Part shown: positions 1 to 46,391 of the stretch, piece by piece
Position numbering within the stretch: the stretch's first letter is position 1
Layout of the letters: every line of letters starts with the position of its first letter
Source of the DNA: Halopenitus malekzadehii
GTDB lineage: Archaea > Halobacteriota > Halobacteria > Halobacteriales > Haloferacaceae
Direction: 5' to 3'
NCBI RefSeq assembly: GCF_900108505.1
Contig: NZ_FNWU01000012.1
Coordinates: 1-46,391, forward strand
Length of the DNA: 46,391 nt
The notes under the pieces: generated by a model
The model's input: the letters and a program-made list of their open reading frames with translations, nothing else
The model's database searches: none
Told to the model about the DNA's origin: nothing
Position numbers and translations under genes: made by a program

Positions 1-20
1 CTTACATTCGGACCGGTACC
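1..20. repeat. Terminal direct repeat (left copy)
   Basis: The first 20 bases are identical to bases 46372-46391. Merging the copies keeps the tape measure reading frame open, because the offset of 46,371 is divisible by three. I read this as the overlap of a circular or terminally redundant assembly rather than a biological repeat. It lies inside a 135-bp tandem repeat, so the join is the least certain part of the sequence. Confidence 0.85.
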
Positions 21-2243
21 GGTTATCAACTCGTGCGCACCCATCAAGGGGCCTACCAGTGGGACCAAGTACTTCCACCGACCCAACGAGTTCAGACCTG
101 CAACTATTTCCCCTGGGAGCTCCGTCGCTGCCGACTTTATCTGAGGGGCGACCCCCCGAATCTTCCCGGGGAGCTTCAACAGCGCTGCGACTGGGGCGAG
201 GAACGCCATCCCGCCAAGTGTCACGGTTATGCGACCTAGCTCATAGAGGATACCAAGGAGCTGTTTTGTAATCGCCCACGCTTGGCCGGCCTTCGCTCCG
301 AACCAGCCAAGCACGGCCCCGGCCTGCTCACCGGCCCCCATAAAGTCGGTTTTGAGGATGCCGGCGAGCGCGATTGCGCCGGCGGTTAAGCCGATGATGG
401 CGAGACCAACTGGCCCGAGCGTCGCCCACAACGTCGACATCGCACCGGCAGCCAGGAGCGTCGCCGTGGTCATCACCCCCTTCGCGGTCGCGTCCGCGAT
501 CGCAGCCGTGGCTGACGAGTACAGTCCCGTGATCGACGTCCACATCGCAGCCGTCTTCGCCTGCGTCGCGGTGACCAACTGACCCGTCGACGCCGTCATC
601 AACCACGTCGCCTTCGAGGCCGCCGTCGTCGCGACTGCGTGGGCCTTCAAAGCCGCAGTCCCGGCAACCGTCTGGCTAGCGTGACCCTGCTGGGCAAGCG
701 TGGCGAGCTTGAGCTGTACAACGTGGGCGCCGAGAACAGCGGTTGAGACTCCTGTCGCAGCCGTTAGCGCGATCAGTCCCGTTCCCAAAGCTCGGGCAGC
801 AGTCTCGTTTTGTGCTAAGGGCGTGGTGATACTTCGAAGCCCACCGACAAGTGCCGATGTCGCTGGCTTCGTTCCCTGGTACATCTCGTACCCGAGAACC
901 TGTAGATCTGACCGAAGTTGAGTAATCTGCCCGCTGAGCGTCTCGGTCTGTTTCTGTGCCAACTGTTCTGCAGTGACGACGCCGCCGATTCCCTGCGCCA
1001 GCTCCTTGGCAGACTTGTTAGTCTGCGTGATGTCCTGAGCCAGCAGTTCCGCAGCATCGCCGGTCAGTCCGAGTCCGACCTGTAAACGCGAGACGATCTG
1101 CTCGGTTGATTCTCCCTGTTCATCGAGCTCTTGCAGGTTGCTGATGAGTTGCGTTGTCGTCGTCTCCCCCGAGACATCCATCCCGAGTGCTTCCGATGTT
1201 GCTTCCAACTCGGAGCCGTCCATCTCGGAGAGATCGCCGATCGCACCTTGGATCTCCGCGCGAAGGTTCGAGTTAATTTTTCGAGACAACTCGTCCGTTT
1301 GATTGATAAGAGGCAGGAGAGCGCGGGCACCCTCAGCGCCGGCGAGCTGCTGGGCGATCCGGATCTTTTCTGCCTGCGAATCAACGCCCTCCATCCGATC
1401 GGACAACGTCGACATTATTGTGGGGAGATTGCGGAGATCTCCTTCGGCGGTAGTGAACTTCTCCATCGAAAGGCCGAGTTCGTCGAGAGCTTTCGATGCT
1501 TCACCGCTACCGCTCGTGAGCCGTCGAAGGACGGCGTTCAGCGACGTCCCAGCTTTCGATCCAGCGAGGCCAGAAGACGCAAGCAGCCCTAGAGATCCCA
1601 CAGTCTCAGCGACCGATAGCCCCGCAGCATTCGCAGTAGCCTGAACGTTGGATAGGCCTTGCGCCAGAGACTGTATGTCGGTCGCACTAGAGGCGAACGT
1701 TGAGCCAAGAGCACCGACAACAGCACGTGATTGTTCAGCCTCGAGTTGGAAAGCGTTGAGCGATCGGGCAACCGTCTGAGCTGCCTGGCCCGCCTGCATA
1801 TTCGCGGCGACTGCCAACTGGCTCGTTTCGGACAGGGCAGCCATCGACTCGGATGCAGACAGACCGGCGAAGCTCAGTTGCTTGGCTGCTTCAGTCGACT
1901 GTGCCAAGGTGACTGGAAGTTGAGTTGAAACACCTTTCGCAGCCTCTCGGATCTGCTCCATCTGCGCAGCTGTCGCTCCGGACGTCGTTTCGATCGTCTG
2001 GAATTGCTTGTCCAGACGGCCAAACCGATTCGTGAGCAACGCGATGGACCCTCCGAGAGCAGTCGTTGCTGCACCAGTGGCGGCGAAAGCCGTTGAAACA
2101 CTGTCTAACTGCTGTTCGGTCTCTTCCAACGAGTCACGGGCACGGTCCCCACTCTTTTCTACTTCTGATAGCTTACCGCTGGCTCGGTCCTTTGCAGTAA
2201 ATATTGTTGCGACCGTTCGATGACCGCCACTTCCGCCTAGCAT
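1..2243 (-). CDS. Tail tape measure protein, N-terminal part (continues at 46391-45600)
   Basis: This minus-strand frame is open from ATG at 2243 to base 1 and continues through the circular junction to a stop at 45600, giving about 1,004 residues. The N-terminal ~400 residues are Ala/Gln/Ser-rich and helical, with the character of the TP901-type tape measure domain (for example QLSFAGLSASESMAALSETS). A hydrophobic Ala/Thr/Leu-rich stretch follows at roughly residues 480-650, typical of membrane-insertion segments. The protein sets tail length, occupies the tail tube lumen and is released into the host during infection. It follows the frameshifted tail chaperone, the standard order in long-tailed phages. 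The last ~170 bases here form one copy of the 45-residue repeat containing WKYLVPLVGPLMGAHELITG. Confidence 0.9.
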   Translation of the reverse strand, partial: MLGGSGGHRTVATIFTAKDRASGKLSEVEKSGDRARDSLEETEQQLDSVSTAFAATGAATTALGGSIALLTNRFGRLDKQFQTIETTSGATAAQMEQIREAAKGVSTQLPVTLAQSTEAAKQLSFAGLSASESMAALSETSQLAVAANMQAGQAAQTVARSLNAFQLEAEQSRAVVGALGSTFASSATDIQSLAQGLSNVQATANAAGLSVAETVGSLGLLASSGLAGSKAGTSLNAVLRRLTSGSGEASKALDELGLSMEKFTTAEGDLRNLPTIMSTLSDRMEGVDSQAEKIRIAQQLAGAEGARALLPLINQTDELSRKINSNLRAEIQGAIGDLSEMDGSELEATSEALGMDVSGETTTTQLISNLQELDEQGESTEQIVSRLQVGLGLTGDAAELLAQDITQTNKSAKELAQGIGGVVTAEQLAQKQTETLSGQITQLRSDLQVLGYEMYQGTKPATSALVGGLRSITTPLAQNETAARALGTGLIALTAATGVSTAVLGAHVVQLKLATLAQQGHASQTVAGTAALKAHAVATTAASKATWLMTASTGQLVTATQAKTAAMWTSITGLYSSATAAIADATAKGVMTTATLLAAGAMSTLWATLGPVGLAIIGLTAGAIALAGILKTDFMGAGEQAGAVLGWFGAKAGQAWAITKQLLGILYELGRITVTLGGMAFLAPVAALLKLPGKIRGVAPQIKSAATELPGEIVAGLNSLGRWKYLVPLVGPLMGAHELITGTGPNV

Positions 2244-2289
2244 TATTCTTGTCGGTGTTTTTATTTCTAATTGTGGTCAACTGCGAACT

Positions 2290-2463
2290 ATGCCACAGAA
2301 TCAGCGGTACGAGTACAAGTCGATAGAAGTGAGAGCGCTGGCCTTTGGTGACGAAGGCGAAGAAAAGATCAACCGAGTCGCATCAGAAGGCTGGCAACTG
2401 AAGGAAACGGTAGAGGTTGGTGGTGGGACTACGCATTACATCTTCGAACGGCCTGTCGAGTAG
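2290..2463 (+). CDS. DUF4177-like small protein, antisense-oriented insert in the tail operon
   Basis: This 57-residue frame begins MPQNQRYEYKSIEV and contains EEKINRVASEGWQLKETVEV, ending in HYIFERPVE. The YEYK start, the EGWQL motif and the closing aromatic strand match the pattern of DUF4177 proteins, a small fold of unknown role. It is on the plus strand although every flanking gene is on the minus strand. It fills the gap between the tail chaperone frameshift product and the tape measure start. A T-rich stretch just upstream (around 2257-2272) could hold its promoter. Its orientation and place suggest an independently transcribed moron gene. Family assignment is by eye. Confidence 0.65.
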   Translation: MPQNQRYEYKSIEVRALAFGDEGEEKINRVASEGWQLKETVEVGGGTTHYIFERPVE

Positions 2464-2470
2464 CGTCTGC

Positions 2471-3042
2471 CTACAGCTGATCAGGTGATGGTGGATTTTT
2501 TGGGGCACCCTGCATCTGATCGATGAGGTTCTCCATATCCATATCGAGGCTGTTAGCCTCACCATCCTCCTCGTTGATCGTCGCCAGACACTCAGCGTAG
2601 AACAGCTTCTTCTCCCACGGCCAGGCGTCGACGTCCTCTATTGGGAGTTGCCACTCTCTGGCGATCCGGATAGTAACTCTTCCAGTTGGGCTTCGAGCCC
2701 ACCGTCGGAAAAACCCATCACGCGGTCGATCCCGACCACCTCACCGACTTTGTCAGCCAGCATAATTCGATCAGCAACCCGTAGGCCTCGCCATCGCTCC
2801 ATCGTGATCTCGGGAGCGATGACAGCCTTGTTGACGAACTCGAACAGTTCTTCCTCACGGCTCGTGTCGTCAGGCGACGGCGACACGAACTTCATTATCA
2901 CGTCCGGGTCGGGATCTTGGACACGGAAGGTCCTCTCCGTTCCGTCCATAAATTCGTGAGTGATGTCCGTCTGCGGATCACCACCGATGTCCTCCCAGTC
3001 CTGATCTTCCAGCTCTTGAAGAGTGAGTTCTTCGTCAGACAT
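2471..3042 (-). CDS. Tail assembly chaperone, -1 frameshift fusion product
   Basis: The upstream frame (ATG at 3042) is read for 111 residues to the slippery site at 2716-2710. Ribosomes slipping -1 then enter a frame that is open to TAG at 2471, adding 79 residues for a 190-residue product. The extension reads FFRRWARSPTGRVTIRIARE and then a WQLPIEDVDAWPWEKKLFYA segment, a composition and aromatic pattern seen in downstream chaperone domains such as lambda gpT or P2 gpE'. In long-tailed phages the short and long forms coat the tape measure protein before tube assembly. The extension has no plausible start of its own, so translation by frameshift explains it best. Confidence 0.8.
2638..3042 (-). 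CDS. Tail assembly chaperone, short form (gpG/gpE-like)
   Basis: This 134-residue acidic protein begins MSDEELTLQELEDQDWEDIG and stops at 2638 in the unshifted frame. It lies between the tail tube gene and the tape measure gene, where the G/GT or E/E' chaperone pair is found in nearly all long-tailed phages. The middle section is helical (EEELFEFVNKAVIAPEITME). The heptamer GGGTTTT falls in frame as G GGT TTT at codons 109-111. Without the frameshift the gene would be an unremarkable hypothetical; the site makes the chaperone assignment strong. The start follows the tube gene stop by 3 bp. Confidence 0.8.
   Translation of the reverse strand: MSDEELTLQELEDQDWEDIGGDPQTDITHEFMDGTERTFRVQDPDPDVIMKFVSPSPDDTSREEELFEFVNKAVIAPEITMERWRGLRVADRIMLADKVGEVVGIDRVMGFSDGGLEAQLEELLSGSPESGNSQ
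2710..2716 (-). promoter_or_regulatory. -1 ribosomal frameshift slippery heptamer GGGTTTT
   Basis: On the minus strand the bases read G GGT TTT relative to the frame set by ATG 3042, a perfect X XXY YYZ heptamer. A fifth T follows. Re-pairing as GGG TTT places the ribosome in the frame that encodes the 79-residue chaperone extension. No other explanation for the open downstream frame was found. Confidence 0.8.
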
Positions 3043-3045
3043 TGG

Positions 3046-3444
3046 TTAGTCCTGGATGTCGTCGGCGATGAACGTGTACGTCCGGTTCGGCGGCGACTCA
3101 GGGTCGTCGTCGAAGGAGTTGGCGAACGACTTGTCGGTGAAGACCCCTCCCGTGTAGACCTCGTTCTGCCGGACGTCGTCCGAGGGGAACCGCACCGTGA
3201 TCGGGACCTGCTGCCCGCTCTTCACGAGCTGGTTGAGCGACTGGATCGTCGGCGACGTCGGCGACACCTCCAGCTCGCCCTCGAGCTCTGGGTCTGTGTT
3301 GTTGAGCAGGACGTTCTCGTCGTCGCCAACGGTCTCGTCGTAGCTCCGGGAGTAGCTCTCCTCCGGCGGATCGAAGTTTTTGAGCTGTGCAACTCGCTCG
3401 CCGTTGACGAGGATCGTAACCTCGTCTTTGCTGTATTGTGCCAT
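3046..3444 (-). CDS. Tail tube protein
   Basis: A 132-residue protein starting MAQYSKDEVTILVNGERVAQ, rich in beta strands, with a polar central loop and a C-terminal strand pair (RTYTFIADD). Its length, beta-rich character and position directly after the sheath gene fit the inner tube of a contractile tail. The motif GELEVSPTSPTIQSLNQLVK resembles tube proteins in which each subunit packs against ring neighbours. It lies 9 bp after the sheath stop and 3 bp before the chaperone start. The assignment rests on gene order and fold character, not recognised family residues. Confidence 0.7.
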   Translation of the reverse strand: MAQYSKDEVTILVNGERVAQLKNFDPPEESYSRSYDETVGDDENVLLNNTDPELEGELEVSPTSPTIQSLNQLVKSGQQVPITVRFPSDDVRQNEVYTGGVFTDKSFANSFDDDPESPPNRTYTFIADDIQD

Positions 3445-3453
3445 GGGTTATCC

Positions 3454-4749
3454 TCAGACAGTGACGGTCAGGTCGACGGTGAACGTCTGCGCGCTGCCGC
3501 TGAGCCGGTACTCGAGTTCGATGCCGGTCCACCGCTTGTTCGCGCGGTCGTCCTCGGGCAAGTCCTCCGGCTCGGGGACGTAGATGTCCGTCTCCGCGAA
3601 CGGGTCATCGGGCCCACCGGTGTACTGGACAAGCGTGTCGACGATCGTGGACTCGATCATCGACTGACCGTCGCCGGTGAACGGGATCTTGTCCCGGTTC
3701 AGTGCGAGGGACGTGAGACTGTTCTCGATGAGCGACGTCGCGAAGTACTCCGTCATCTGAACGTCGAACCACTGGTAATCGCTGGCCGCACCAGCGGTCG
3801 AGACGGAGCGCCAGAGGACGTTCACGCCACTGACGGAGACGACGACGTTCACGGGTCCGTTCCCGTCGGCGTCGCCGCCGACGAAGGTCCCGGTGTCGCC
3901 CGGGTCGCCGATCAGGCGGCCGGGGATGGAGTCGATAGCGTACGGGTACCCCTCGCCATCGAAGTACGGGTCGAGCCACGGGTCGTTGACGGCCATCTGG
4001 CCGAGCTTGTACGCCCCGATGTCGGCGCTCGTCTTCGCGGTGACGCCCAGGACGTGGCCGCCGGGGACGTAGCCGGCGATCTCGTGGGCGGCCGTCATCG
4101 CCGTCTCGTCGTCAGCGTAGGAACTCGGGTCCTCGATCGGGAGCGGCACGCCGACCTGGGCGGCCGACGCCCAGCTGACGAACTCGTCGTAGTCGCCGAT
4201 GTGTTCTCGACCGGCCCGAGTGTCAGCGAGATGAGCTCGGTTGATGCCTTTGTACTCAAGCTCCTCGAGCGTGCTCCAGTCGACGTAGGAGTACGTGAGC
4301 GTGGCCGTGGTGCCATCGTCGGTGGTCACCTCGCCGGTGGCCGTGTTAATCGCCACCTCGCCGTTGTCGGGTTGTGCGGGTGGTTCCTCTGTGGAGTAGA
4401 CGACATCCCGGTTGGACGCGGTGACCCCGGCCTCGCCGTGGACGGGAGTGTTCGCGACGGTCGTCCCGTCGTCAACATCTTCGTCAACGACCTCGGTCTG
4501 TTCGAGGACCTGGACGTACCAGGAACTCGCACCCATCTCGGCGAGGGCCTGCGACGCCACGTGGACGTCGCTGCCGTCGCCGTAGTCGTTTGCTACTTCG
4601 GATGCGCTCTGGTACTGGTTGACCTCATCGAACGCCGCGTCGGGCGGCGCAGCGGTCGCCGTCCCGATGACGGCGACGTCGGTGAAGGTCTCCTGTGGGA
4701 GCGCTCCGGTCTGTGCCGAAACGTCGATCGTGACTGGTGAAACTGTCAT
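3454..4749 (-). CDS. Contractile tail sheath protein
   Basis: A 431-residue protein beginning MTVSPVTIDVSAQTGALPQE. The N-terminal segment DVAVIGTATAAPPDAAFDEV matches the usual start of sheath proteins (a strand, then 'VIGTA'), and a later segment GASSWYVQVLEQTEV is also sheath-like. The C-terminal half (FATSLIENSLTSLALNRDKI, then a Tyr/Thr-rich end) carries the conserved sheath core. Sheath subunits stack around the tube and contract to drive it through the envelope. This gene identifies the virus as myovirus-type. A long open frame on the opposite strand is a codon-bias shadow. Confidence 0.85.
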   Translation of the reverse strand: MTVSPVTIDVSAQTGALPQETFTDVAVIGTATAAPPDAAFDEVNQYQSASEVANDYGDGSDVHVASQALAEMGASSWYVQVLEQTEVVDEDVDDGTTVANTPVHGEAGVTASNRDVVYSTEEPPAQPDNGEVAINTATGEVTTDDGTTATLTYSYVDWSTLEELEYKGINRAHLADTRAGREHIGDYDEFVSWASAAQVGVPLPIEDPSSYADDETAMTAAHEIAGYVPGGHVLGVTAKTSADIGAYKLGQMAVNDPWLDPYFDGEGYPYAIDSIPGRLIGDPGDTGTFVGGDADGNGPVNVVVSVSGVNVLWRSVSTAGAASDYQWFDVQMTEYFATSLIENSLTSLALNRDKIPFTGDGQSMIESTIVDTLVQYTGGPDDPFAETDIYVPEPEDLPEDDRANKRWTGIELEYRLSGSAQTFTVDLTVTV

Positions 4750-4767
4750 CTGTTGATGTCTAACTTC

Positions 4768-5340
4768 TTAGTTGTCTGTCTGGTCAGCTGCGTACTCGGC
4801 GCTCTCGGTCGTGTCGAACTCCTCGGTGTACCTCTCGGCGTGATGGAACTGGACGCTCCACTCGATGCGGTAGGTATCATCGACTCGTCCCGGAGACGGG
4901 TTCGACGCGATCTCGACACGCATCGGGCGCTCGCCATTCGGACCCTCACTATTCAGATCGATACCGTCATCGAGAAATCGCCACAGTCTCCGGACGAGTT
5001 GCTTGCACCGAGTCTGCGGTGGGACTCCGTCAGTCCCCCGAACTGCTTTGACGGCGACAGTGATCGAGAGCTCGTCGGCGACCTCCGATGTCCGGATTTC
5101 CGCGCCGCCCGGTTCGTCGATCGGGTTGTCGATCCGGTGGACGTCGTCGACGGGCTGGCGCTGGGTCTGTGGCTGGTTCTGCGCGTCCCATTCGAGGATG
5201 ACGATGGGGTAGTCTTGCGTTGCGTTACCTCCACCCCAGAAGACAGTCAGCTCGTAGGTGTGCTGGTTCGCGTCGTAGGAGACGTCGACCGACTCCGGGA
5301 GCACCGCCTCGAAGCGGTCTTCTTCAGCTGTGGTAAGCAC
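4768..5340 (-). CDS. Tail terminator-like protein
   Basis: A 190-residue protein preceding the sheath gene, where tail terminators or tail-completion proteins lie. I chose GTG at 5340 (VLTTAEEDRFEAV), 4 bp after the upstream stop; an ATG at 5376 would add 12 unconvincing residues and overlap the previous gene by 32 bp. The protein is alpha/beta with a Trp-rich centre (TVFWGGGNATQDYPIVILEW) and a C-terminal strand EWSVQFHHAERY. Terminators cap the tail tube and join it to the head. The role is inferred from gene order. Confidence 0.6.
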   Translation of the reverse strand: MLTTAEEDRFEAVLPESVDVSYDANQHTYELTVFWGGGNATQDYPIVILEWDAQNQPQTQRQPVDDVHRIDNPIDEPGGAEIRTSEVADELSITVAVKAVRGTDGVPPQTRCKQLVRRLWRFLDDGIDLNSEGPNGERPMRVEIASNPSPGRVDDTYRIEWSVQFHHAERYTEEFDTTESAEYAADQTDN

Positions 5341-5344
5341 GTGA

Positions 5345-5791
5345 CTACACCTCGGCGTCGTCGAGGCGGTCGTCAAGCTCGTCCCCGATGATCTCTGCAG
5401 CGCGCTGGTTCGCGTATGCTGCGACCGGGCTGAAGATGGGGCGGCGTGGGATCCCTAGTTCCGGAGCGCCGAACTCGTGGGCGACCGCGTCTTCACGAGA
5501 CGTGCCGATCACGGCGGTCCCCTCTGACGGACGAGCTTCGGAGTTCGAGATGATGTTCGCACGGAAATCTCCGGTGTCGACGAGAGCATCCCGGGTCGTC
5601 GTTCGAACACTCCGCTGACGCATCGTTTCGTACGTGACTGGACGCCACGCGTTCCCCATCGCGTCCTTTCCTTCGCGCATATTTTTCGTGAGCTGCTCGA
5701 GGGAGTCCGCATAGAGCGCGACGATCCCTTCACGAAGCCCGACGTCGAAGGCCCGACGGACTTCGTCGAAGTTGTTCGTGTCTTCGACCAC
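5345..5791 (-). CDS. HK97 gp10-like / virion morphogenesis tail-completion protein
   Basis: A 148-residue protein beginning VVEDTNNFDEVRRAFDVGLR. GTG at 5791 is preferred because a strong Shine-Dalgarno AGGAGGTG lies just upstream (5804-5797) overlapping the previous stop; an ATG at 5875 would add 28 Arg-rich residues in a frame overlapping that gene. DAMGNAWRPVTYETMRQRSV, LVDTGDFRAN, AHEFG and IPRRPIFSPV follow the classic pattern of phage virion morphogenesis/HK97 gp10 proteins ('G..W.pl...T......pL..tG.l...', then 'H..G...iP.RpfL'). These join the connector to the tail. Confidence 0.75.
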   Translation of the reverse strand: MVEDTNNFDEVRRAFDVGLREGIVALYADSLEQLTKNMREGKDAMGNAWRPVTYETMRQRSVRTTTRDALVDTGDFRANIISNSEARPSEGTAVIGTSREDAVAHEFGAPELGIPRRPIFSPVAAYANQRAAEIIGDELDDRLDDAEV

Positions 5792-5792
5792 G

Positions 5793-6074
5793 TCACACCT
5801 CCTGAAGGCGGCCGTTCTCGAGGGCACGCTCAACACGCGTCCGCCGGCGGACAGTCGCCGTCTCCGACGGGCCATCGAACCAGATACCGGCGACGTACCG
5901 CCGATCGCCGGTAGGTGTCACGGTGACGAGCTTGCGTTCGAGCGGCTTCACGACCGTCGTTCGGTCCTTGTGCTCACGCTCGAAGGCGATGAACGCGGCG
6001 AGCCGGTCAGCGCTGAAGCCGGCGACCGCTGCGAGCGTCTGCTCGCGGTTCTTGTCGTCGTAGTTCTCGATCAT
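5793..6074 (-). CDS. Small connector-region protein, unknown
   Basis: A 93-residue protein beginning MIENYDDKNREQTLAAVAGF and ending ENGRLQEV. It has a helical N-terminus and an Arg/Thr-rich beta C-terminus (ETATVRRRTRVERALENG). It overlaps the upstream head-closure gene by 4 bp (ATGA type) and its 3' end supplies the Shine-Dalgarno for the next gene. Position between stopper-like and gp10-like proteins implies a head-tail joining role, but no family is recognised. Confidence 0.6.
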   Translation of the reverse strand: MIENYDDKNREQTLAAVAGFSADRLAAFIAFEREHKDRTTVVKPLERKLVTVTPTGDRRYVAGIWFDGPSETATVRRRTRVERALENGRLQEV

Positions 6075-6439
6075 GGGTCGTACCTCTCACACTCCAGGAC
6101 GTACAGGCCGTGCTGCTGGGAGCGGTCTGCATCAACAACGACGAACGTGTCGCCGTCGTCCGTGATGCGGGTCGCTCCTTCGCCGGCGCTGTCACGATCG
6201 TCGACGTCGTCGATGTCCGAGCGGATGAGGTACACGTGATCAGCCTCGACGTCGTGTCCCCACCAGCTGTACGAGAGCGACGCACCGCTCGGATCGGAGA
6301 TCGTGGTGACTGTCTTTTCGGGGAGCTCTTCCCACTGCTCCCCGCGGGAGTCGGCTTCAGTCATCTCGAAGTTCTGGAGGGTGACATCATGGCCGGCACG
6401 CTTCAGCGCACGGCGTGCGCTCCGCTTCGTGCGGCTCAT
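6071..6439 (-). CDS. Head-closure (stopper)-like protein
   Basis: A 122-residue protein beginning MSRTKRSARRALKRAGHDVT. The pattern of a basic N-terminus, a beta-rich middle (SLSYSWWGHDVEADHVYLIR) and a closing segment with TFVVVDADRS and GLYVLECERYDP resembles small beta-barrel head-closure proteins such as SPP1 gp16 or HK97 gp8-type proteins. It lies between the adaptor-like gene and the tail-completion genes. ATGA overlaps join it to both neighbours. The function is inferred from size and order. Confidence 0.55.
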   Translation of the reverse strand: MSRTKRSARRALKRAGHDVTLQNFEMTEADSRGEQWEELPEKTVTTISDPSGASLSYSWWGHDVEADHVYLIRSDIDDVDDRDSAGEGATRITDDGDTFVVVDADRSQQHGLYVLECERYDP

Positions 6440-6813
6440 AGCGTTACACTCCAGAAGTCGGACTTCTCCGGGCCGAAGGTGTTGCTCTCGTCGAGACGGA
6501 TTACCTGCTGGCCCGGCGCCGTCGCGGCGAGCCCACGCTCATCGAACGCTCCCGAGTAGTCGAACGAAACTGGGCCGATGTCTTCGGAGTCGACCTGTCG
6601 CTCGACGATGAACGTGATAAGGTGCCGGGTGAGGTACTTCTCGATCTTCTCGAGGCGGCGCTCCGAGAGCCCCTTCCCGGTGAGCTGCTCGTCGACTTCC
6701 ATGTTGGCGTCGTCGAGCCACTCCAGGACTTCCTCGTCCGTGAGCTCCGTCTCGAAACCGCCACTGCGGACGTCGTCGACGCTTGTCCGGTACTCGGAGT
6801 CGTCGACAGCCAT
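6436..6813 (-). CDS. Head-tail adaptor (connector)-like protein
   Basis: A 125-residue, mostly helical acidic protein beginning MAVDDSEYRTSVDDVRSGGF. ELTDEEVLEWLDDANMEVDE and RRLEKIEKYLTRHLITFIVE describe the helical bundle typical of gp6/gp15-type adaptors, ending in a strand with a distal Trp (SDFWSVTL). These proteins form a ring under the portal. It follows the capsid and acidic gene and overlaps the stopper-like gene by 4 bp. No sequence search was possible. Confidence 0.6.
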   Translation of the reverse strand: MAVDDSEYRTSVDDVRSGGFETELTDEEVLEWLDDANMEVDEQLTGKGLSERRLEKIEKYLTRHLITFIVERQVDSEDIGPVSFDYSGAFDERGLAATAPGQQVIRLDESNTFGPEKSDFWSVTL

Positions 6814-6816
6814 CCG

Positions 6817-7278
6817 TTAGGCCTCTCGACGGTCGTCGAGTGCGGTCAGAACGCTGTCACGCGGGCCGTTTTCACGTTCCTCTTCGGCGGCTTCGACCGC
6901 GTCCAGCTGGTCGTCAACGGTACCCGACTCGATCGTGTCGACCGCCCAGCGCCAGTCGTCGGAGCTGGCGATCTCCTCGGGCGTCACCTCATTCTCACCG
7001 TCTGCATCGGGCTCAGTGCCACCCTCGTTGGGGGGCTCCGCTTCACCGTCGCCGGCGGAATCGGTGTCGTCCGAGCCGCTATCCTCGTCGATGGTTTCCG
7101 GTTCTACCTCTTCGTCAGCAGTGTCCTCTTCGTCGACGCGCTCCCAGCCGCCGGAACGATGGTCGAGATACTCCTCGACCGCGTCCTCGGGGACGTCGTA
7201 GACGCCCGATCCCTCTGCACGGAACCCACGCTGCCCGTCGAAGTAGGTCCGCTCTCGTGTCCACTTGAGTTCAGGCAT
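6817..7278 (-). CDS. Acidic capsid-adjacent protein, unknown
   Basis: A 153-residue protein beginning MPELKWTRERTYFDGQRGFR. The first ~50 residues form a compact segment ending DAVEEYLDHRSGGWERVDEE; this is followed by a long, highly acidic low-complexity linker and a short C-terminal helical part (AVDTIESGTVDDQLDAVEAA). It sits directly after the major capsid gene. The N-terminal motif resembles small Mu-like head-region proteins, but I cannot name the family. The acidic linker fits adaptation to high salt. Confidence 0.5.
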   Translation of the reverse strand: MPELKWTRERTYFDGQRGFRAEGSGVYDVPEDAVEEYLDHRSGGWERVDEEDTADEEVEPETIDEDSGSDDTDSAGDGEAEPPNEGGTEPDADGENEVTPEEIASSDDWRWAVDTIESGTVDDQLDAVEAAEEERENGPRDSVLTALDDRREA

Positions 7279-7284
7279 AGGTGA

Positions 7285-8424
7285 TCACACGTCGTTGATG
7301 ATGACCCAGTGCTCGGGCAGCATGATGTGGAAGCCGATGTCCTGGAACGCCTTCAGCCAGGTGACGCGGGGGTCCTGAGACATCCACGTCTGGGTTCCGA
7401 AGCCGCGGTCGTTGTCGACGGCGAAGCCGCCGTCCGTCGACGGCGCGTCAGGCTCGTCGAACTCGCCCATGTTGTCGCCGTACCATGCGAGGAACGCCGA
7501 CTCGACACCGGGCCGTCCGATGATGATGTTCCGGCGCTGCTCGCCGGCGACCGGGTCGTACGGCTCGAGGACGTTGTCCATCGCCGCGTCGTCGACGTCG
7601 TTGACGATGTTCCCGTCCTCGTCGAGGAAGTTCCCGTTGGCGTCCTCCCGCGGGAGCTTTACCTTCACGACCTGGATGTTCGGGATCTCCTCGTCGACGA
7701 GCCGACGAACCTGACTACCGGTCAGGCCGCGCACCTCGACGCCCGAGAAGCGGCCCTTCATGTCCTCGTTGTTCTTGATGTCGTGCCAGATGGACGGCGT
7801 CACGAGCGCCGTCGGGTCACCCGACACCATCGCGTTCATATACGTCTGATCGGCCTCCGAGAGCAGGTAGGACGCGTACGAGAAGTTCTCGTAGGGCGTC
7901 GAGTTTGCTCGATCCGAGTACTGGTTGTTCGGATTGATGACGTTCGCCGTCGGGATGTCCGGATGGATCGTGTCCCCGTCCGTCCCGAGGAAGCCGTCGA
8001 CGCTCCGGGTCGCCTGGAACGCGACCTTGTTCCGCGTCAGGAACAGCGCCGCACGAAGCTGGTTCGCCCCCCACCGGTATAGCGAGAGGATCTGCTGGTC
8101 GGAGTTCAGCTTCGCGTCCGTCTCCTTCTCCGGCGCTATCTTCTCCTTGAACGAGTACGTCGAGATGTCCTTTTCGTTGATGTCGCCCAGCGCCGAGATC
8201 GGCGACTCGGCTGCCCGGTCGACCTCGGACATCGCGGCGATCGCCCCGCCGATGGTGAAGTAACTTTCCTCGGGAGCGTCCAGGTTGACTGCCGGGAAGA
8301 GGCCGTTCGCATCGGCCACCCCGTCCTCCTGCATCTGCTCCATCTGGTCGATATCCTGGACGATCTCCTCGCGGAGCGTCTTGGGACTCAGCAGTCCTGC
8401 TTTCTTGAATTCGAGTTCTGGCAT
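7285..8424 (-). CDS. Major capsid protein (HK97-fold type)
   Basis: A 379-residue protein beginning MPELEFKKAGLLSPKTLREE and ending FHIMLPEHWVIINDV. Its place after a protease/scaffold gene and a small decoration-like gene, its length and the late segment WMSQDPRVTWLKAFQDIGFH followed by a short C-terminal strand are characteristic of HK97-fold capsid proteins in viruses with a separate decoration gene. The protein assembles into the procapsid and is probably trimmed or matured by the upstream protease. The fold assignment is inferred from gene order and length. Confidence 0.8.
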   Translation of the reverse strand: MPELEFKKAGLLSPKTLREEIVQDIDQMEQMQEDGVADANGLFPAVNLDAPEESYFTIGGAIAAMSEVDRAAESPISALGDINEKDISTYSFKEKIAPEKETDAKLNSDQQILSLYRWGANQLRAALFLTRNKVAFQATRSVDGFLGTDGDTIHPDIPTANVINPNNQYSDRANSTPYENFSYASYLLSEADQTYMNAMVSGDPTALVTPSIWHDIKNNEDMKGRFSGVEVRGLTGSQVRRLVDEEIPNIQVVKVKLPREDANGNFLDEDGNIVNDVDDAAMDNVLEPYDPVAGEQRRNIIIGRPGVESAFLAWYGDNMGEFDEPDAPSTDGGFAVDNDRGFGTQTWMSQDPRVTWLKAFQDIGFHIMLPEHWVIINDV

Positions 8425-8436
8425 GAATCAGATCAC

Positions 8437-8889
8437 CTACTTGTACCGCAGAACGGCCACCTTCTGTGCCGTCGCCGCCGTCGCACGAGTGCCGGTCGCG
8501 AACACACGGCCGTACTGCATGTCGACCGTGTCGTCAGCGTCGACATACGCGCGAACCCCGTCGGACGTGAGCACGACGACGTCGTTGACGGAGAGGTTCT
8601 CCCCGTCACTCTCGTCGTACCAGTCGATGGGGCCCGTCGCGAGGAACGTCGACGGGCCAGCGACCTCGCCGGCTGCGACGTCTGCCTCGTCGTCGAGGTG
8701 GTTGTCGTGAAGCAGCGCGCCGACTCCGTCACCGTCCGTCTCGACGAGCTTGACCTGCGTCTTCCCGCCATCTTCGCCCGTGAGCTGGACCGGGTCACCG
8801 CGACCCGGTAGTGCGCCCGTCGAGTCCGCGACGACCTCGACGTCGACCTTCTCGCCCGGATCGTAGAGTCGAACTTCTCCAGACACCAT
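8437..8889 (-). CDS. Capsid decoration-like protein
   Basis: A 150-residue protein beginning MVSGEVRLYDPGEKVDVEVV, made of short beta strands with many Gly, Asp and Val and ending ATAATAQKVAVLRYK. Small beta proteins between the protease and the capsid gene are usually head decoration or stabilisation proteins (lambda gpD-like or DUF2190-like). The segment NDVVVLTSDGVRAYVDADDT fits such a fold. It begins 2 bp after the protease stop. Confidence 0.6.
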   Translation of the reverse strand: MVSGEVRLYDPGEKVDVEVVADSTGALPGRGDPVQLTGEDGGKTQVKLVETDGDGVGALLHDNHLDDEADVAAGEVAGPSTFLATGPIDWYDESDGENLSVNDVVVLTSDGVRAYVDADDTVDMQYGRVFATGTRATAATAQKVAVLRYK

Positions 8890-8891
8890 GA

Positions 8892-10412
8892 TCAGGCACC
8901 TCCCCGGATCGCATCGCGAAGCTCACTCTCGGTGTCGAACTCCGTGGCGTCAACGTCGTACTCCTGGCGAAGATACTCGACCTCCGAGACATCAGCGCTG
9001 TTGACTTCTAGCCGCTCCGACGCCGTCAGAACACCGCCCGCAAGCTGTTCCGCGCGCTCGAGATCCTCGTCGCTCGGGGTCTGACCGTTGCTATCGCCAC
9101 CCTCACCGCGGGGGTTGGGCGTCCCGGCCAGCTGCTCGCGAACGACCTCGACCGGGCTCTCGTCGTCCTCGTCAGACCAGCCCGCGTCCTCCGCAAGCAT
9201 CTCGACGAGCTCACCCGCCTGGAAGCGGTCCGCGATCTTGTCTGCGGAGAGTTTCGAGTCTTCCGCAGCGAGGTCGGCAAGCATCTCGACGAGCGGCTCG
9301 ACCTCTTCCTCGAGCTCGTCCCGCTCCTCTTTCAGCTGCTCGACCGTCTCCTCGTAGTCATCGATCTCTTCCTCTTTCTCTGCGAGCTGCTCCTGGAGGT
9401 CCTCCGTCTCGTCTTCGAGCTGGTTACGCTCGGTGCGGACCTCTGCGAGCTGCTCCTGCAGGTCGTCGTTGTTGTTTCCCATATGTGTGGAACTACCGCC
9501 GGTTCCTGTGCCGGATTCCGCCGGCTCGTCAGATGCCTGTCCAGAACCACCAGCCTCGCCCAGGCCCTCCCAGGCGACGTCGTCGATCCAGTCGTACGAC
9601 TCGTGGACCTCGAACGGCGTGTCCTCGAGTGCGTCGATGATCTGGTCGTTCAGCGTGTCGAGTGATGCGACCGCCTCCCGGTCGATCGTCGCCTGGAGCT
9701 CGGGGTCAGTGTTCGTCGACGAGCGCGTGGCCGAGACGCCCTCGATCGCTTCGAGGTTCTCGACCGCCTCGTCGAGGAACTCGTCGCCGAACATCTCGCC
9801 GTAGGCGTTGAAGGTCAGCGTGAACAGCTTCGCCAGCTGCTCGGCTGCCTCGGCCCGGCCGTTGAAACCTAGGGCCTCCGCCATCGCCGGCTCGATCGTC
9901 GCGCTCGGCGACGCGCCGTTGTCGAGCAGTGTGAGGTACGGGACGTCAATGATCTTCTCGACAGGGTACGCCCCGAGTTCCTCGTCGTACTCGCCCAGCT
10001 TCCGGAACATATCCGGACTCACGTCGATCAGGCCGTGATCAACCAGCTGCGCGATGTGCTCATCGAGTAGGTCAGCGTCTTCAGAGACCGGGCCGACCCC
10101 GTCCTCGTACGCGAAGTTGTCGACCGACCCGACGATGTTGTCCGGATCGGCCTGGTCGAGCATCCCCTTGTGGCCGTCACCGGGACGCCCTTTGAGGATC
10201 TTCGCCCCGTCGAACGCGCCATCTTCGACACCCTGGCGAAGCGCCTCCGGGCTCCAGTACGTCTTCTTGCCCGACGCACCGGTGGTGATGTCTCCCTCCC
10301 CGATCGGGATGACCCGAGCGGAGTAGGTATCAGTGTCCTCGTCATCCTCGTCCTCGAGGCGGGCGAACCCGCCCTCGGCGAGGCGTTCGTGCTGTTCTGG
10401 GTCGTGAGTCAT
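8892..10412 (-). CDS. Prohead protease fused to a scaffold-like coiled coil
   Basis: A 506-residue protein with two parts. Residues 1-~230 are protease-like: WSPEALRQGVEDGAFDGAKI, GRPGDGHKGMLDQADPDNIV (candidate catalytic His) and LIDVSPDMFRKLGEYDEELG. Residues ~316-400 form an extended coiled coil beginning MGNNNDDLQEQLAEVRTERN and rich in Gln, Glu and Leu heptads, followed by a helical tail ending SELRDAIRGGA. The layout of an N-terminal protease followed by a scaffold is common in phages. The in-frame ATG at about 9482, exactly where the coiled coil begins, could give a separate scaffold in the manner of lambda Nu3. Catalytic Ser/His residues need alignment. Confidence 0.7.
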   Translation of the reverse strand: MTHDPEQHERLAEGGFARLEDEDDEDTDTYSARVIPIGEGDITTGASGKKTYWSPEALRQGVEDGAFDGAKILKGRPGDGHKGMLDQADPDNIVGSVDNFAYEDGVGPVSEDADLLDEHIAQLVDHGLIDVSPDMFRKLGEYDEELGAYPVEKIIDVPYLTLLDNGASPSATIEPAMAEALGFNGRAEAAEQLAKLFTLTFNAYGEMFGDEFLDEAVENLEAIEGVSATRSSTNTDPELQATIDREAVASLDTLNDQIIDALEDTPFEVHESYDWIDDVAWEGLGEAGGSGQASDEPAESGTGTGGSSTHMGNNNDDLQEQLAEVRTERNQLEDETEDLQEQLAEKEEEIDDYEETVEQLKEERDELEEEVEPLVEMLADLAAEDSKLSADKIADRFQAGELVEMLAEDAGWSDEDDESPVEVVREQLAGTPNPRGEGGDSNGQTPSDEDLERAEQLAGGVLTASERLEVNSADVSEVEYLRQEYDVDATEFDTESELRDAIRGGA

Positions 10413-10432
10413 AGGTAGGTCAGCTCATAAAC

Positions 10433-10488
10433 GCGCTCCCCGGGAGTCGAACCCGGCTCTCCCGATGGTGGAGAGGCCGACAGAGCGT
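10433..10488 (-). other. tRNA-like minihelix (acceptor stem plus T-arm) between late genes
   Basis: On the minus strand ACGCTCT (10488-10482) can pair with GGAGCGC (10439-10433) over six of seven positions. It stacks on a T-arm with stem CCGGG/CCCGG and loop TTCGACT (10456-10440). A second hairpin (CTCTCC/GGAGAG) lies between. The element is about 56 nt, too short for a tRNA and with no normal D-arm or anticodon loop. It lies in the 90-bp gap between the Mu F-like gene and the protease gene, on the transcribed strand. Confidence 0.5.
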
Positions 10489-10502
10489 GGTCGTACTGCG
10501 AG

Positions 10503-11672
10503 TCAGGAAGCAGTCGGCGCGGTCTGTGCTGCCGTCCCCTCCGCGACCGACGTCGTCGCCCGAACGACGCATCGGCATCGCGGATGGAACGGGGGGCCCT
10601 TCGACCGGGCCTCATCCGGGCTCAGCACACGGCCGTCCCACGGCGAGCAAATCTCACAGACGTGGTTGTCACCCGCCGTCGCGACCTCGGTCTGCACCTC
10701 CAGGTCGACGTCGTCGCCGGCGAGGCGCTCGGCCTCGGAAATCGCCCCCTCGTTGTGAGCGTACATCGTCTCCGTTCGGGCAAGTGTCGTCGCCCGAGTG
10801 CGGCCGATCTTGTCGATCCGGTCGGACAGCCGGCGAGCCATCTCGTCCGGGGCCACGCCCTCGGCCATCCCCTCGGCGAGCGACCGGGAGATCTCCCGAG
10901 CGACGTCGTCGGTGATGCCTCGAAGCGCCTCGAAGTTGCGCTCGTAGAGCAGCGACAGGCGGTCCTGGTGAACGGGGCGCTCGAACGCAGCCGTGGGATC
11001 GGCGCCGTCGGCCGCGTCACCCATCCAGCTGTGTTGGTTCCGAACACCGCGCTCGTACGCCTTCCTGACGTACGTGTTCCCGTTGCGCTCGATGACCTCC
11101 AGGACGCCCTCCTCTTGCTGCGTCCGGAGCCACTGCATAAACTGCTCGTGCTTGCGAGCATCCCGCTCGAAGGCGAAGTCACGCCCCTGCAGATCGTCCG
11201 GATCGAAGTCCGCCAGCTGCTCAACGAGATCACGGGCGGCGTCATACTGTTCTGCTGCGAGGAGCTCGTAGTACTCCGCAGGGATGTCGGCCGCCGCCTG
11301 TCCCGAGAGCAGGTCCGACAGCGAGACGCCACCCCCGTCGTCGTCCTCGAGGCCGAGGACGTCCCGATCGGAAACACCTCGCCGGAGCTCCGCGCGGATG
11401 TCCGCGAAGCGTCCACGGAGCTTCCGGGCGTACTGCCGCTGAATCGTCGTCGTTCGCGAGGGATCGTTGGCGTGCGGGTCACCGCTATCCTTCGTCGGCC
11501 GAGCATACTCGTCCGCCAGCTGCTCAACGTGTGGCGGGAGATGGCGGTGGTCGTCGCCGTGATCGCCGGCAGCAAGGCGAGCCCCCCAGTCCGAGAGCTG
11601 TGCCGTCGTCTCGGTGACCGTGTTGGGGCCGACGACGTCGGCGAAGCGCCCATCATCCTGGGACGTCCTCAT
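10503..11672 (-). CDS. Mu gpF-like minor head protein
   Basis: A 389-residue protein whose C-terminal ~130 residues carry the phage Mu F/SPP1 gp7 signature: RATTLARTETMYAHNEGAIS, then HVCEICSPWDGRVLSPDEAR, then PPFHPRCRC. The Cys and His residues of CEIC and HPRCRC are the conserved ones. The N-terminal region is long, helical and charged. These minor head proteins bind the portal and help head assembly or DNA entry. It overlaps the portal gene by 4 bp, the expected portal-F order. A second, diverged copy of the C-terminal domain is encoded at 30567-31124. Confidence 0.9.
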   Translation of the reverse strand: MRTSQDDGRFADVVGPNTVTETTAQLSDWGARLAAGDHGDDHRHLPPHVEQLADEYARPTKDSGDPHANDPSRTTTIQRQYARKLRGRFADIRAELRRGVSDRDVLGLEDDDGGGVSLSDLLSGQAAADIPAEYYELLAAEQYDAARDLVEQLADFDPDDLQGRDFAFERDARKHEQFMQWLRTQQEEGVLEVIERNGNTYVRKAYERGVRNQHSWMGDAADGADPTAAFERPVHQDRLSLLYERNFEALRGITDDVAREISRSLAEGMAEGVAPDEMARRLSDRIDKIGRTRATTLARTETMYAHNEGAISEAERLAGDDVDLEVQTEVATAGDNHVCEICSPWDGRVLSPDEARSKGPPFHPRCRCVVRATTSVAEGTAAQTAPTAS

Positions 11673-13303
11673 TCGCTTTCACCGTCGTCTTCCGACTCGG
11701 ACTCAGTCTCCGTGTCGTCACCGGTGTCTTCGTCCCCGTCTCTATCCCTGTGCCCGCCCCCGTCTTCGTCTTCTCCTTCATCTGCCCCCGGCATCGCACC
11801 TGGGGTGTCCTGACTGTCTGGGAGCTCGAGCGGGTCGCTGTCCCAGTCGTGTCGCTCGCGGAGTTCATCCAAGTCAAAGCCGGCGAGTTCGGCGAACGCG
11901 CCCGGCGGCATATACATATCGGCGCCACTCTCGGCGAACTGTGAGAAGGCATCCATCAGCGCCGTCAGGTTCTCCGCCGGGAAGCCCTCGCGCCGGATCG
12001 GGTTCTCGTCCTGCTGTGGTTCGATGCTGAAGTGGATCGTCCCATTGTACCGCTCCCCGCTCGCCAGCTCGTCCGCCTTCTCCTCGAGGACTGGCGTAAG
12101 CTTCCGCTCGATGTACCGCCGCTCGTGGTCGACCCGCTCGTTGTCCTTCTCGATCTGAGGATCGACTACGAACTGGTTCAGATCGTCTGCATAGGCGATC
12201 TGGTATTTCCCGACGGGCATCACCGAGAAGATCTGCTCGATGTCGTCCCGAACCGCGGCGGCGATATCGGGAACCGTTCCCTCTTCGACCTGGACGTTGA
12301 CCGCGTCCGGAACGAAGTCGACACGGCCGGCGAACGACTCCTTGTCGCCGCCACGGTCGGCCTCATCATCATCAGGTCCGTACTCGCTGGAGACATCTCC
12401 CTCTTTGTGTGCCTCTGCGTAGTCTTCGGCCTCGGCCTGGCTCCAATTCTCCGAGCTGTAGATGCGGTGGGCGTACCCCGTCTGGCGGACCGCGAAGTCG
12501 CGGTCCTCGATCTTCTGGATCAGCGCGTCGATCCGGTCCCGGCAGGCGTCGAAGACGGACGTCCCCCAGACCTCGCCGTCATCAGCATCGTAGGTGAGTT
12601 TGATGATGTCGTCGACGGTGAACGGGATCGGGTCCTTCTCGCTGTACCGAAGAAGGTCCGCGTCGTACTGGTTGTACGCCGCCGCCTCCCCATCATCGGT
12701 GGTCGGGTGGTCGTCGTCGACGTCGTCGTCCGGCTGAATGAGAACTGTCTGGTCCTCGCGAGTGTAGATCTGGAACGTCGCCGGGTCCAGAGACATCAGG
12801 GCCGCCATCGCGTCGGGGTCTTCCTCAGTTCCGACCTTCTCGATCAGCGCCGTCCCCTTGCCCCGCCGCTTCGACGGGAGCTTGCCGAGCAACGTCGCGA
12901 GATCGTGGCCCATCTCGCCGGCGTGGATCACGCAGTTCCCCGACCACAGTTTCAACGCCTCCTCCATATCCTCATCGCGCTCGCCATCGGCGTCCTCAAC
13001 CCGGATGCGATACCCAGGCTCCATGACCGCGAGGTCGAAGCTCTTCAACGGAGCTCGGGTGAGCGCGAACTCGTTGTAGTAAGAGTTCCAGTACTTACGG
13101 ATCTTGTCCGGGGGCGCACTCGGCTCCGACCGGACATCGGCGTCCGAGCCGAAGCCCGACGTCGTCCGGTAGCCGAGGATTCCCGGGACCGACCCCGCGT
13201 CCTCCTCGGACGTGGGGACTCGATGTTCACCTTTCGGCGCAGGATCGCCCTCCGCCAGCTGCTCGACGTCCTCTTCGTCCGGCGTAGATGGTTCGCTACT
13301 CAT
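11669..13303 (-). CDS. Portal protein
   Basis: A 544-residue protein starting MSSEPSTPDEEDVEQLAEGD at ATG 13303, immediately after the terminase stop; an upstream in-frame start at 13372 overlaps the terminase gene and adds an unconvincing leader. Features include KSFDLAVMEPGYRIRVEDAD, the segment IIKLTYDADDGEVWGTSVFD typical of the portal clip/stem region, and FSVMPVGKYQIAYADDLNQF. The C-terminal ~70 residues are a strongly acidic low-complexity tail. Portal dodecamers form the DNA entry vertex. It lies between TerL and the Mu F-like gene. Confidence 0.88.
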   Translation of the reverse strand: MSSEPSTPDEEDVEQLAEGDPAPKGEHRVPTSEEDAGSVPGILGYRTTSGFGSDADVRSEPSAPPDKIRKYWNSYYNEFALTRAPLKSFDLAVMEPGYRIRVEDADGERDEDMEEALKLWSGNCVIHAGEMGHDLATLLGKLPSKRRGKGTALIEKVGTEEDPDAMAALMSLDPATFQIYTREDQTVLIQPDDDVDDDHPTTDDGEAAAYNQYDADLLRYSEKDPIPFTVDDIIKLTYDADDGEVWGTSVFDACRDRIDALIQKIEDRDFAVRQTGYAHRIYSSENWSQAEAEDYAEAHKEGDVSSEYGPDDDEADRGGDKESFAGRVDFVPDAVNVQVEEGTVPDIAAAVRDDIEQIFSVMPVGKYQIAYADDLNQFVVDPQIEKDNERVDHERRYIERKLTPVLEEKADELASGERYNGTIHFSIEPQQDENPIRREGFPAENLTALMDAFSQFAESGADMYMPPGAFAELAGFDLDELRERHDWDSDPLELPDSQDTPGAMPGADEGEDEDGGGHRDRDGDEDTGDDTETESESEDDGESE

Positions 13304-13305
13304 AA

Positions 13306-14970
13306 TTACTGTGTGATAAGCCAGCCCTCGCCGCTGTGGTCCTCGAAGTGCGTCTCCTCCGAGGCCGCCCACGCGGCGATCATCGCCGCCTCCAGGTAGT
13401 CCGGCGACCCCGCATCAAGCCGCTCCTTGATGTCGTCCTTCGACGAGAGGCTGTACACCTGCTCGCCCTCCTCCCCGCGGCTCCCGATGAACTTCTCGTC
13501 GTACTCGAGCTCACGGGCGCCGGCGAGCAGCTCCTTCCGGAGCGTCCGGTCGAGAATGATCCCGCCGTCCTCGAGCCAGTCGCCGAGCGCCGCCATCCCC
13601 TCGGCCCACTTGTCCTCGTAGTCGACCGACTGGCACGCGACCGAGTTCGTGACGAACTGGCCGACATCGGGGAACTCCTCGAGAAGGTTGTCGTGAACCG
13701 CCTCCCCCGAGCCGATGAAATCCACCGCTATCGGGTGCCGGGACATGTCTTCGAGCTCCCGAGCGATCGCGTCGCTCTGGTCTGTGTGGTTCGTCCCTCG
13801 CTCCGCGTAGTGGATCACCATCACGTTGCGGTGGATCGTCGCCGCGACCGTCCGATCCGAACTCCGGGCGACGTCCACGCCAGTCGCCGTCGCCGGCGGC
13901 AGCGTGACGTCGCCGCGGTCGAGCTCGTCCTGGTAGAGCTCGCCGCGCTCCCACGCACCGTTGACATCGTCGATAGTGTACGGGCGGTTGACACTCGCAC
14001 CCGCCGGCGGGATGATCCCCGCCCGTCGCTTGAACCAGCGCTTCGAGAGGTTCGGCTCGAAGTCCGGGTTCCGCACGAGATCGTCGTCGACGAAGACGTA
14101 GTTGCCCACCTCGTCGATTCGCGGCGCCGACATCCGTAGCGCCTGGCGGTACCCCGGCCACTCCGAGCCGTTGTACTCGACCCAGTCCTTCTCCAGCTTC
14201 GTGATGTCCGCGATCCCGTCGATCTTTGGAGCGTCGACCCGGCCCGTGTCAACCTGGACGTTGTGCGAATCGAACGTGCTGAACCGGACGACCTCCCAGT
14301 TCGGATGATCGTCCATCAGCGGGTAGATCGAGTTCGTCTCGTCGTCCGGGGGGTTCGCGATTGCGATCAGTCGGTCCCGCTCGTCACTCGCCAGCGACCG
14401 CATCGCCTCGATCACGTCCTCGTCGACGGCCGACTTGTCCGCCTCCTCGATGATCGACAGCGTATATGCGGAGTGAACGCCCTCGAGCTCGCCAGCGTCT
14501 CGCGGCGACGACGCCTCGAAGAAGTGCTCCGGGTCGTCCTCGAACTCGATGCGCTCCGGGCGGCTCTTGTACTCGCCGGGGAGCGGGATGCGGGCGCCGC
14601 CGTGGAGCGACTCGACCGGCTTGCAGTACGTCCGCTTCATCTTCCGCTCGGTCCCCGACGTTGCGAACGACACCGCGGGGTACCGGCAGAGCAGCCACAC
14701 GATCGTGATCGCCGCCAGGATGTACGACTTCCCCAGCGAGTTCGCCGACACCACGAGCACCTGGTGATGCTGGGCGACCGCCCGGCAGATCCGGCGCTGG
14801 GCCCGGCCGAGTCGCAGCCCGAGGTAGTCCTCGATCGCGTCCTCGAGCCACGTCTCGTCACCGGCGTCCGCCCGGCGGGCGAACTCCGCCGGCGGCGCGG
14901 GGGCATCTACGTTCGTGTCCGTCGCCGGCGACGACGTCGACGTCCCCGAGAGCAGGTCACCCGTCGACAT
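13306..14970 (-). CDS. Terminase large subunit
   Basis: A 554-residue packaging motor. The ATPase part includes a Walker A-type segment VVSANSLGKSYILAAITIVW and a Walker B-type segment LSIIEEADKSAVDEDVIEAM, followed by LIAIANPPDDE, the expected coupling region. The nuclease part includes GVDVARSSDRTVAATIH (first metal-binding Asp) and IAVDFIGSGEAVHDNL (second). The N-terminus is a Pro/Ala-rich leader. It pumps DNA into the prohead and cuts the concatemer. It overlaps the small subunit gene by 14 bp. Confidence 0.9.
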   Translation of the reverse strand: MSTGDLLSGTSTSSPATDTNVDAPAPPAEFARRADAGDETWLEDAIEDYLGLRLGRAQRRICRAVAQHHQVLVVSANSLGKSYILAAITIVWLLCRYPAVSFATSGTERKMKRTYCKPVESLHGGARIPLPGEYKSRPERIEFEDDPEHFFEASSPRDAGELEGVHSAYTLSIIEEADKSAVDEDVIEAMRSLASDERDRLIAIANPPDDETNSIYPLMDDHPNWEVVRFSTFDSHNVQVDTGRVDAPKIDGIADITKLEKDWVEYNGSEWPGYRQALRMSAPRIDEVGNYVFVDDDLVRNPDFEPNLSKRWFKRRAGIIPPAGASVNRPYTIDDVNGAWERGELYQDELDRGDVTLPPATATGVDVARSSDRTVAATIHRNVMVIHYAERGTNHTDQSDAIARELEDMSRHPIAVDFIGSGEAVHDNLLEEFPDVGQFVTNSVACQSVDYEDKWAEGMAALGDWLEDGGIILDRTLRKELLAGARELEYDEKFIGSRGEEGEQVYSLSSKDDIKERLDAGSPDYLEAAMIAAWAASEETHFEDHSGEGWLITQ

Positions 14971-15544
14971 CGTCCTCTTCGTGGTACTGCTTCAGGTTGC
15001 CCATAAACGCCGTCTCGATGCCGTTGTGGTTCAGGTCGACTTCCTCGTTCGGGAAGATCCCCGCCTTGTCGCAGATCTGCTCGTAGCGGCGAAGGAACCG
15101 CTCGTCACCCGTCACCCGAAACTTCTCGAGGGCAACCTGGGCCATAAACCTGGCCTGTTTCTTCGCGCCCTCTGGCGTCTCGGACAGTTCGTACCCCTCT
15201 TCGATGCGATCCTTACCGTCATCGCCGACGAAGCCCTCGAGGAACTTGTCGGAGTAGGCACCGTGATCTGCCGCGTTTGTGTTGTCTTCGGGAGCTCCAG
15301 CGCCCTCACGAGCGCCGCCAGAGCCACCGTTGCCGCCGTGCTTCCGGCAACGCCCTTCATCGTCGTCGGTTCCCCAGCCAGCCACCAGCTGGCAGTAGCC
15401 GGCGAAGAGGTAGTTTCCATCGTCGTCTTCGACGAGCTCGCCATCCTGGCGCTGCTTCCGTCGGCCGTTGCAGTGGCTATCGGGATCGCGTTTCGGGGCA
15501 TCCGAAATCGGCGTCCCGATGAGGTCCTCTGGAGCATCTGCCAT
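14957..15544 (-). CDS. Terminase small subunit-like protein
   Basis: A 195-residue protein beginning MADAPEDLIGTPISDAPKRD. It has a Cys/His set (HCNGRRKQRQDGELVEDD, YCQLVAGWGTDDDEGRCRKH) that could bind zinc, a Gly-rich linker and a helical C-terminus (ARFMAQVALEKFRVTGDERF). The section RFLRRYEQICDKAGIFPNEE is reminiscent of haloarchaeal TerS-type proteins. It lies directly before TerL, overlapping it, and just after an HNH gene. The role is to recognise the packaging site and regulate TerL. Confidence 0.75.
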   Translation of the reverse strand: MADAPEDLIGTPISDAPKRDPDSHCNGRRKQRQDGELVEDDDGNYLFAGYCQLVAGWGTDDDEGRCRKHGGNGGSGGAREGAGAPEDNTNAADHGAYSDKFLEGFVGDDGKDRIEEGYELSETPEGAKKQARFMAQVALEKFRVTGDERFLRRYEQICDKAGIFPNEEVDLNHNGIETAFMGNLKQYHEEDDVDG

Positions 15545-15579
15545 AGAGTTGATTGTATCGTTGGGGAGTGAGTCACCGT

Positions 15580-15873
15580 CTAGTGGTCAGGAGACGGGGG
15601 TGAAACGCGCGCTTTCGGTGGTTCGGTTCCGAATGGCGACGGCGGTTGAAGTCGCGGATCGCCGACGTCGAGGTCGTGTTCTCCACCGAGGTGACACGAC
15701 GAGCAGAGTGCAACGAGGTTCGACTCCGTGTTGTTCTCCTTGTTCCCGTCGAGGTGGTGAACGTGGAACGACTGGACATCGCCGCGACCGCGACCGCAAC
15801 CTGGGCAGCGATACCGCCCGGGATCGCGATCGCGCCAGAAGAGCGATCGGCCTTGTGAGCGAGGATCACTCAT
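15580..15873 (-). CDS. HNH endonuclease
   Basis: A 97-residue protein beginning MSDPRSQGRSLFWRDRDPGR (ATG 15873, overlapping the previous stop by 4 bp). It has the HNH pattern: two Cys in RCPGCGRGRG, the HH of SFHVHHLDGNKENNTESNLV, and the closing CSSCH. HNH proteins beside terminase genes are required for cos cleavage or packaging in HK97-like phages. The C-terminal ~30 residues are Pro-rich. Longer starts in this frame would overlap the zinc-ribbon gene. Confidence 0.88.
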   Translation of the reverse strand: MSDPRSQGRSLFWRDRDPGRYRCPGCGRGRGDVQSFHVHHLDGNKENNTESNLVALCSSCHLGGEHDLDVGDPRLQPPSPFGTEPPKARVSPPSPDH

Positions 15874-16052
15874 CGTAGGAGTCGGTGGGTACACTCGGGA
15901 CAAAGCGTGATCGTGTCGCCGAGCTCGTAGCCGAGTGCCTGGAGTCGCTCGCCGAACGGCGTGGTCGTCCACGTCCGCTTGTTGAACGAGCCGAGGAGTC
16001 CCGGGTGCTCGCCCGGTTCGCCACACTCGTCACAAGTGTAGTCGTATCCCAT
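15870..16052 (-). CDS. Small zinc-ribbon protein
   Basis: A 60-residue protein beginning MGYDYTCDECGEPGEHPGLL with two CxxC pairs (CDEC and CPEC) separated by about 40 residues, a classical zinc-ribbon arrangement. It overlaps the HNH gene by 4 bp. The start codon is embedded in an AATTAC-type motif (16051-16066). The function is unknown; zinc ribbons of this size bind nucleic acids or proteins. Confidence 0.75.
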   Translation of the reverse strand: MGYDYTCDECGEPGEHPGLLGSFNKRTWTTTPFGERLQALGYELGDTITLCPECTHRLLR

Positions 16053-16066
16053 AATTACGTGATTAC
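16051..16066. promoter_or_regulatory. AATTAC inverted-repeat motif (copy 1)
   Basis: ATAATTACGTGATTAC is a near-palindrome spanning the end of the ribbon-helix-helix gene and the start of the zinc-ribbon gene. Related motifs lie at 16323-16338 and 17066-17082. Confidence 0.4.
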
Positions 16067-16320
16067 TGCAGTTCCGAACGGAGATTCTTGACCGTCTTCG
16101 TCGACGTCAGCGTCGGGATCTCGTCGATCCGCGAATCCAGCTCGTCGAGACGCTCCAGGACGACGTCGTCAGTGTCCGCCTCGTTGACGATCTCGACGTG
16201 GTCGCCCTCGAGCGCCGGGAGCACGACCTCGCGGAACTGCTCCTCACGCGTCCTATCATCCGGAAGATGCTCATCGAGGTCGTCGACGACGTCGTCCGGG
16301 AGAGAGATAGTCGTGGTCAT
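16063..16320 (-). CDS. Small ribbon-helix-helix-like regulator with coiled coil
   Basis: An 85-residue protein beginning MTTTISLPDDVVDDLDEHLP, the strand-helix start of ribbon-helix-helix DNA-binding proteins. A second part LERLDELDSRIDEIPTLTST forms a short coiled coil. It lies at the head of the packaging genes, framed by two AATTAC palindromes that could be its own operators. The fold is inferred from the start pattern. Confidence 0.65.
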   Translation of the reverse strand: MTTTISLPDDVVDDLDEHLPDDRTREEQFREVVLPALEGDHVEIVNEADTDDVVLERLDELDSRIDEIPTLTSTKTVKNLRSELQ

Positions 16321-16322
16321 CG

Positions 16323-16338
16323 GTAATTACGTAATTAC
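16323..16338. promoter_or_regulatory. Perfect 16-bp palindrome GTAATTACGTAATTAC (copy 2)
   Basis: A perfect palindrome of two GTAATTAC units just upstream of the ribbon-helix-helix gene start (16320). It overlaps the stop codon of the preceding 38-residue gene. It is a candidate operator. Confidence 0.5.
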
Positions 16339-16451
16339 TCCGTGTCGCGCTCGCGACAGTCCGAACAGCGCGGGCCGTTGTCCTCACGGCGAGCTCGTGC
16401 CGGCGGGTCGAACAGGTACGACGACCCGCAGCTGGTACAGGTCCAGCCCAT
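16335..16451 (-). CDS. 38-residue zinc-ribbon microprotein
   Basis: The protein starts MGWTCTSCGSSYLFDPPARA and ends CSDCRERDTE, with CxxC pairs at residues 5-8 and 29-32, sufficient for one zinc ribbon. ATG 16451 overlaps the stop of the upstream membrane protein (TGATG coupling). It ends inside the GTAATTAC palindrome. It is a good candidate for an overlooked microprotein. Confidence 0.7.
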   Translation of the reverse strand: MGWTCTSCGSSYLFDPPARARREDNGPRCSDCRERDTE

Positions 16452-16759
16452 CAGTGTGACGTCGACTCTGACAGGTCGTCCGCCGTCGGGGGATCATCGG
16501 TGTGCTTCTCGATGTAGACCCACGTTGCACAGCCGAGCAAGGTGAACAAGATGTTCGCGGCCACCGCGAACGACTCGGCCAGCGTCGGCGACGCGAGCAC
16601 CGTCGACGATGATGCGAGGATCAGCGCCGAGCCGATCAAGAACGTGCCGATCACGTACTTCGCGTGAACCCGTTTCGGATGGATCAGCTCGAACCAGATC
16701 GCCGCCCCGACCCACACGGAGCCCGCGACCATCCCCAGCGTGTTGACGAGACTACTCAT
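16451..16759 (-). CDS. Three-helix membrane protein, holin-like
   Basis: A 102-residue protein starting MSSLVNTLGMVAGSVWVGAA (ATG 16759); a longer frame to 16828 adds 23 polar residues overlapping the upstream gene. Hydrophobic segments include LGMVAGSVWVGAAIWFELI, YVIGTFLIGSALILASSSTV and FAVAANILFTLLGCATWVYI, giving three membrane helices and a charged C-terminus. With the neighbouring two-helix protein it resembles a holin/antiholin pair. No endolysin is evident, so the role in archaeal lysis is inference. Confidence 0.65.
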   Translation of the reverse strand: MSSLVNTLGMVAGSVWVGAAIWFELIHPKRVHAKYVIGTFLIGSALILASSSTVLASPTLAESFAVAANILFTLLGCATWVYIEKHTDDPPTADDLSESTSH

Positions 16760-16964
16760 CCTTGTTCCCCCCGACCGTGATGCCCGGGATCTGTTCGAGC
16801 AGTTTGTCCAGCCCGAGGAGCGTCCCAACGAGCGTGAGCAGTATTACCTTGTCCTCGACGCTGAGCGTCACTCCCGCATCGACCGTGTCTGCGACCACGA
16901 GCCCCAAGAACACGAGCAGTGTCGCGAGCCCGCCGATCGCTTTGATCTGTCTGCGAAGTCTCAT
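16752..16964 (-). CDS. Two-helix membrane protein, holin-like
   Basis: A 70-residue protein beginning MRLRRQIKAIGGLATLLVFL. It has a basic N-terminus, one helix (GGLATLLVFLGLVVADTVDA), a second near DKVILLTLVGTLLGLDKLLE and a polar tail. It overlaps the next membrane gene by 8 bp. The size, two helices and charged ends match small phage holins. An overlapping frame (16756-16968) is Arg/Ser-rich and rejected. Confidence 0.65.
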   Translation of the reverse strand: MRLRRQIKAIGGLATLLVFLGLVVADTVDAGVTLSVEDKVILLTLVGTLLGLDKLLEQIPGITVGGNKDE

Positions 16965-17003
16965 TCATAGCTCTCTAGGTAACGATGAACCGCACTGCAA
17001 ACG

Positions 17004-17045
17004 ACCGTCTCCGGGCCTCGAACCCGGACGGGTGCCACCAACGGT
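17004..17045 (-). other. tRNA-like minihelix (acceptor stem plus T-arm), second copy
   Basis: On the minus strand ACCGTTG (17045-17039) pairs over six of seven positions with AGACGGT (17010-17004). It stacks on a T-arm with stem CCGGG/CCCGG and loop TTCGAGG (17027-17011). The 42-nt element is a tRNA top half only. It lies upstream of the holin-like genes on the transcribed strand. Outer bases ACTGC and GCAGT can close it further. Confidence 0.5.
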
Positions 17046-17065
17046 TTCCTCAACTCCAGCCCGCA

Positions 17066-17082
17066 GTAATTACCGTAATTAC
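17066..17082. promoter_or_regulatory. GTAATTAC double motif (copy 3)
   Basis: GTAATTACCGTAATTAC contains two GTAATTAC units separated by a single C. It includes the stop codon of the 63-residue gene and is 100 bp upstream of the holin-like genes. Confidence 0.4.
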
Positions 17083-17270
17083 TCTCCGAGACCACGATCG
17101 TCGACGTCGGCAGCGTCCACCCAGAAGTGGCGGCCATCAACGCGAACACGCAGCAGTATCCGCGCCCCGGCGATCGTCGCGACCATCCGCTCATCGACCA
17201 CCTCACCGACCATCTGGGTCGTCCCTGCACCGAGGGGTCGGCACCGAACCGTTGAGCCAGTGGTACTCAT
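17079..17270 (-). CDS. Small beta protein, unknown
   Basis: A 63-residue protein starting MSTTGSTVRCRPLGAGTTQM and ending VDAADVDDRGLGE. It has repeated short strands (VATIAGARILLRVRVDGRHF) and may be a small barrel. ATG 17270 overlaps the upstream stop by 4 bp; a longer frame to 17507 is an antisense-like Arg-rich extension. No family recognised. Confidence 0.6.
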   Translation of the reverse strand: MSTTGSTVRCRPLGAGTTQMVGEVVDERMVATIAGARILLRVRVDGRHFWVDAADVDDRGLGE

Positions 17271-17980
17271 CGGTTGACTCCAGGCCCGTACAGTGCGTAG
17301 CCGATTATGAACCGCCAGTCGCGCCAGGACTCTCGAGCGGCGCCGAGGAATCGATCTTTCAGCGCCGCGTTCGCATCGACCTGGTCCGGACCGATCGCGT
17401 TGTCCTGGACGAGCGCGACGAGACATCGCCACAACGACGGTAGGATCGACTCGATTTCGACGTCCTCGAGGACTTCGTGTCGTTCCGAGAGATCGACGTT
17501 CCCGCACTTACACCCCCATTTCGTCCGTTCGAGACGTTGGTACGGATCCCCGCTGTCGACGTCGTCGACGACAAGCGTAGTGTTCTCCGTCCGGTACTGA
17601 TAGCCGATCGCGCTGTCGGTCGCTGTTGGTCGAGCGTGACGACACTCCGTCGCGTCAAGTGTTATTTCTCCATCGCCGTTCGTGAGCACGGCGCCGTTCG
17701 CGAGCGCTACGTCCATCGGCGATGAACCGCGATCGACCCAGTCCTCACTCGGCGCCGAGGTTGTCTTCACCCGTTGGAAGCACGTCGCGCAGAAGCGGTG
17801 ATCCGACTTGATCTGTTGGAGTGCTGACTTACCTTTGTGCCGATAATAACAGTCAGTAGAACAGAAAGAGCTGTTGACACCCGTTCCCTCAGTAAAAACG
17901 TCATCACAGGCGTCGAATCCGCAGTCGTACTCGGATTCGCTAGACTCGTGACTCTGTGGCGTTGGTGATTTTGCCGACAT
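17267..17980 (-). CDS. Cys-rich multi-zinc-site protein, unknown
   Basis: A 237-residue protein beginning MSAKSPTPQSHESSESEYDC. Cysteines fall in several groups: CGFDACDD, SFCSTDCYYRHKGK (a Cys-Cys-His finger), RFCATCFQRVK, ECRHARP and KWGCKCGNVDLSERHE. This suggests at least two zinc sites. It seems to head the late operon, separated from the upstream gene by a 233-bp gap that carries a 19-bp palindrome. Such a position suits a late transcription regulator, but that is inference only. Confidence 0.65.
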   Translation of the reverse strand: MSAKSPTPQSHESSESEYDCGFDACDDVFTEGTGVNSSFCSTDCYYRHKGKSALQQIKSDHRFCATCFQRVKTTSAPSEDWVDRGSSPMDVALANGAVLTNGDGEITLDATECRHARPTATDSAIGYQYRTENTTLVVDDVDSGDPYQRLERTKWGCKCGNVDLSERHEVLEDVEIESILPSLWRCLVALVQDNAIGPDQVDANAALKDRFLGAARESWRDWRFIIGYALYGPGVNR

Positions 17981-18213
17981 AGTAGACTAACAGCGCCCGC
18001 CGCTCTCAACGACGGACCACGGTTGACTCGACCATACGCCGTCCACCGAATTGGCTTCGATGGCGGAGCTCCCCGACGCCCACGCAGTCCGTGGCCACCG
18101 GTGGAGTGGTACTCCGACCAACGTGCTGATGGCACTTAACGAGGGGAGACGTTGACACTTAGTGTCAACAAAATCACTCTCAAAACGGTGAAATAAACCC
18201 ACCGGCGGAGTGA
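17981..18213. promoter_or_regulatory. Late-operon leader region with 19-bp palindrome at 18151-18169
   Basis: This 233-bp gap has no convincing gene. At 18151 it holds GTTGACACTTAGTGTCAAC, two 9-base arms around a single T. Minus-strand TTTATTTC near 18190 could serve as a TATA element for the late operon, with the palindrome as operator just downstream. Confidence 0.5.
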
Positions 18214-19422
18214 TCACCTCTCTCGCGGTGGTCCACCCCCATCCGCAGCTGCATCCTCGCCTGCAGCTGACAGCGTCTCGAGGTCCGCCCCGGGGCCCTG
18301 TGTCGCTCCGTAATCAGCCACCGTCGTCTCCGTCGTCTCGTCGAGGAGACTATCTGCATCCGCATCGCGATACGCGATGATCTCCTCGAAGAGTTCCGGC
18401 TCTCCCTCTCCGAGTTGCTGCAGATCGACGCGCAGTGACGCGTTGGTCCTGCTGCGGGAGATCTCGATGCCCGGTATCGACAGCGCTGCTTCTTCCATCA
18501 ACGACAGCGTTGTCGAGCGTGTGACTGCGTCCTCGAGGACATCCGCCTGGATCTCCGCCGCCCGCACTGACACCTTCCCGGACGAACGGTTCCCCGCTCG
18601 GCGACCGAGCACGAGCCGGATCCGGCGGACTCGCTGCTCGCGTTCCAGCTGGTCGACCGGCCGGCGGACCTCCACCGGAACACCGTCGGGCGCGATCTCG
18701 TCGGCGACGTGTTCCGGAACCCAGACCGTCTGGTCCTTGCTTGGGTTCGCTTCCACTCCGGGATGCGGCTCGTATCCCAGCCGTTCGATGACCAGGTCAC
18801 GGTACCGCTCAAGCGTGGGGCCCGACGCCCGTCGGCCACGACCCGCTATCTCGTGGATCTCCGCGTTCAACTCGTCATCCGTGAACTGATCGTCAGTACT
18901 CGGCGCAAGCCGTTGACAGATGACGATCGTGTTCCGATCCACCTTCGAGAGACCTCCCTCTTCAGTGTCCTCATCAATGAACGTCAGCATTCCCTCAGCA
19001 TCGTCGATAACGCGATCGAGTTTCCGCTCGAGGCGGCCGGCACGACCACCGTCTCGACGGACCTGGATCGCCCGGGCGAACGCAACCCCGAATGTGTCCT
19101 CACTCTCGTTCGCCGCTTTGCGGAACTCGTCTTTAACCCACTCGTCCACACGGACCGTCACACGAGTGGTGGACTGCTGGTGAAGCCGCGAGGAATTTTT
19201 TTCTTTGAACGGGTCTGGAGTCCGCCCCGCCGCGTTGACAAGCCGATCGACGCGGTCCTCGACATCGCCGTAGCCGTCTGCGTCAGCGTACTCCCGCATT
19301 GCCGCCTCCGCTTCACGGCCGAGGTAGCCCTCCAGACCGTCGAATTTCTTTTCGACGTATTCACGGAATGATTCCCACTCGTCTGCCGGCACCTGCCAGT
19401 CGACCATCACAGTGTCACGCAT
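18214..19422 (-). CDS. Haloarchaeal plasmid/virus-type DNA-binding protein, unknown role
   Basis: A 402-residue protein starting MRDTVMVDWQVPADEWESFR at ATG 19422, with a Shine-Dalgarno-like GGGGGTGG upstream. The first ~70 residues (YVEKKFDGLEGYLGREAEAA and VEDRVDRLVNAAGRTPDPFK) resemble an N-terminal motif shared by haloarchaeal plasmid proteins. A second strand-helix (TRVTVRVDEWVKDEFRKAAN) looks like a ribbon-helix-helix. The C-terminal half is charged and helical and ends in an Ala/Glu-rich tail. It lies directly downstream of a hairpin cluster, so it may be a replication initiator or regulator of that region. I cannot name the family with confidence. Confidence 0.65.
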   Translation of the reverse strand: MRDTVMVDWQVPADEWESFREYVEKKFDGLEGYLGREAEAAMREYADADGYGDVEDRVDRLVNAAGRTPDPFKEKNSSRLHQQSTTRVTVRVDEWVKDEFRKAANESEDTFGVAFARAIQVRRDGGRAGRLERKLDRVIDDAEGMLTFIDEDTEEGGLSKVDRNTIVICQRLAPSTDDQFTDDELNAEIHEIAGRGRRASGPTLERYRDLVIERLGYEPHPGVEANPSKDQTVWVPEHVADEIAPDGVPVEVRRPVDQLEREQRVRRIRLVLGRRAGNRSSGKVSVRAAEIQADVLEDAVTRSTTLSLMEEAALSIPGIEISRSRTNASLRVDLQQLGEGEPELFEEIIAYRDADADSLLDETTETTVADYGATQGPGADLETLSAAGEDAAADGGGPPRER

Positions 19423-19445
19423 CGGTGACCACCCCCTCGCTGGCC

Positions 19446-19464
19446 TCACAGCACCCTGCTGTGA
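19446..19464. repeat. Inverted repeat 1 of hairpin cluster
   Basis: TCACAGCA and TGCTGTGA are separated by CCC. The same arms recur at 19489-19507. It lies 24 bp upstream of the DNA-binding protein start, so it may be an operator or a translation-blocking hairpin. Confidence 0.7.
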
Positions 19465-19488
19465 GTCGGGGGTCTAGAACCCACCCAC

Positions 19489-19507
19489 TCACAGCAACCT
19501 GCTGTGA
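19489..19507. repeat. Inverted repeat 2 of hairpin cluster
   Basis: TCACAGCA-ACC-TGCTGTGA, the same arms as the repeat at 19446 with one changed spacer base. The conserved arms with a varying spacer suggest selection for the arms. Confidence 0.7.
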
Positions 19508-19512
19508 GGCAG

Positions 19513-19538
19513 GGGAGGGGGTCCGCGGACCCCCTCCC
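19513..19538. repeat. Perfect 26-bp palindrome
   Basis: A perfect palindrome centred on CCGCGG, with outer G-rich and C-rich arms. It can form a very stable hairpin or cruciform, and a strong RNA hairpin in either transcript. Confidence 0.75.
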
Positions 19539-19539
19539 A

Positions 19540-19558
19540 GAACTCGCGAAGCGAGTTC
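19540..19558. repeat. Inverted repeat 4 of hairpin cluster
   Basis: GAACTCGC and GCGAGTTC separated by GAA, giving an 8-bp stem with a tight 3-base loop. Confidence 0.7.
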
Positions 19559-19579
19559 CTGCGTAATCGCCAGCGAGAA

Positions 19580-19619
19580 CCTGCCTACGGCAGGATAGGG
19601 GGGTGACGGGGCACCCCCC
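19580..19619. repeat. Inverted repeats 5 and 6 of hairpin cluster
   Basis: CCTGCC-TAC-GGCAGG (19580-19594) is followed after three bases by GGGGGGTG-6 nt-CACCCCCC (19598-19619). With the four repeats before them they make six consecutive stems in 174 bp. Confidence 0.7.
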
Positions 19620-19628
19620 ACGGACACC

Positions 19629-19787
19629 TCAGCACCAGCTTTCAAAGAAAAAAAATCTGTAGAGAGGGGCGGCGTGATCTGCGGGCTGTTCGACGGGGAG
19701 ATCGAGACGGTCGTGGTTGGTTCCTGCGTGGACATCGTACTCTTGCTCGTCGAGCTGCTCGAAGCGGAGCTCGTGACGCTGGTCCAC
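19629..19787 (-). CDS. Possible 52-residue acidic protein
   Basis: A GTG start at 19787 gives VDQRHELRFEQLDEQEYDVH, ending in FFFFESWC. The Asp/Glu/Gln-rich composition with high GC at third positions is typical of haloarchaeal coding sequence, and a purine-rich GAGAGG lies just upstream. It is upstream of the hairpin cluster. An overlapping frame (105 residues from ATG 19732, ending at 19415) is also open through the hairpins. Neither is certain. Confidence 0.35.
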   Translation of the reverse strand: MDQRHELRFEQLDEQEYDVHAGTNHDRLDLPVEQPADHAAPLYRFFFFESWC

Positions 19788-19865
19788 CGACCTCTCTCGA
19801 GGCCACACGCGAGTTGGACAGACCCACCGCTATCTATGGCGGTAAGCTTATGTTCCGAGCGTGTA

Positions 19866-19938
19866 CAGAAACAGGTACGCTCACTCGGGTGACCTAATCT
19901 CTGGCAGGAGGAGGTCACCCGAGTTCGGCCTGTTTCTG
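19866..19938. repeat. Long bipartite inverted repeat
   Basis: An outer pair CAGAAACAGG/CCTGTTTCTG (19866-19875, 19929-19938) encloses a perfect inner pair CTCGGGTGACCT/AGGTCACCCGAG (19884-19895, 19912-19923) around a 16-nt loop. The 73-bp element is non-coding on either strand as far as I can see. It suits an origin-type cruciform, a regulatory RNA or a strong bidirectional terminator. The rest of the 19788-20031 gap holds no convincing gene. Confidence 0.7.
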
Positions 19939-20031
19939 AGGCGTGGGTTGTTTCGGGTAGCTTGTGCTCTATTGTTCCATCCTGTGCTGTCTTAAAACCC
20001 AACGACCGGACGACGAGATGTCTGACGCGCG

Positions 20032-20151
20032 TCATCCGATCACCCTCGCGAGGAACGTGCCGGCGATGACGACCCACGTGATGATGGCGACGACGATGAA
20101 CGCTCTCGCGAGTAGGGCGGTTGACGCCTCGAGGATCGTGAGATCGCTCAT
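20032..20151 (-). CDS. 39-residue single-pass membrane microprotein
   Basis: MSDLTILEASTALLARAFIV continues into a hydrophobic helix (VVAIITWVVIAGTFLARVIG). The start at 20151 is preceded by GGAGGTG, a good Shine-Dalgarno, and overlaps the upstream stop by 4 bp (ATGA). It is the last cistron before the hairpin region. It could be a superinfection-exclusion or membrane-anchoring peptide, but the role is unknown. Confidence 0.65.
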   Translation of the reverse strand: MSDLTILEASTALLARAFIVVAIITWVVIAGTFLARVIG

Positions 20152-20666
20152 CGCTCACCTCCGTCTGCTCGAGGTGCAATGTGGACTCCAGGACCTTCCC
20201 GGCAACCGACGCACTCGCCGTTTTGAAGCCACCGGCGATCGACGATCTCGCCGCACGTGTCACAGCGAAGGCTGTCCTTCTGCTCGGCGACGTCGACGAA
20301 CTCTTCGAGTGTCTCCGGGAGCTCGACGTGGTCTTCGCTACCGAGCCGAGAACCGCCGTCGGTTACCGGGGCTTCGAACTCACAGTAGTCACAAGAACTC
20401 CCGGGTTCAAGGAGAACTCTGTCAGCTGCAGACTCCTCACAGTTGTGGTCGATCATCCCGTCGTCGATCCGGCACTCGATACAGATATCGACGGATTCGT
20501 CGGGCCAGTGACCGTGTCTGTCGTCGTGGTCAATGCAGTCCTGACAGACTATCCCTCGGCTCATCTCCCATCCATCGTCGAGGCCGACGATGCGATTCGT
20601 GCATCTTTCAACGTCACATACAACGCCGATTTCTTGATCGACGTCGTCTCCGGATCCGTCACGCAT
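20148..20666 (-). CDS. Protein with three or more zinc-ribbon-like sites, unknown
   Basis: A 172-residue acidic protein starting MRDGSGDDVDQEIGVVCDVE. Cys pairs occur in CDVERCTN, CQDCIDHDDRHGH, CIECRIDDGMIDHNC, CDYCEF, CDTCGE and CVGC, so several zinc-binding knuckles are likely. It overlaps both neighbours in the early operon. Tandem ribbons of this type generally bind nucleic acids or other proteins. No named family. Confidence 0.7.
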   Translation of the reverse strand: MRDGSGDDVDQEIGVVCDVERCTNRIVGLDDGWEMSRGIVCQDCIDHDDRHGHWPDESVDICIECRIDDGMIDHNCEESAADRVLLEPGSSCDYCEFEAPVTDGGSRLGSEDHVELPETLEEFVDVAEQKDSLRCDTCGEIVDRRWLQNGECVGCREGPGVHIAPRADGGER

Positions 20667-21195
20667 CGTCGACCACTTCCAGAGACTCCACCGTCCCCCG
20701 ATCCTGCCACCGGTAGCGGGGCGGGTGGCGGATGTCGATACACGCTTTCACCGACGCAGTCACGGGGCCAGTCAGGCCTTCATCCGGGTCGATCTCCCGG
20801 GAGAGACACCACTTTGTCGCGGTGTCTGTGTTCTCAAGCGACACTTGTATCTGTCCTGGGAGTTGGTCCTCGGCTACATCTTCGGGCGGAAACGGCGGTT
20901 CCACGATCTTCGGCCCGACGGTCGCCTGATGCACACCGTCCGTATCGGATAGCTCGAACTCGGCTACGTCGCCGGACTCAACCCCTTCCAGTTGAGCAAC
21001 GTCTCCGAGTCTCTCGCCGCCGTCGGTGACGAGCTGCGAATCGTCGACGCTGTCTGGTCGAACAAACCGGCTGGTTTCGGGCGGCGACACCCAACACACT
21101 TTGCATCCCTCGGCGATGTGGGCCGGATCATCCACCGGCACTGACAGACTGCTGTCGGGGTATCGGCGGTCACACGTCGGGCACGTCCAGGTCAC
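20659..21195 (-). CDS. Zinc-ribbon protein, unknown
   Basis: A 178-residue protein beginning MTWTCPTCDRRYPDSSLSVP, with CPTC near the start and a further GCKVCW after about 22 residues forming one ribbon. The remainder is acidic and beta-rich (VHQATVGPKIVEPPFPPEDV; HPPRYRWQDRGTVESLEVVD). It shares the linker VTDGGERLGD with neighbouring genes of the operon, where TDGG-like linkers recur. The function is unknown. Confidence 0.65.
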   Translation of the reverse strand: MTWTCPTCDRRYPDSSLSVPVDDPAHIAEGCKVCWVSPPETSRFVRPDSVDDSQLVTDGGERLGDVAQLEGVESGDVAEFELSDTDGVHQATVGPKIVEPPFPPEDVAEDQLPGQIQVSLENTDTATKWCLSREIDPDEGLTGPVTASVKACIDIRHPPRYRWQDRGTVESLEVVDDA

Positions 21196-21779
21196 GCCGA
21201 CTCACCTCCATTGGATCGCTCAGTATCCGTGTCTACCGAACGGTACTCCTCGGGGAGACAGTCGGGGTGCCAGAACCGTTCATCCGGCGTCTTGTAGTAG
21301 GCTCGCGCCCTGTCGAACCGGATAGGCTCTCCGCACTCCTCGCACGGCGTCTGTTCAGTGCCGCTCGAGGACTGATCGACTCCGCCGTCAGTAACCACTC
21401 CGTCAGAATCCGGCGGCGACGGATCGTCTCCCACATCGTCTGGGTCCATGTGTTCAAGCTTGCTGCTGAGGCGCTCGTACTCGTCCACGCTGGTGCTCGG
21501 CTCCGGTTTCGGACCTCTCCGCTCGATCTCTTCGTCGGCCTTTGGCTCCGCATCTTGGAGCGCATCGAGGAAGGATCGAAGCGTCGACGTATGCGGATCG
21601 TACCCGTTGTACAGAATCCCGTTGAAACGATCCTTCTCGAACCCTGCCCGTCGGCTTAACTCGGCTTGTGATAGTCCGAGCTCGACACGCATCTCATCGA
21701 TCTCTCGAATGGTCGGGATTCTGAACATCTCCGGTTCGGGGCACTCTCGATCAGTATCGGTCGTAGATTGATCACCCAT
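21192..21779 (-). CDS. XRE-type HTH regulator with C-terminal zinc ribbon
   Basis: A 195-residue protein. Residues ~22-70 form a Cro/C1-type helix-turn-helix (REIDEMRVELGLSQAELSRR, AGFEKDRFNGILYNGYDPHT). An acidic linker leads to a zinc site with CEECGEPIRFDRARAYYKTP and HPDC. It is a plausible repressor or anti-repressor in the early operon. Fusion of XRE HTH and a ribbon is known in haloarchaea. It overlaps both neighbours. Confidence 0.75.
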   Translation of the reverse strand: MGDQSTTDTDRECPEPEMFRIPTIREIDEMRVELGLSQAELSRRAGFEKDRFNGILYNGYDPHTSTLRSFLDALQDAEPKADEEIERRGPKPEPSTSVDEYERLSSKLEHMDPDDVGDDPSPPDSDGVVTDGGVDQSSSGTEQTPCEECGEPIRFDRARAYYKTPDERFWHPDCLPEEYRSVDTDTERSNGGESA

Positions 21780-22059
21780 CGACGATCGCCTCCAACTCGT
21801 TAAGGATCGCTTCGACGTCGCGGGAGTCGTAGAAGCTGACTCCGGTTCGATCGTCTCGCCCAGTACGGATCATCAAGGCGTCACGGACGTGCTGGCGCGG
21901 TTGATCGGAGAGGTTCATTCCAAGCTTCTCAGACACGAGCCGGACCTCGCTCGCGAGCAGCTGCTTGTGTCCGCAACCCTCCCCATATCGGTCCGGGTCC
22001 GTTCCAACGTGTTGCGCAATCTCGGCTTTCATCTCGTGGAGTTCCCTGACTCCACTCAT
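21772..22059 (-). CDS. Small helical protein, unknown
   Basis: A 95-residue protein beginning MSGVRELHEMKAEIAQHVGT. It is helical with a central CGHKQLLASEVRLVSEKLGM and a C-terminal DSRDVEAILNELEAIVDG. It overlaps the HTH gene by 8 bp and the next gene by 4 bp. Function unknown. Confidence 0.6.
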   Translation of the reverse strand: MSGVRELHEMKAEIAQHVGTDPDRYGEGCGHKQLLASEVRLVSEKLGMNLSDQPRQHVRDALMIRTGRDDRTGVSFYDSRDVEAILNELEAIVDG

Positions 22060-22802
22060 CGACGATCGCCTCCATCGAGGCCGTCCGAGGATTGATCGAC
22101 CCCACCGTCAGTCGCGAAGTCGTCGAGTGACTCGTTGTTCTCCTTGCGCTCTTCGAGCTGCTCCTGTTCGCGAACAGCCTTCGGCTTCTCCCCGGTCTCC
22201 GGGACGATCTCCTCGATGCGCTCTTCCAATTCACCGGCGTGGTACGCCTGGAGTGCCTCGGCCACGGCGGCCATGAGGTCACTCCGATCGGGCTCGATCC
22301 GACTGAACACTTCCATGCCGGCGACTTCAAGCGTCCATTCGAGCTTCTCGTCCTCCGGGTTTCGACGCGACACTTCGTCCGGATTGGCTGTCTCGAGACG
22401 CAGGAAGGCGTACTCGCCGTGGTCACGGCGAAGATCACCGAACGTTTCGAACGGATCGTTGATCGTGGGATTGTCCTTCAGCGCCTCGAGGATGCTGTCG
22501 TCGAACTCGTGTCCCTCGCCGACGTCGCCGAAGTACTCCCACCAGCCGCCGCCTTCGGGATCCTTGAACACCCATCCGCCGGGAACCGGCCAGGAATCGG
22601 GCCCACGGTACCGCGTCCAGTCGTGCTTCGCGGCCCAGTCCCCCTCCGGGGGATCCCGACGGTTGATGGTGCCGAGTCGGTGACCTTCCTTGCAGCCGTC
22701 TTCGTGCTCGACGTCGTCGACCGTCTCGCCAACGCACCCGCAGCCTCGACACTGAACGTCGCCGCCGATGACGTCCTCGGACCAACTAGGTGTTCGCGTC
22801 AT
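22056..22802 (-). CDS. Zinc-ribbon plus helical protein, unknown
   Basis: A 248-residue protein starting MTRTPSWSEDVIGGDVQCRG at ATG 22802, which overlaps the preceding 46-residue gene by 4 bp; a longer frame to 22952 overlaps that gene and is rejected. It has a CRGCGCVGE motif and DGCKEGH (one zinc site), a Trp-rich middle (GGWVFKDPEGGGWWEYFGDV) and a charged helical C-terminus ending in the TDGGVDQSS-type linker. Function unknown. Confidence 0.6.
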   Translation of the reverse strand: MTRTPSWSEDVIGGDVQCRGCGCVGETVDDVEHEDGCKEGHRLGTINRRDPPEGDWAAKHDWTRYRGPDSWPVPGGWVFKDPEGGGWWEYFGDVGEGHEFDDSILEALKDNPTINDPFETFGDLRRDHGEYAFLRLETANPDEVSRRNPEDEKLEWTLEVAGMEVFSRIEPDRSDLMAAVAEALQAYHAGELEERIEEIVPETGEKPKAVREQEQLEERKENNESLDDFATDGGVDQSSDGLDGGDRR

Positions 22803-22939
22803 AACGCGATCCCCTCCCAGCGCTCTGCCGTCGTCTCGAGATCGTGGGCGATCTCGCGCAGGTCGTCCGGATCGAGGTCGCTCTCGTGGCGTCGGATGAC
22901 CGCGTTGATCTCCTCGCGGGCGGACGTATCGTTGCTCAT
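22799..22939 (-). CDS. 46-residue helical microprotein
   Basis: MSNDTSAREEINAVIRRHES continues to WEGIAL, with ATGA overlaps to both neighbours. It is a short amphipathic helical protein (DPDDLREIAHDLETTAERWE). The coupling and codon use make it convincing despite its size. No function assigned. Confidence 0.65.
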   Translation of the reverse strand: MSNDTSAREEINAVIRRHESDLDPDDLREIAHDLETTAERWEGIAL

Positions 22940-23205
22940 CGCTCACCCCCATCCTCTGCGATCCGGTAGGTTCGCGTCCGGGCGTCCTCGTTGTGCCACC
23001 GTGTCTCGATGAGGCCGTCCTTGACGAGTCGATGCAGCGCGTCTCGGACCGTCCGGGGCTTCATCAGCGTCTCGCCGGCGAGTTCCTGCTTGGTCATCTC
23101 GTCCGCCTCTGCCTCACGGAGTGCTCGATAGACCGCCGTGGGGGCGGGGGGTAGTGCAACTAAATCGTCGTGATCGATCGGGCCTGACATAACTGAGATG
23201 CTCAT
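22936..23205 (-). CDS. Winged-helix DNA-binding protein
   Basis: An 89-residue protein beginning MSISVMSGPIDHDDLVALPP. ALREAEADEMTKQELAGETL and RTVRDALHRLVKDGLIETRW, followed by a wing TRTYRIAEDGG, form a MarR/ArsR-like winged helix. It is one of four small winged-helix proteins in this operon and probably a transcription regulator of viral genes. Confidence 0.75.
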   Translation of the reverse strand: MSISVMSGPIDHDDLVALPPAPTAVYRALREAEADEMTKQELAGETLMKPRTVRDALHRLVKDGLIETRWHNEDARTRTYRIAEDGGER

Positions 23206-23327
23206 TGTTGGTCCACCTGCCCTCGGCCGGGTGCGGCGTCGTTGTCTCCGTGGAACGGCTTGCCGCAGCTGTCACACTTGTAGACACAGTCGGAGAGCTC
23301 GCCACAGACCGAGCACTTACGCCCCAT
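23202..23327 (-). CDS. 41-residue zinc-ribbon microprotein
   Basis: MGRKCSVCGELSDCVYKCDS continues CGKPFHGDNDAAPGRGQVDQ. CSVC and CDSC (with a further Cys between) form one compact zinc ribbon. It overlaps the winged-helix gene start by ATGA and the preceding gene by 11 bp. The short length and perfect spacing make it a likely functional protein. Confidence 0.7.
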   Translation of the reverse strand: MGRKCSVCGELSDCVYKCDSCGKPFHGDNDAAPGRGQVDQQ

Positions 23328-23703
23328 CTGGCGACACCCCCACTGGAGTAGTCTCCACATCCTCGCCGTACAGCAGTTTCACCGTCACGCCATCGGCCGC
23401 GGGGTCTGGTTCGATGGAATCCGGATCCGCGACCGCTTCGAGCGTTGACTTCGCTTCTGCCGGCGTCGTTCCGTCGTCGAACATCACCGACACGACTGCG
23501 TTCCGATTGTAGCAGACTGCGGTCGTCTCGACGTCCAGGTGCCGCTCGATCCACGCCAACTCGAGCGCTATCTGATGGAAAAACTCCGCCACGTTCGAAC
23601 CGATCTCCTGGTTGGCGAGCTCGAACTGCTTGAGCGACTCTCCAAGCCGAGAGCTCGGATCTCCAGGAGACGGCTCATCGGCAGCTTCGTCGGGAGATAT
23701 CAT
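23317..23703 (-). CDS. Small early protein, unknown
   Basis: A 128-residue protein starting MISPDEAADEPSPGDPSSRL. It has a helical centre (FELANQEIGSNVAEFFHQIA, WIERHLDVETTAVCYNRNAV) and a beta C-terminus (DGVTVKLLYGEDVETTPVGV). It overlaps the winged-helix gene upstream by 4 bp. Function unknown. Confidence 0.6.
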   Translation of the reverse strand: MISPDEAADEPSPGDPSSRLGESLKQFELANQEIGSNVAEFFHQIALELAWIERHLDVETTAVCYNRNAVVSVMFDDGTTPAEAKSTLEAVADPDSIEPDPAADGVTVKLLYGEDVETTPVGVSPDGA

Positions 23704-23948
23704 CGGTCACCCCGCTCCGTGATCGCGATCTTGTGATTGACCGGGTAGATCTCCCCGTGCTTCTCCAGTCGTTCGAGCCGATCGTGGATGTCCTCAGCGA
23801 CGAATCGCGTCTCGTCACGGACCGTGTCGACGACGTCGCCGAGCGGGGCGTGCCCTCGGTCGTCCGCGTGCTGTTCGATTGCGTCGTAGATCGTGTTCGT
23901 GAGCGACACGCGATCGTCGGCCGGCAGGTCTGACGTGTCGGTACTCAT
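23700..23948 (-). CDS. Winged-helix-like protein
   Basis: An 82-residue protein starting MSTDTSDLPADDRVSLTNTI. Three helices (LTNTIYDAIEQHADDRGHAP; VVDTVRDETRFVAEDIHDRL) and a final wing (GEIYPVNHKIAITERGD) indicate a winged helix. ATGA overlaps link it to the PCNA gene. It is probably a regulator. Confidence 0.7.
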   Translation of the reverse strand: MSTDTSDLPADDRVSLTNTIYDAIEQHADDRGHAPLGDVVDTVRDETRFVAEDIHDRLERLEKHGEIYPVNHKIAITERGDR

Positions 23949-24718
23949 AGCCGTTCACCCCCATCGGTCGCGATCCGCGGGCTGATGACTGTCTCAACGC
24001 TGCCGTGATCATCGGCAAACCCGTACTCAAACCGGACGGGGTACTCGTTCCCCCAGAACAGGTGGACTTCTGCGTTCGACGGGATGGCCTTCGTGACGTC
24101 CTTCAGATAATCTGCTGACAGCAGGCTCGACGCGTCGGGAATGCGGTCGGCGTCGATCCGGTCCTCGGCGTCGAACTCACAGCTGTACGTGTCCGTGTCA
24201 CCCTCGGCGACGATCTTGAACAACTGCTCGTCCTCGTCGCCACCGATCAGAATGTGGTCGGAGTACTTCTCCGCGATCTTCACCGCCTTCTTCAGATCAG
24301 AAGCATCGAGGACCACGTATCCGGGCAGCTGCATATCCGGGATATCCGGGTCCTGCCGGATCGACGATGGGTCGATAAGCGCGAGTTCAACCTCGTGGGT
24401 GTCGATCTCGATCGAGAGCTTCCGCGTCTGCTCCTGCAACTCGAACCAGATGAGGTTGCCCTCGGTGGCGATCCCAACGGTGTCCTCGAGGCCGCCGGTC
24501 TTCGACAGCGGGATGCCGAGTGTGCCGTCCGTCGCCTCGAACGACTCGAAGGCTGCGGCGTCGATCGTGACGTCGGCCATCGCGATGTTCGCGGGATCGA
24601 CCGCAGCGACGCGGATACCGTCTTCGTTGAGGTGAAGCCGGAACTCGTCGACGAGCGCGCCGACCGAATCGACGAGCTGGTCGACGGGCTCGTTGCCGAC
24701 GATCGCGTCAAACGCCAT
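23945..24718 (-). CDS. pcn: PCNA sliding clamp
   Basis: A 257-residue protein beginning MAFDAIVGNEPVDQLVDSVG. GIRVAAVDPANIAMADVTID, SKTGGLEDTVGIATEGNLIW and the interdomain region LALIDPSSIRQDPDIPDMQL follow archaeal PCNA, and VETVISPRIA fits the C-terminal 'LAPKI' strand. The length fits an archaeal clamp (about 245-250) with a short tail. It would tether the host polymerase, since no polymerase is visible here. It is sandwiched between two winged-helix genes. Confidence 0.93.
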   Translation of the reverse strand: MAFDAIVGNEPVDQLVDSVGALVDEFRLHLNEDGIRVAAVDPANIAMADVTIDAAAFESFEATDGTLGIPLSKTGGLEDTVGIATEGNLIWFELQEQTRKLSIEIDTHEVELALIDPSSIRQDPDIPDMQLPGYVVLDASDLKKAVKIAEKYSDHILIGGDEDEQLFKIVAEGDTDTYSCEFDAEDRIDADRIPDASSLLSADYLKDVTKAIPSNAEVHLFWGNEYPVRFEYGFADDHGSVETVISPRIATDGGERL

Positions 24719-25023
24719 CAGATCTCACCCCGTTCCCACGACTGCCGGTCAGCCAACACCGTCGTCGCCGTGTCGGTCAGAGTGTACTCGTTCGTTCGCC
24801 CGTCGCGTGTTCCCTTCTCGACGAGCCCGGCGTCGACCAGGTCGTCGAGATTCGAATACAGACGACCGTGGTGGACCGTCTGGTACCCATTCTCTTCGAG
24901 CGCCTCTTTGATCGCAAGCCCGTGGACGGCATCGTCCGCGTGGAAGATCGTCCAGAGGATGTCCCGCTGGAACCCCGAGAGGTCCACGTACTCCTCGACG
25001 TTCTCCATCGACGACGTCGACAT
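24718..25023 (-). CDS. PadR-like winged-helix regulator
   Basis: A 101-residue protein starting MSTSSMENVEEYVDLSGFQR. DILWTIFHADDAVHGLAIKE, HHGRLYSNLDDLVDAGLVEK and TRDGRTNEYTLTDTATTVLA follow the PadR family. It overlaps PCNA by 1 bp. PadR-like proteins often repress early or lysogeny genes in haloviruses; the target here is unknown. Confidence 0.8.
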   Translation of the reverse strand: MSTSSMENVEEYVDLSGFQRDILWTIFHADDAVHGLAIKEALEENGYQTVHHGRLYSNLDDLVDAGLVEKGTRDGRTNEYTLTDTATTVLADRQSWERGEI

Positions 25024-25334
25024 CAGGTGTCACCCCCGTCGGCGTCGTTAACGTCATCCTGCTCTTCGGGCGGCACGAGCGGTGCCGCGACGCAGGCGAC
25101 GTCGGTGTCCGCGGCACGGGCGACAAGCGCCTTCACCGTCTCGCCCGACTCGTGTTCGAGGTTCTGAACCGACACTTCGACGCGTCCCTGGACATCTTCG
25201 AGTTCGTCCGCGAAGCTCGTGATCGTGCTCGGCTGGTAGAGCCCGCTCGGCACGTCCTCGTTGTACTCGTCGATGACGGCCAGCCCGGCGACGTCGATGA
25301 AGCCGTTCTTGGTGAGTCCCTTCTCGAGCTTCAT
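25023..25334 (-). CDS. Small early protein, unknown
   Basis: A 103-residue protein starting MKLEKGLTKNGFIDVAGLAV; a longer frame to 25490 is Arg-rich antisense-like sequence over the neighbouring gene. It has a beta/helix pattern with EYNEDVPSGLYQPSTITSFA and ARAADTDVACVAAPLVPPEE. It overlaps PadR by 1 bp. Function unknown. Confidence 0.6.
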   Translation of the reverse strand: MKLEKGLTKNGFIDVAGLAVIDEYNEDVPSGLYQPSTITSFADELEDVQGRVEVSVQNLEHESGETVKALVARAADTDVACVAAPLVPPEEQDDVNDADGGDT

Positions 25335-25336
25335 CG

Positions 25337-25576
25337 CTACGCCACCTCCTGATCGTCGGCCTCGATCAGTGTCTCGAGGTCCGCCTGTCCATCCTGGTCG
25401 TCGCGAAGCGACTCGGCGAGCATCTCTAGCGCACGTTCGGGAGTCACGCCACCACACGGGACGTCGAGTCCCGCAGCGTCGACTCGCCATCGCTCTTCGA
25501 CAGAGTCGTCGTCGGGATTCCGCGTGTGGTATCTCTCCAGCGTCAGCTCGATCGTCGCGTCGTCGAACGCCGGCAT
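25337..25576 (-). CDS. HicB-like small protein
   Basis: A 79-residue protein starting MPAFDDATIELTLERYHTRN at ATG 25576. The pattern of strand, WRVDAAGLDVPCGGVTPERA and helix LEMLAESLRDDQ resembles HicB/type II-type small proteins with a strand-loop-helix around 'G....GxTpeeAl.ml'. No HicA partner is adjacent. The start shares a base with the upstream stop (TGATG). Confidence 0.55.
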   Translation of the reverse strand: MPAFDDATIELTLERYHTRNPDDDSVEERWRVDAAGLDVPCGGVTPERALEMLAESLRDDQDGQADLETLIEADDQEVA

Positions 25577-25749
25577 CAGATCACCTCTGCGAGGCGGACT
25601 GATCGCCCGGTCATCCACTGCTTGCCGCCGGCCGTGATCTCGGTCTGCCCGAAGAACGCTGGCCGGCTGTCGGGGGTCGACACGGTCTGATCGCCGAAGA
25701 TCGCGATGAACCCGGGAAGACCATCGCGGGTCTCGAGCGGCGAACCCAT
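25576..25749 (-). CDS. First small cistron of the early operon, unknown
   Basis: A 57-residue protein starting MGSPLETRDGLPGFIAIFGD and ending SVRLAEVI. It is beta-rich (QTVSTPDSRPAFFGQTEITA). ATG 25749 lies 16 bp after a minus-strand ATAAAAA. Longer starts reach 25863 but have poor codon use. It probably begins the leftward early operon. Function unknown. Confidence 0.55.
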   Translation of the reverse strand: MGSPLETRDGLPGFIAIFGDQTVSTPDSRPAFFGQTEITAGGKQWMTGRSVRLAEVI

Positions 25750-25757
25750 TAGACCGA

Positions 25758-25764
25758 GGTTTTT
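25758..25764 (-). promoter_or_regulatory. Candidate TATA element of the early operon
   Basis: Minus-strand ATAAAAA lies upstream of the 57-residue gene. The spacing to ATG 25749 is short for a leaderless start, so this is tentative. Confidence 0.3.
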
Positions 25765-25839
25765 ATCCTGGCTGTGCGAACCGTCGTGACGCGGTGTCCT
25801 GTGATTGTCCATTGGTTTGGAGCTGCAGGGGACCGCCGC

Positions 25840-25881
25840 CTGCGCGATCGGCCACGGGTCCAATCGAGTCCGATCGCGCAG
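25840..25881. terminator. 12-bp inverted repeat after the leftward antitoxin-like gene
   Basis: CTGCGCGATCGG (25840-25851) and CCGATCGCGCAG (25870-25881) are perfect complements around an 18-nt loop. The repeat follows the 46-residue ribbon-helix-helix gene stop (25889) by 7 bp. It could terminate that transcript or act as operator for the early operon. There is no T-tract. Confidence 0.5.
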
Positions 25882-25888
25882 AAAGCGG

Positions 25889-26029
25889 CTAGTTGGGTGC
25901 CGCTGCGTCAGATTCGCGAGTCTTTAGCAGGTCATTTATTACGTCATCGTGGCTGTCCCCCGGCTCTTTCAATGAGGTCAGCCGCTTCCACGTATCCCTG
26001 CTAATTCGGATTGTTGTATCCTCACTCAT
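25889..26029 (-). CDS. Small ribbon-helix-helix / VapB-like protein (leftward arm of switch)
   Basis: A 46-residue protein, MSEDTTIRISRDTWKRLTSL then KEPGDSHDDVINDLLKTRES. This is the pattern of haloarchaeal VapB-type or DUF7557-like antitoxins: a DNA-binding strand, then helix, then the 'SxDDVINDLL' helix. No toxin partner is adjacent. ATG 26029 is about 27 bp from a TATA box (26053-26060), giving a leaderless-type start. It is divergent from and similar to the gene at 26122. Confidence 0.75.
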   Translation of the reverse strand: MSEDTTIRISRDTWKRLTSLKEPGDSHDDVINDLLKTRESDAAAPN

Positions 26030-26121
26030 CAATTGTATGCAAGTATGCAAGCATTATAAACATTATGTATATTACTATACTTAGGTTGAGGTATATATGT
26101 GTGACTGCATACAAGAGAGAT
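26030..26121. promoter_or_regulatory. Divergent promoter/operator between paired ribbon-helix-helix genes
   Basis: This AT-rich 92-bp region holds a leftward TATA (minus-strand TTTATAAT, 26053-26060) and a rightward TATA (GTATATATG, 26091-26099), each about 27 bp from its start codon. Two tandem GTATGCAA units (26035-26050) flank the leftward start; a single TGCATAC (26106-26112) in opposite orientation flanks the rightward start. The arrangement suggests one or both ribbon-helix-helix proteins bind here. Confidence 0.65.
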
Positions 26122-26304
26122 ATGGGAAAAAACAAAGGTCAAGACGATACCTCGATCCGGCTGAAAATCAGTACCTGGAACCGTCTTAAAGACCGGAAGA
26201 CTCACCCAAACGAGTCGTTTGACGATGTCATCAACGATCTCATTGACTTGGCTGAAGAGGCGGAGAGCGAGGGAAATTCGAATCCAGCGGTAACGAGTAA
26301 CTAG
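26122..26304 (+). CDS. Small ribbon-helix-helix / VapB-like protein (rightward arm of switch)
   Basis: A 60-residue protein starting MGKNKGQDDTSIRLKISTWN, with RLKDRKTHPNESFDDVINDL and a polar tail. It shares the core 'DTxIRxxxxTWxRLxxxK......(S/H)(F/H)DDVINDL' with the 46-residue protein encoded divergently. ATG 26122 is chosen for its spacing from the TATA box; the frame extends upstream without a plausible start. It is likely an autoregulating DNA-binding protein. Confidence 0.75.
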   Translation: MGKNKGQDDTSIRLKISTWNRLKDRKTHPNESFDDVINDLIDLAEEAESEGNSNPAVTSN

Positions 26305-26309
26305 CCTCG

Positions 26310-26573
26310 TCATCTTCGCACCTGCAGCCCAGGCTCTACCTGCGCGATCGCTTCGGGCAGCCACTTCGGGGGACGGGGGCCTTCGGACTCTCCAGGTTTG
26401 ATGACGCCGTCATCGTTGAACGTCATCGACCACTCGCTGGCGCCGAAGCGGACGTCGACGATGGTCTTCGACGAATAGTACTGGAGCTCAAGGTGAACAG
26501 TGTCACCGGGGCCTTTGGTCTCGCTGTCGAGCGTCGACGTCGAGATCGTGTGTCGAGTCTTCTGAACCGACAT
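26310..26573 (-). CDS. Small beta protein, unknown
   Basis: An 87-residue protein beginning MSVQKTRHTISTSTLDSETK. It is beta-rich (VHLELQYYSSKTIVDVRFGA; EWSMTFNDDGVIKPGESEGP) and ends with a helix (WLPEAIAQVEPGLQVRR). It is convergent with the 60-residue regulator, 5 bp away. A 20-bp element shared with the orc1 promoter lies upstream, so the two genes may be co-regulated. Function unknown. Confidence 0.6.
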   Translation of the reverse strand: MSVQKTRHTISTSTLDSETKGPGDTVHLELQYYSSKTIVDVRFGASEWSMTFNDDGVIKPGESEGPRPPKWLPEAIAQVEPGLQVRR

Positions 26574-26606
26574 ACCTCACTATGCGCCCGAGGGTATCAT
26601 AAGGTA

Positions 26607-26626
26607 GGGGTGAAGATCCGAGGGGG
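26607..26626 (-). promoter_or_regulatory. Shared 20-bp upstream element, copy 1
   Basis: The minus-strand sequence CCCCCTCGGATCTTCACCCC lies 34 bp upstream of the start at 26573 and is identical to 27846-27865 before orc1. A TTATGATAC stretch just downstream may be a TATA-like element. Confidence 0.6.
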
Positions 26627-26650
26627 GTATGCGGACCCCCTCACCCCACG

Positions 26651-26698
26651 GTCTTAACCAACAGCGTGCGGCCTATATCACGATGTGTTGGTTAAGAC
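26651..26698. repeat. 13-bp inverted repeat, copy 1 (3' end of orc1)
   Basis: GTCTTAACCAACA (26651-26663) and TGTTGGTTAAGAC (26686-26698) are perfect complements around 22 nt. An extra half-site TGTTGGTTAAG (26724-26734) overlaps the stop codon of orc1. The same arms recur at 33460-33506. Confidence 0.75.
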
Positions 26699-26729
26699 TC
26701 GCCTGGCTCCCGAACCACGGAGCTGTTGG

Positions 26730-27809
26730 TTAAGCTTCGTGAGCGACGTCGCCAGTGAGCGGGATGTCGTGCTCGCTCGCCAGCTGGGGATCGACCGCTT
26801 CGTACCGGCGTCGATTCCCCGGCAGTGAGTCCCACTCGATCAGGCCGTACTCTCGGAGCTTCTCGAGCTTCGTCCGCCGAGTTCGACGGGCGATCGGTTC
26901 GAGCGGCCGGTCTTGGTACGCCGCCGCCGCGATCGTGTCGTATCGACTGTGGAGCTGGTCGCTCGCTGCTGGGTCGAGCGCGCGCACGAGCTCGTAGAGA
27001 ACGTGATGATGATACGGCAGCGACCGAAGATGCGAGGCCCGAATCTCTTCGAGTGCTCGGTGTTTGCCGTCGACGAGGTTGCCGTCCGTGATGCTGTCCC
27101 GACCCTGGTCGGTGGCGACCTCGGCGGCACACCGTACGGTCTGGACGCCGAGTCGGGCGACGCCGGCGACGAGATCGCCGACCGTCTCCAGCTGCTCGCG
27201 CGTGATCACTCCGGGCTCGAGGCCGTGTTCCACGCGTGGCTCGAGGATGTCGGCGATGGCTTCGGGAGAGTACCGGTCCAGGGCGATGTGATGTTCGCCG
27301 TCGAACTGCGACCGGAACTGTTGGTCAATGCCGGCGAGCCAGGCTTCCTCGTCGTGGGCGACGGCGACGATCGCGACCTCGGGAACGCCGGCGAGCATAT
27401 CGAGCGTGTCCGTGGCTGGGAGGTCGTCGGCCTCGTCGAGAATGAGGATGTACGGATCGTCGACTCGCTCGCGGAGGATCCGCGGTAACTCGTCGGTGGG
27501 GGTTCCCCGGTGGACGTCGATCCCGCAGCGATGTTGGTTGATCGCCTCGCGGAGGATGGTTCCCCCCGTTTTTCCGAGTGTTCGGATCAGCGCAGTGTCG
27601 ACGGCTGCCGCCTCGCGGAGCTCGCGCAACGCGAACCGTGCAAGCGCGGTTTTGCCCACGCCGCTCGGGCCAGTGATGAGGACGTCGTCGGGGCGCCGGC
27701 CATCGACCGCTGGCGTGAGGGCTCGCGACAGCTGCGAGATCGCGGGATCGCGGTGTGGGAGCTCTCGAGGAAGATGCTCCTCAGCGAAGTAGCGGCCGTC
27801 GTGTATCAT
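26730..27809 (-). CDS. orc1/cdc6: Orc1/Cdc6 replication initiator
   Basis: A 359-residue AAA+ protein starting MIHDGRYFAEEHLPRELPHR. Walker A is GPSGVGKT (residues 47-54) and Walker B ILILDEAD (121-128). GDLVAGVARLGVQTVRCAAE marks the lid region. The C-terminal ~80 residues, with RTRRTKLEKLREYGLIEWDS, form the winged-helix DNA-binding domain. It binds origin repeats and recruits MCM. The start lies about 27 bp from a TATA box. Its stop codon overlaps a TGTTGGTTAAG half-site. At 359 residues it is shorter than many haloarchaeal chromosomal Orc1 proteins (about 400-550). Confidence 0.93.
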   Translation of the reverse strand: MIHDGRYFAEEHLPRELPHRDPAISQLSRALTPAVDGRRPDDVLITGPSGVGKTALARFALRELREAAAVDTALIRTLGKTGGTILREAINQHRCGIDVHRGTPTDELPRILRERVDDPYILILDEADDLPATDTLDMLAGVPEVAIVAVAHDEEAWLAGIDQQFRSQFDGEHHIALDRYSPEAIADILEPRVEHGLEPGVITREQLETVGDLVAGVARLGVQTVRCAAEVATDQGRDSITDGNLVDGKHRALEEIRASHLRSLPYHHHVLYELVRALDPAASDQLHSRYDTIAAAAYQDRPLEPIARRTRRTKLEKLREYGLIEWDSLPGNRRRYEAVDPQLASEHDIPLTGDVAHEA

Positions 27810-27833
27810 TTAGCCGATGAGTTCGCAGTGACA

Positions 27834-27842
27834 CTATATAAA
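27834..27842 (-). promoter_or_regulatory. orc1 TATA box
   Basis: Minus-strand TTTATATAG lies about 27-30 bp upstream of ATG 27809, directly next to the shared 20-bp element. The spacing fits a leaderless haloarchaeal transcript. Confidence 0.65.
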
Positions 27843-27845
27843 GAG

Positions 27846-27865
27846 GGGGTGAAGATCCGAGGGGG
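27846..27865 (-). promoter_or_regulatory. Shared 20-bp upstream element, copy 2 (orc1 promoter)
   Basis: CCCCCTCGGATCTTCACCCC on the minus strand, immediately upstream of the orc1 TATA box where BRE or activator sites lie. It is identical to 26607-26626. Confidence 0.65.
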
Positions 27866-27892
27866 TCGAAAAGTGGTCGTGAGGTCGTCGAC

Positions 27893-28174
27893 TTAGTCGT
27901 CGCGCGTGTCGAACGCGTCACCCGGATCGCCTGGCTCGCGCACCGACGCGGATGACTGCCCACAACTCTCCTTGTGAACGAGCTCGTCGATGCCGGTCGT
28001 CGTTTCGCCCGCCTCGTCGATGATCGTCTGGGCGCCGCAGTACAGACAGCGCATGTACTTCGGCTCGTGAATCGCCATCCCGTCGACGCTCGGGGGCGTC
28101 CCGCTCTTGACGATCTCCCACTTGGTCTCGGGACCCATCACGCGCTCGAACGCAGTTCGTTGGTCGTCAGTCAT
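27893..28174 (-). CDS. Zinc-binding small protein, unknown
   Basis: A 93-residue protein starting MTDDQRTAFERVMGPETKWE. MRCLYCGAQTIIDEAGETTT supplies one CxxC, and HKESC a His and Cys, making a single zinc site. The C-terminus is acidic. It is the last cistron of a four-gene leftward operon, overlapping its neighbour by 4 bp. Function unknown. Confidence 0.65.
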   Translation of the reverse strand: MTDDQRTAFERVMGPETKWEIVKSGTPPSVDGMAIHEPKYMRCLYCGAQTIIDEAGETTTGIDELVHKESCGQSSASVREPGDPGDAFDTRDD

Positions 28175-28512
28175 TGCCGCTCTTTGTCGGTGTTGTCGTC
28201 GCGATCGTGGACTGGAGCAACGAGTTCGAGGCGCGCGGCAGGGAACGCGTAGGTCTGCTTGCGGTCGAGATGTGTGTCCGTCCGCTGCGGATAGATCACC
28301 TCGACAACCGGCTCCTCCGCGGCGTAGTCGGGGTTGACATCCGCAACTGTCTTCCCGTCCTCGTTGATCTGGTAGGTGGCTGCTCGCTGAAGCGGGACGC
28401 CAGCAACGAGTAACGTGGCCTCATCATCGCTATCGCAGTCCTGAACGTGGTCACCAACGTGGAATGCAACTAGATCCGTATCGTCGACGGTCGCCATCTC
28501 CGACTCAGGCAT
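28171..28512 (-). CDS. Small beta protein, unknown
   Basis: A 113-residue protein starting MPESEMATVDDTDLVAFHVG at ATG 28512; longer starts are Arg-rich antisense sequence. ATLLVAGVPLQRAATYQINE and VVEVIYPQRTDTHLDRKQTY suggest a beta barrel. It overlaps the upstream gene by 8 bp. Function unknown. Confidence 0.6.
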   Translation of the reverse strand: MPESEMATVDDTDLVAFHVGDHVQDCDSDDEATLLVAGVPLQRAATYQINEDGKTVADVNPDYAAEEPVVEVIYPQRTDTHLDRKQTYAFPAARLELVAPVHDRDDNTDKERQ

Positions 28513-28978
28513 CGCCCGGTACCTCCTCGAACAGCGCGTCTGGATCAGGGAGCTCCTCGCCGTACGTGACGCCAGCACGTTCGGCCGGGTTGGTGTTGTG
28601 GTTGAGCCACTCGACAGCCTCACGCACTGCGGCCTCGATCTTCTCTTTGGAGTGGACGTCGGTCCATCCGGGCGCGTCCAGTGCAACGGTCTCGCACTTC
28701 TCGGCGATGACCTCGCGGGTACGACGCTCGAGAACCCATGTAACCTTCTGGCTCGCCTCGTTGAGTGCGGACCACTCCTTGTCGACACCGTTCTGTCGGT
28801 CGCGGTCCTCAATGGCGTGGTTGGTCTCGTTCACGATCGTGGCGAGCCGGCACAGCTGCGGGTCGTCCGCGAACGTGTCGTGGATGACGTCGGCGAGCAT
28901 CGAGTCGAAGCCGTCGACGTACGGCTCCATTTTCTCGTCCAGCAGCTTCCTGGCACTGCGGTTAAGGTTCGGCATCAC
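28505..28978 (-). CDS. Helical protein, unknown
   Basis: A 157-residue protein starting MMPNLNRSARKLLDEKMEPY. It is mainly helical (FDSMLADVIHDTFADDPQLC, IEAAVREAVEWLNHNTNPAE). It overlaps the upstream gene by 4 bp. No motif allows a function. Confidence 0.6.
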   Translation of the reverse strand: MMPNLNRSARKLLDEKMEPYVDGFDSMLADVIHDTFADDPQLCRLATIVNETNHAIEDRDRQNGVDKEWSALNEASQKVTWVLERRTREVIAEKCETVALDAPGWTDVHSKEKIEAAVREAVEWLNHNTNPAERAGVTYGEELPDPDALFEEVPGDA

Positions 28979-29394
28979 GCAGTCACCTCGGGACTGTTTC
29001 CCGCAGCCCGACCGGCAGCTCCGACAACGTGCGTCCGGCGAACTGTCTTCTCACGACCGATGCCGCGGTCGACGATCGTGTCGGTCTCGCTCAGCGTGAC
29101 CTGGAACCCATCGTCGGTTACCTGGAGTCGCTCCAGCTTGTGGGCGAGGACGATCGTCTTGGCGCCATCCCAGTGTCCTTCGAGCTTGACGACGGGAGTC
29201 CGCAGCTCCTCGTCGATCCGCTCGTCGGAGACGACGTGGACGCCGATCTCGATGACGGTTAATGGTCGACGTCGGTCGTCGATGAGCACCCGGTCGCCGA
29301 CGTCGAGTTCGTCGAGATCGTTGATTCGTTGCGGGTCATCGAGAGCGATACACTCTAACTCGTGGGGATTCGATTTCGTGTTGCGTTCGGGCAT
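28975..29394 (-). CDS. Small beta protein heading a leftward operon, unknown
   Basis: A 139-residue protein starting MPERNTKSNPHELECIALDD. It has KOW-like or barrel-like strands (DELDVGDRVLIDDRRRPLTV; VVKLEGHWDGAKTIVLAHKL). It is the first gene of the 27.9-29.4 kb operon, divergent from the winged-helix gene at 29575. Function unknown. Confidence 0.6.
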   Translation of the reverse strand: MPERNTKSNPHELECIALDDPQRINDLDELDVGDRVLIDDRRRPLTVIEIGVHVVSDERIDEELRTPVVKLEGHWDGAKTIVLAHKLERLQVTDDGFQVTLSETDTIVDRGIGREKTVRRTHVVGAAGRAAGNSPEVTA

Positions 29395-29495
29395 AGTTTC
29401 GAGCGCACGGTCGACGGGGCTGGTACCCCGGAGGCCACCTTTGTCAGAGGCCTTCTCCCGCGCTCTCTACTCAATAGTCTATTCTACACCTACTT

Positions 29496-29541
29496 AATGT
29501 TTATTCTGTCAATCTAATCTGTATCATACGGAATAAACATT
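29496..29541. promoter_or_regulatory. 11-bp inverted repeat in divergent promoter
   Basis: AATGTTTATTC (29496-29506) and GAATAAACATT (29531-29541) are perfect complements around 24 nt. The right arm runs into a TATA box (TTTATACC, about 29540-29547) that serves the gene at 29575. It is a likely operator controlling both divergent operons. The rest of the 29395-29574 gap has no gene. Confidence 0.65.
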
Positions 29542-29574
29542 TATACCGTCAACGCTCATAGTAAAGTGCGTGCG

Positions 29575-29982
29575 ATGAGTGTAACCAGTAAAGTGGCTCA
29601 CGAACTCAACGACGCTGATAAATTAATCCTCGATGAGCTAGCAGAAGGCAGAAACCTATCCCAGAACCTTGCTAATGAGTTAGGTTACTCTCGGCAGTAT
29701 ATTCACAACCGGCTTCAGATGCTGAAGGCGGCCGACTACGTCAAGAATGTCGGCGGTGGCCTCTACGAGCTCGTTGACGATCCCCGTGGTGGCGACGTCG
29801 GCGAGAGGCAGGATGAACTTGATCAGCTCCGGGATCGTATCGTCGAGCTCGAAGAGCGGATCGATGAGGCGTTCGAGGCGGCGGAAGCGACGGTCGAAGC
29901 GATCGAGAACGTGAACGGTGATGATGCGCACGAGCGCGCCAAGGAGGTTGTGACTGCCCTTAAGGAAGAGGTAGATGAGTAG
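29575..29982 (+). CDS. Winged-helix regulator with C-terminal coiled coil
   Basis: A 135-residue protein starting MSVTSKVAHELNDADKLILD. The first ~60 residues are a winged helix (LAEGRNLSQNLANELGYSRQ, HNRLQMLKAADYVKNVGGGL). An ~60-residue coiled coil follows (RQDELDQLRDRIVELEERID). ATG 29575 is preferred over a GTG three codons earlier because of its distance from the TATA box. It probably binds the adjacent inverted repeat. Confidence 0.8.
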   Translation: MSVTSKVAHELNDADKLILDELAEGRNLSQNLANELGYSRQYIHNRLQMLKAADYVKNVGGGLYELVDDPRGGDVGERQDELDQLRDRIVELEERIDEAFEAAEATVEAIENVNGDDAHERAKEVVTALKEEVDE

Positions 29983-30415
29983 TATGCCGGATATAGAAGA
30001 GGAATACGACTACGACCGTGAGAACGTCGTCAAGGAGATCGAGGGCCTAGCTACGGCTCGTCTTTCCGAGCCGGTCACGATCGAGGTCGTCGCGTGGGAT
30101 GATGGTGACTTCCGCGTCGAGGCGTTCCACACGATCGACGCGACGTATCCGTTCGAGGCCGAAGCGGCTGGCGAGGAACAGGGCCTTCCGTTCTATCGAG
30201 AGCGACTCGCGTTCACGACGACCGGTGAGGAAGAAGGTTGGACCCGGCACGAGGTCGTTCGCCGAACTTGTGGAGAGATGGGCAACACGGTCGTGTGGTC
30301 TCAACGTGTCGGCGGATACACCCCGAATTGGCCCGCCCCGATCGAGGACGACGAAGACGAGTCGAATGATACTCCGACGTATCCCGGATCGACGTTCCCG
30401 GGAAGGTTCGCGTAG
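29975..30415 (+). CDS. Acidic protein, unknown
   Basis: A 146-residue protein starting MSSMPDIEEEYDYDRENVVK; a second ATG at 29984 is equally possible. It has a beta-rich centre (VTIEVVAWDDGDFRVEAFHT) and Arg-rich strand (GWTRHEVVRRTCGEMGNTVV). It overlaps the regulator by 8 bp and is presumably co-transcribed. Function unknown. Confidence 0.6.
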   Translation: MSSMPDIEEEYDYDRENVVKEIEGLATARLSEPVTIEVVAWDDGDFRVEAFHTIDATYPFEAEAAGEEQGLPFYRERLAFTTTGEEEGWTRHEVVRRTCGEMGNTVVWSQRVGGYTPNWPAPIEDDEDESNDTPTYPGSTFPGRFA

Positions 30416-30417
30416 TT

Positions 30418-30492
30418 ATGGGCAAGTGTTCCGAGTGCGGTGTCGGCTCGAAGAACGACGTGTGGTCGTCGACGGCGGCGGCGAGATTATAA
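30418..30492 (+). CDS. Possible 24-residue CxxC peptide
   Basis: MGKCSECGVGSKNDVWSSTA ends ARL, carrying one CxxC pair. It begins 2 bp after the preceding stop. With a single pair it may be a truncated zinc ribbon. Its end overlaps an AT-rich TATA-like stretch (30485-30497). Confidence is low because of the length. Confidence 0.3.
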   Translation: MGKCSECGVGSKNDVWSSTAAARL

Positions 30493-30497
30493 AAATA
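30485..30497 (+). promoter_or_regulatory. TATA-like element upstream of the F-domain gene
   Basis: GATTATAAAAATA matches a haloarchaeal TATA element. It lies about 75 bp upstream of ATG 30567, implying a leader of around 45 nt. Confidence 0.5.
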
Positions 30498-30566
30498 TCA
30501 ACTCTATCACCTACTCGTGCATCGAACACAAAATACGGATACTATCCGCTCGAAGGGGAGACAGGG

Positions 30567-31124
30567 ATGAGCGACTTCATAGATTCAAATACGGGTGCTG
30601 ATGTTCTTGTCGACGAGGAACTCCTTGAGGACAAGGTAGATGTCGAGTATCGTGCCGATATTATAGAAACGCACTACGACGAGGTGTCTCGTGAGAATGC
30701 AGTAACGATCGCTGAGATACTGAAGAGTGTGATGGAGGGATATGATTTGAATAAACGAGAAGCTCGGGAGAAGATCGTCTCTGAGACAGGACTTCGGGAA
30801 GCGCGAGCTACAACTGTATATCGGACCGAGCGTCACTCGATCCAGCTTGCAGAATCAGTCAGTGAAGTTGATCTTGACGGGATGTCGATGGAGTATTCAT
30901 GGTCCACCGCCGGCGATAACGCTGTTCACCCTGTCTGTGAGACTATTACCGAGATGGTAGATAAGCGTGGGGGACAGGTCCCCCTCGAAACTCTTGTAGA
31001 ACTCATTCGTGCGGCTGCTGAAGTGCACGCTGATGAAGGCGGTACACCAGAACGAGCCGATCACTTTGTTGGTCACGAAGAGTGTCGATCTGTAATGCTG
31101 AGTCATATTTCACCCGACTCGTAA
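30567..31124 (+). CDS. Stand-alone protein with diverged Mu gpF-like C-terminal domain
   Basis: A 185-residue protein starting MSDFIDSNTGADVLVDEELL, with GGGGAG-type Shine-Dalgarno. GLREARATTVYRTERHSIQL, EYSWSTAGDNAVHPVCETIT and HEECRSVMLSH match in order the 'ARTE', 'W.T..D..vC' and 'HP.CRC' blocks of the late minor head protein (10503-11672). Some Cys residues are lost. It is in a non-structural, plus-strand, lower-GC segment. It may interfere with or regulate head assembly, or be a captured domain used differently; both are inference. Confidence 0.5.
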   Translation: MSDFIDSNTGADVLVDEELLEDKVDVEYRADIIETHYDEVSRENAVTIAEILKSVMEGYDLNKREAREKIVSETGLREARATTVYRTERHSIQLAESVSEVDLDGMSMEYSWSTAGDNAVHPVCETITEMVDKRGGQVPLETLVELIRAAAEVHADEGGTPERADHFVGHEECRSVMLSHISPDS

Positions 31125-31151
31125 GTGTCTGACGTAGCTTTATCACGGTCG

Positions 31152-31201
31152 CGTTTCGATCGTTTCAGAGTATGACTGGAACGACTGAAACGATCGAAAC
31201 G
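31152..31201. repeat. 17-bp inverted repeat spanning the parA start (parS-like)
   Basis: CGTTTCGATCGTTTCAG (31152-31168) and CTGAAACGATCGAAACG (31185-31201) are perfect complements with a 16-bp spacer that contains the ATG at 31172. The right arm lies inside the coding sequence. It is a candidate centromere or operator for the ParA system. Confidence 0.75.
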
Positions 31202-32005
31202 TCACCGGCGATCGTGGCGATGCTCAATCAGAAGGGTGGGGTGGGGAAGACGACACTCACGATCCACGTTGCCGGCGCGCTTGCCGACCGAGATCTCGAT
31301 GTCCTTGTGGTCGACCTCGCGCCGGAGGGTGCACTTACGTCGATCCTTGGCTACGACGATGAGTACAGCGACCTCGACCGCACGGTGTCGCTCCACGAGC
31401 TGCTACTCGATCCGAGCCGCGCCGGCGACGCCGATGATATCATCCTCGAGGGCGAGGAGTTCGACCTGTTACCGTCGAACGAGCGGATGGTCGATCGTAC
31501 CGGTGGAGAACTCAACGGTGAGCCTCGCGCTCGGGAGCGACTGAAGATGGTCCTCGACGAACTCGGGGTAGGCTACGACGTCGTCCTCGTGGACAATATG
31601 CCGAGCATCAACGTGCTTACGGACAACGCCCTGGTGGCGAGCGATGGCGTTCTGATCCCCGCGTACGCCGAGGCGCTCTCGGTGCAGGGGCTCGACCGCC
31701 TGCAGAAGCAGATCGACAGCGTTCGGGAGTACTTTGGTGCGGTACGGATACTGGGCATCGTTGCGAACCGCGTGGAGCACAACAAGCAGGCTGACGCGAT
31801 GCTCGAGCAGCTCCACTCGGAGTTCGAAGAGGGGCTCGGCATCCCGGTGATCGACGTCTACAAGCGGGTCGACCTACAGCGCGCGATCGCCGCGCAGGAG
31901 CGCTCTATCTTCGCCGCCGAGGAGCTCGACAGCGATATGGCTGGGGTGATCGCCGAGATCGCGACGCTCGTTGATGACGAACTCGTGGGGCAGGCAGATG
32001 AGTGA
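31172..32005 (+). CDS. parA: ParA-family partition ATPase
   Basis: A 277-residue protein. The deviant Walker A is KGGVGKTT (residues 21-28), followed by VLVVDLAPEGALTSILGYDD (switch region) and VVLVDNMPSINVLTDNALVA (Walker B with an unusual NMPS where CPPS or APPS is common). The first ten residues MTGTTETIET are encoded by a repeat motif. ParA proteins distribute low-copy replicons before division. The overlap with the next gene and the local repeats support a partition locus, meaning the virus may persist as an episome. Confidence 0.9.
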   Translation: MTGTTETIETSPAIVAMLNQKGGVGKTTLTIHVAGALADRDLDVLVVDLAPEGALTSILGYDDEYSDLDRTVSLHELLLDPSRAGDADDIILEGEEFDLLPSNERMVDRTGGELNGEPRARERLKMVLDELGVGYDVVLVDNMPSINVLTDNALVASDGVLIPAYAEALSVQGLDRLQKQIDSVREYFGAVRILGIVANRVEHNKQADAMLEQLHSEFEEGLGIPVIDVYKRVDLQRAIAAQERSIFAAEELDSDMAGVIAEIATLVDDELVGQADE

Positions 32006-32474
32006 CGACCAGGACGACGCCAGCGATGAGCTGGGGAAGACCAGCGAGAAGATGGGCGGCATCGCCGACCGTTTCGGTGCGGCGACCGACACGTCTGAAA
32101 CGATCGAAACGGGTGAAACGACCAACACGAGCGAAGATGATGCTGCGGAGTCTTCTGAAATGACTGAAACGACTGAGGCGACAACAACGACCGAAACGAG
32201 CGAAACGATCGAAACGTCTGGAACGACCGACACGAGTGAGACGCTAGAGCCGGGTGATGAAGGGTTCGTACTGCGTGAAGACTGGAATGGTCGGACGATC
32301 TACCTTCCGGATGACGTCGTCGACGATCTCGATATTCGGTACTCTGAGGTCAACGTCAAGTGGCAGCGAGAACACGGCGAGCAGTTGCCGAAGAACGAGC
32401 GGTTTTACCCGGCGTTGGTGCGGGCAGCGATCAACGAGACGTCGATCGAGGAAGAGCTCGGTCTCGATCGGTAG
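31998..32474 (+). CDS. ParA partner (ParB-like) with repeat-encoded Thr/Glu linker
   Basis: A 158-residue protein starting MSDDQDDASDELGKTSEKMG (ATG 31998, overlapping the parA stop by 8 bp). The middle ~60 residues are low-complexity Thr/Glu/Ser, for example DTSETIETGETTNTSE. The C-terminal part (GFVLREDWNGRTIYLPDDVV and ERFYPALVRAAINETSIEEE) is a folded domain, probably DNA-binding. The linker DNA carries further copies of the parA-start motif. The role is inferred from position. Confidence 0.65.
   Translation: MSDDQDDASDELGKTSEKMGGIADRFGAATDTSETIETGETTNTSEDDAAESSEMTETTEATTTTETSETIETSGTTDTSETLEPGDEGFVLREDWNGRTIYLPDDVVDDLDIRYSEVNVKWQREHGEQLPKNERFYPALVRAAINETSIEEELGLDR
32095..32216. repeat. 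In-gene copies of the parS-like motif
   Basis: CTGAAACGATCGAAACG is exact at 32095-32111; GAAACGATCGAAACG recurs at 32202-32216, with several degenerate GAAACG units between. The repeats encode TETIET-type peptides, and the same nucleotide choice recurs rather than synonymous codons. Confidence 0.7.
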
Positions 32475-32831
32475 CGCCCCATCAATTATATATCGCGATA
32501 TAGGATATACAGAGCACTCGAACTGTACTGTCACCCCTGTATCGAAGTGTTTCTGAGTGGGTTTCCCCCGGGTTCGAGGCGGGGAGATCGGGCTTCTCGG
32601 TGGTTGTATGCTCGGGTTATCGCGGCTTTTGCGGATTGGTGATAGATATTCGGATAACTACGCTTATCTCGATATATGAACAGAGCGTCGCTCCACAACG
32701 CTTAACGGTGGAAAGATTGTAACTACTTACAACGCGGTCGGTGGCGACGAATAGCATCTGACTCCAGCCGTGTCGGAGTCACCCAAGGGGCCACTGACTG
32801 CTGGAGACGACCACGGAGCACGTGACAGACG
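32475..32831. promoter_or_regulatory. AT-rich intergenic region between partition and toxin-antitoxin genes
   Basis: This 357-bp gap has no convincing gene. It holds a 14-bp palindrome TATATCGCGATATA (32489-32502), a T-arm-like hairpin with stem CCCCG/CGGGG around GGTTCGAGG (32566-32584), AT-rich stretches near 32640-32680, and a 7-bp stem TGACTCC/GGAGTCA (32759-32781). It probably holds the toxin-antitoxin promoter and could host an origin or attachment site. Confidence 0.45.
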
Positions 32832-33026
32832 ATGGCAGCATCAAAACGAATACCAGTCACAGAAGATCGATGGAAAGAACTGAACGAACTGAAGGAAGCT
32901 GGTCAGACCTACGACGAGCTACTGAAGGAACTGATCCAAGAAAAGAACCGAAGCGAACTCGCCGAGCGCGTCAGATCGGTTCGCGAGACCGACGTGGAGG
33001 AACTGACTGCGCTCGATGAGCTATAG
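32832..33026 (+). CDS. Antitoxin, VapB/RelB-like
   Basis: A 64-residue protein starting MAASKRIPVTEDRWKELNEL. The N-terminal 'IPVTEDRWKELNELKEAGQT' and YDELLKELIQEKN follow the haloarchaeal VapB/DUF7557-type antitoxin pattern, and are related to the two switch proteins at 26 kb. It overlaps the toxin gene by 11 bp. The antitoxin would bind the toxin and its own promoter. Confidence 0.85.
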   Translation: MAASKRIPVTEDRWKELNELKEAGQTYDELLKELIQEKNRSELAERVRSVRETDVEELTALDEL

Positions 33027-33309
33027 TGTTCACCTCTCGGAGCAAGCATCTGAGTACTATCAGGCGTTAGATGATAAGAGCCAGCGGATCGTCAAAGAGA
33101 ACCTCGAGAAGCTAGAGGACGAGCCGTATCCAAAGCCAGGTGCAGGTAGTGGCGACCGAGAGAAGATCGTCGTCGACGGCGAGGAGATATACCGACTTCA
33201 CATCGGTCGGACACACACTGCTCTCTACGATGTTGTCGAGGATCGGGGCCAGGTCAAAGTGGTTGAACTACTCGGGATCGACGAGGCTCACGATCGCTAC
33301 GGATACTAG
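33016..33309 (+). CDS. RelE/ParE-family toxin
   Basis: A 97-residue protein starting MSYSVHLSEQASEYYQALDD. The family pattern is clear: 'L..(Q)AS.YY..LD.(K)' helix, then YPKPGAGSGDREKIVVDGEE, IYRLHIGRTHTALYDVVEDR and VKVVELLGIDEAHDRYGY. RelE toxins cleave ribosome-bound mRNA, ParE targets gyrase; which applies here is not determined. With its antitoxin it may stabilise the episome or provirus. Confidence 0.88.
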   Translation: MSYSVHLSEQASEYYQALDDKSQRIVKENLEKLEDEPYPKPGAGSGDREKIVVDGEEIYRLHIGRTHTALYDVVEDRGQVKVVELLGIDEAHDRYGY

Positions 33310-33310
33310 G

Positions 33311-33466
33311 ATGAACACGTTCGCCGTCAACTGTCCTGGTTGTGGAACCGAGAAAGCACATATGTCGACGCGGGCGATTCGGATCGGCGTTCGTTGCAGC
33401 TGTGGCGTCAGTTTCAACGTCGACGTCGAGGCTCAGGACGTCGACGACTGGTGGGAGAGGTCTTAA
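33311..33466 (+). CDS. 51-residue zinc-ribbon protein
   Basis: MNTFAVNCPGCGTEKAHMST, followed by GVRCSCGVSFNVDVEAQDVD and a Trp pair at the end. Cys pairs in CPGC and CSC form one zinc ribbon. It starts just after the RelE stop. Its TAA stop lies inside the 13-bp inverted repeat at 33460. Function unknown. Confidence 0.65.
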   Translation: MNTFAVNCPGCGTEKAHMSTRAIRIGVRCSCGVSFNVDVEAQDVDDWWERS

Positions 33467-33506
33467 CCAACACTGGGCTGATTCTGCCTCGACTGTTGGT
33501 TAAGAC
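33460..33506. repeat. 13-bp inverted repeat, copy 2 (3' end of zinc-ribbon gene)
   Basis: GTCTTAACCAACA (33460-33472) and TGTTGGTTAAGAC (33494-33506) around 21 nt, with arms identical to those at 26651-26698 but an unrelated loop. Confidence 0.75.
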
Positions 33507-33525
33507 TGCACCATTCGGAATTTCG

Positions 33526-33540
33526 CACCTTTATAAGGTG
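33526..33540 (+). promoter_or_regulatory. TATA box within an inverted repeat
   Basis: CACCTT-TAT-AAGGTG forms a dyad around a TATA-like core, upstream of the integrase region. A second TATA-like CATTTATAAGC is near 33650. The rest of the 33467-33792 gap shows no convincing gene; a 19-codon frame at 33601-33660 is unsupported. Confidence 0.5.
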
Positions 33541-33741
33541 TATGATACTCGATCACAAACAAAGCACACTACACGCCTCGTCTCTCCCTCTAGGGTTTTT
33601 ATGAAAAGACCCCGCCAAACCAGCGTCCCAACTTTACCAGCATTTATAAGCAAGCCCTGAATAAGCATAGGTGTTCCGGCACCCTGAACTCATCGCCGGC
33701 CCCGCCAGCTCACATCGCACCAACGTGTCAGCCCAAGCCCT

Positions 33742-33789
33742 GCTGACGTAGTATGTCTCGCCCGCAAACCGAGTCACACCTACGTCAGC
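33742..33789. repeat. 10-bp inverted repeat before the integrase
   Basis: GCTGACGTAG (33742-33751) and CTACGTCAGC (33780-33789) are perfect complements. The right arm ends 4 bp before the integrase ATG. A further half-site GTCAGC is at 33727. It is a candidate operator or integrase arm site. Confidence 0.6.
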
Positions 33790-33792
33790 CAA

Positions 33793-35130
33793 ATGCAACA
33801 CGACTACAGCGACAAGATCGACCGTCGCGTTCGACTGGTCGAGACAGACGAAGAGATAACCGATCCCGAACGAGAACAACTGCTGAAGTTCCACGAGGAG
33901 ATCGAGAAGCACAACCGTCGAGCAAGCGCGAACAACCAAATCTCGGGCACCCGTCACGAATCCTACCTCGCGCACGCCCACCGACTCGTCCGGAACACCG
34001 GCCTGATGCTCCAGATTCTTGACCCACAAACTGGGGTGGATGTCGTAGATTCCATCGGCAGCTGGATCGACGAGTACGACAACGGCTACACCCGCGACAA
34101 CTACATCAGCGCTCTCCGTGCGTGGGGTCGGTTCCTCGCACCCGACGCGAGGGATGACAAACACCCTGAACGATTCGGGGTTCTCGAGCTGGGTAACGTC
34201 GAGGATGACCAGCCGGCGCCTGAACCTTCGGAGGTACTCTTCTGGGACGACGTCATCACCATCATCGAGGCGGCTAAAGACTTTCCGACCGGCAAGCGCA
34301 CTGCCGCGATCGTGGCGCTTCTCTGGGCAACCGGCGCGCGCCCTATGAGTGAGTTCTGGGAACTCGAGTACCGTCAGATCGACGACCGCGGGGACCACCT
34401 GCTCATCAGCATCGAAAGCGATTCGAAAACGTTCTCACGAACAATTCGTATCGACGTCGGAATTCCGTACGTCCGGCGTTGGATGTACAAGTGTCATCCC
34501 GCGAACGACACCGAGCGCGGTCCGCGACCAGACACGAAGCTCTGGACGCCGATGAACGAAGACCGACTCTTAGACTATCAGCAGATCCGCAAGAGCATCA
34601 AGCGGGTTGGTAAGACGACCGACCTGATGAAACCGCTCAAACCGGAACACTACCGAAAGAGTCGAGCATCGATCCTCGCCTCGTCCCGGTGGGTCACCCA
34701 GCGTGACCTCGAGCAGCACTTCGGGTGGGCACGAGGATCTCGCGTCGTCGCGCACTACATCGCGGTGTTCTCAGACAAGAGCCGAAAACACATCGCCAAG
34801 GCCGACGGTGCCGATGTCGAGCTCGACGCCGAGCAAGAGCCCATCGTTCCCGTGTGGTGTGACAACTGTGGCAGGCAGACGCCACGGCATCGGGAGTTGT
34901 GTCTCTGGTGTCCTGCCGAGACGATCGCTAGCCTCGGTCGTGAGCCACGGCTGAACACATCACCTATTCCCGACGAAGAGAAGGACCTTCTAGACCTGAT
35001 CGTCAGTGGCGAGGTCGATGCTGATGGGCTCCGTCAACTACAAAAACTCGAACCCGTGATCCGCCGTCGCGACGATCTGTTCGATCGGCTGTCCGACTAC
35101 ATCGAGCACGCCGAAGTCATCGCGGAGTAA
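33793..35130 (+). CDS. int: Tyrosine recombinase (integrase) with C-terminal zinc ribbon
   Basis: A 445-residue protein starting MQHDYSDKIDRRVRLVETDE. The catalytic core includes Arg183 (ATGARPMSEFWELEYRQIDD), His286/Arg288 (KPEHYRKSRASILASS, a slightly shifted HxxR box) and Tyr322 (RVVAHYIAVF). A zinc ribbon follows (VWCDNCGRQTPRHRELCLWC). The N-terminal core-binding domain includes NGYTRDNYISALRAWGRFLA. It would integrate the genome or resolve multimers. This architecture is common in haloarchaeal proviruses and plasmids. Confidence 0.9.
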   Translation: MQHDYSDKIDRRVRLVETDEEITDPEREQLLKFHEEIEKHNRRASANNQISGTRHESYLAHAHRLVRNTGLMLQILDPQTGVDVVDSIGSWIDEYDNGYTRDNYISALRAWGRFLAPDARDDKHPERFGVLELGNVEDDQPAPEPSEVLFWDDVITIIEAAKDFPTGKRTAAIVALLWATGARPMSEFWELEYRQIDDRGDHLLISIESDSKTFSRTIRIDVGIPYVRRWMYKCHPANDTERGPRPDTKLWTPMNEDRLLDYQQIRKSIKRVGKTTDLMKPLKPEHYRKSRASILASSRWVTQRDLEQHFGWARGSRVVAHYIAVFSDKSRKHIAKADGADVELDAEQEPIVPVWCDNCGRQTPRHRELCLWCPAETIASLGREPRLNTSPIPDEEKDLLDLIVSGEVDADGLRQLQKLEPVIRRRDDLFDRLSDYIEHAEVIAE

Positions 35131-35150
35131 CCGCGATTAACCCGCGGTTA
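35128..35150 (+). terminator. Hairpin after the integrase
   Basis: TAACCGCG (35128-35135) and CGCGGTTA (35143-35150) make an 8-bp stem with a 7-nt loop that starts at the integrase stop codon. An AAATTTAT stretch follows. It is a plausible transcription terminator. Confidence 0.55.
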
Positions 35151-35205
35151 AATTTATCGAGTGGATCAAACGATCAGCGGCTTCTAGGCGGCACTCGTGA
35201 CTTTC

Positions 35206-35305
35206 TCGTTTAATATACGTATTTATTTAATAATCCGTCCACAACTCGTAGTTGGCCTGAAAGCGGCCCCCGGCGGTGCCACGCCGGGACCCAGAATGCT
35301 GCCGT
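35206..35305 (+). promoter_or_regulatory. Promoter and leader of the winged-helix/recombinase operon
   Basis: An AT-rich stretch (about 35209-35232) holds several TATA-like elements. Downstream are hairpins CAACT/AGTTG (35242-35254) and CCCGGCG/CGCCGGG (35269-35288) before ATG 35306. The second stem is close enough to the start to affect translation. Confidence 0.5.
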
Positions 35306-35602
35306 ATGACAGCACACGAACCTAACAGGTCGCGGAGTGATAACTCTGTCCTTCAGACGGAGACGCTCGCTCCATCACGCGACCCACGAACCAGGCGCAT
35401 CATCGACTACGTCGTGAACAACCCCGGCTCCTCGGCCACGCTGCGGGACATCGCAGTCGAAACCGGAGAGCCACTTCGAGACATCACCGCGCAGCTGGAC
35501 AGACTCGAAAAGGCCGGCTACGTCGAACTCCTCGACAAGTCCGGTTGCTGCATCGTCCTTCCAACGTTCGAGGGCGAACAACTCGTCCAGGAGGGACGAT
35601 GA
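35306..35602 (+). CDS. Winged-helix DNA-binding protein
   Basis: A 98-residue protein starting MTAHEPNRSRSDNSVLQTET; a GTG at 35276 is inside a hairpin and is rejected. RTRRIIDYVVNNPGSSATLR and QLDRLEKAGYVELLDKSGCC form a winged helix. It overlaps the next gene by 4 bp and begins an operon with two related proteins and a recombinase. Confidence 0.7.
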   Translation: MTAHEPNRSRSDNSVLQTETLAPSRDPRTRRIIDYVVNNPGSSATLRDIAVETGEPLRDITAQLDRLEKAGYVELLDKSGCCIVLPTFEGEQLVQEGR

Positions 35603-35976
35603 CGGGGAGCGACGGCATCGCTCACGGCATCCCGCTCGACCCCGACGACGTCTTCCAGGCGGTGTCGAACTCTCGTCGACGTCAGGTTATCCTGTCCGTC
35701 GACCGGAGTGGCGACACCACGATCAGCGCCGGCGACGTCGCGGTCGAGATCGCCGCTCAGGAGAACATCGTCGACCCCAGCCAGGTGACCAGCGAACAGC
35801 GCACGCGCGTGTACATCAGCCTGATCCAAGGCCATCTCGACACGCTCGACGAGATCGGGGCAGTTGACTACGACGATCGCTCGAAGACCATCCAACCGAC
35901 GGCTGCGACCGAGCCCCTCGCTGACCACATCCGACGCATTACTACAGCGTGCTACAAGCCGGACGGTGATGCCTGA
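35599..35976 (+). CDS. DUF7344-like winged-helix protein
   Basis: A 125-residue protein starting MTGSDGIAHGIPLDPDDVFQ. The 'VFQAVSNSRRRQVILSVDRS' start, the IAAQENIVDPSQVTSEQRTR linker and 'VYISLIQGHLDTLDEIGAVD' are typical of haloarchaeal DUF7344 winged-helix regulators. It is flanked by overlapping genes, and such proteins often accompany recombinases of the next type. Confidence 0.75.
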   Translation: MTGSDGIAHGIPLDPDDVFQAVSNSRRRQVILSVDRSGDTTISAGDVAVEIAAQENIVDPSQVTSEQRTRVYISLIQGHLDTLDEIGAVDYDDRSKTIQPTAATEPLADHIRRITTACYKPDGDA

Positions 35977-36410
35977 TGGTGGGGATGCAGATGAGTGACG
36001 CCATCGACCAGGTCCTCGACTCGGATCACTCGATGCAGCTGCTCACCTACCTTCACGAGCAGCGACTTCAAGCAACTTCGGAGACGATTACAGTCCCGAT
36101 CTCGGAGCTCCCTGAAGAGATCGACAACCTGCAGAATGAGGACGCACCCGGCGTCGCGGAAGGCCGTGCGGAGGTCCTCTCGTCGATGCTTCACGAGGAG
36201 TGGTTACCCGCAATGGACGCGTGTACGATCGTCGAGTACGACGCCGACCGCCGTGAGGTCACAGCGACACCGCGAACAACGCTGTTCTATCTTGTCATTG
36301 ACCCGCCCCGAATTGACGAGCGCGAGCAGGACGAGGTAGCCTCAGCAGTCAGTTGGGTTGTATGGCGACGCGACCCGATCCAGTGGAGCAACGATACGGG
36401 AGGGCCGTGA
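35976..36410 (+). CDS. DUF7344-related regulator-like protein
   Basis: A 144-residue protein starting MVGMQMSDAIDQVLDSDHSM. MQLLTYLHEQRLQATSETIT and VLSSMLHEEWLPAMDACTIV followed by EYDADRREVTATPRTTLFYL give a winged-helix-like layout similar to its neighbour. It overlaps the upstream gene by 1 bp. Its role is unknown. Confidence 0.65.
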   Translation: MVGMQMSDAIDQVLDSDHSMQLLTYLHEQRLQATSETITVPISELPEEIDNLQNEDAPGVAEGRAEVLSSMLHEEWLPAMDACTIVEYDADRREVTATPRTTLFYLVIDPPRIDEREQDEVASAVSWVVWRRDPIQWSNDTGGP

Positions 36411-36431
36411 TGATAGCCCGACAGGTATGCG

Positions 36432-36465
36432 GTAACGTGGGGATGGACGCTGTCGCCGACGTTAC
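36432..36465 (+). promoter_or_regulatory. Inverted repeat and TATA before second recombinase
   Basis: GTAACGT (36432-36438) and ACGTTAC (36459-36465) flank 20 nt and are followed by GATAAAG, 15 bp before ATG 36481. Weak evidence for an operator/promoter. Confidence 0.35.
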
Positions 36466-36480
36466 GATAAAGATCGAAGT

Positions 36481-37368
36481 ATGACAGATATGGATAGTCG
36501 CCGACGACGGATTGCACAGGGCATCCAAATCGGCGAGCACACGTCGATCAAGCAGTCCGCAGCTGAAGCACTCAGTGGGCGGTCAGGTCGATCTCACTCC
36601 CGAGACGACGCTATCACGCCGCGGCAATGGGAACGGATGCTCAGGGCGAGCTACGACATCGACAACGACGAGATCGCCTTGGAGTGCCGAATGCTTGCCG
36701 TGGCTTGCGGCCGACTCGGTCTCCGCGCTGGCGAGGTGACGCATCTCCACGAGGAGTGGATTGACTGGAATGACGGTACGATTCAGATTCCCTCGTACTG
36801 GAACTGCACCAAAGGAAGCGGCGACGAGGTCTGTGGCTACTGTCGTAACCGCGCACGCGACAATCTCGATAGCCATAACCTGACCGAGGAGGAAGCCACC
36901 GACGCGATTGTCGCACACTACGACGACGCCACGCTGGAGTCGATGACTGACGACGAGCTCCTCGCCGAGGCCCAAGAACTCCGCGAGGAAGTGAACGTCA
37001 CGCTCGAAGCGATGCTCGAGAAGCGCTGGTCGCCAAAGACCTCAACGTCGGCGCGGGGTATACCGTTTGACTTCAGCGCACGGATCGAGCTGATCGTCGA
37101 GCAGTTTTTCGACCGGTTCGACGCCTACGAGAAGAGTTTCGCGACAGTCCACCGCCGGATCGACCGGCTCGCCGACTGCGCGGGCATCGAGAGCAACGTC
37201 TACCCGCACGCGCTTCGAGCGACGTCGGCGTCGTTCCACGCCTCACGCGACATCAGCGTCCACGCGCTTATGTCGATTATGGGGTGGGCCGACCCCGGAA
37301 CGGCTCGCGTTTACATCCAGTCGAACGACGAGAAGGCGGCCCACGAGATCCGCAGCAAACACCGGTGA
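36481..37368 (+). CDS. Second tyrosine recombinase with CxxC insertion
   Basis: A 295-residue protein starting MTDMDSRRRRIAQGIQIGEH. Catalytic residues appear as Arg82 (RLGLRAGEVTHL), Lys186 (WSPKTSTSARGIPF), His243/Arg246 (YPHALRATSA) and Tyr278 (DPGTARVYIQ). An insertion with Cys109, Cys118 and Cys121 (CTKGSGDEVCGYC) may bind zinc. It lacks a full N-terminal core-binding domain. Haloarchaea carry such proteins beside DUF7344-type genes. It may act with or independently of the larger integrase. Confidence 0.85.
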   Translation: MTDMDSRRRRIAQGIQIGEHTSIKQSAAEALSGRSGRSHSRDDAITPRQWERMLRASYDIDNDEIALECRMLAVACGRLGLRAGEVTHLHEEWIDWNDGTIQIPSYWNCTKGSGDEVCGYCRNRARDNLDSHNLTEEEATDAIVAHYDDATLESMTDDELLAEAQELREEVNVTLEAMLEKRWSPKTSTSARGIPFDFSARIELIVEQFFDRFDAYEKSFATVHRRIDRLADCAGIESNVYPHALRATSASFHASRDISVHALMSIMGWADPGTARVYIQSNDEKAAHEIRSKHR

Positions 37369-37403
37369 CGCCTCTAGGTGGTAGATCCGGCTCGCTGAAC
37401 TCA

Positions 37404-37412
37404 TTTATAAGC
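37404..37412 (+). promoter_or_regulatory. Orphan TATA-like element
   Basis: CATTTATAAGC around 37402-37412 faces rightward with no gene on that strand downstream; the minus-strand gene begins at 38154 and ends at 37459. It could drive a small antisense RNA. The same 11 bases are near 33649-33659. Confidence 0.3.
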
Positions 37413-37458
37413 GGCTCGGAGAAGTAGCGCCGAGCAGCTGACAGATGCGAAAAGGAGT

Positions 37459-38154
37459 CTACTGAGCGACGGCGTTGCCGGCGAGGGCGATCGCCCGGTC
37501 GCTCGGGGTGAAGTCGTCGCCGAGTTCGTCGACGAGCAGGTTCGCCGCCAGCTTCACGCCACGATCGACGTCGTACCCCTTCCCGCGGAGATGCTGGTAG
37601 GCGACGAACGGGTTGTACGGACTCTTCTCGTGATGGCCTGTGACGAGAACTGCGCCATCCGGGAACGATTCATCGCCGACGTCGCCACGCTCAGCTGGGA
37701 ACAGCGTCACGTGTGGGTCCTGGAACGGGTAGACGAGCAGGAACAGCGTCGACAGCGGCCACGGGAGTCGGTCGACGTCGACGCCACCGAACCGCCCCCA
37801 GGAGCCGATCTCGGTGCGACCGTCGGGCAGCGACTTGTGAGCCGCGAGTGGTGACGGTCGGAAGTTGAGCTCCTGGAGTGTTGCCTCAACGTCCTCGAGG
37901 TCGCGGTAGACGACGCCGATGACTTCCTCGTCGGTGATGTCGTAGCTGGTGTAGAAGCCGTGATCGCGGGCTGCCTCGTCGAGCAGCGGAAGAGCTCCAC
38001 GGACGCGTCGCAGTAGTTCGGTGTCACGGCCGAGGTGGTCTAGCGCTGGATGCGTGAGCAGCACGGTCGCGACGAACGCGACAACGGGCGCGACCAGCGT
38101 GATCGGTTCGGACGGGTCTATCCAGTCGACGGTCTCGAACAGTCGCGTGAACAT
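37459..38154 (-). CDS. Single-pass membrane protein, unknown
   Basis: A 231-residue protein starting MFTRLFETVDWIDPSEPITL (ATG 38154). One membrane segment (ITLVAPVVAFVATVLLTHPA) is followed by a soluble alpha/beta domain with DLEDVEATLQELNFRPSPLA and a C-terminal helix (LVDELGDDFTPSDRAIALAG). It lies at the end of the late operon, after a degenerate inverted repeat. It may act at the envelope during adsorption or exclusion, but no family is recognised. Confidence 0.6.
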   Translation of the reverse strand: MFTRLFETVDWIDPSEPITLVAPVVAFVATVLLTHPALDHLGRDTELLRRVRGALPLLDEAARDHGFYTSYDITDEEVIGVVYRDLEDVEATLQELNFRPSPLAAHKSLPDGRTEIGSWGRFGGVDVDRLPWPLSTLFLLVYPFQDPHVTLFPAERGDVGDESFPDGAVLVTGHHEKSPYNPFVAYQHLRGKGYDVDRGVKLAANLLVDELGDDFTPSDRAIALAGNAVAQ

Positions 38155-38175
38155 GGTATGTGAGGCCCGGAACAG

Positions 38176-38224
38176 CTTAACCAACAGCGCGGGCCCGACT
38201 GCTGCTGGTGGTGTAGGTTAAGAC
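38176..38224. repeat. 13-bp inverted repeat, copy 3 (degenerate)
   Basis: CTTAACCAACA (38176-38186) and TGTAGGTTAAGAC (38212-38224), matching the other copies with one mismatch in the right arm and two in the left. It follows the stop of the 227-residue gene by 7 bp. Confidence 0.6.
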
Positions 38225-38231
38225 CGAGCGT

Positions 38232-38915
38232 CTACACGTCGTCCGGGACGGCCCCGGACTCGTGAGCGACACTCCAGTCGGTCGTCTGGACGTCGACCTC
38301 TTCCTCGTCGATGATGACGACCTTCCCCGGATGGACCTCGATGAGGCCGATGCAGACGACATCGGCCGGACAGCTCCCCGGACTGGTGTCCTCGAGACGG
38401 GCGATCTCCCCGGCGTCGCCGGCGACGATCAGGTCCGTCCGCGGCTCCTCGTCGGGACGGGCGGGCTCAAACGTCGTCGCTGTAGCGCTGTACTCGGTCC
38501 CGTCGATGAGGTAGGCGGCATCCCCGGTCTCCACTTCGAAGAGCCCGCCACGGTCGAGCGAGGGCGGCGTACGGTGGCCCTCGCTCCGCGACGGGTCGTA
38601 GTAGTCCGGGTCGTCACGGAATGCCGCCTCGCGCCACTCGCGGTCGTCCTGCTGGACTTCGACGCGCATCCAGTCCACGTCGGCACCGAGCTCGTCGACG
38701 AGCGCCGAGACGATCGCGTCGACGTCGTCGCGAATGTCGAACCGATACCGGAACTCGTCGGCGATCGGCTCGTCGAGGATGTCCGTCCGCGTGTGGTACT
38801 CCGAGTGTGTCTCCGGGAGGATCGCCCGGAACTGGTTGGCCCATATTGCGACGCGGTCGGCCGCGTCGGACGGTGCACTGGCTGGATCGATGGCTGCTTT
38901 GACTACGTGTGACAT
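38232..38915 (-). CDS. Late-operon protein, unknown
   Basis: A 227-residue protein starting MSHVVKAAIDPASAPSDAAD. It has a mixed alpha/beta N-terminus (WANQFRAILPETHSEYHTRT) and a beta-rich C-terminus (DVVCIGLIEVHPGKVVIIDE). It follows the adhesin-like gene. It may be a tail-fibre assembly factor or accessory protein. Unrecognised. Confidence 0.55.
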   Translation of the reverse strand: MSHVVKAAIDPASAPSDAADRVAIWANQFRAILPETHSEYHTRTDILDEPIADEFRYRFDIRDDVDAIVSALVDELGADVDWMRVEVQQDDREWREAAFRDDPDYYDPSRSEGHRTPPSLDRGGLFEVETGDAAYLIDGTEYSATATTFEPARPDEEPRTDLIVAGDAGEIARLEDTSPGSCPADVVCIGLIEVHPGKVVIIDEEEVDVQTTDWSVAHESGAVPDDV

Positions 38916-38986
38916 AAGTCTGATAACTGCAGGCGGTTACAGCGCGATTCTAAAGCGTCGAGTGAGAACCTGCGACACCGGGTCAA

Positions 38987-39673
38987 TCATGGCAGGTAGT
39001 TGGGATCAATGTCGTAGCCGTCCCACCGGCATGTCTCGTTGTTGGCAAAGAAGCCGATTTTACCGCCTGTCCGAGTGTTATCGCTCACTGATAGACTGTC
39101 GAACTCCGTGTAGGCACCACCGTCGTACTCGTACATCGTAATCGAGATCGACCCATCGGAACCCCAATCAACAGCGGGGAAGTACCATGTGTTTGCCGAC
39201 GGTGCGTTATTACCGACGGCGAGCGGCGACTCACGTGTCCTGCCTGAGTAGGTGCGGATCCCCCATTGATTGTTGTGGTCGGTGTCGATGAAGATGCCGT
39301 AGCCGTCTTGGCCGTCGTCCGACATCCCGAACAGAACCCCGGGCCGTCCGCTCGACGAGGCGTCAGTGAAAACGTGAGATCCGAAAACAGGATCGCCCTG
39401 TTTGGGTTTGTAGTACTCCGCACCATCCGCAGGCACCACGTACGTGTTCGTCCCTCCTGTGGCGGATTCGAGGTAGTAACTCCCGTCGATTGCGACGCCA
39501 CTATCCTGCACAATGGTCATGTTCGAGACACTGCCCTGTACAGCGATGTACCGGTCTGAGAGTGGACCGCCCCACTCCCACCTTTCTACGCTGTCAGGGA
39601 TTGCAGCTCCGCCGATCGTTCTTCCACGGACCCCGTATGATCTGTTATTGATAGGAACTCCTCGATCGCTCAT
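38987..39673 (-). CDS. Tail-fibre adhesin with LamG/concanavalin-like domain
   Basis: A 228-residue protein starting MSDRGVPINNRSYGVRGRTI. SYYLESATGGTNTYVVPADG, GVLFGMSDDGQDGYGIFIDT, SITMYEYDGGAYTEFDSLSV and KIGFFANNETCRWDGYDIDP are the strand pattern of concanavalin/LamG carbohydrate-binding domains. It is the last recognisable tail gene and the probable receptor-binding tip. It starts 1 bp before the preceding fibre stop. Confidence 0.7.
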   Translation of the reverse strand: MSDRGVPINNRSYGVRGRTIGGAAIPDSVERWEWGGPLSDRYIAVQGSVSNMTIVQDSGVAIDGSYYLESATGGTNTYVVPADGAEYYKPKQGDPVFGSHVFTDASSSGRPGVLFGMSDDGQDGYGIFIDTDHNNQWGIRTYSGRTRESPLAVGNNAPSANTWYFPAVDWGSDGSISITMYEYDGGAYTEFDSLSVSDNTRTGGKIGFFANNETCRWDGYDIDPNYLP

Positions 39674-40504
39674 CTAGACCACCCTGAATCCAAAGTGTGA
39701 CCCGACCCCTGGCTCACCCGTTCCGTCCCCGATCGGCGACCCGGAGTCGTTCTTCGCACGGAGCTTGAAGACCTGCACCGCTCCGGAGCTATTCTGGTAG
39801 GACGCCACGGGATTGGCCGTGTCCTGTGAGTTCGTCGTGTTTGATGCGACCTGGACCACGTCGCCACCGTCGACGAGCTCGACGTCGAGGCCTGTCGGAG
39901 CGGTGTGGTCGGATGCATCGTACGCCCCCCATCGGTAGACTTCGAGCGTCTCGCCGTCGTCGACCGGGATGGGCATCTCGATGGACTCACCGTCCTGAAG
40001 CTCGGCGGCCGGGAGCCGATCGGGATCGTCGACGACAACCGAAACCATGTCAATCCCGCCGACCGGAACCGTCGTCTCGTCTGCTTCGGTGTGGTCGTGT
40101 GCTTCCGGTGGTTGGGCATCTCCGTCAACTGCGAAGGTTTCAGCGTGCTTGGCGTTCCCGTGCGTCTGTGGCGGCTGTGCCTCGTTGTGGACTTCGCCTG
40201 TCCGATGGGTCTCGACCCCCGTCGCAACCACAGACTCCGACGCGAGTGTCGCGTCCGATACCTTCGCATTCAGCTCTGCGAGTGTCGACGCGTCGTGATC
40301 GTCGCCGCCGATCGCGTGCGGGGAATCTGCTTTGCCGGCGACCGTATCGAAGAGCGTCCAGAGCTCGTCGATGTCACGGGTGGCGACGTACATCGCCCAG
40401 TTCATATATTCCGCGGGATAGCGTTGACCCCCCGGAATTACCTCATCGCCATCCGATGGTTCTGCGCCTGTACTCCCCCAGATTCGTGATTGTTTGTCTG
40501 GCAT
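39674..40504 (-). CDS. Tail fibre protein
   Basis: A 276-residue protein starting MPDKQSRIWGSTGAEPSDGD; a start at 40528 overlaps the upstream gene. It has an N-terminal helical part (YPAEYMNWAMYVATRDIDEL), a His-rich middle (DHDASTL, THGNAKHAETF, HDHTEAD) and a beta-rich C-terminus (ESIEMPIPVDDGETLEVYRW). The HxH motifs resemble metal-binding collar repeats of fibre proteins. It precedes the adhesin. Confidence 0.65.
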   Translation of the reverse strand: MPDKQSRIWGSTGAEPSDGDEVIPGGQRYPAEYMNWAMYVATRDIDELWTLFDTVAGKADSPHAIGGDDHDASTLAELNAKVSDATLASESVVATGVETHRTGEVHNEAQPPQTHGNAKHAETFAVDGDAQPPEAHDHTEADETTVPVGGIDMVSVVVDDPDRLPAAELQDGESIEMPIPVDDGETLEVYRWGAYDASDHTAPTGLDVELVDGGDVVQVASNTTNSQDTANPVASYQNSSGAVQVFKLRAKNDSGSPIGDGTGEPGVGSHFGFRVV

Positions 40505-40506
40505 TG

Positions 40507-41229
40507 TTATCGAAGTAGCTGCGGCCACGTCCCGCCGACGTCGTCCGGTGTGAGCTCCGCGAAGCCATCATCGGACTCGACGGGCTGCGATTGATCTGTG
40601 AACGCAAACGTTCCGTCCTGGTCGATCGTCGGCCAGGTCCCGCCACCGCCTTCCGCGAGCTCGAGGCTCTCGAACCCGCGGTCAGAAACAACTGGTTGTG
40701 ATTCCGCCGTGAACCGGAAGTTCCCACGGACGAATCCTTCGGCGGCGACGCCGGCAGCGGTCAGCGGGGAGACCTCGTCGAAGAACTCATCGACAGTTAG
40801 CCCGCGATCGTTCAGCTGATCTTCCCAGATACCGATGTCGACGAGTGGTTGGTCCGACTCTGGCTCTTCGACGACGACATCGGACGCATCCCCGCCGAGG
40901 AGAACGCCGACGGTCTCCCGGAGGTCCGAGATCGTCGCCGACGAGAGCTGTGCTCTAAGCGCAGTCTGGAGCCGAATGCGAAATCGAGCATTCGACTCGC
41001 CTGTCTGACGTTCGAGCTCGAAGATGCTCGCCAGTCGATCCAGTTGTTCACCTTCAGCTGAGGAGACGAACTTCGCTGCGAGGACACTCTGGCGAGCGGC
41101 TTCAAGCTCTGCGATCTCTTCAGCGACGGCGACGATCAACGCTGACCACACCAACCCATCAGCAGGGTACGGCGACTTCAGGTTCTCTTCAAGCCGCTCC
41201 TGGGGAGTTCGATCGTCACTAGAGGACAT
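40507..41229 (-). CDS. Baseplate/tail protein I-like protein
   Basis: A 240-residue protein starting MSSSDDRTPQERLEENLKSP. LEAARQSVLAAKFVSSAEGE, LDRLASIFELERQTGESNAR and FRIRLQTALRAQLSSATISD follow the pattern of P2 gpI or DUF2313-type wedge proteins. It overlaps baseplate J by 11 bp. It links the baseplate to fibres. Confidence 0.7.
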   Translation of the reverse strand: MSSSDDRTPQERLEENLKSPYPADGLVWSALIVAVAEEIAELEAARQSVLAAKFVSSAEGEQLDRLASIFELERQTGESNARFRIRLQTALRAQLSSATISDLRETVGVLLGGDASDVVVEEPESDQPLVDIGIWEDQLNDRGLTVDEFFDEVSPLTAAGVAAEGFVRGNFRFTAESQPVVSDRGFESLELAEGGGGTWPTIDQDGTFAFTDQSQPVESDDGFAELTPDDVGGTWPQLLR

Positions 41230-42478
41230 TAATCGTCACCTCTGTCACCCCAGTCATCGCGGCTTCCGTCGCGGCGACATCGATGTTCGAGCCGGCGAGT
41301 GCGTTCGGGTCCGTTCCAATTTGGAGGTCTACCTCGATGACCCCCTGGACTTCCATAACCCGGCGGAACACCTGGTCGATGATGACGTCATCGCCGATCT
41401 CCAGTCCGGGGTAGGTGATACCGTCGGTCGCCTCTCCGCCGATGTACCTCACGATACCGTCTGTGATACGATCCTCACCATCGGTCGGGAAGGTGTCCGA
41501 CGTCGTGAGATCTGCTTCGACGTAGATTTCAACTCGGGTCGCCCGCTCAAAGTGTTCGGTCCTCTCGATACCGTCACCGAGTGTCGCAGTCCCCGATTCT
41601 GACCCGAACGATTCGAGACCGCCAGCCCGAGAGTCAAGGAGGGCCTGTGCGACATCGTCATCCGGGACATCTGGTGCGAGGACAGTCACCGTCACACCGT
41701 AGTCGCCGGCGGCGTGGACTTCATCGACACCGACGGACCTGATACCCTCGGCTGCGTTGAAGACCGACGAGCGGATGGCGCGGAGCGTTGCGGCCCCGCT
41801 CGCAGCGAGGCTGTTCTGGTAGCGGAGCTTGAACTCGGCGTCCGTCTCGCGATCGCGACCGCTGACGTAGCCGAGGCCCTCATCACCGGTCGGGTTCGGA
41901 TTGGTGACATCGTCGACGCCGGCGACCGGATCGTCGAAGCGCGTGATCGAGTCGGCGCCGACGTTCGTCTCTTCGCCGAGCCACTCTTCGTCGATCTCGG
42001 TCTGCCACGGCTTCAGCGCCTCGATCGGTGCGGTCACTTCAGTCTGCCCCTCGTTGAGGGTGACACCGTCAGTTGTTTCGTACGGTATTGCGGGCTGAGT
42101 CTCCGTTCGCGAAGTTGTCACGACCGTCCCCGCCGGGATCGAGATGTCATCCGGTGCCGGGTCATCCCGACTGAAGACGACCTCTCCAGTTGCACTTCGG
42201 GAAGGGATCCGCGAGAAACCGGCGAGCGCTAGTTGCTTGTCCAGCTGCTCGCCGAACGAGTCCTCGAAGAACGAGGCGTAGTACGCTGCCTCTGTCGCTT
42301 CCCAGAGCTGTGCGAGCTCCGGCGCGACCGTATCGATGAACGCCTGCTGTGGCGAGTTCTGTCGCAACTCGACGTCGTCGCCAACTTCGTCCTTGAAGTT
42401 CCGCCCCATATCAGAGCGGATTGTGTCGACGTGCTTGCGCCGGAACGACCCGTCATCCTGAGTGCCGTACTCGGTCAC
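41219..42478 (-). CDS. Baseplate J-like protein
   Basis: A 419-residue protein. SFGEQLDKQLALAGFSRIPS, GEVVFSRDDPAPDDISIPAG (a clear 'G.v.f.......i.ip.Gt.v' motif), TSVFNAAEGIRSVGVDEVHA and the C-terminal EVQGVIEVDLQI match the baseplate J/gp47 family. It forms the outer baseplate wedge. It is between gp25-like and I-like genes, as in P2-type baseplates. Confidence 0.88.
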   Translation of the reverse strand: MTEYGTQDDGSFRRKHVDTIRSDMGRNFKDEVGDDVELRQNSPQQAFIDTVAPELAQLWEATEAAYYASFFEDSFGEQLDKQLALAGFSRIPSRSATGEVVFSRDDPAPDDISIPAGTVVTTSRTETQPAIPYETTDGVTLNEGQTEVTAPIEALKPWQTEIDEEWLGEETNVGADSITRFDDPVAGVDDVTNPNPTGDEGLGYVSGRDRETDAEFKLRYQNSLAASGAATLRAIRSSVFNAAEGIRSVGVDEVHAAGDYGVTVTVLAPDVPDDDVAQALLDSRAGGLESFGSESGTATLGDGIERTEHFERATRVEIYVEADLTTSDTFPTDGEDRITDGIVRYIGGEATDGITYPGLEIGDDVIIDQVFRRVMEVQGVIEVDLQIGTDPNALAGSNIDVAATEAAMTGVTEVTINVL

Positions 42479-42837
42479 GCTTGCACCCCGCTCGTGAACT
42501 CGAGCTGCTCACCATCGACGAGCGTCACCTGGACGTCGACGTCGGTGACTCGGTTCGCCCCTGGATCGGAGACATCGACCGTGTCGACTGACGCCACCCG
42601 GTCGTCCGACAACAGCGTGTTGCGGACACCCCGCTCGACGACCGCCGGCGGGCTGCCCGAGATCTCGAACACGGGGAGGCCGTGATCCTCGTCAAACGGG
42701 TCTTCCCCGCGGATCGTCGCAAGCATCGTTCTCAATTCCTGTTCGACTGCCGCAGCGCCATCGATCCAGACGGGACTCCCGTTTTCAACCCGAAATGACC
42801 CGTCTGGATTCAGCGCCAGTGTGCGTTTGTAGTTCAT
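42475..42837 (-). CDS. gp25/W-like baseplate wedge protein
   Basis: A 120-residue protein starting MNYKRTLALNPDGSFRVENG. VEQELRTMLATIRGEDPFDE, with the Arg-Gly-Glu turn, and GLPVFEISGSPPAVVERGVR fit the gp25/lysozyme-like fold of baseplate wedges. It overlaps baseplate J by 4 bp. It nucleates sheath assembly on the baseplate. Confidence 0.8.
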   Translation of the reverse strand: MNYKRTLALNPDGSFRVENGSPVWIDGAAAVEQELRTMLATIRGEDPFDEDHGLPVFEISGSPPAVVERGVRNTLLSDDRVASVDTVDVSDPGANRVTDVDVQVTLVDGEQLEFTSGVQA

Positions 42838-42844
42838 CGGTCTG

Positions 42845-43210
42845 TCACTGTTCGGTCACGCTCAGAAGTTGGTTTCCGCCGTGATCGGTGAGCATCGCAG
42901 TACCACCGGACCCAGGATCGGTTGTGGAGTCGTCGACGCACATCACCGGCGCGCCGTTGACCATCAGGATGTGCTCCTGGTCCGGCGTCAGATCGTGCGT
43001 TTGGTAGTCGACGCAGTTCCCCATCGGATCCGTCGAGTGCCCATGGTCAGCAAAGTGCATCACCGCAGTCGCGTGGTCGGCGACATCGGCACCCTCGACC
43101 GAGAGGAGCGCGTCATCTGTCGACTCGACGGCTCCCGCCGCCGGCTCCGAACACGCCGAGGGGTGACCGTCGGCCTCGCACGGCGCGTCGATGAGAGCTG
43201 GCGTGGCCAT
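42845..43210 (-). CDS. PAAR-like spike tip protein
   Basis: A 121-residue protein starting MATPALIDAPCEADGHPSAC. His and Cys residues occur in several places (CSEPAAGAVESTDDALLSVE, MHFADHGHSTDPMGNC, DYQTHDLTPDQEHILMVNGA, VMCVDDSTTDPGSGG). This Gly/His/Cys-rich beta layout and the position next to the spike fit a metal-binding PAAR-type tip. The start is taken as ATG 43210, sharing bases with the spike stop. Family by inference. Confidence 0.65.
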   Translation of the reverse strand: MATPALIDAPCEADGHPSACSEPAAGAVESTDDALLSVEGADVADHATAVMHFADHGHSTDPMGNCVDYQTHDLTPDQEHILMVNGAPVMCVDDSTTDPGSGGTAMLTDHGGNQLLSVTEQ

Positions 43211-43755
43211 CACTCGATCGGTCCCTTATTGACGTCGACCGACTGCGCGTGCCACGTGAAGTTCCCCTGTCCGTCGGAGACGATTCCGTGACCGCTCCCG
43301 TCGACGAGCTGGAACCCACCCGACTCCCCGTTCAGCCGGAGCGTCGGTGCGTTCTCGCCCAGGTCGATCACGTACTCGTTCGAGCCGTGCTCCGGGATGT
43401 TGTCCTCGTCGAGCCAGAGCTGTGGAAAGAACACGGCGTCCTCGAGCTGGAACCGTCTTTCACTCTCGACTGGCTGTTCACCGCGCTGCTGGATCTGTTT
43501 CGAGAGCGGTTCCTGAGCGTGCAGTACTAGTCCCTCGACGCCACGCTCGATCGGGACGATCATCCCGGCGCCGTCCATCGCGAACGGCGACGCGATCGGC
43601 ACGTTGTCGATGAGGATGTCCGAGTCGCTCTTCAGCGACACGACCGCCCGCCGCGTCGACTCCTCTACCTCTTCGACACGGACGAACGTGATCGTGTAGA
43701 TACCGCGGATCTCGTTCTCGACAAACTGTCGGAGGACGTCGACGTTTCCACTCAT
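43210..43755 (-). CDS. Baseplate spike protein (gpV/gp138-like)
   Basis: A 181-residue protein starting MSGNVDVLRQFVENEIRGIY (ATG 43755). An OB-like N-terminal domain (YTITFVRVEEVEESTRRAVV, IVPIERGVEGLVLHAQEPLS) is followed by FFPQLWLDEDN and a beta-helical-like tail (APTLRLNGESGGFQLVDGSG). This is the layout of P2 gpV and phage Gp138 spikes, which pierce the host envelope. Confidence 0.8.
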   Translation of the reverse strand: MSGNVDVLRQFVENEIRGIYTITFVRVEEVEESTRRAVVSLKSDSDILIDNVPIASPFAMDGAGMIVPIERGVEGLVLHAQEPLSKQIQQRGEQPVESERRFQLEDAVFFPQLWLDEDNIPEHGSNEYVIDLGENAPTLRLNGESGGFQLVDGSGHGIVSDGQGNFTWHAQSVDVNKGPIE

Positions 43756-43889
43756 ACGTCTCCCGGATCGATCTGGCAGTCGCACTCGGGGCACTCGTAG
43801 CGGATGACCTGTCCCCACTGGTCGGTCTTCGCGACGGCCTCACCGTCGCAGTCTGTACAGTCGATCGTCGATCGCTCCCAAGCACTCAT
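43752..43889 (-). CDS. 45-residue zinc-ribbon microprotein in the baseplate cluster
   Basis: MSAWERSTIDCTDCDGEAVA, then KTDQWGQVIRYECPECDCQI. CTDC and CPEC are spaced as in a zinc ribbon. It overlaps both the hub and spike genes by 4 bp (ATGA), so it is co-translated with baseplate proteins. It may be a structural component or a chaperone. Confidence 0.7.
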   Translation of the reverse strand: MSAWERSTIDCTDCDGEAVAKTDQWGQVIRYECPECDCQIDPGDV

Positions 43890-44731
43890 GATTCGATGGA
43901 GTAGTCAGCTTCAACCGGCGTCAGCGTCCCACTGACGAGATGATCCCCTGATACCGTACTGCTCTGAAACTCGTAGTCACTCACGCGGTACGGGCCCTGG
44001 TAGTCATCCGTCTCGACGTACACCGTCGCACCCTTTGCGATGCGCGGCTCCAGCATCGACTCGAAGTTGAGCTGTCCCTCAGTATCGTCACTTGTGTCCG
44101 ACTTCTCGCCAAGCGAGATCAGCATCCCGCCCTGGCTCAACTTGGGCGCCTCAACCGTCCCCTGACTGCGTGGGGTGAAGTGGATCTGGCCACCGGACGC
44201 GAACCACTCCCACTCAACGCCCGTCTTCTCGGCGGCGATCTGGAGGAGTTCATCGAGCCACTGCGCGACCGCTTTGTCCGGCGTGACCGACCACGACCCC
44301 TGGATCGGCGAGCCTGCCGACCCCGTCTGCGCTGACAGCCCGATCTCTCCCGCAATGGACTCGACGATCTGGTCCGGTCGTTTATCGAGCCACGCTTTCT
44401 GTGACCAGGAGCGATCCGGACGGGACTTCGTCACGGCCTCTGTCTCATCGATCCCGCCGATCTCGTAGGAGACATCACGACCGTCAGGGGCACGCTTTCG
44501 CGTGTCGATCTTCCCGATCATCACCGTCTCGACGTCACCATCTTCCCAGCCAAGCTCGATCCGACAAAGGTCTTCAGTCTCGATCTGAGACCACGTTTCA
44601 CTCGTCAGATTCCACGTCTTCACGGTGAACTCCAGCGGGTCATCCTTCGGCTTCGTCACAGAGACGTCCAGGTCCAGCCCGTCGAGGGACACTTCGCCGG
44701 CCTCAACGTGACGGTGCTGTCTCCACGGCAT
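43886..44731 (-). CDS. Baseplate hub protein (gpD/gp44-like)
   Basis: A 281-residue protein starting MPWRQHRHVEAGEVSLDGLD. The N-terminal domain (DPLEFTVKTWNLTSETWSQI; DVETVMIGKIDTRKRAPDGR; VSYEIGGIDETEAVTKSRPD) and IVESIAGEIGLSA, then WLDELLQIAAEKTGVEWEWF match the late control D / XkdQ-type hub fold. It forms the ring that holds the spike. It follows the plug-like gene. Confidence 0.78.
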   Translation of the reverse strand: MPWRQHRHVEAGEVSLDGLDLDVSVTKPKDDPLEFTVKTWNLTSETWSQIETEDLCRIELGWEDGDVETVMIGKIDTRKRAPDGRDVSYEIGGIDETEAVTKSRPDRSWSQKAWLDKRPDQIVESIAGEIGLSAQTGSAGSPIQGSWSVTPDKAVAQWLDELLQIAAEKTGVEWEWFASGGQIHFTPRSQGTVEAPKLSQGGMLISLGEKSDTSDDTEGQLNFESMLEPRIAKGATVYVETDDYQGPYRVSDYEFQSSTVSGDHLVSGTLTPVEADYSIES

Positions 44732-45072
44732 CAGTTATCTCCTGGCTGCTGTCCGGACGGTCCTGGGAGGACCCAGAGTTTTACCTCGTCGCCAAGGTTC
44801 TCCGGCGTGACTTCCGTCACCTCGCCTGCCGCATCGGCTAGGATGAAGACCAGGTACGGCAAATACGAGTACGGACGGTAGGGTGTAGCCATCGAGTTCG
44901 TGACGGTGAACTCCCGACGGAGGTGTTCAATCTCGATCGTCCAGCGGCCCGCGTAGCTGTTCCAGTCGAACCGCACGGCAAAGCGCTGACCCGGGAATGA
45001 CTGAGGGAGAAACTCCAGATGGATCGGCCGTTTCTCCTGTGCCCGACGCTCCGGGATCGGGATCTGTTCCAT
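44731..45072 (-). CDS. Baseplate plug-like protein (DUF6983-like)
   Basis: A 113-residue protein starting MEQIPIPERRAQEKRPIHLE. QRFAVRFDWNSYAGRWTIEI and the hydrophobic run YSYLPYLVFILADAAGEVTE are typical of the small 'plug' proteins between tape measure and hub. It shares a base with the hub start. Family name by pattern only. Confidence 0.6.
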   Translation of the reverse strand: MEQIPIPERRAQEKRPIHLEFLPQSFPGQRFAVRFDWNSYAGRWTIEIEHLRREFTVTNSMATPYRPYSYLPYLVFILADAAGEVTEVTPENLGDEVKLWVLPGPSGQQPGDN

Positions 45073-45075
45073 CGT

Positions 45076-45597
45076 TCAGAACACCCCTGACAGCGACTCC
45101 CGGATCCCTGACAGGCTGCCAGCGATCCCACCAGTCTCCTCTTCAGTCTGTCCGCCGTCCGAGTTCTCTGGCTGGGCGGTCGAACTTGGCGTCTCCCCAG
45201 CCGCTGTCCCGAGAGACGCACCACCTTCCGTCTCGATCGAGATCTCCGCTGTCTCAACAGTCGCTTCGTGCACCTCGGTGATCGAGATAGAGACCTTGTA
45301 GTGACTCGAGACATCCTGCTCGTCTTGCCGTTCAAGATCGTCGAGCTTCGCCTTCGAGACCGATACCGTGCCGATAGATGCCTCGAAAGGCTTTCCACCC
45401 TCACGCAATCGCTGCAGCTTGGAGTACTCCTCAACGGGGACCCACGCCTCGATACTTGCGGACAACGGCTGGGTCCGGACGTATGTGCTGTATTCGAACC
45501 CCTCTTCCGTCCGCTTCGACGGGCTGTTCCACGCACCGCTATCCGAGACACTCGTCGCGGACAGGACGATACCGCCGATCGTGACTGTTCCTGGCAT
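45076..45597 (-). CDS. Tail/baseplate initiator-like protein
   Basis: A 173-residue protein starting MPGTVTIGGIVLSATSVSDS. The N-terminal ~115 residues are beta-rich with WNSPSKRTEEGFEYSTYVRT and VSSHYKVSISITEVHEATVE; the rest is a Gly/Ser/Thr-rich low-complexity tail. Position after the tape measure gene suggests a distal-tail or LysM/XkdP-type protein, but no LysM motif is visible. Confidence 0.6.
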   Translation of the reverse strand: MPGTVTIGGIVLSATSVSDSGAWNSPSKRTEEGFEYSTYVRTQPLSASIEAWVPVEEYSKLQRLREGGKPFEASIGTVSVSKAKLDDLERQDEQDVSSHYKVSISITEVHEATVETAEISIETEGGASLGTAAGETPSSTAQPENSDGGQTEEETGGIAGSLSGIRESLSGVF

Positions 45598-45599
45598 CG

Positions 45600-46391
45600 T
45601 CAGGTCTCCCTCGCAAGCCGGTCGAAGAACTCCTCGAGCGCCGTCGACGTTCCCTGCTGAGCCGCCTGTTCCACACTGTTTTCAGGCGACCCAGATCCGT
45701 CGATGGTGATGTTGTTCGTCACCGTAATGTCGATTGTCTGACCGCCACCGCCGCCAGACGCCTGGCCGCCGATTGCGTCAGCGGCTGCCCCGGCGACCAT
45801 TCCAGCTGGCGTCTTAGACATCAACCCGCCGAGTGCCTGCACACCTTGCCCTGCCGGCGTGGCTGCAAGCACTGACGACACCGACGAGACCAACTCCCCT
45901 TGTTCGCCCTCGATCCCGCTCGCGATCGTCTGGACCAGCGCCGGTCCAGTCTCGTCGAGCGACTGGAGCGGTCCCGCAGCCGCAGGCGAGAACGGCAGTC
46001 GATCCCGTATCCCTGACGCGACGTCAGTGACTGCGTCGACGGGGGACGTCGCCATTCGCTTGATCCCCCGTGCGACCATCGTCGGGATCTGTTCGCCTGC
46101 CGAGATCCACTTCTGCGGGTTCGAGATCATATCCCGAGCCGCCATCAACGGGCCCACCAGCGGGACCAAGTACTTCCATTTCCCCAGCGAATTCAGCCCC
46201 GCGATGATATTTCCGGGAAGCTCGGATGCCGCCTCTCTCACATCCGGACCGGCACCGGTGATCAACTCGTGTGCGCCCATCAGTGGGCCCACCAGCGGGA
46301 CCAAGTACTTCCACCGACCCAACGAGTTCAGGCCCGCAACGATCTCTCCAGGAAGCTCCGTCGCTGCCTCCCTTACATTCGGACCGGTACC
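45600..46391 (-). CDS. Tail tape measure protein, C-terminal part (continues from base 1)
   Basis: This is the 3' part of the tape measure gene whose start is at 2243. It holds two more copies of the 45-residue repeat (WKYLVPLVGPLM at the core) and a C-terminal part rich in Gly/Ala/Ser (SSVLAATPAGQGVQALGGLM; QTIDITVTNNITIDGSGSPE). It ends LARET at 45600. The frame matches the left part when the 20-bp terminal repeat is merged. Confidence 0.88.
   Translation of the reverse strand, partial: GTGPNVREAATELPGEIVAGLNSLGRWKYLVPLVGPLMGAHELITGAGPDVREAASELPGNIIAGLNSLGKWKYLVPLVGPLMAARDMISNPQKWISAGEQIPTMVARGIKRMATSPVDAVTDVASGIRDRLPFSPAAAGPLQSLDETGPALVQTIASGIEGEQGELVSSVSSVLAATPAGQGVQALGGLMSKTPAGMVAGAAADAIGGQASGGGGGQTIDITVTNNITIDGSGSPENSVEQAAQQGTSTALEEFFDRLARET
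46165..46391. repeat. 135-bp tandem repeats of the tape measure gene (spanning the junction)
   Basis: The sequence ACCAAGTACTTCCA occurs at 46165, 46300 and (after the junction) 64, always 135 bp apart, so the repeat unit is 45 codons. Copies differ by several substitutions. The true copy number may differ, because the contig ends fall inside the array. Confidence 0.75.
46372..46391. repeat. Terminal direct repeat (right copy)
   Basis: Identical to bases 1-20. See the left copy; it closes the circle in frame with the tape measure gene. Confidence 0.85.

Follow-up and report, generated by a model that had tools for sequence, protein, structure and literature searches.

A 9-bp, three-codon unit arrayed in frame through a haloarchaeal parA-partner locus: a putative operator and centromere

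Introduction

A short DNA sequence recurs at the start of a haloarchaeal parA gene and inside the gene downstream of it, where it encodes a repetitive Thr/Glu linker. The question raised by this locus is whether selection acts on the DNA or on the peptide and, if on the DNA, what the repeated sequence may do. What serves as a centromere in archaeal plasmids and chromosomes is listed among the outstanding questions (PMC5120986). The window analysed here is the whole contig IMGVR_UViG_2651870118_000001, a stretch of 46,391 nucleotides of Halopenitus malekzadehii, related to ChaoS9, phiH and phiCh1, which are haloarchaeal myoviruses. It shows a 20-bp direct repeat, CTTACATTCGGACCGGTACC, at both ends (1-20 and 46372-46391), and the contig is therefore probably a closed circle of about 46.4 kb. 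The window also contains genes encoding an Orc1/Cdc6-like ATPase and two tyrosine recombinases (26730-27809, minus strand; 33793-35130 and 36481-37368, plus strand).

The parA gene and its partner

The locus contains two overlapping genes on the plus strand. The first, parA (31172-32005), encodes a Walker-type partition ATPase of 277 aa (Pfam AAA_31, 1e-34; PHROG ParA-like partition protein, 2.7e-42). It carries the sequence NQKGGVGKTT, with the Walker motif beginning near residue 19, and it is short and has no N-terminal DNA-binding domain, as expected of a type Ib-like ParA. The second gene (31998-32474), whose start overlaps the parA stop at 32005, encodes a protein of 158 aa, the predicted centromere-binding protein, which is here called the partner. 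A short ParA with a Walker motif, a small downstream partner and repeated sites in the promoter are, at the sequence level, features of a type Ib-like ParABS system. Downstream of the partner gene there is a small gene pair (32832-33309) with weak, sub-threshold matches to a VapB antitoxin and a ParE toxin, a candidate toxin-antitoxin maintenance pair.

The partner shows an N-terminal D-R-F motif (32067-32075, plus strand), which recurs across several classes of the family and is a candidate ParA contact, followed by a linker and by a C-terminal predicted DNA-binding domain (32250-32471, plus strand) made of the strand RTIY and two helices (AlphaFold2 pLDDT of 82 for the domain alone). Linkers in the family are acidic and predicted to be disordered. 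The strand-helix-helix order predicted for the C-terminal domain is the topology of ribbon-helix-helix proteins, and the Pfam match to RHH_5 is weak (0.098, in two of 35 family members). Foldseek against PDB and BFVD, together with VIA-align 2, gave no significant match for the full-length and C-terminal models, and a ribbon-helix-helix fold may still apply. Sequence searches of Pfam, PHROGs, NCBIfam, PADLOC and PDB did not turn up a usable, functionally characterised homologue; no ParB domain was found (one sub-threshold Mor match in Pfam and no ParB in NCBIfam), and Pfam gave no RepA_N match. A gene encoding an HNH endonuclease domain fused to a partner-type C-terminal domain lies beside a parA locus elsewhere in the family (phiH1_255; L004:3737-4174 and L116 near 1944-2627), and its product may be a nuclease directed against a related array.

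The repeated unit in the window

The preliminary description had reported four copies of a 17-bp parS-like motif at this locus, and all of them are present: CTGAAACGATCGAAACG is found exactly at 31185-31201 and 32095-32111 on the plus strand and at 31152-31168 on the minus strand, and a shorter form, GAAACGATCGAAACG, at 32202-32216 on the plus strand. This is far above chance, since a search allowing up to three mismatches to CTGAAACGATCGAAACG gave eight matches in the window, all within 31152-32234, and a mean of 0.30 and a maximum of 2 in 100 dinucleotide shuffles searched in the same way. The 3.14-Mb genome of the window contains GAAACGNNNGAAACG at 11 sites, of which six fall inside this 1.06-kb stretch, and its reversed control does not occur at all. 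The 17-mer, however, is not the repeating element, which is a 9-bp, three-codon unit, GAAACGANN (GAA ACG ANN, encoding E-T-x), with extra copies at 32106, 32115, 32166 and 32193. Because 9 bp equal three codons, an array of this unit can stay in frame both at the start of parA and in the partner linker.

In the window, the promoter holds two units as an inverted pair, the opening codons of parA hold a direct pair, and the partner linker is encoded by an array. The inverted units (31152-31168, minus strand) are non-coding, with CGTTTC at 31152 and 31161, and lie between the TATA-like box and the parA ATG at 31172. The direct units (31178-31201, plus strand) show GAAACG at 31187 and 31196 and a degenerate GGAACG at 31178. 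The linker-coding array of E-T-x repeats (32095-32243, plus strand) shows GAAACG at 32097, 32106, 32115, 32166, 32193, 32202 and 32211. The idea that the motif is written inside coding sequence therefore holds for the parA start and the partner linker, but not for the copy at 31152-31168, which belongs to the promoter.

The family and its classes

A search with the partner profile found the family in 219 of the 391 Halobacteria genomes searched, so that it is not specific to viruses. Scans of viral contigs gave a few relatives with the window and class II partners, and nothing with class III, IV and V partners. The 128 parA-partner pairs, in nearly all of which the partner adjoins parA, were reduced to 111 non-redundant loci and divided in five classes by the N-terminal sequence, independently of the DNA unit. 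Class I contains the window, ChaoS9 and Halorubrum loci, class II contains phiCh1, class III contains pNG600, class IV contains contig C6 of the genome to which the window belongs, and class V contains pHG4 and a heterogeneous remainder. The locus of contig C6 (L003) is a second ParA system in this genome and shows a non-coding array of GAATCAGTG, a unit different from that of the window, at 1-300 and 1640-1670. The N-terminal motif of the partner, scored as R[FYL]x within the first 36 residues, is present in all class I, II and IV partners, in six of nine class V partners and in none of the 41 of class III; loci within a class are kin, and such class counts overstate independence.

Across the 111 loci the unit varies by subfamily (GAAACGA, TCAAAGA, TGATTCA and TCTAAGA). 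The unit of a subfamily is usually also present in the non-coding DNA 5' of parA; several subfamilies have it in the linker too.

Copies of the unit in non-coding DNA and promoters

Sharing of the unit between linker and upstream DNA was scored by repeated 6-mers and by the density of the core; the coverage of 7-mers of the own versus other classes was dropped as too blunt. The 6-mers repeated in the linker are above dinucleotide shuffles upstream of parA in 29 of 41 class III loci, six of 13 class II loci, the window and none of 25 class IV loci, start codons having been set by rule, which leaves some upstream regions off by a few codons. In class III, the density of AAACGA is 24.6/kb upstream of parA and 22.5/kb in the linker, versus 0.2/kb in the parA body, and the identity at lag 9 is 0.50 upstream and 0.48 in the linker, versus about 0.26 at most unrelated lags. 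The consensuses of the non-coding promoter arrays and the linker arrays of this class are nearly identical, with spacings of 9, 18 and 27. In class IV the unit is non-coding, located 5' of parA and 3' of the partner gene, and the linker is Thr/Glu-rich, non-periodic and free in its codons. Class V gives a weak, heterogeneous signal: L010 shows copies in both promoter and linker, and L106 in the promoter alone. Promoter copies thus occur in class IV and in L106 with no array in the linker, and the linker array is optional. One locus is an exception to this distribution, L101, in which the linker repeats GTAAAACCG and TCTAAAACG have no copies upstream of parA.

Upstream of parA, the window shows the promoter element GTCTGACGT followed by the TATA-like TTTATCA at 31139-31145 (31127-31145 in all, plus strand). 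This element and the TATA-like box are common to classes I, II and IV, although the units of these classes differ; GTCTGAC is found upstream of parA in 9/9 class I, 16/16 class II and 33/36 class IV loci and in 0/41 class III loci. Within class I, seven of nine loci show CGTTTCnnnCGTTTC (two of these with one mismatch) between GTCTGAC and the ATG, at a constant distance from GTCTGAC, and the inverted pair is absent from the other two, ChaoS9 and pKBTZ02_38. The pair at 31152-31168 is a predicted operator half. In the phiH1 record the mapped transcript T7 starts 5 nt 5' of the parA ATG, so that in the window the inverted units probably lie within the core promoter. An RNA hairpin at the start of parA, formed by these inverted units, was also considered; it folds well (-33.7 kcal/mol) but is unlikely to be active in the mRNA, because transcription probably begins at or next to the parA ATG.

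Selection on the DNA or on the peptide

Codon usage in the linkers separates the two possibilities. The dipeptide E-T is encoded by GAA-ACG in 77 of 89 cases in class I linkers and 158 of 216 in class III linkers; the corresponding figures are eight of 100 for class IV linkers and none of 45 for the remainder of the class III genes. The serine following E-T is encoded by AGY in 82 of 82 cases in class III, versus none of 17 in class IV, and the other linker serines of class III are mostly TCN. Shuffles of synonymous codons within genes at no point attained the observed counts. Class I linkers contain 82 GAAACG (mean of shuffles 29.6, maximum 39) and the first 30 codons of class I parA contain 32 (mean 5.5, maximum 12); the linker unit count is 183 in class III (mean 59.5, maximum 76) and 44 in class II (mean 13, maximum 20). 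In the first parA codons of class I the GAAACG copies are kept and the residue between them varies (T, A, G, I or S). Class II and class V linkers change to S-K-x along with the promoter unit. The class II parA 3' end shows TCAAAGA/TCTTTGA at 9-bp phase encoding F-K-D and V-F-E, not S-K-x, with a unit count of 62 (mean of synonymous shuffles 25.4, maximum 36). This array is located in conserved ParA coding sequence, and in L006, for example, it lies roughly 173 to 131 nt upstream of the stop codon of parA.

The proposal that selection acts on the DNA and not on the peptide, with the Thr/Glu linker for the most part a by-product of the DNA unit, is thus well supported by the sequence comparison: there are non-coding copies, a codon lock, joint changes of unit and tripeptide, and class II copies in other frames. 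When bases and amino acids are compared in relatives, E-T is locked to GAA-ACG only where the unit is nested. Homologues with a Thr/Glu linker and free codons, named beforehand as evidence against this proposal, do exist in class IV, but the unit is not nested in their linkers. A pure microsatellite origin was rejected on account of the non-coding copies and the switching of the unit; the perfect tandem copies of ChaoS9 suggest that slippage also contributes.

Residues of the partner that track the unit

The predicted strand with which the partner C-terminal domain opens changes with the unit. RTIY is found with AAACGA in 49 of 49 cases, ATIY, ATLY or STIY with GATTCA in 36 of 36, VNMY with CAAAGA in 17 of 18, and VLMY with CTAAGA in three of five; owing to relatedness within classes, this covariation represents at most a handful of independent events. 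Locus L025 shows a class-V-like domain and body, yet its strand is VNMY and its unit CAAAGA. The strand is predicted to contact DNA. The arrays, their coding and non-coding positions, the constraint at the DNA level and the switching of the unit with the strand residues were all computed directly.

Discussion

The explanation considered probable as a whole is that the window replicon is a circular haloarchaeal virus-plasmid carrying a ParA-type partition module, in which the partner would bind contiguous 9-bp units that act as both operator and centromere and are partly written within the genes of the module. The partner, with its N-terminal motif, disordered linker and C-terminal strand-helix-helix domain, would recognise the unit GAAACGANN. 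Arrays of units in either orientation, at 9-bp phase, would provide an operator spanning the promoter and the start of parA as well as a centromere (parS), and the tripeptide repeat E-T-x would be a by-product of the in-frame array in the linker. Partner dimers on contiguous promoter and linker units would repress transcription of parA and the partner gene, and the array-bound partner would form a partition complex that engages or stimulates ParA on the nucleoid, so that the replicon copies are moved apart. Partner binding, repression, ParA stimulation and partition are what we infer from the arrangement of the sequences.

The units might instead be autoregulatory operators, with intragenic copies that tune expression or roadblock transcription and a centromere located elsewhere. 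The position of the promoter units between TATA and start is compatible with this, as are the many class IV and class V loci with promoter copies and no linker array, but the long intragenic arrays far downstream in classes I-III and the class II array at the parA 3' end exceed what an operator needs, and operator and parS are one DNA in characterised RHH-ParB systems (PMC9499535); this alternative is judged unlikely. Less probable again is that the units are replication iterons read by an initiator, the parA-partner genes lying merely beside or over an origin. RepA_N plasmids do show 8-9 bp direct repeats within the rep gene (PMC5703833, PMC7145576), and the window has an Orc1/Cdc6-like gene; this gene, however, is 3-5 kb distant, the unit changes together with the partner's strand residues, and the arrays accompany parA and the partner on different replicons. 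Very improbable is a need for the acidic Thr/Glu linker itself, with DNA repeats arising from codon preference and replication slippage, which would suit the acidic, predicted disordered linkers and the perfect tandem copies of ChaoS9 but is contradicted by the non-coding arrays of the matching unit, the free codons of the class IV Thr/Glu linker, and the class II and V linkers that shift to S-K-x with the promoter unit, with copies in other frames.

Repeated units and nested sites are each already known. The delta-omega system of pSM19035 resembles the module described here in its small ParA, its small DNA-binding partner and its contiguous direct and inverted short units overlapping the promoters of the partition genes (PMC9499535). 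Its omega units are 7-bp WATCACW heptads located in promoter regions, and they are not matched by the 9-bp GAAACGANN and variants, which extend in frame into both genes. The ParA-ParT-parS system of the Streptomyces plasmid SCP2 has its parS within the coding sequence of the centromere-binding protein ParT (PMC12260392), but this is a single 18-bp inverted repeat used with a ParB-like sliding protein, whereas the loci described here show many short units and no Pfam ParB match. In RepA_N plasmids of the pSK41 type, a DNA-binding protein has its sites within the part of its gene that encodes its own dispensable linker; there, the protein is a replication initiator and the linker-coding rep segment an origin, and here it is the partner of a ParA (PMC5703833). 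The Sulfolobus SegAB and pNOB8 AspA-ParB-ParA systems are also ParA-type segregation systems of archaea, and their sites likewise lie 5' of the operon; these sites are palindromic (an imperfect palindrome; 23 bp) rather than 9-bp direct or mixed arrays (PMC5120986). Homologous parA-partner modules are present in the haloarchaeal myoviruses phiCh1, phiH and ChaoS9 (PMC6471424, PMC6210493); phiCh1 differs in its TCAAAGA unit. The partner was left unannotated in these viruses or, in phiH1, named for an HNH domain, and no mention of unit arrays was found in the portions consulted of the ChaoS9 and phiH1 papers. Nested sites and repeated units joined as in-frame 9-bp arrays, with unit switching, in an archaeal ParA partner family were not found in the open-access papers searched.

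The wider reading, favoured with somewhat less confidence than the mechanism proposed for the window, is that these loci represent an undescribed, widespread haloarchaeal ParA-partner family, in which a codon-commensurate 9-bp unit would let centromere arrays spread in frame. Several specificities (GAAACGA, TCAAAGA, TCTAAGA, TGATTCA and perhaps TCACAGA) would have arisen by joint exchange of unit and strand residues, and the disordered linker would be written by the centromere. Candidate centromeres and their likely readers are predicted for the family present in those 219 of 391 Halobacteria genomes, which makes archaeal centromeres directly testable, and natural specificities and natural chimeras within the family are available for this purpose. 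The nested DNA site also offers an explanation for a low-complexity protein segment and is a caution against reading such linkers as protein features.
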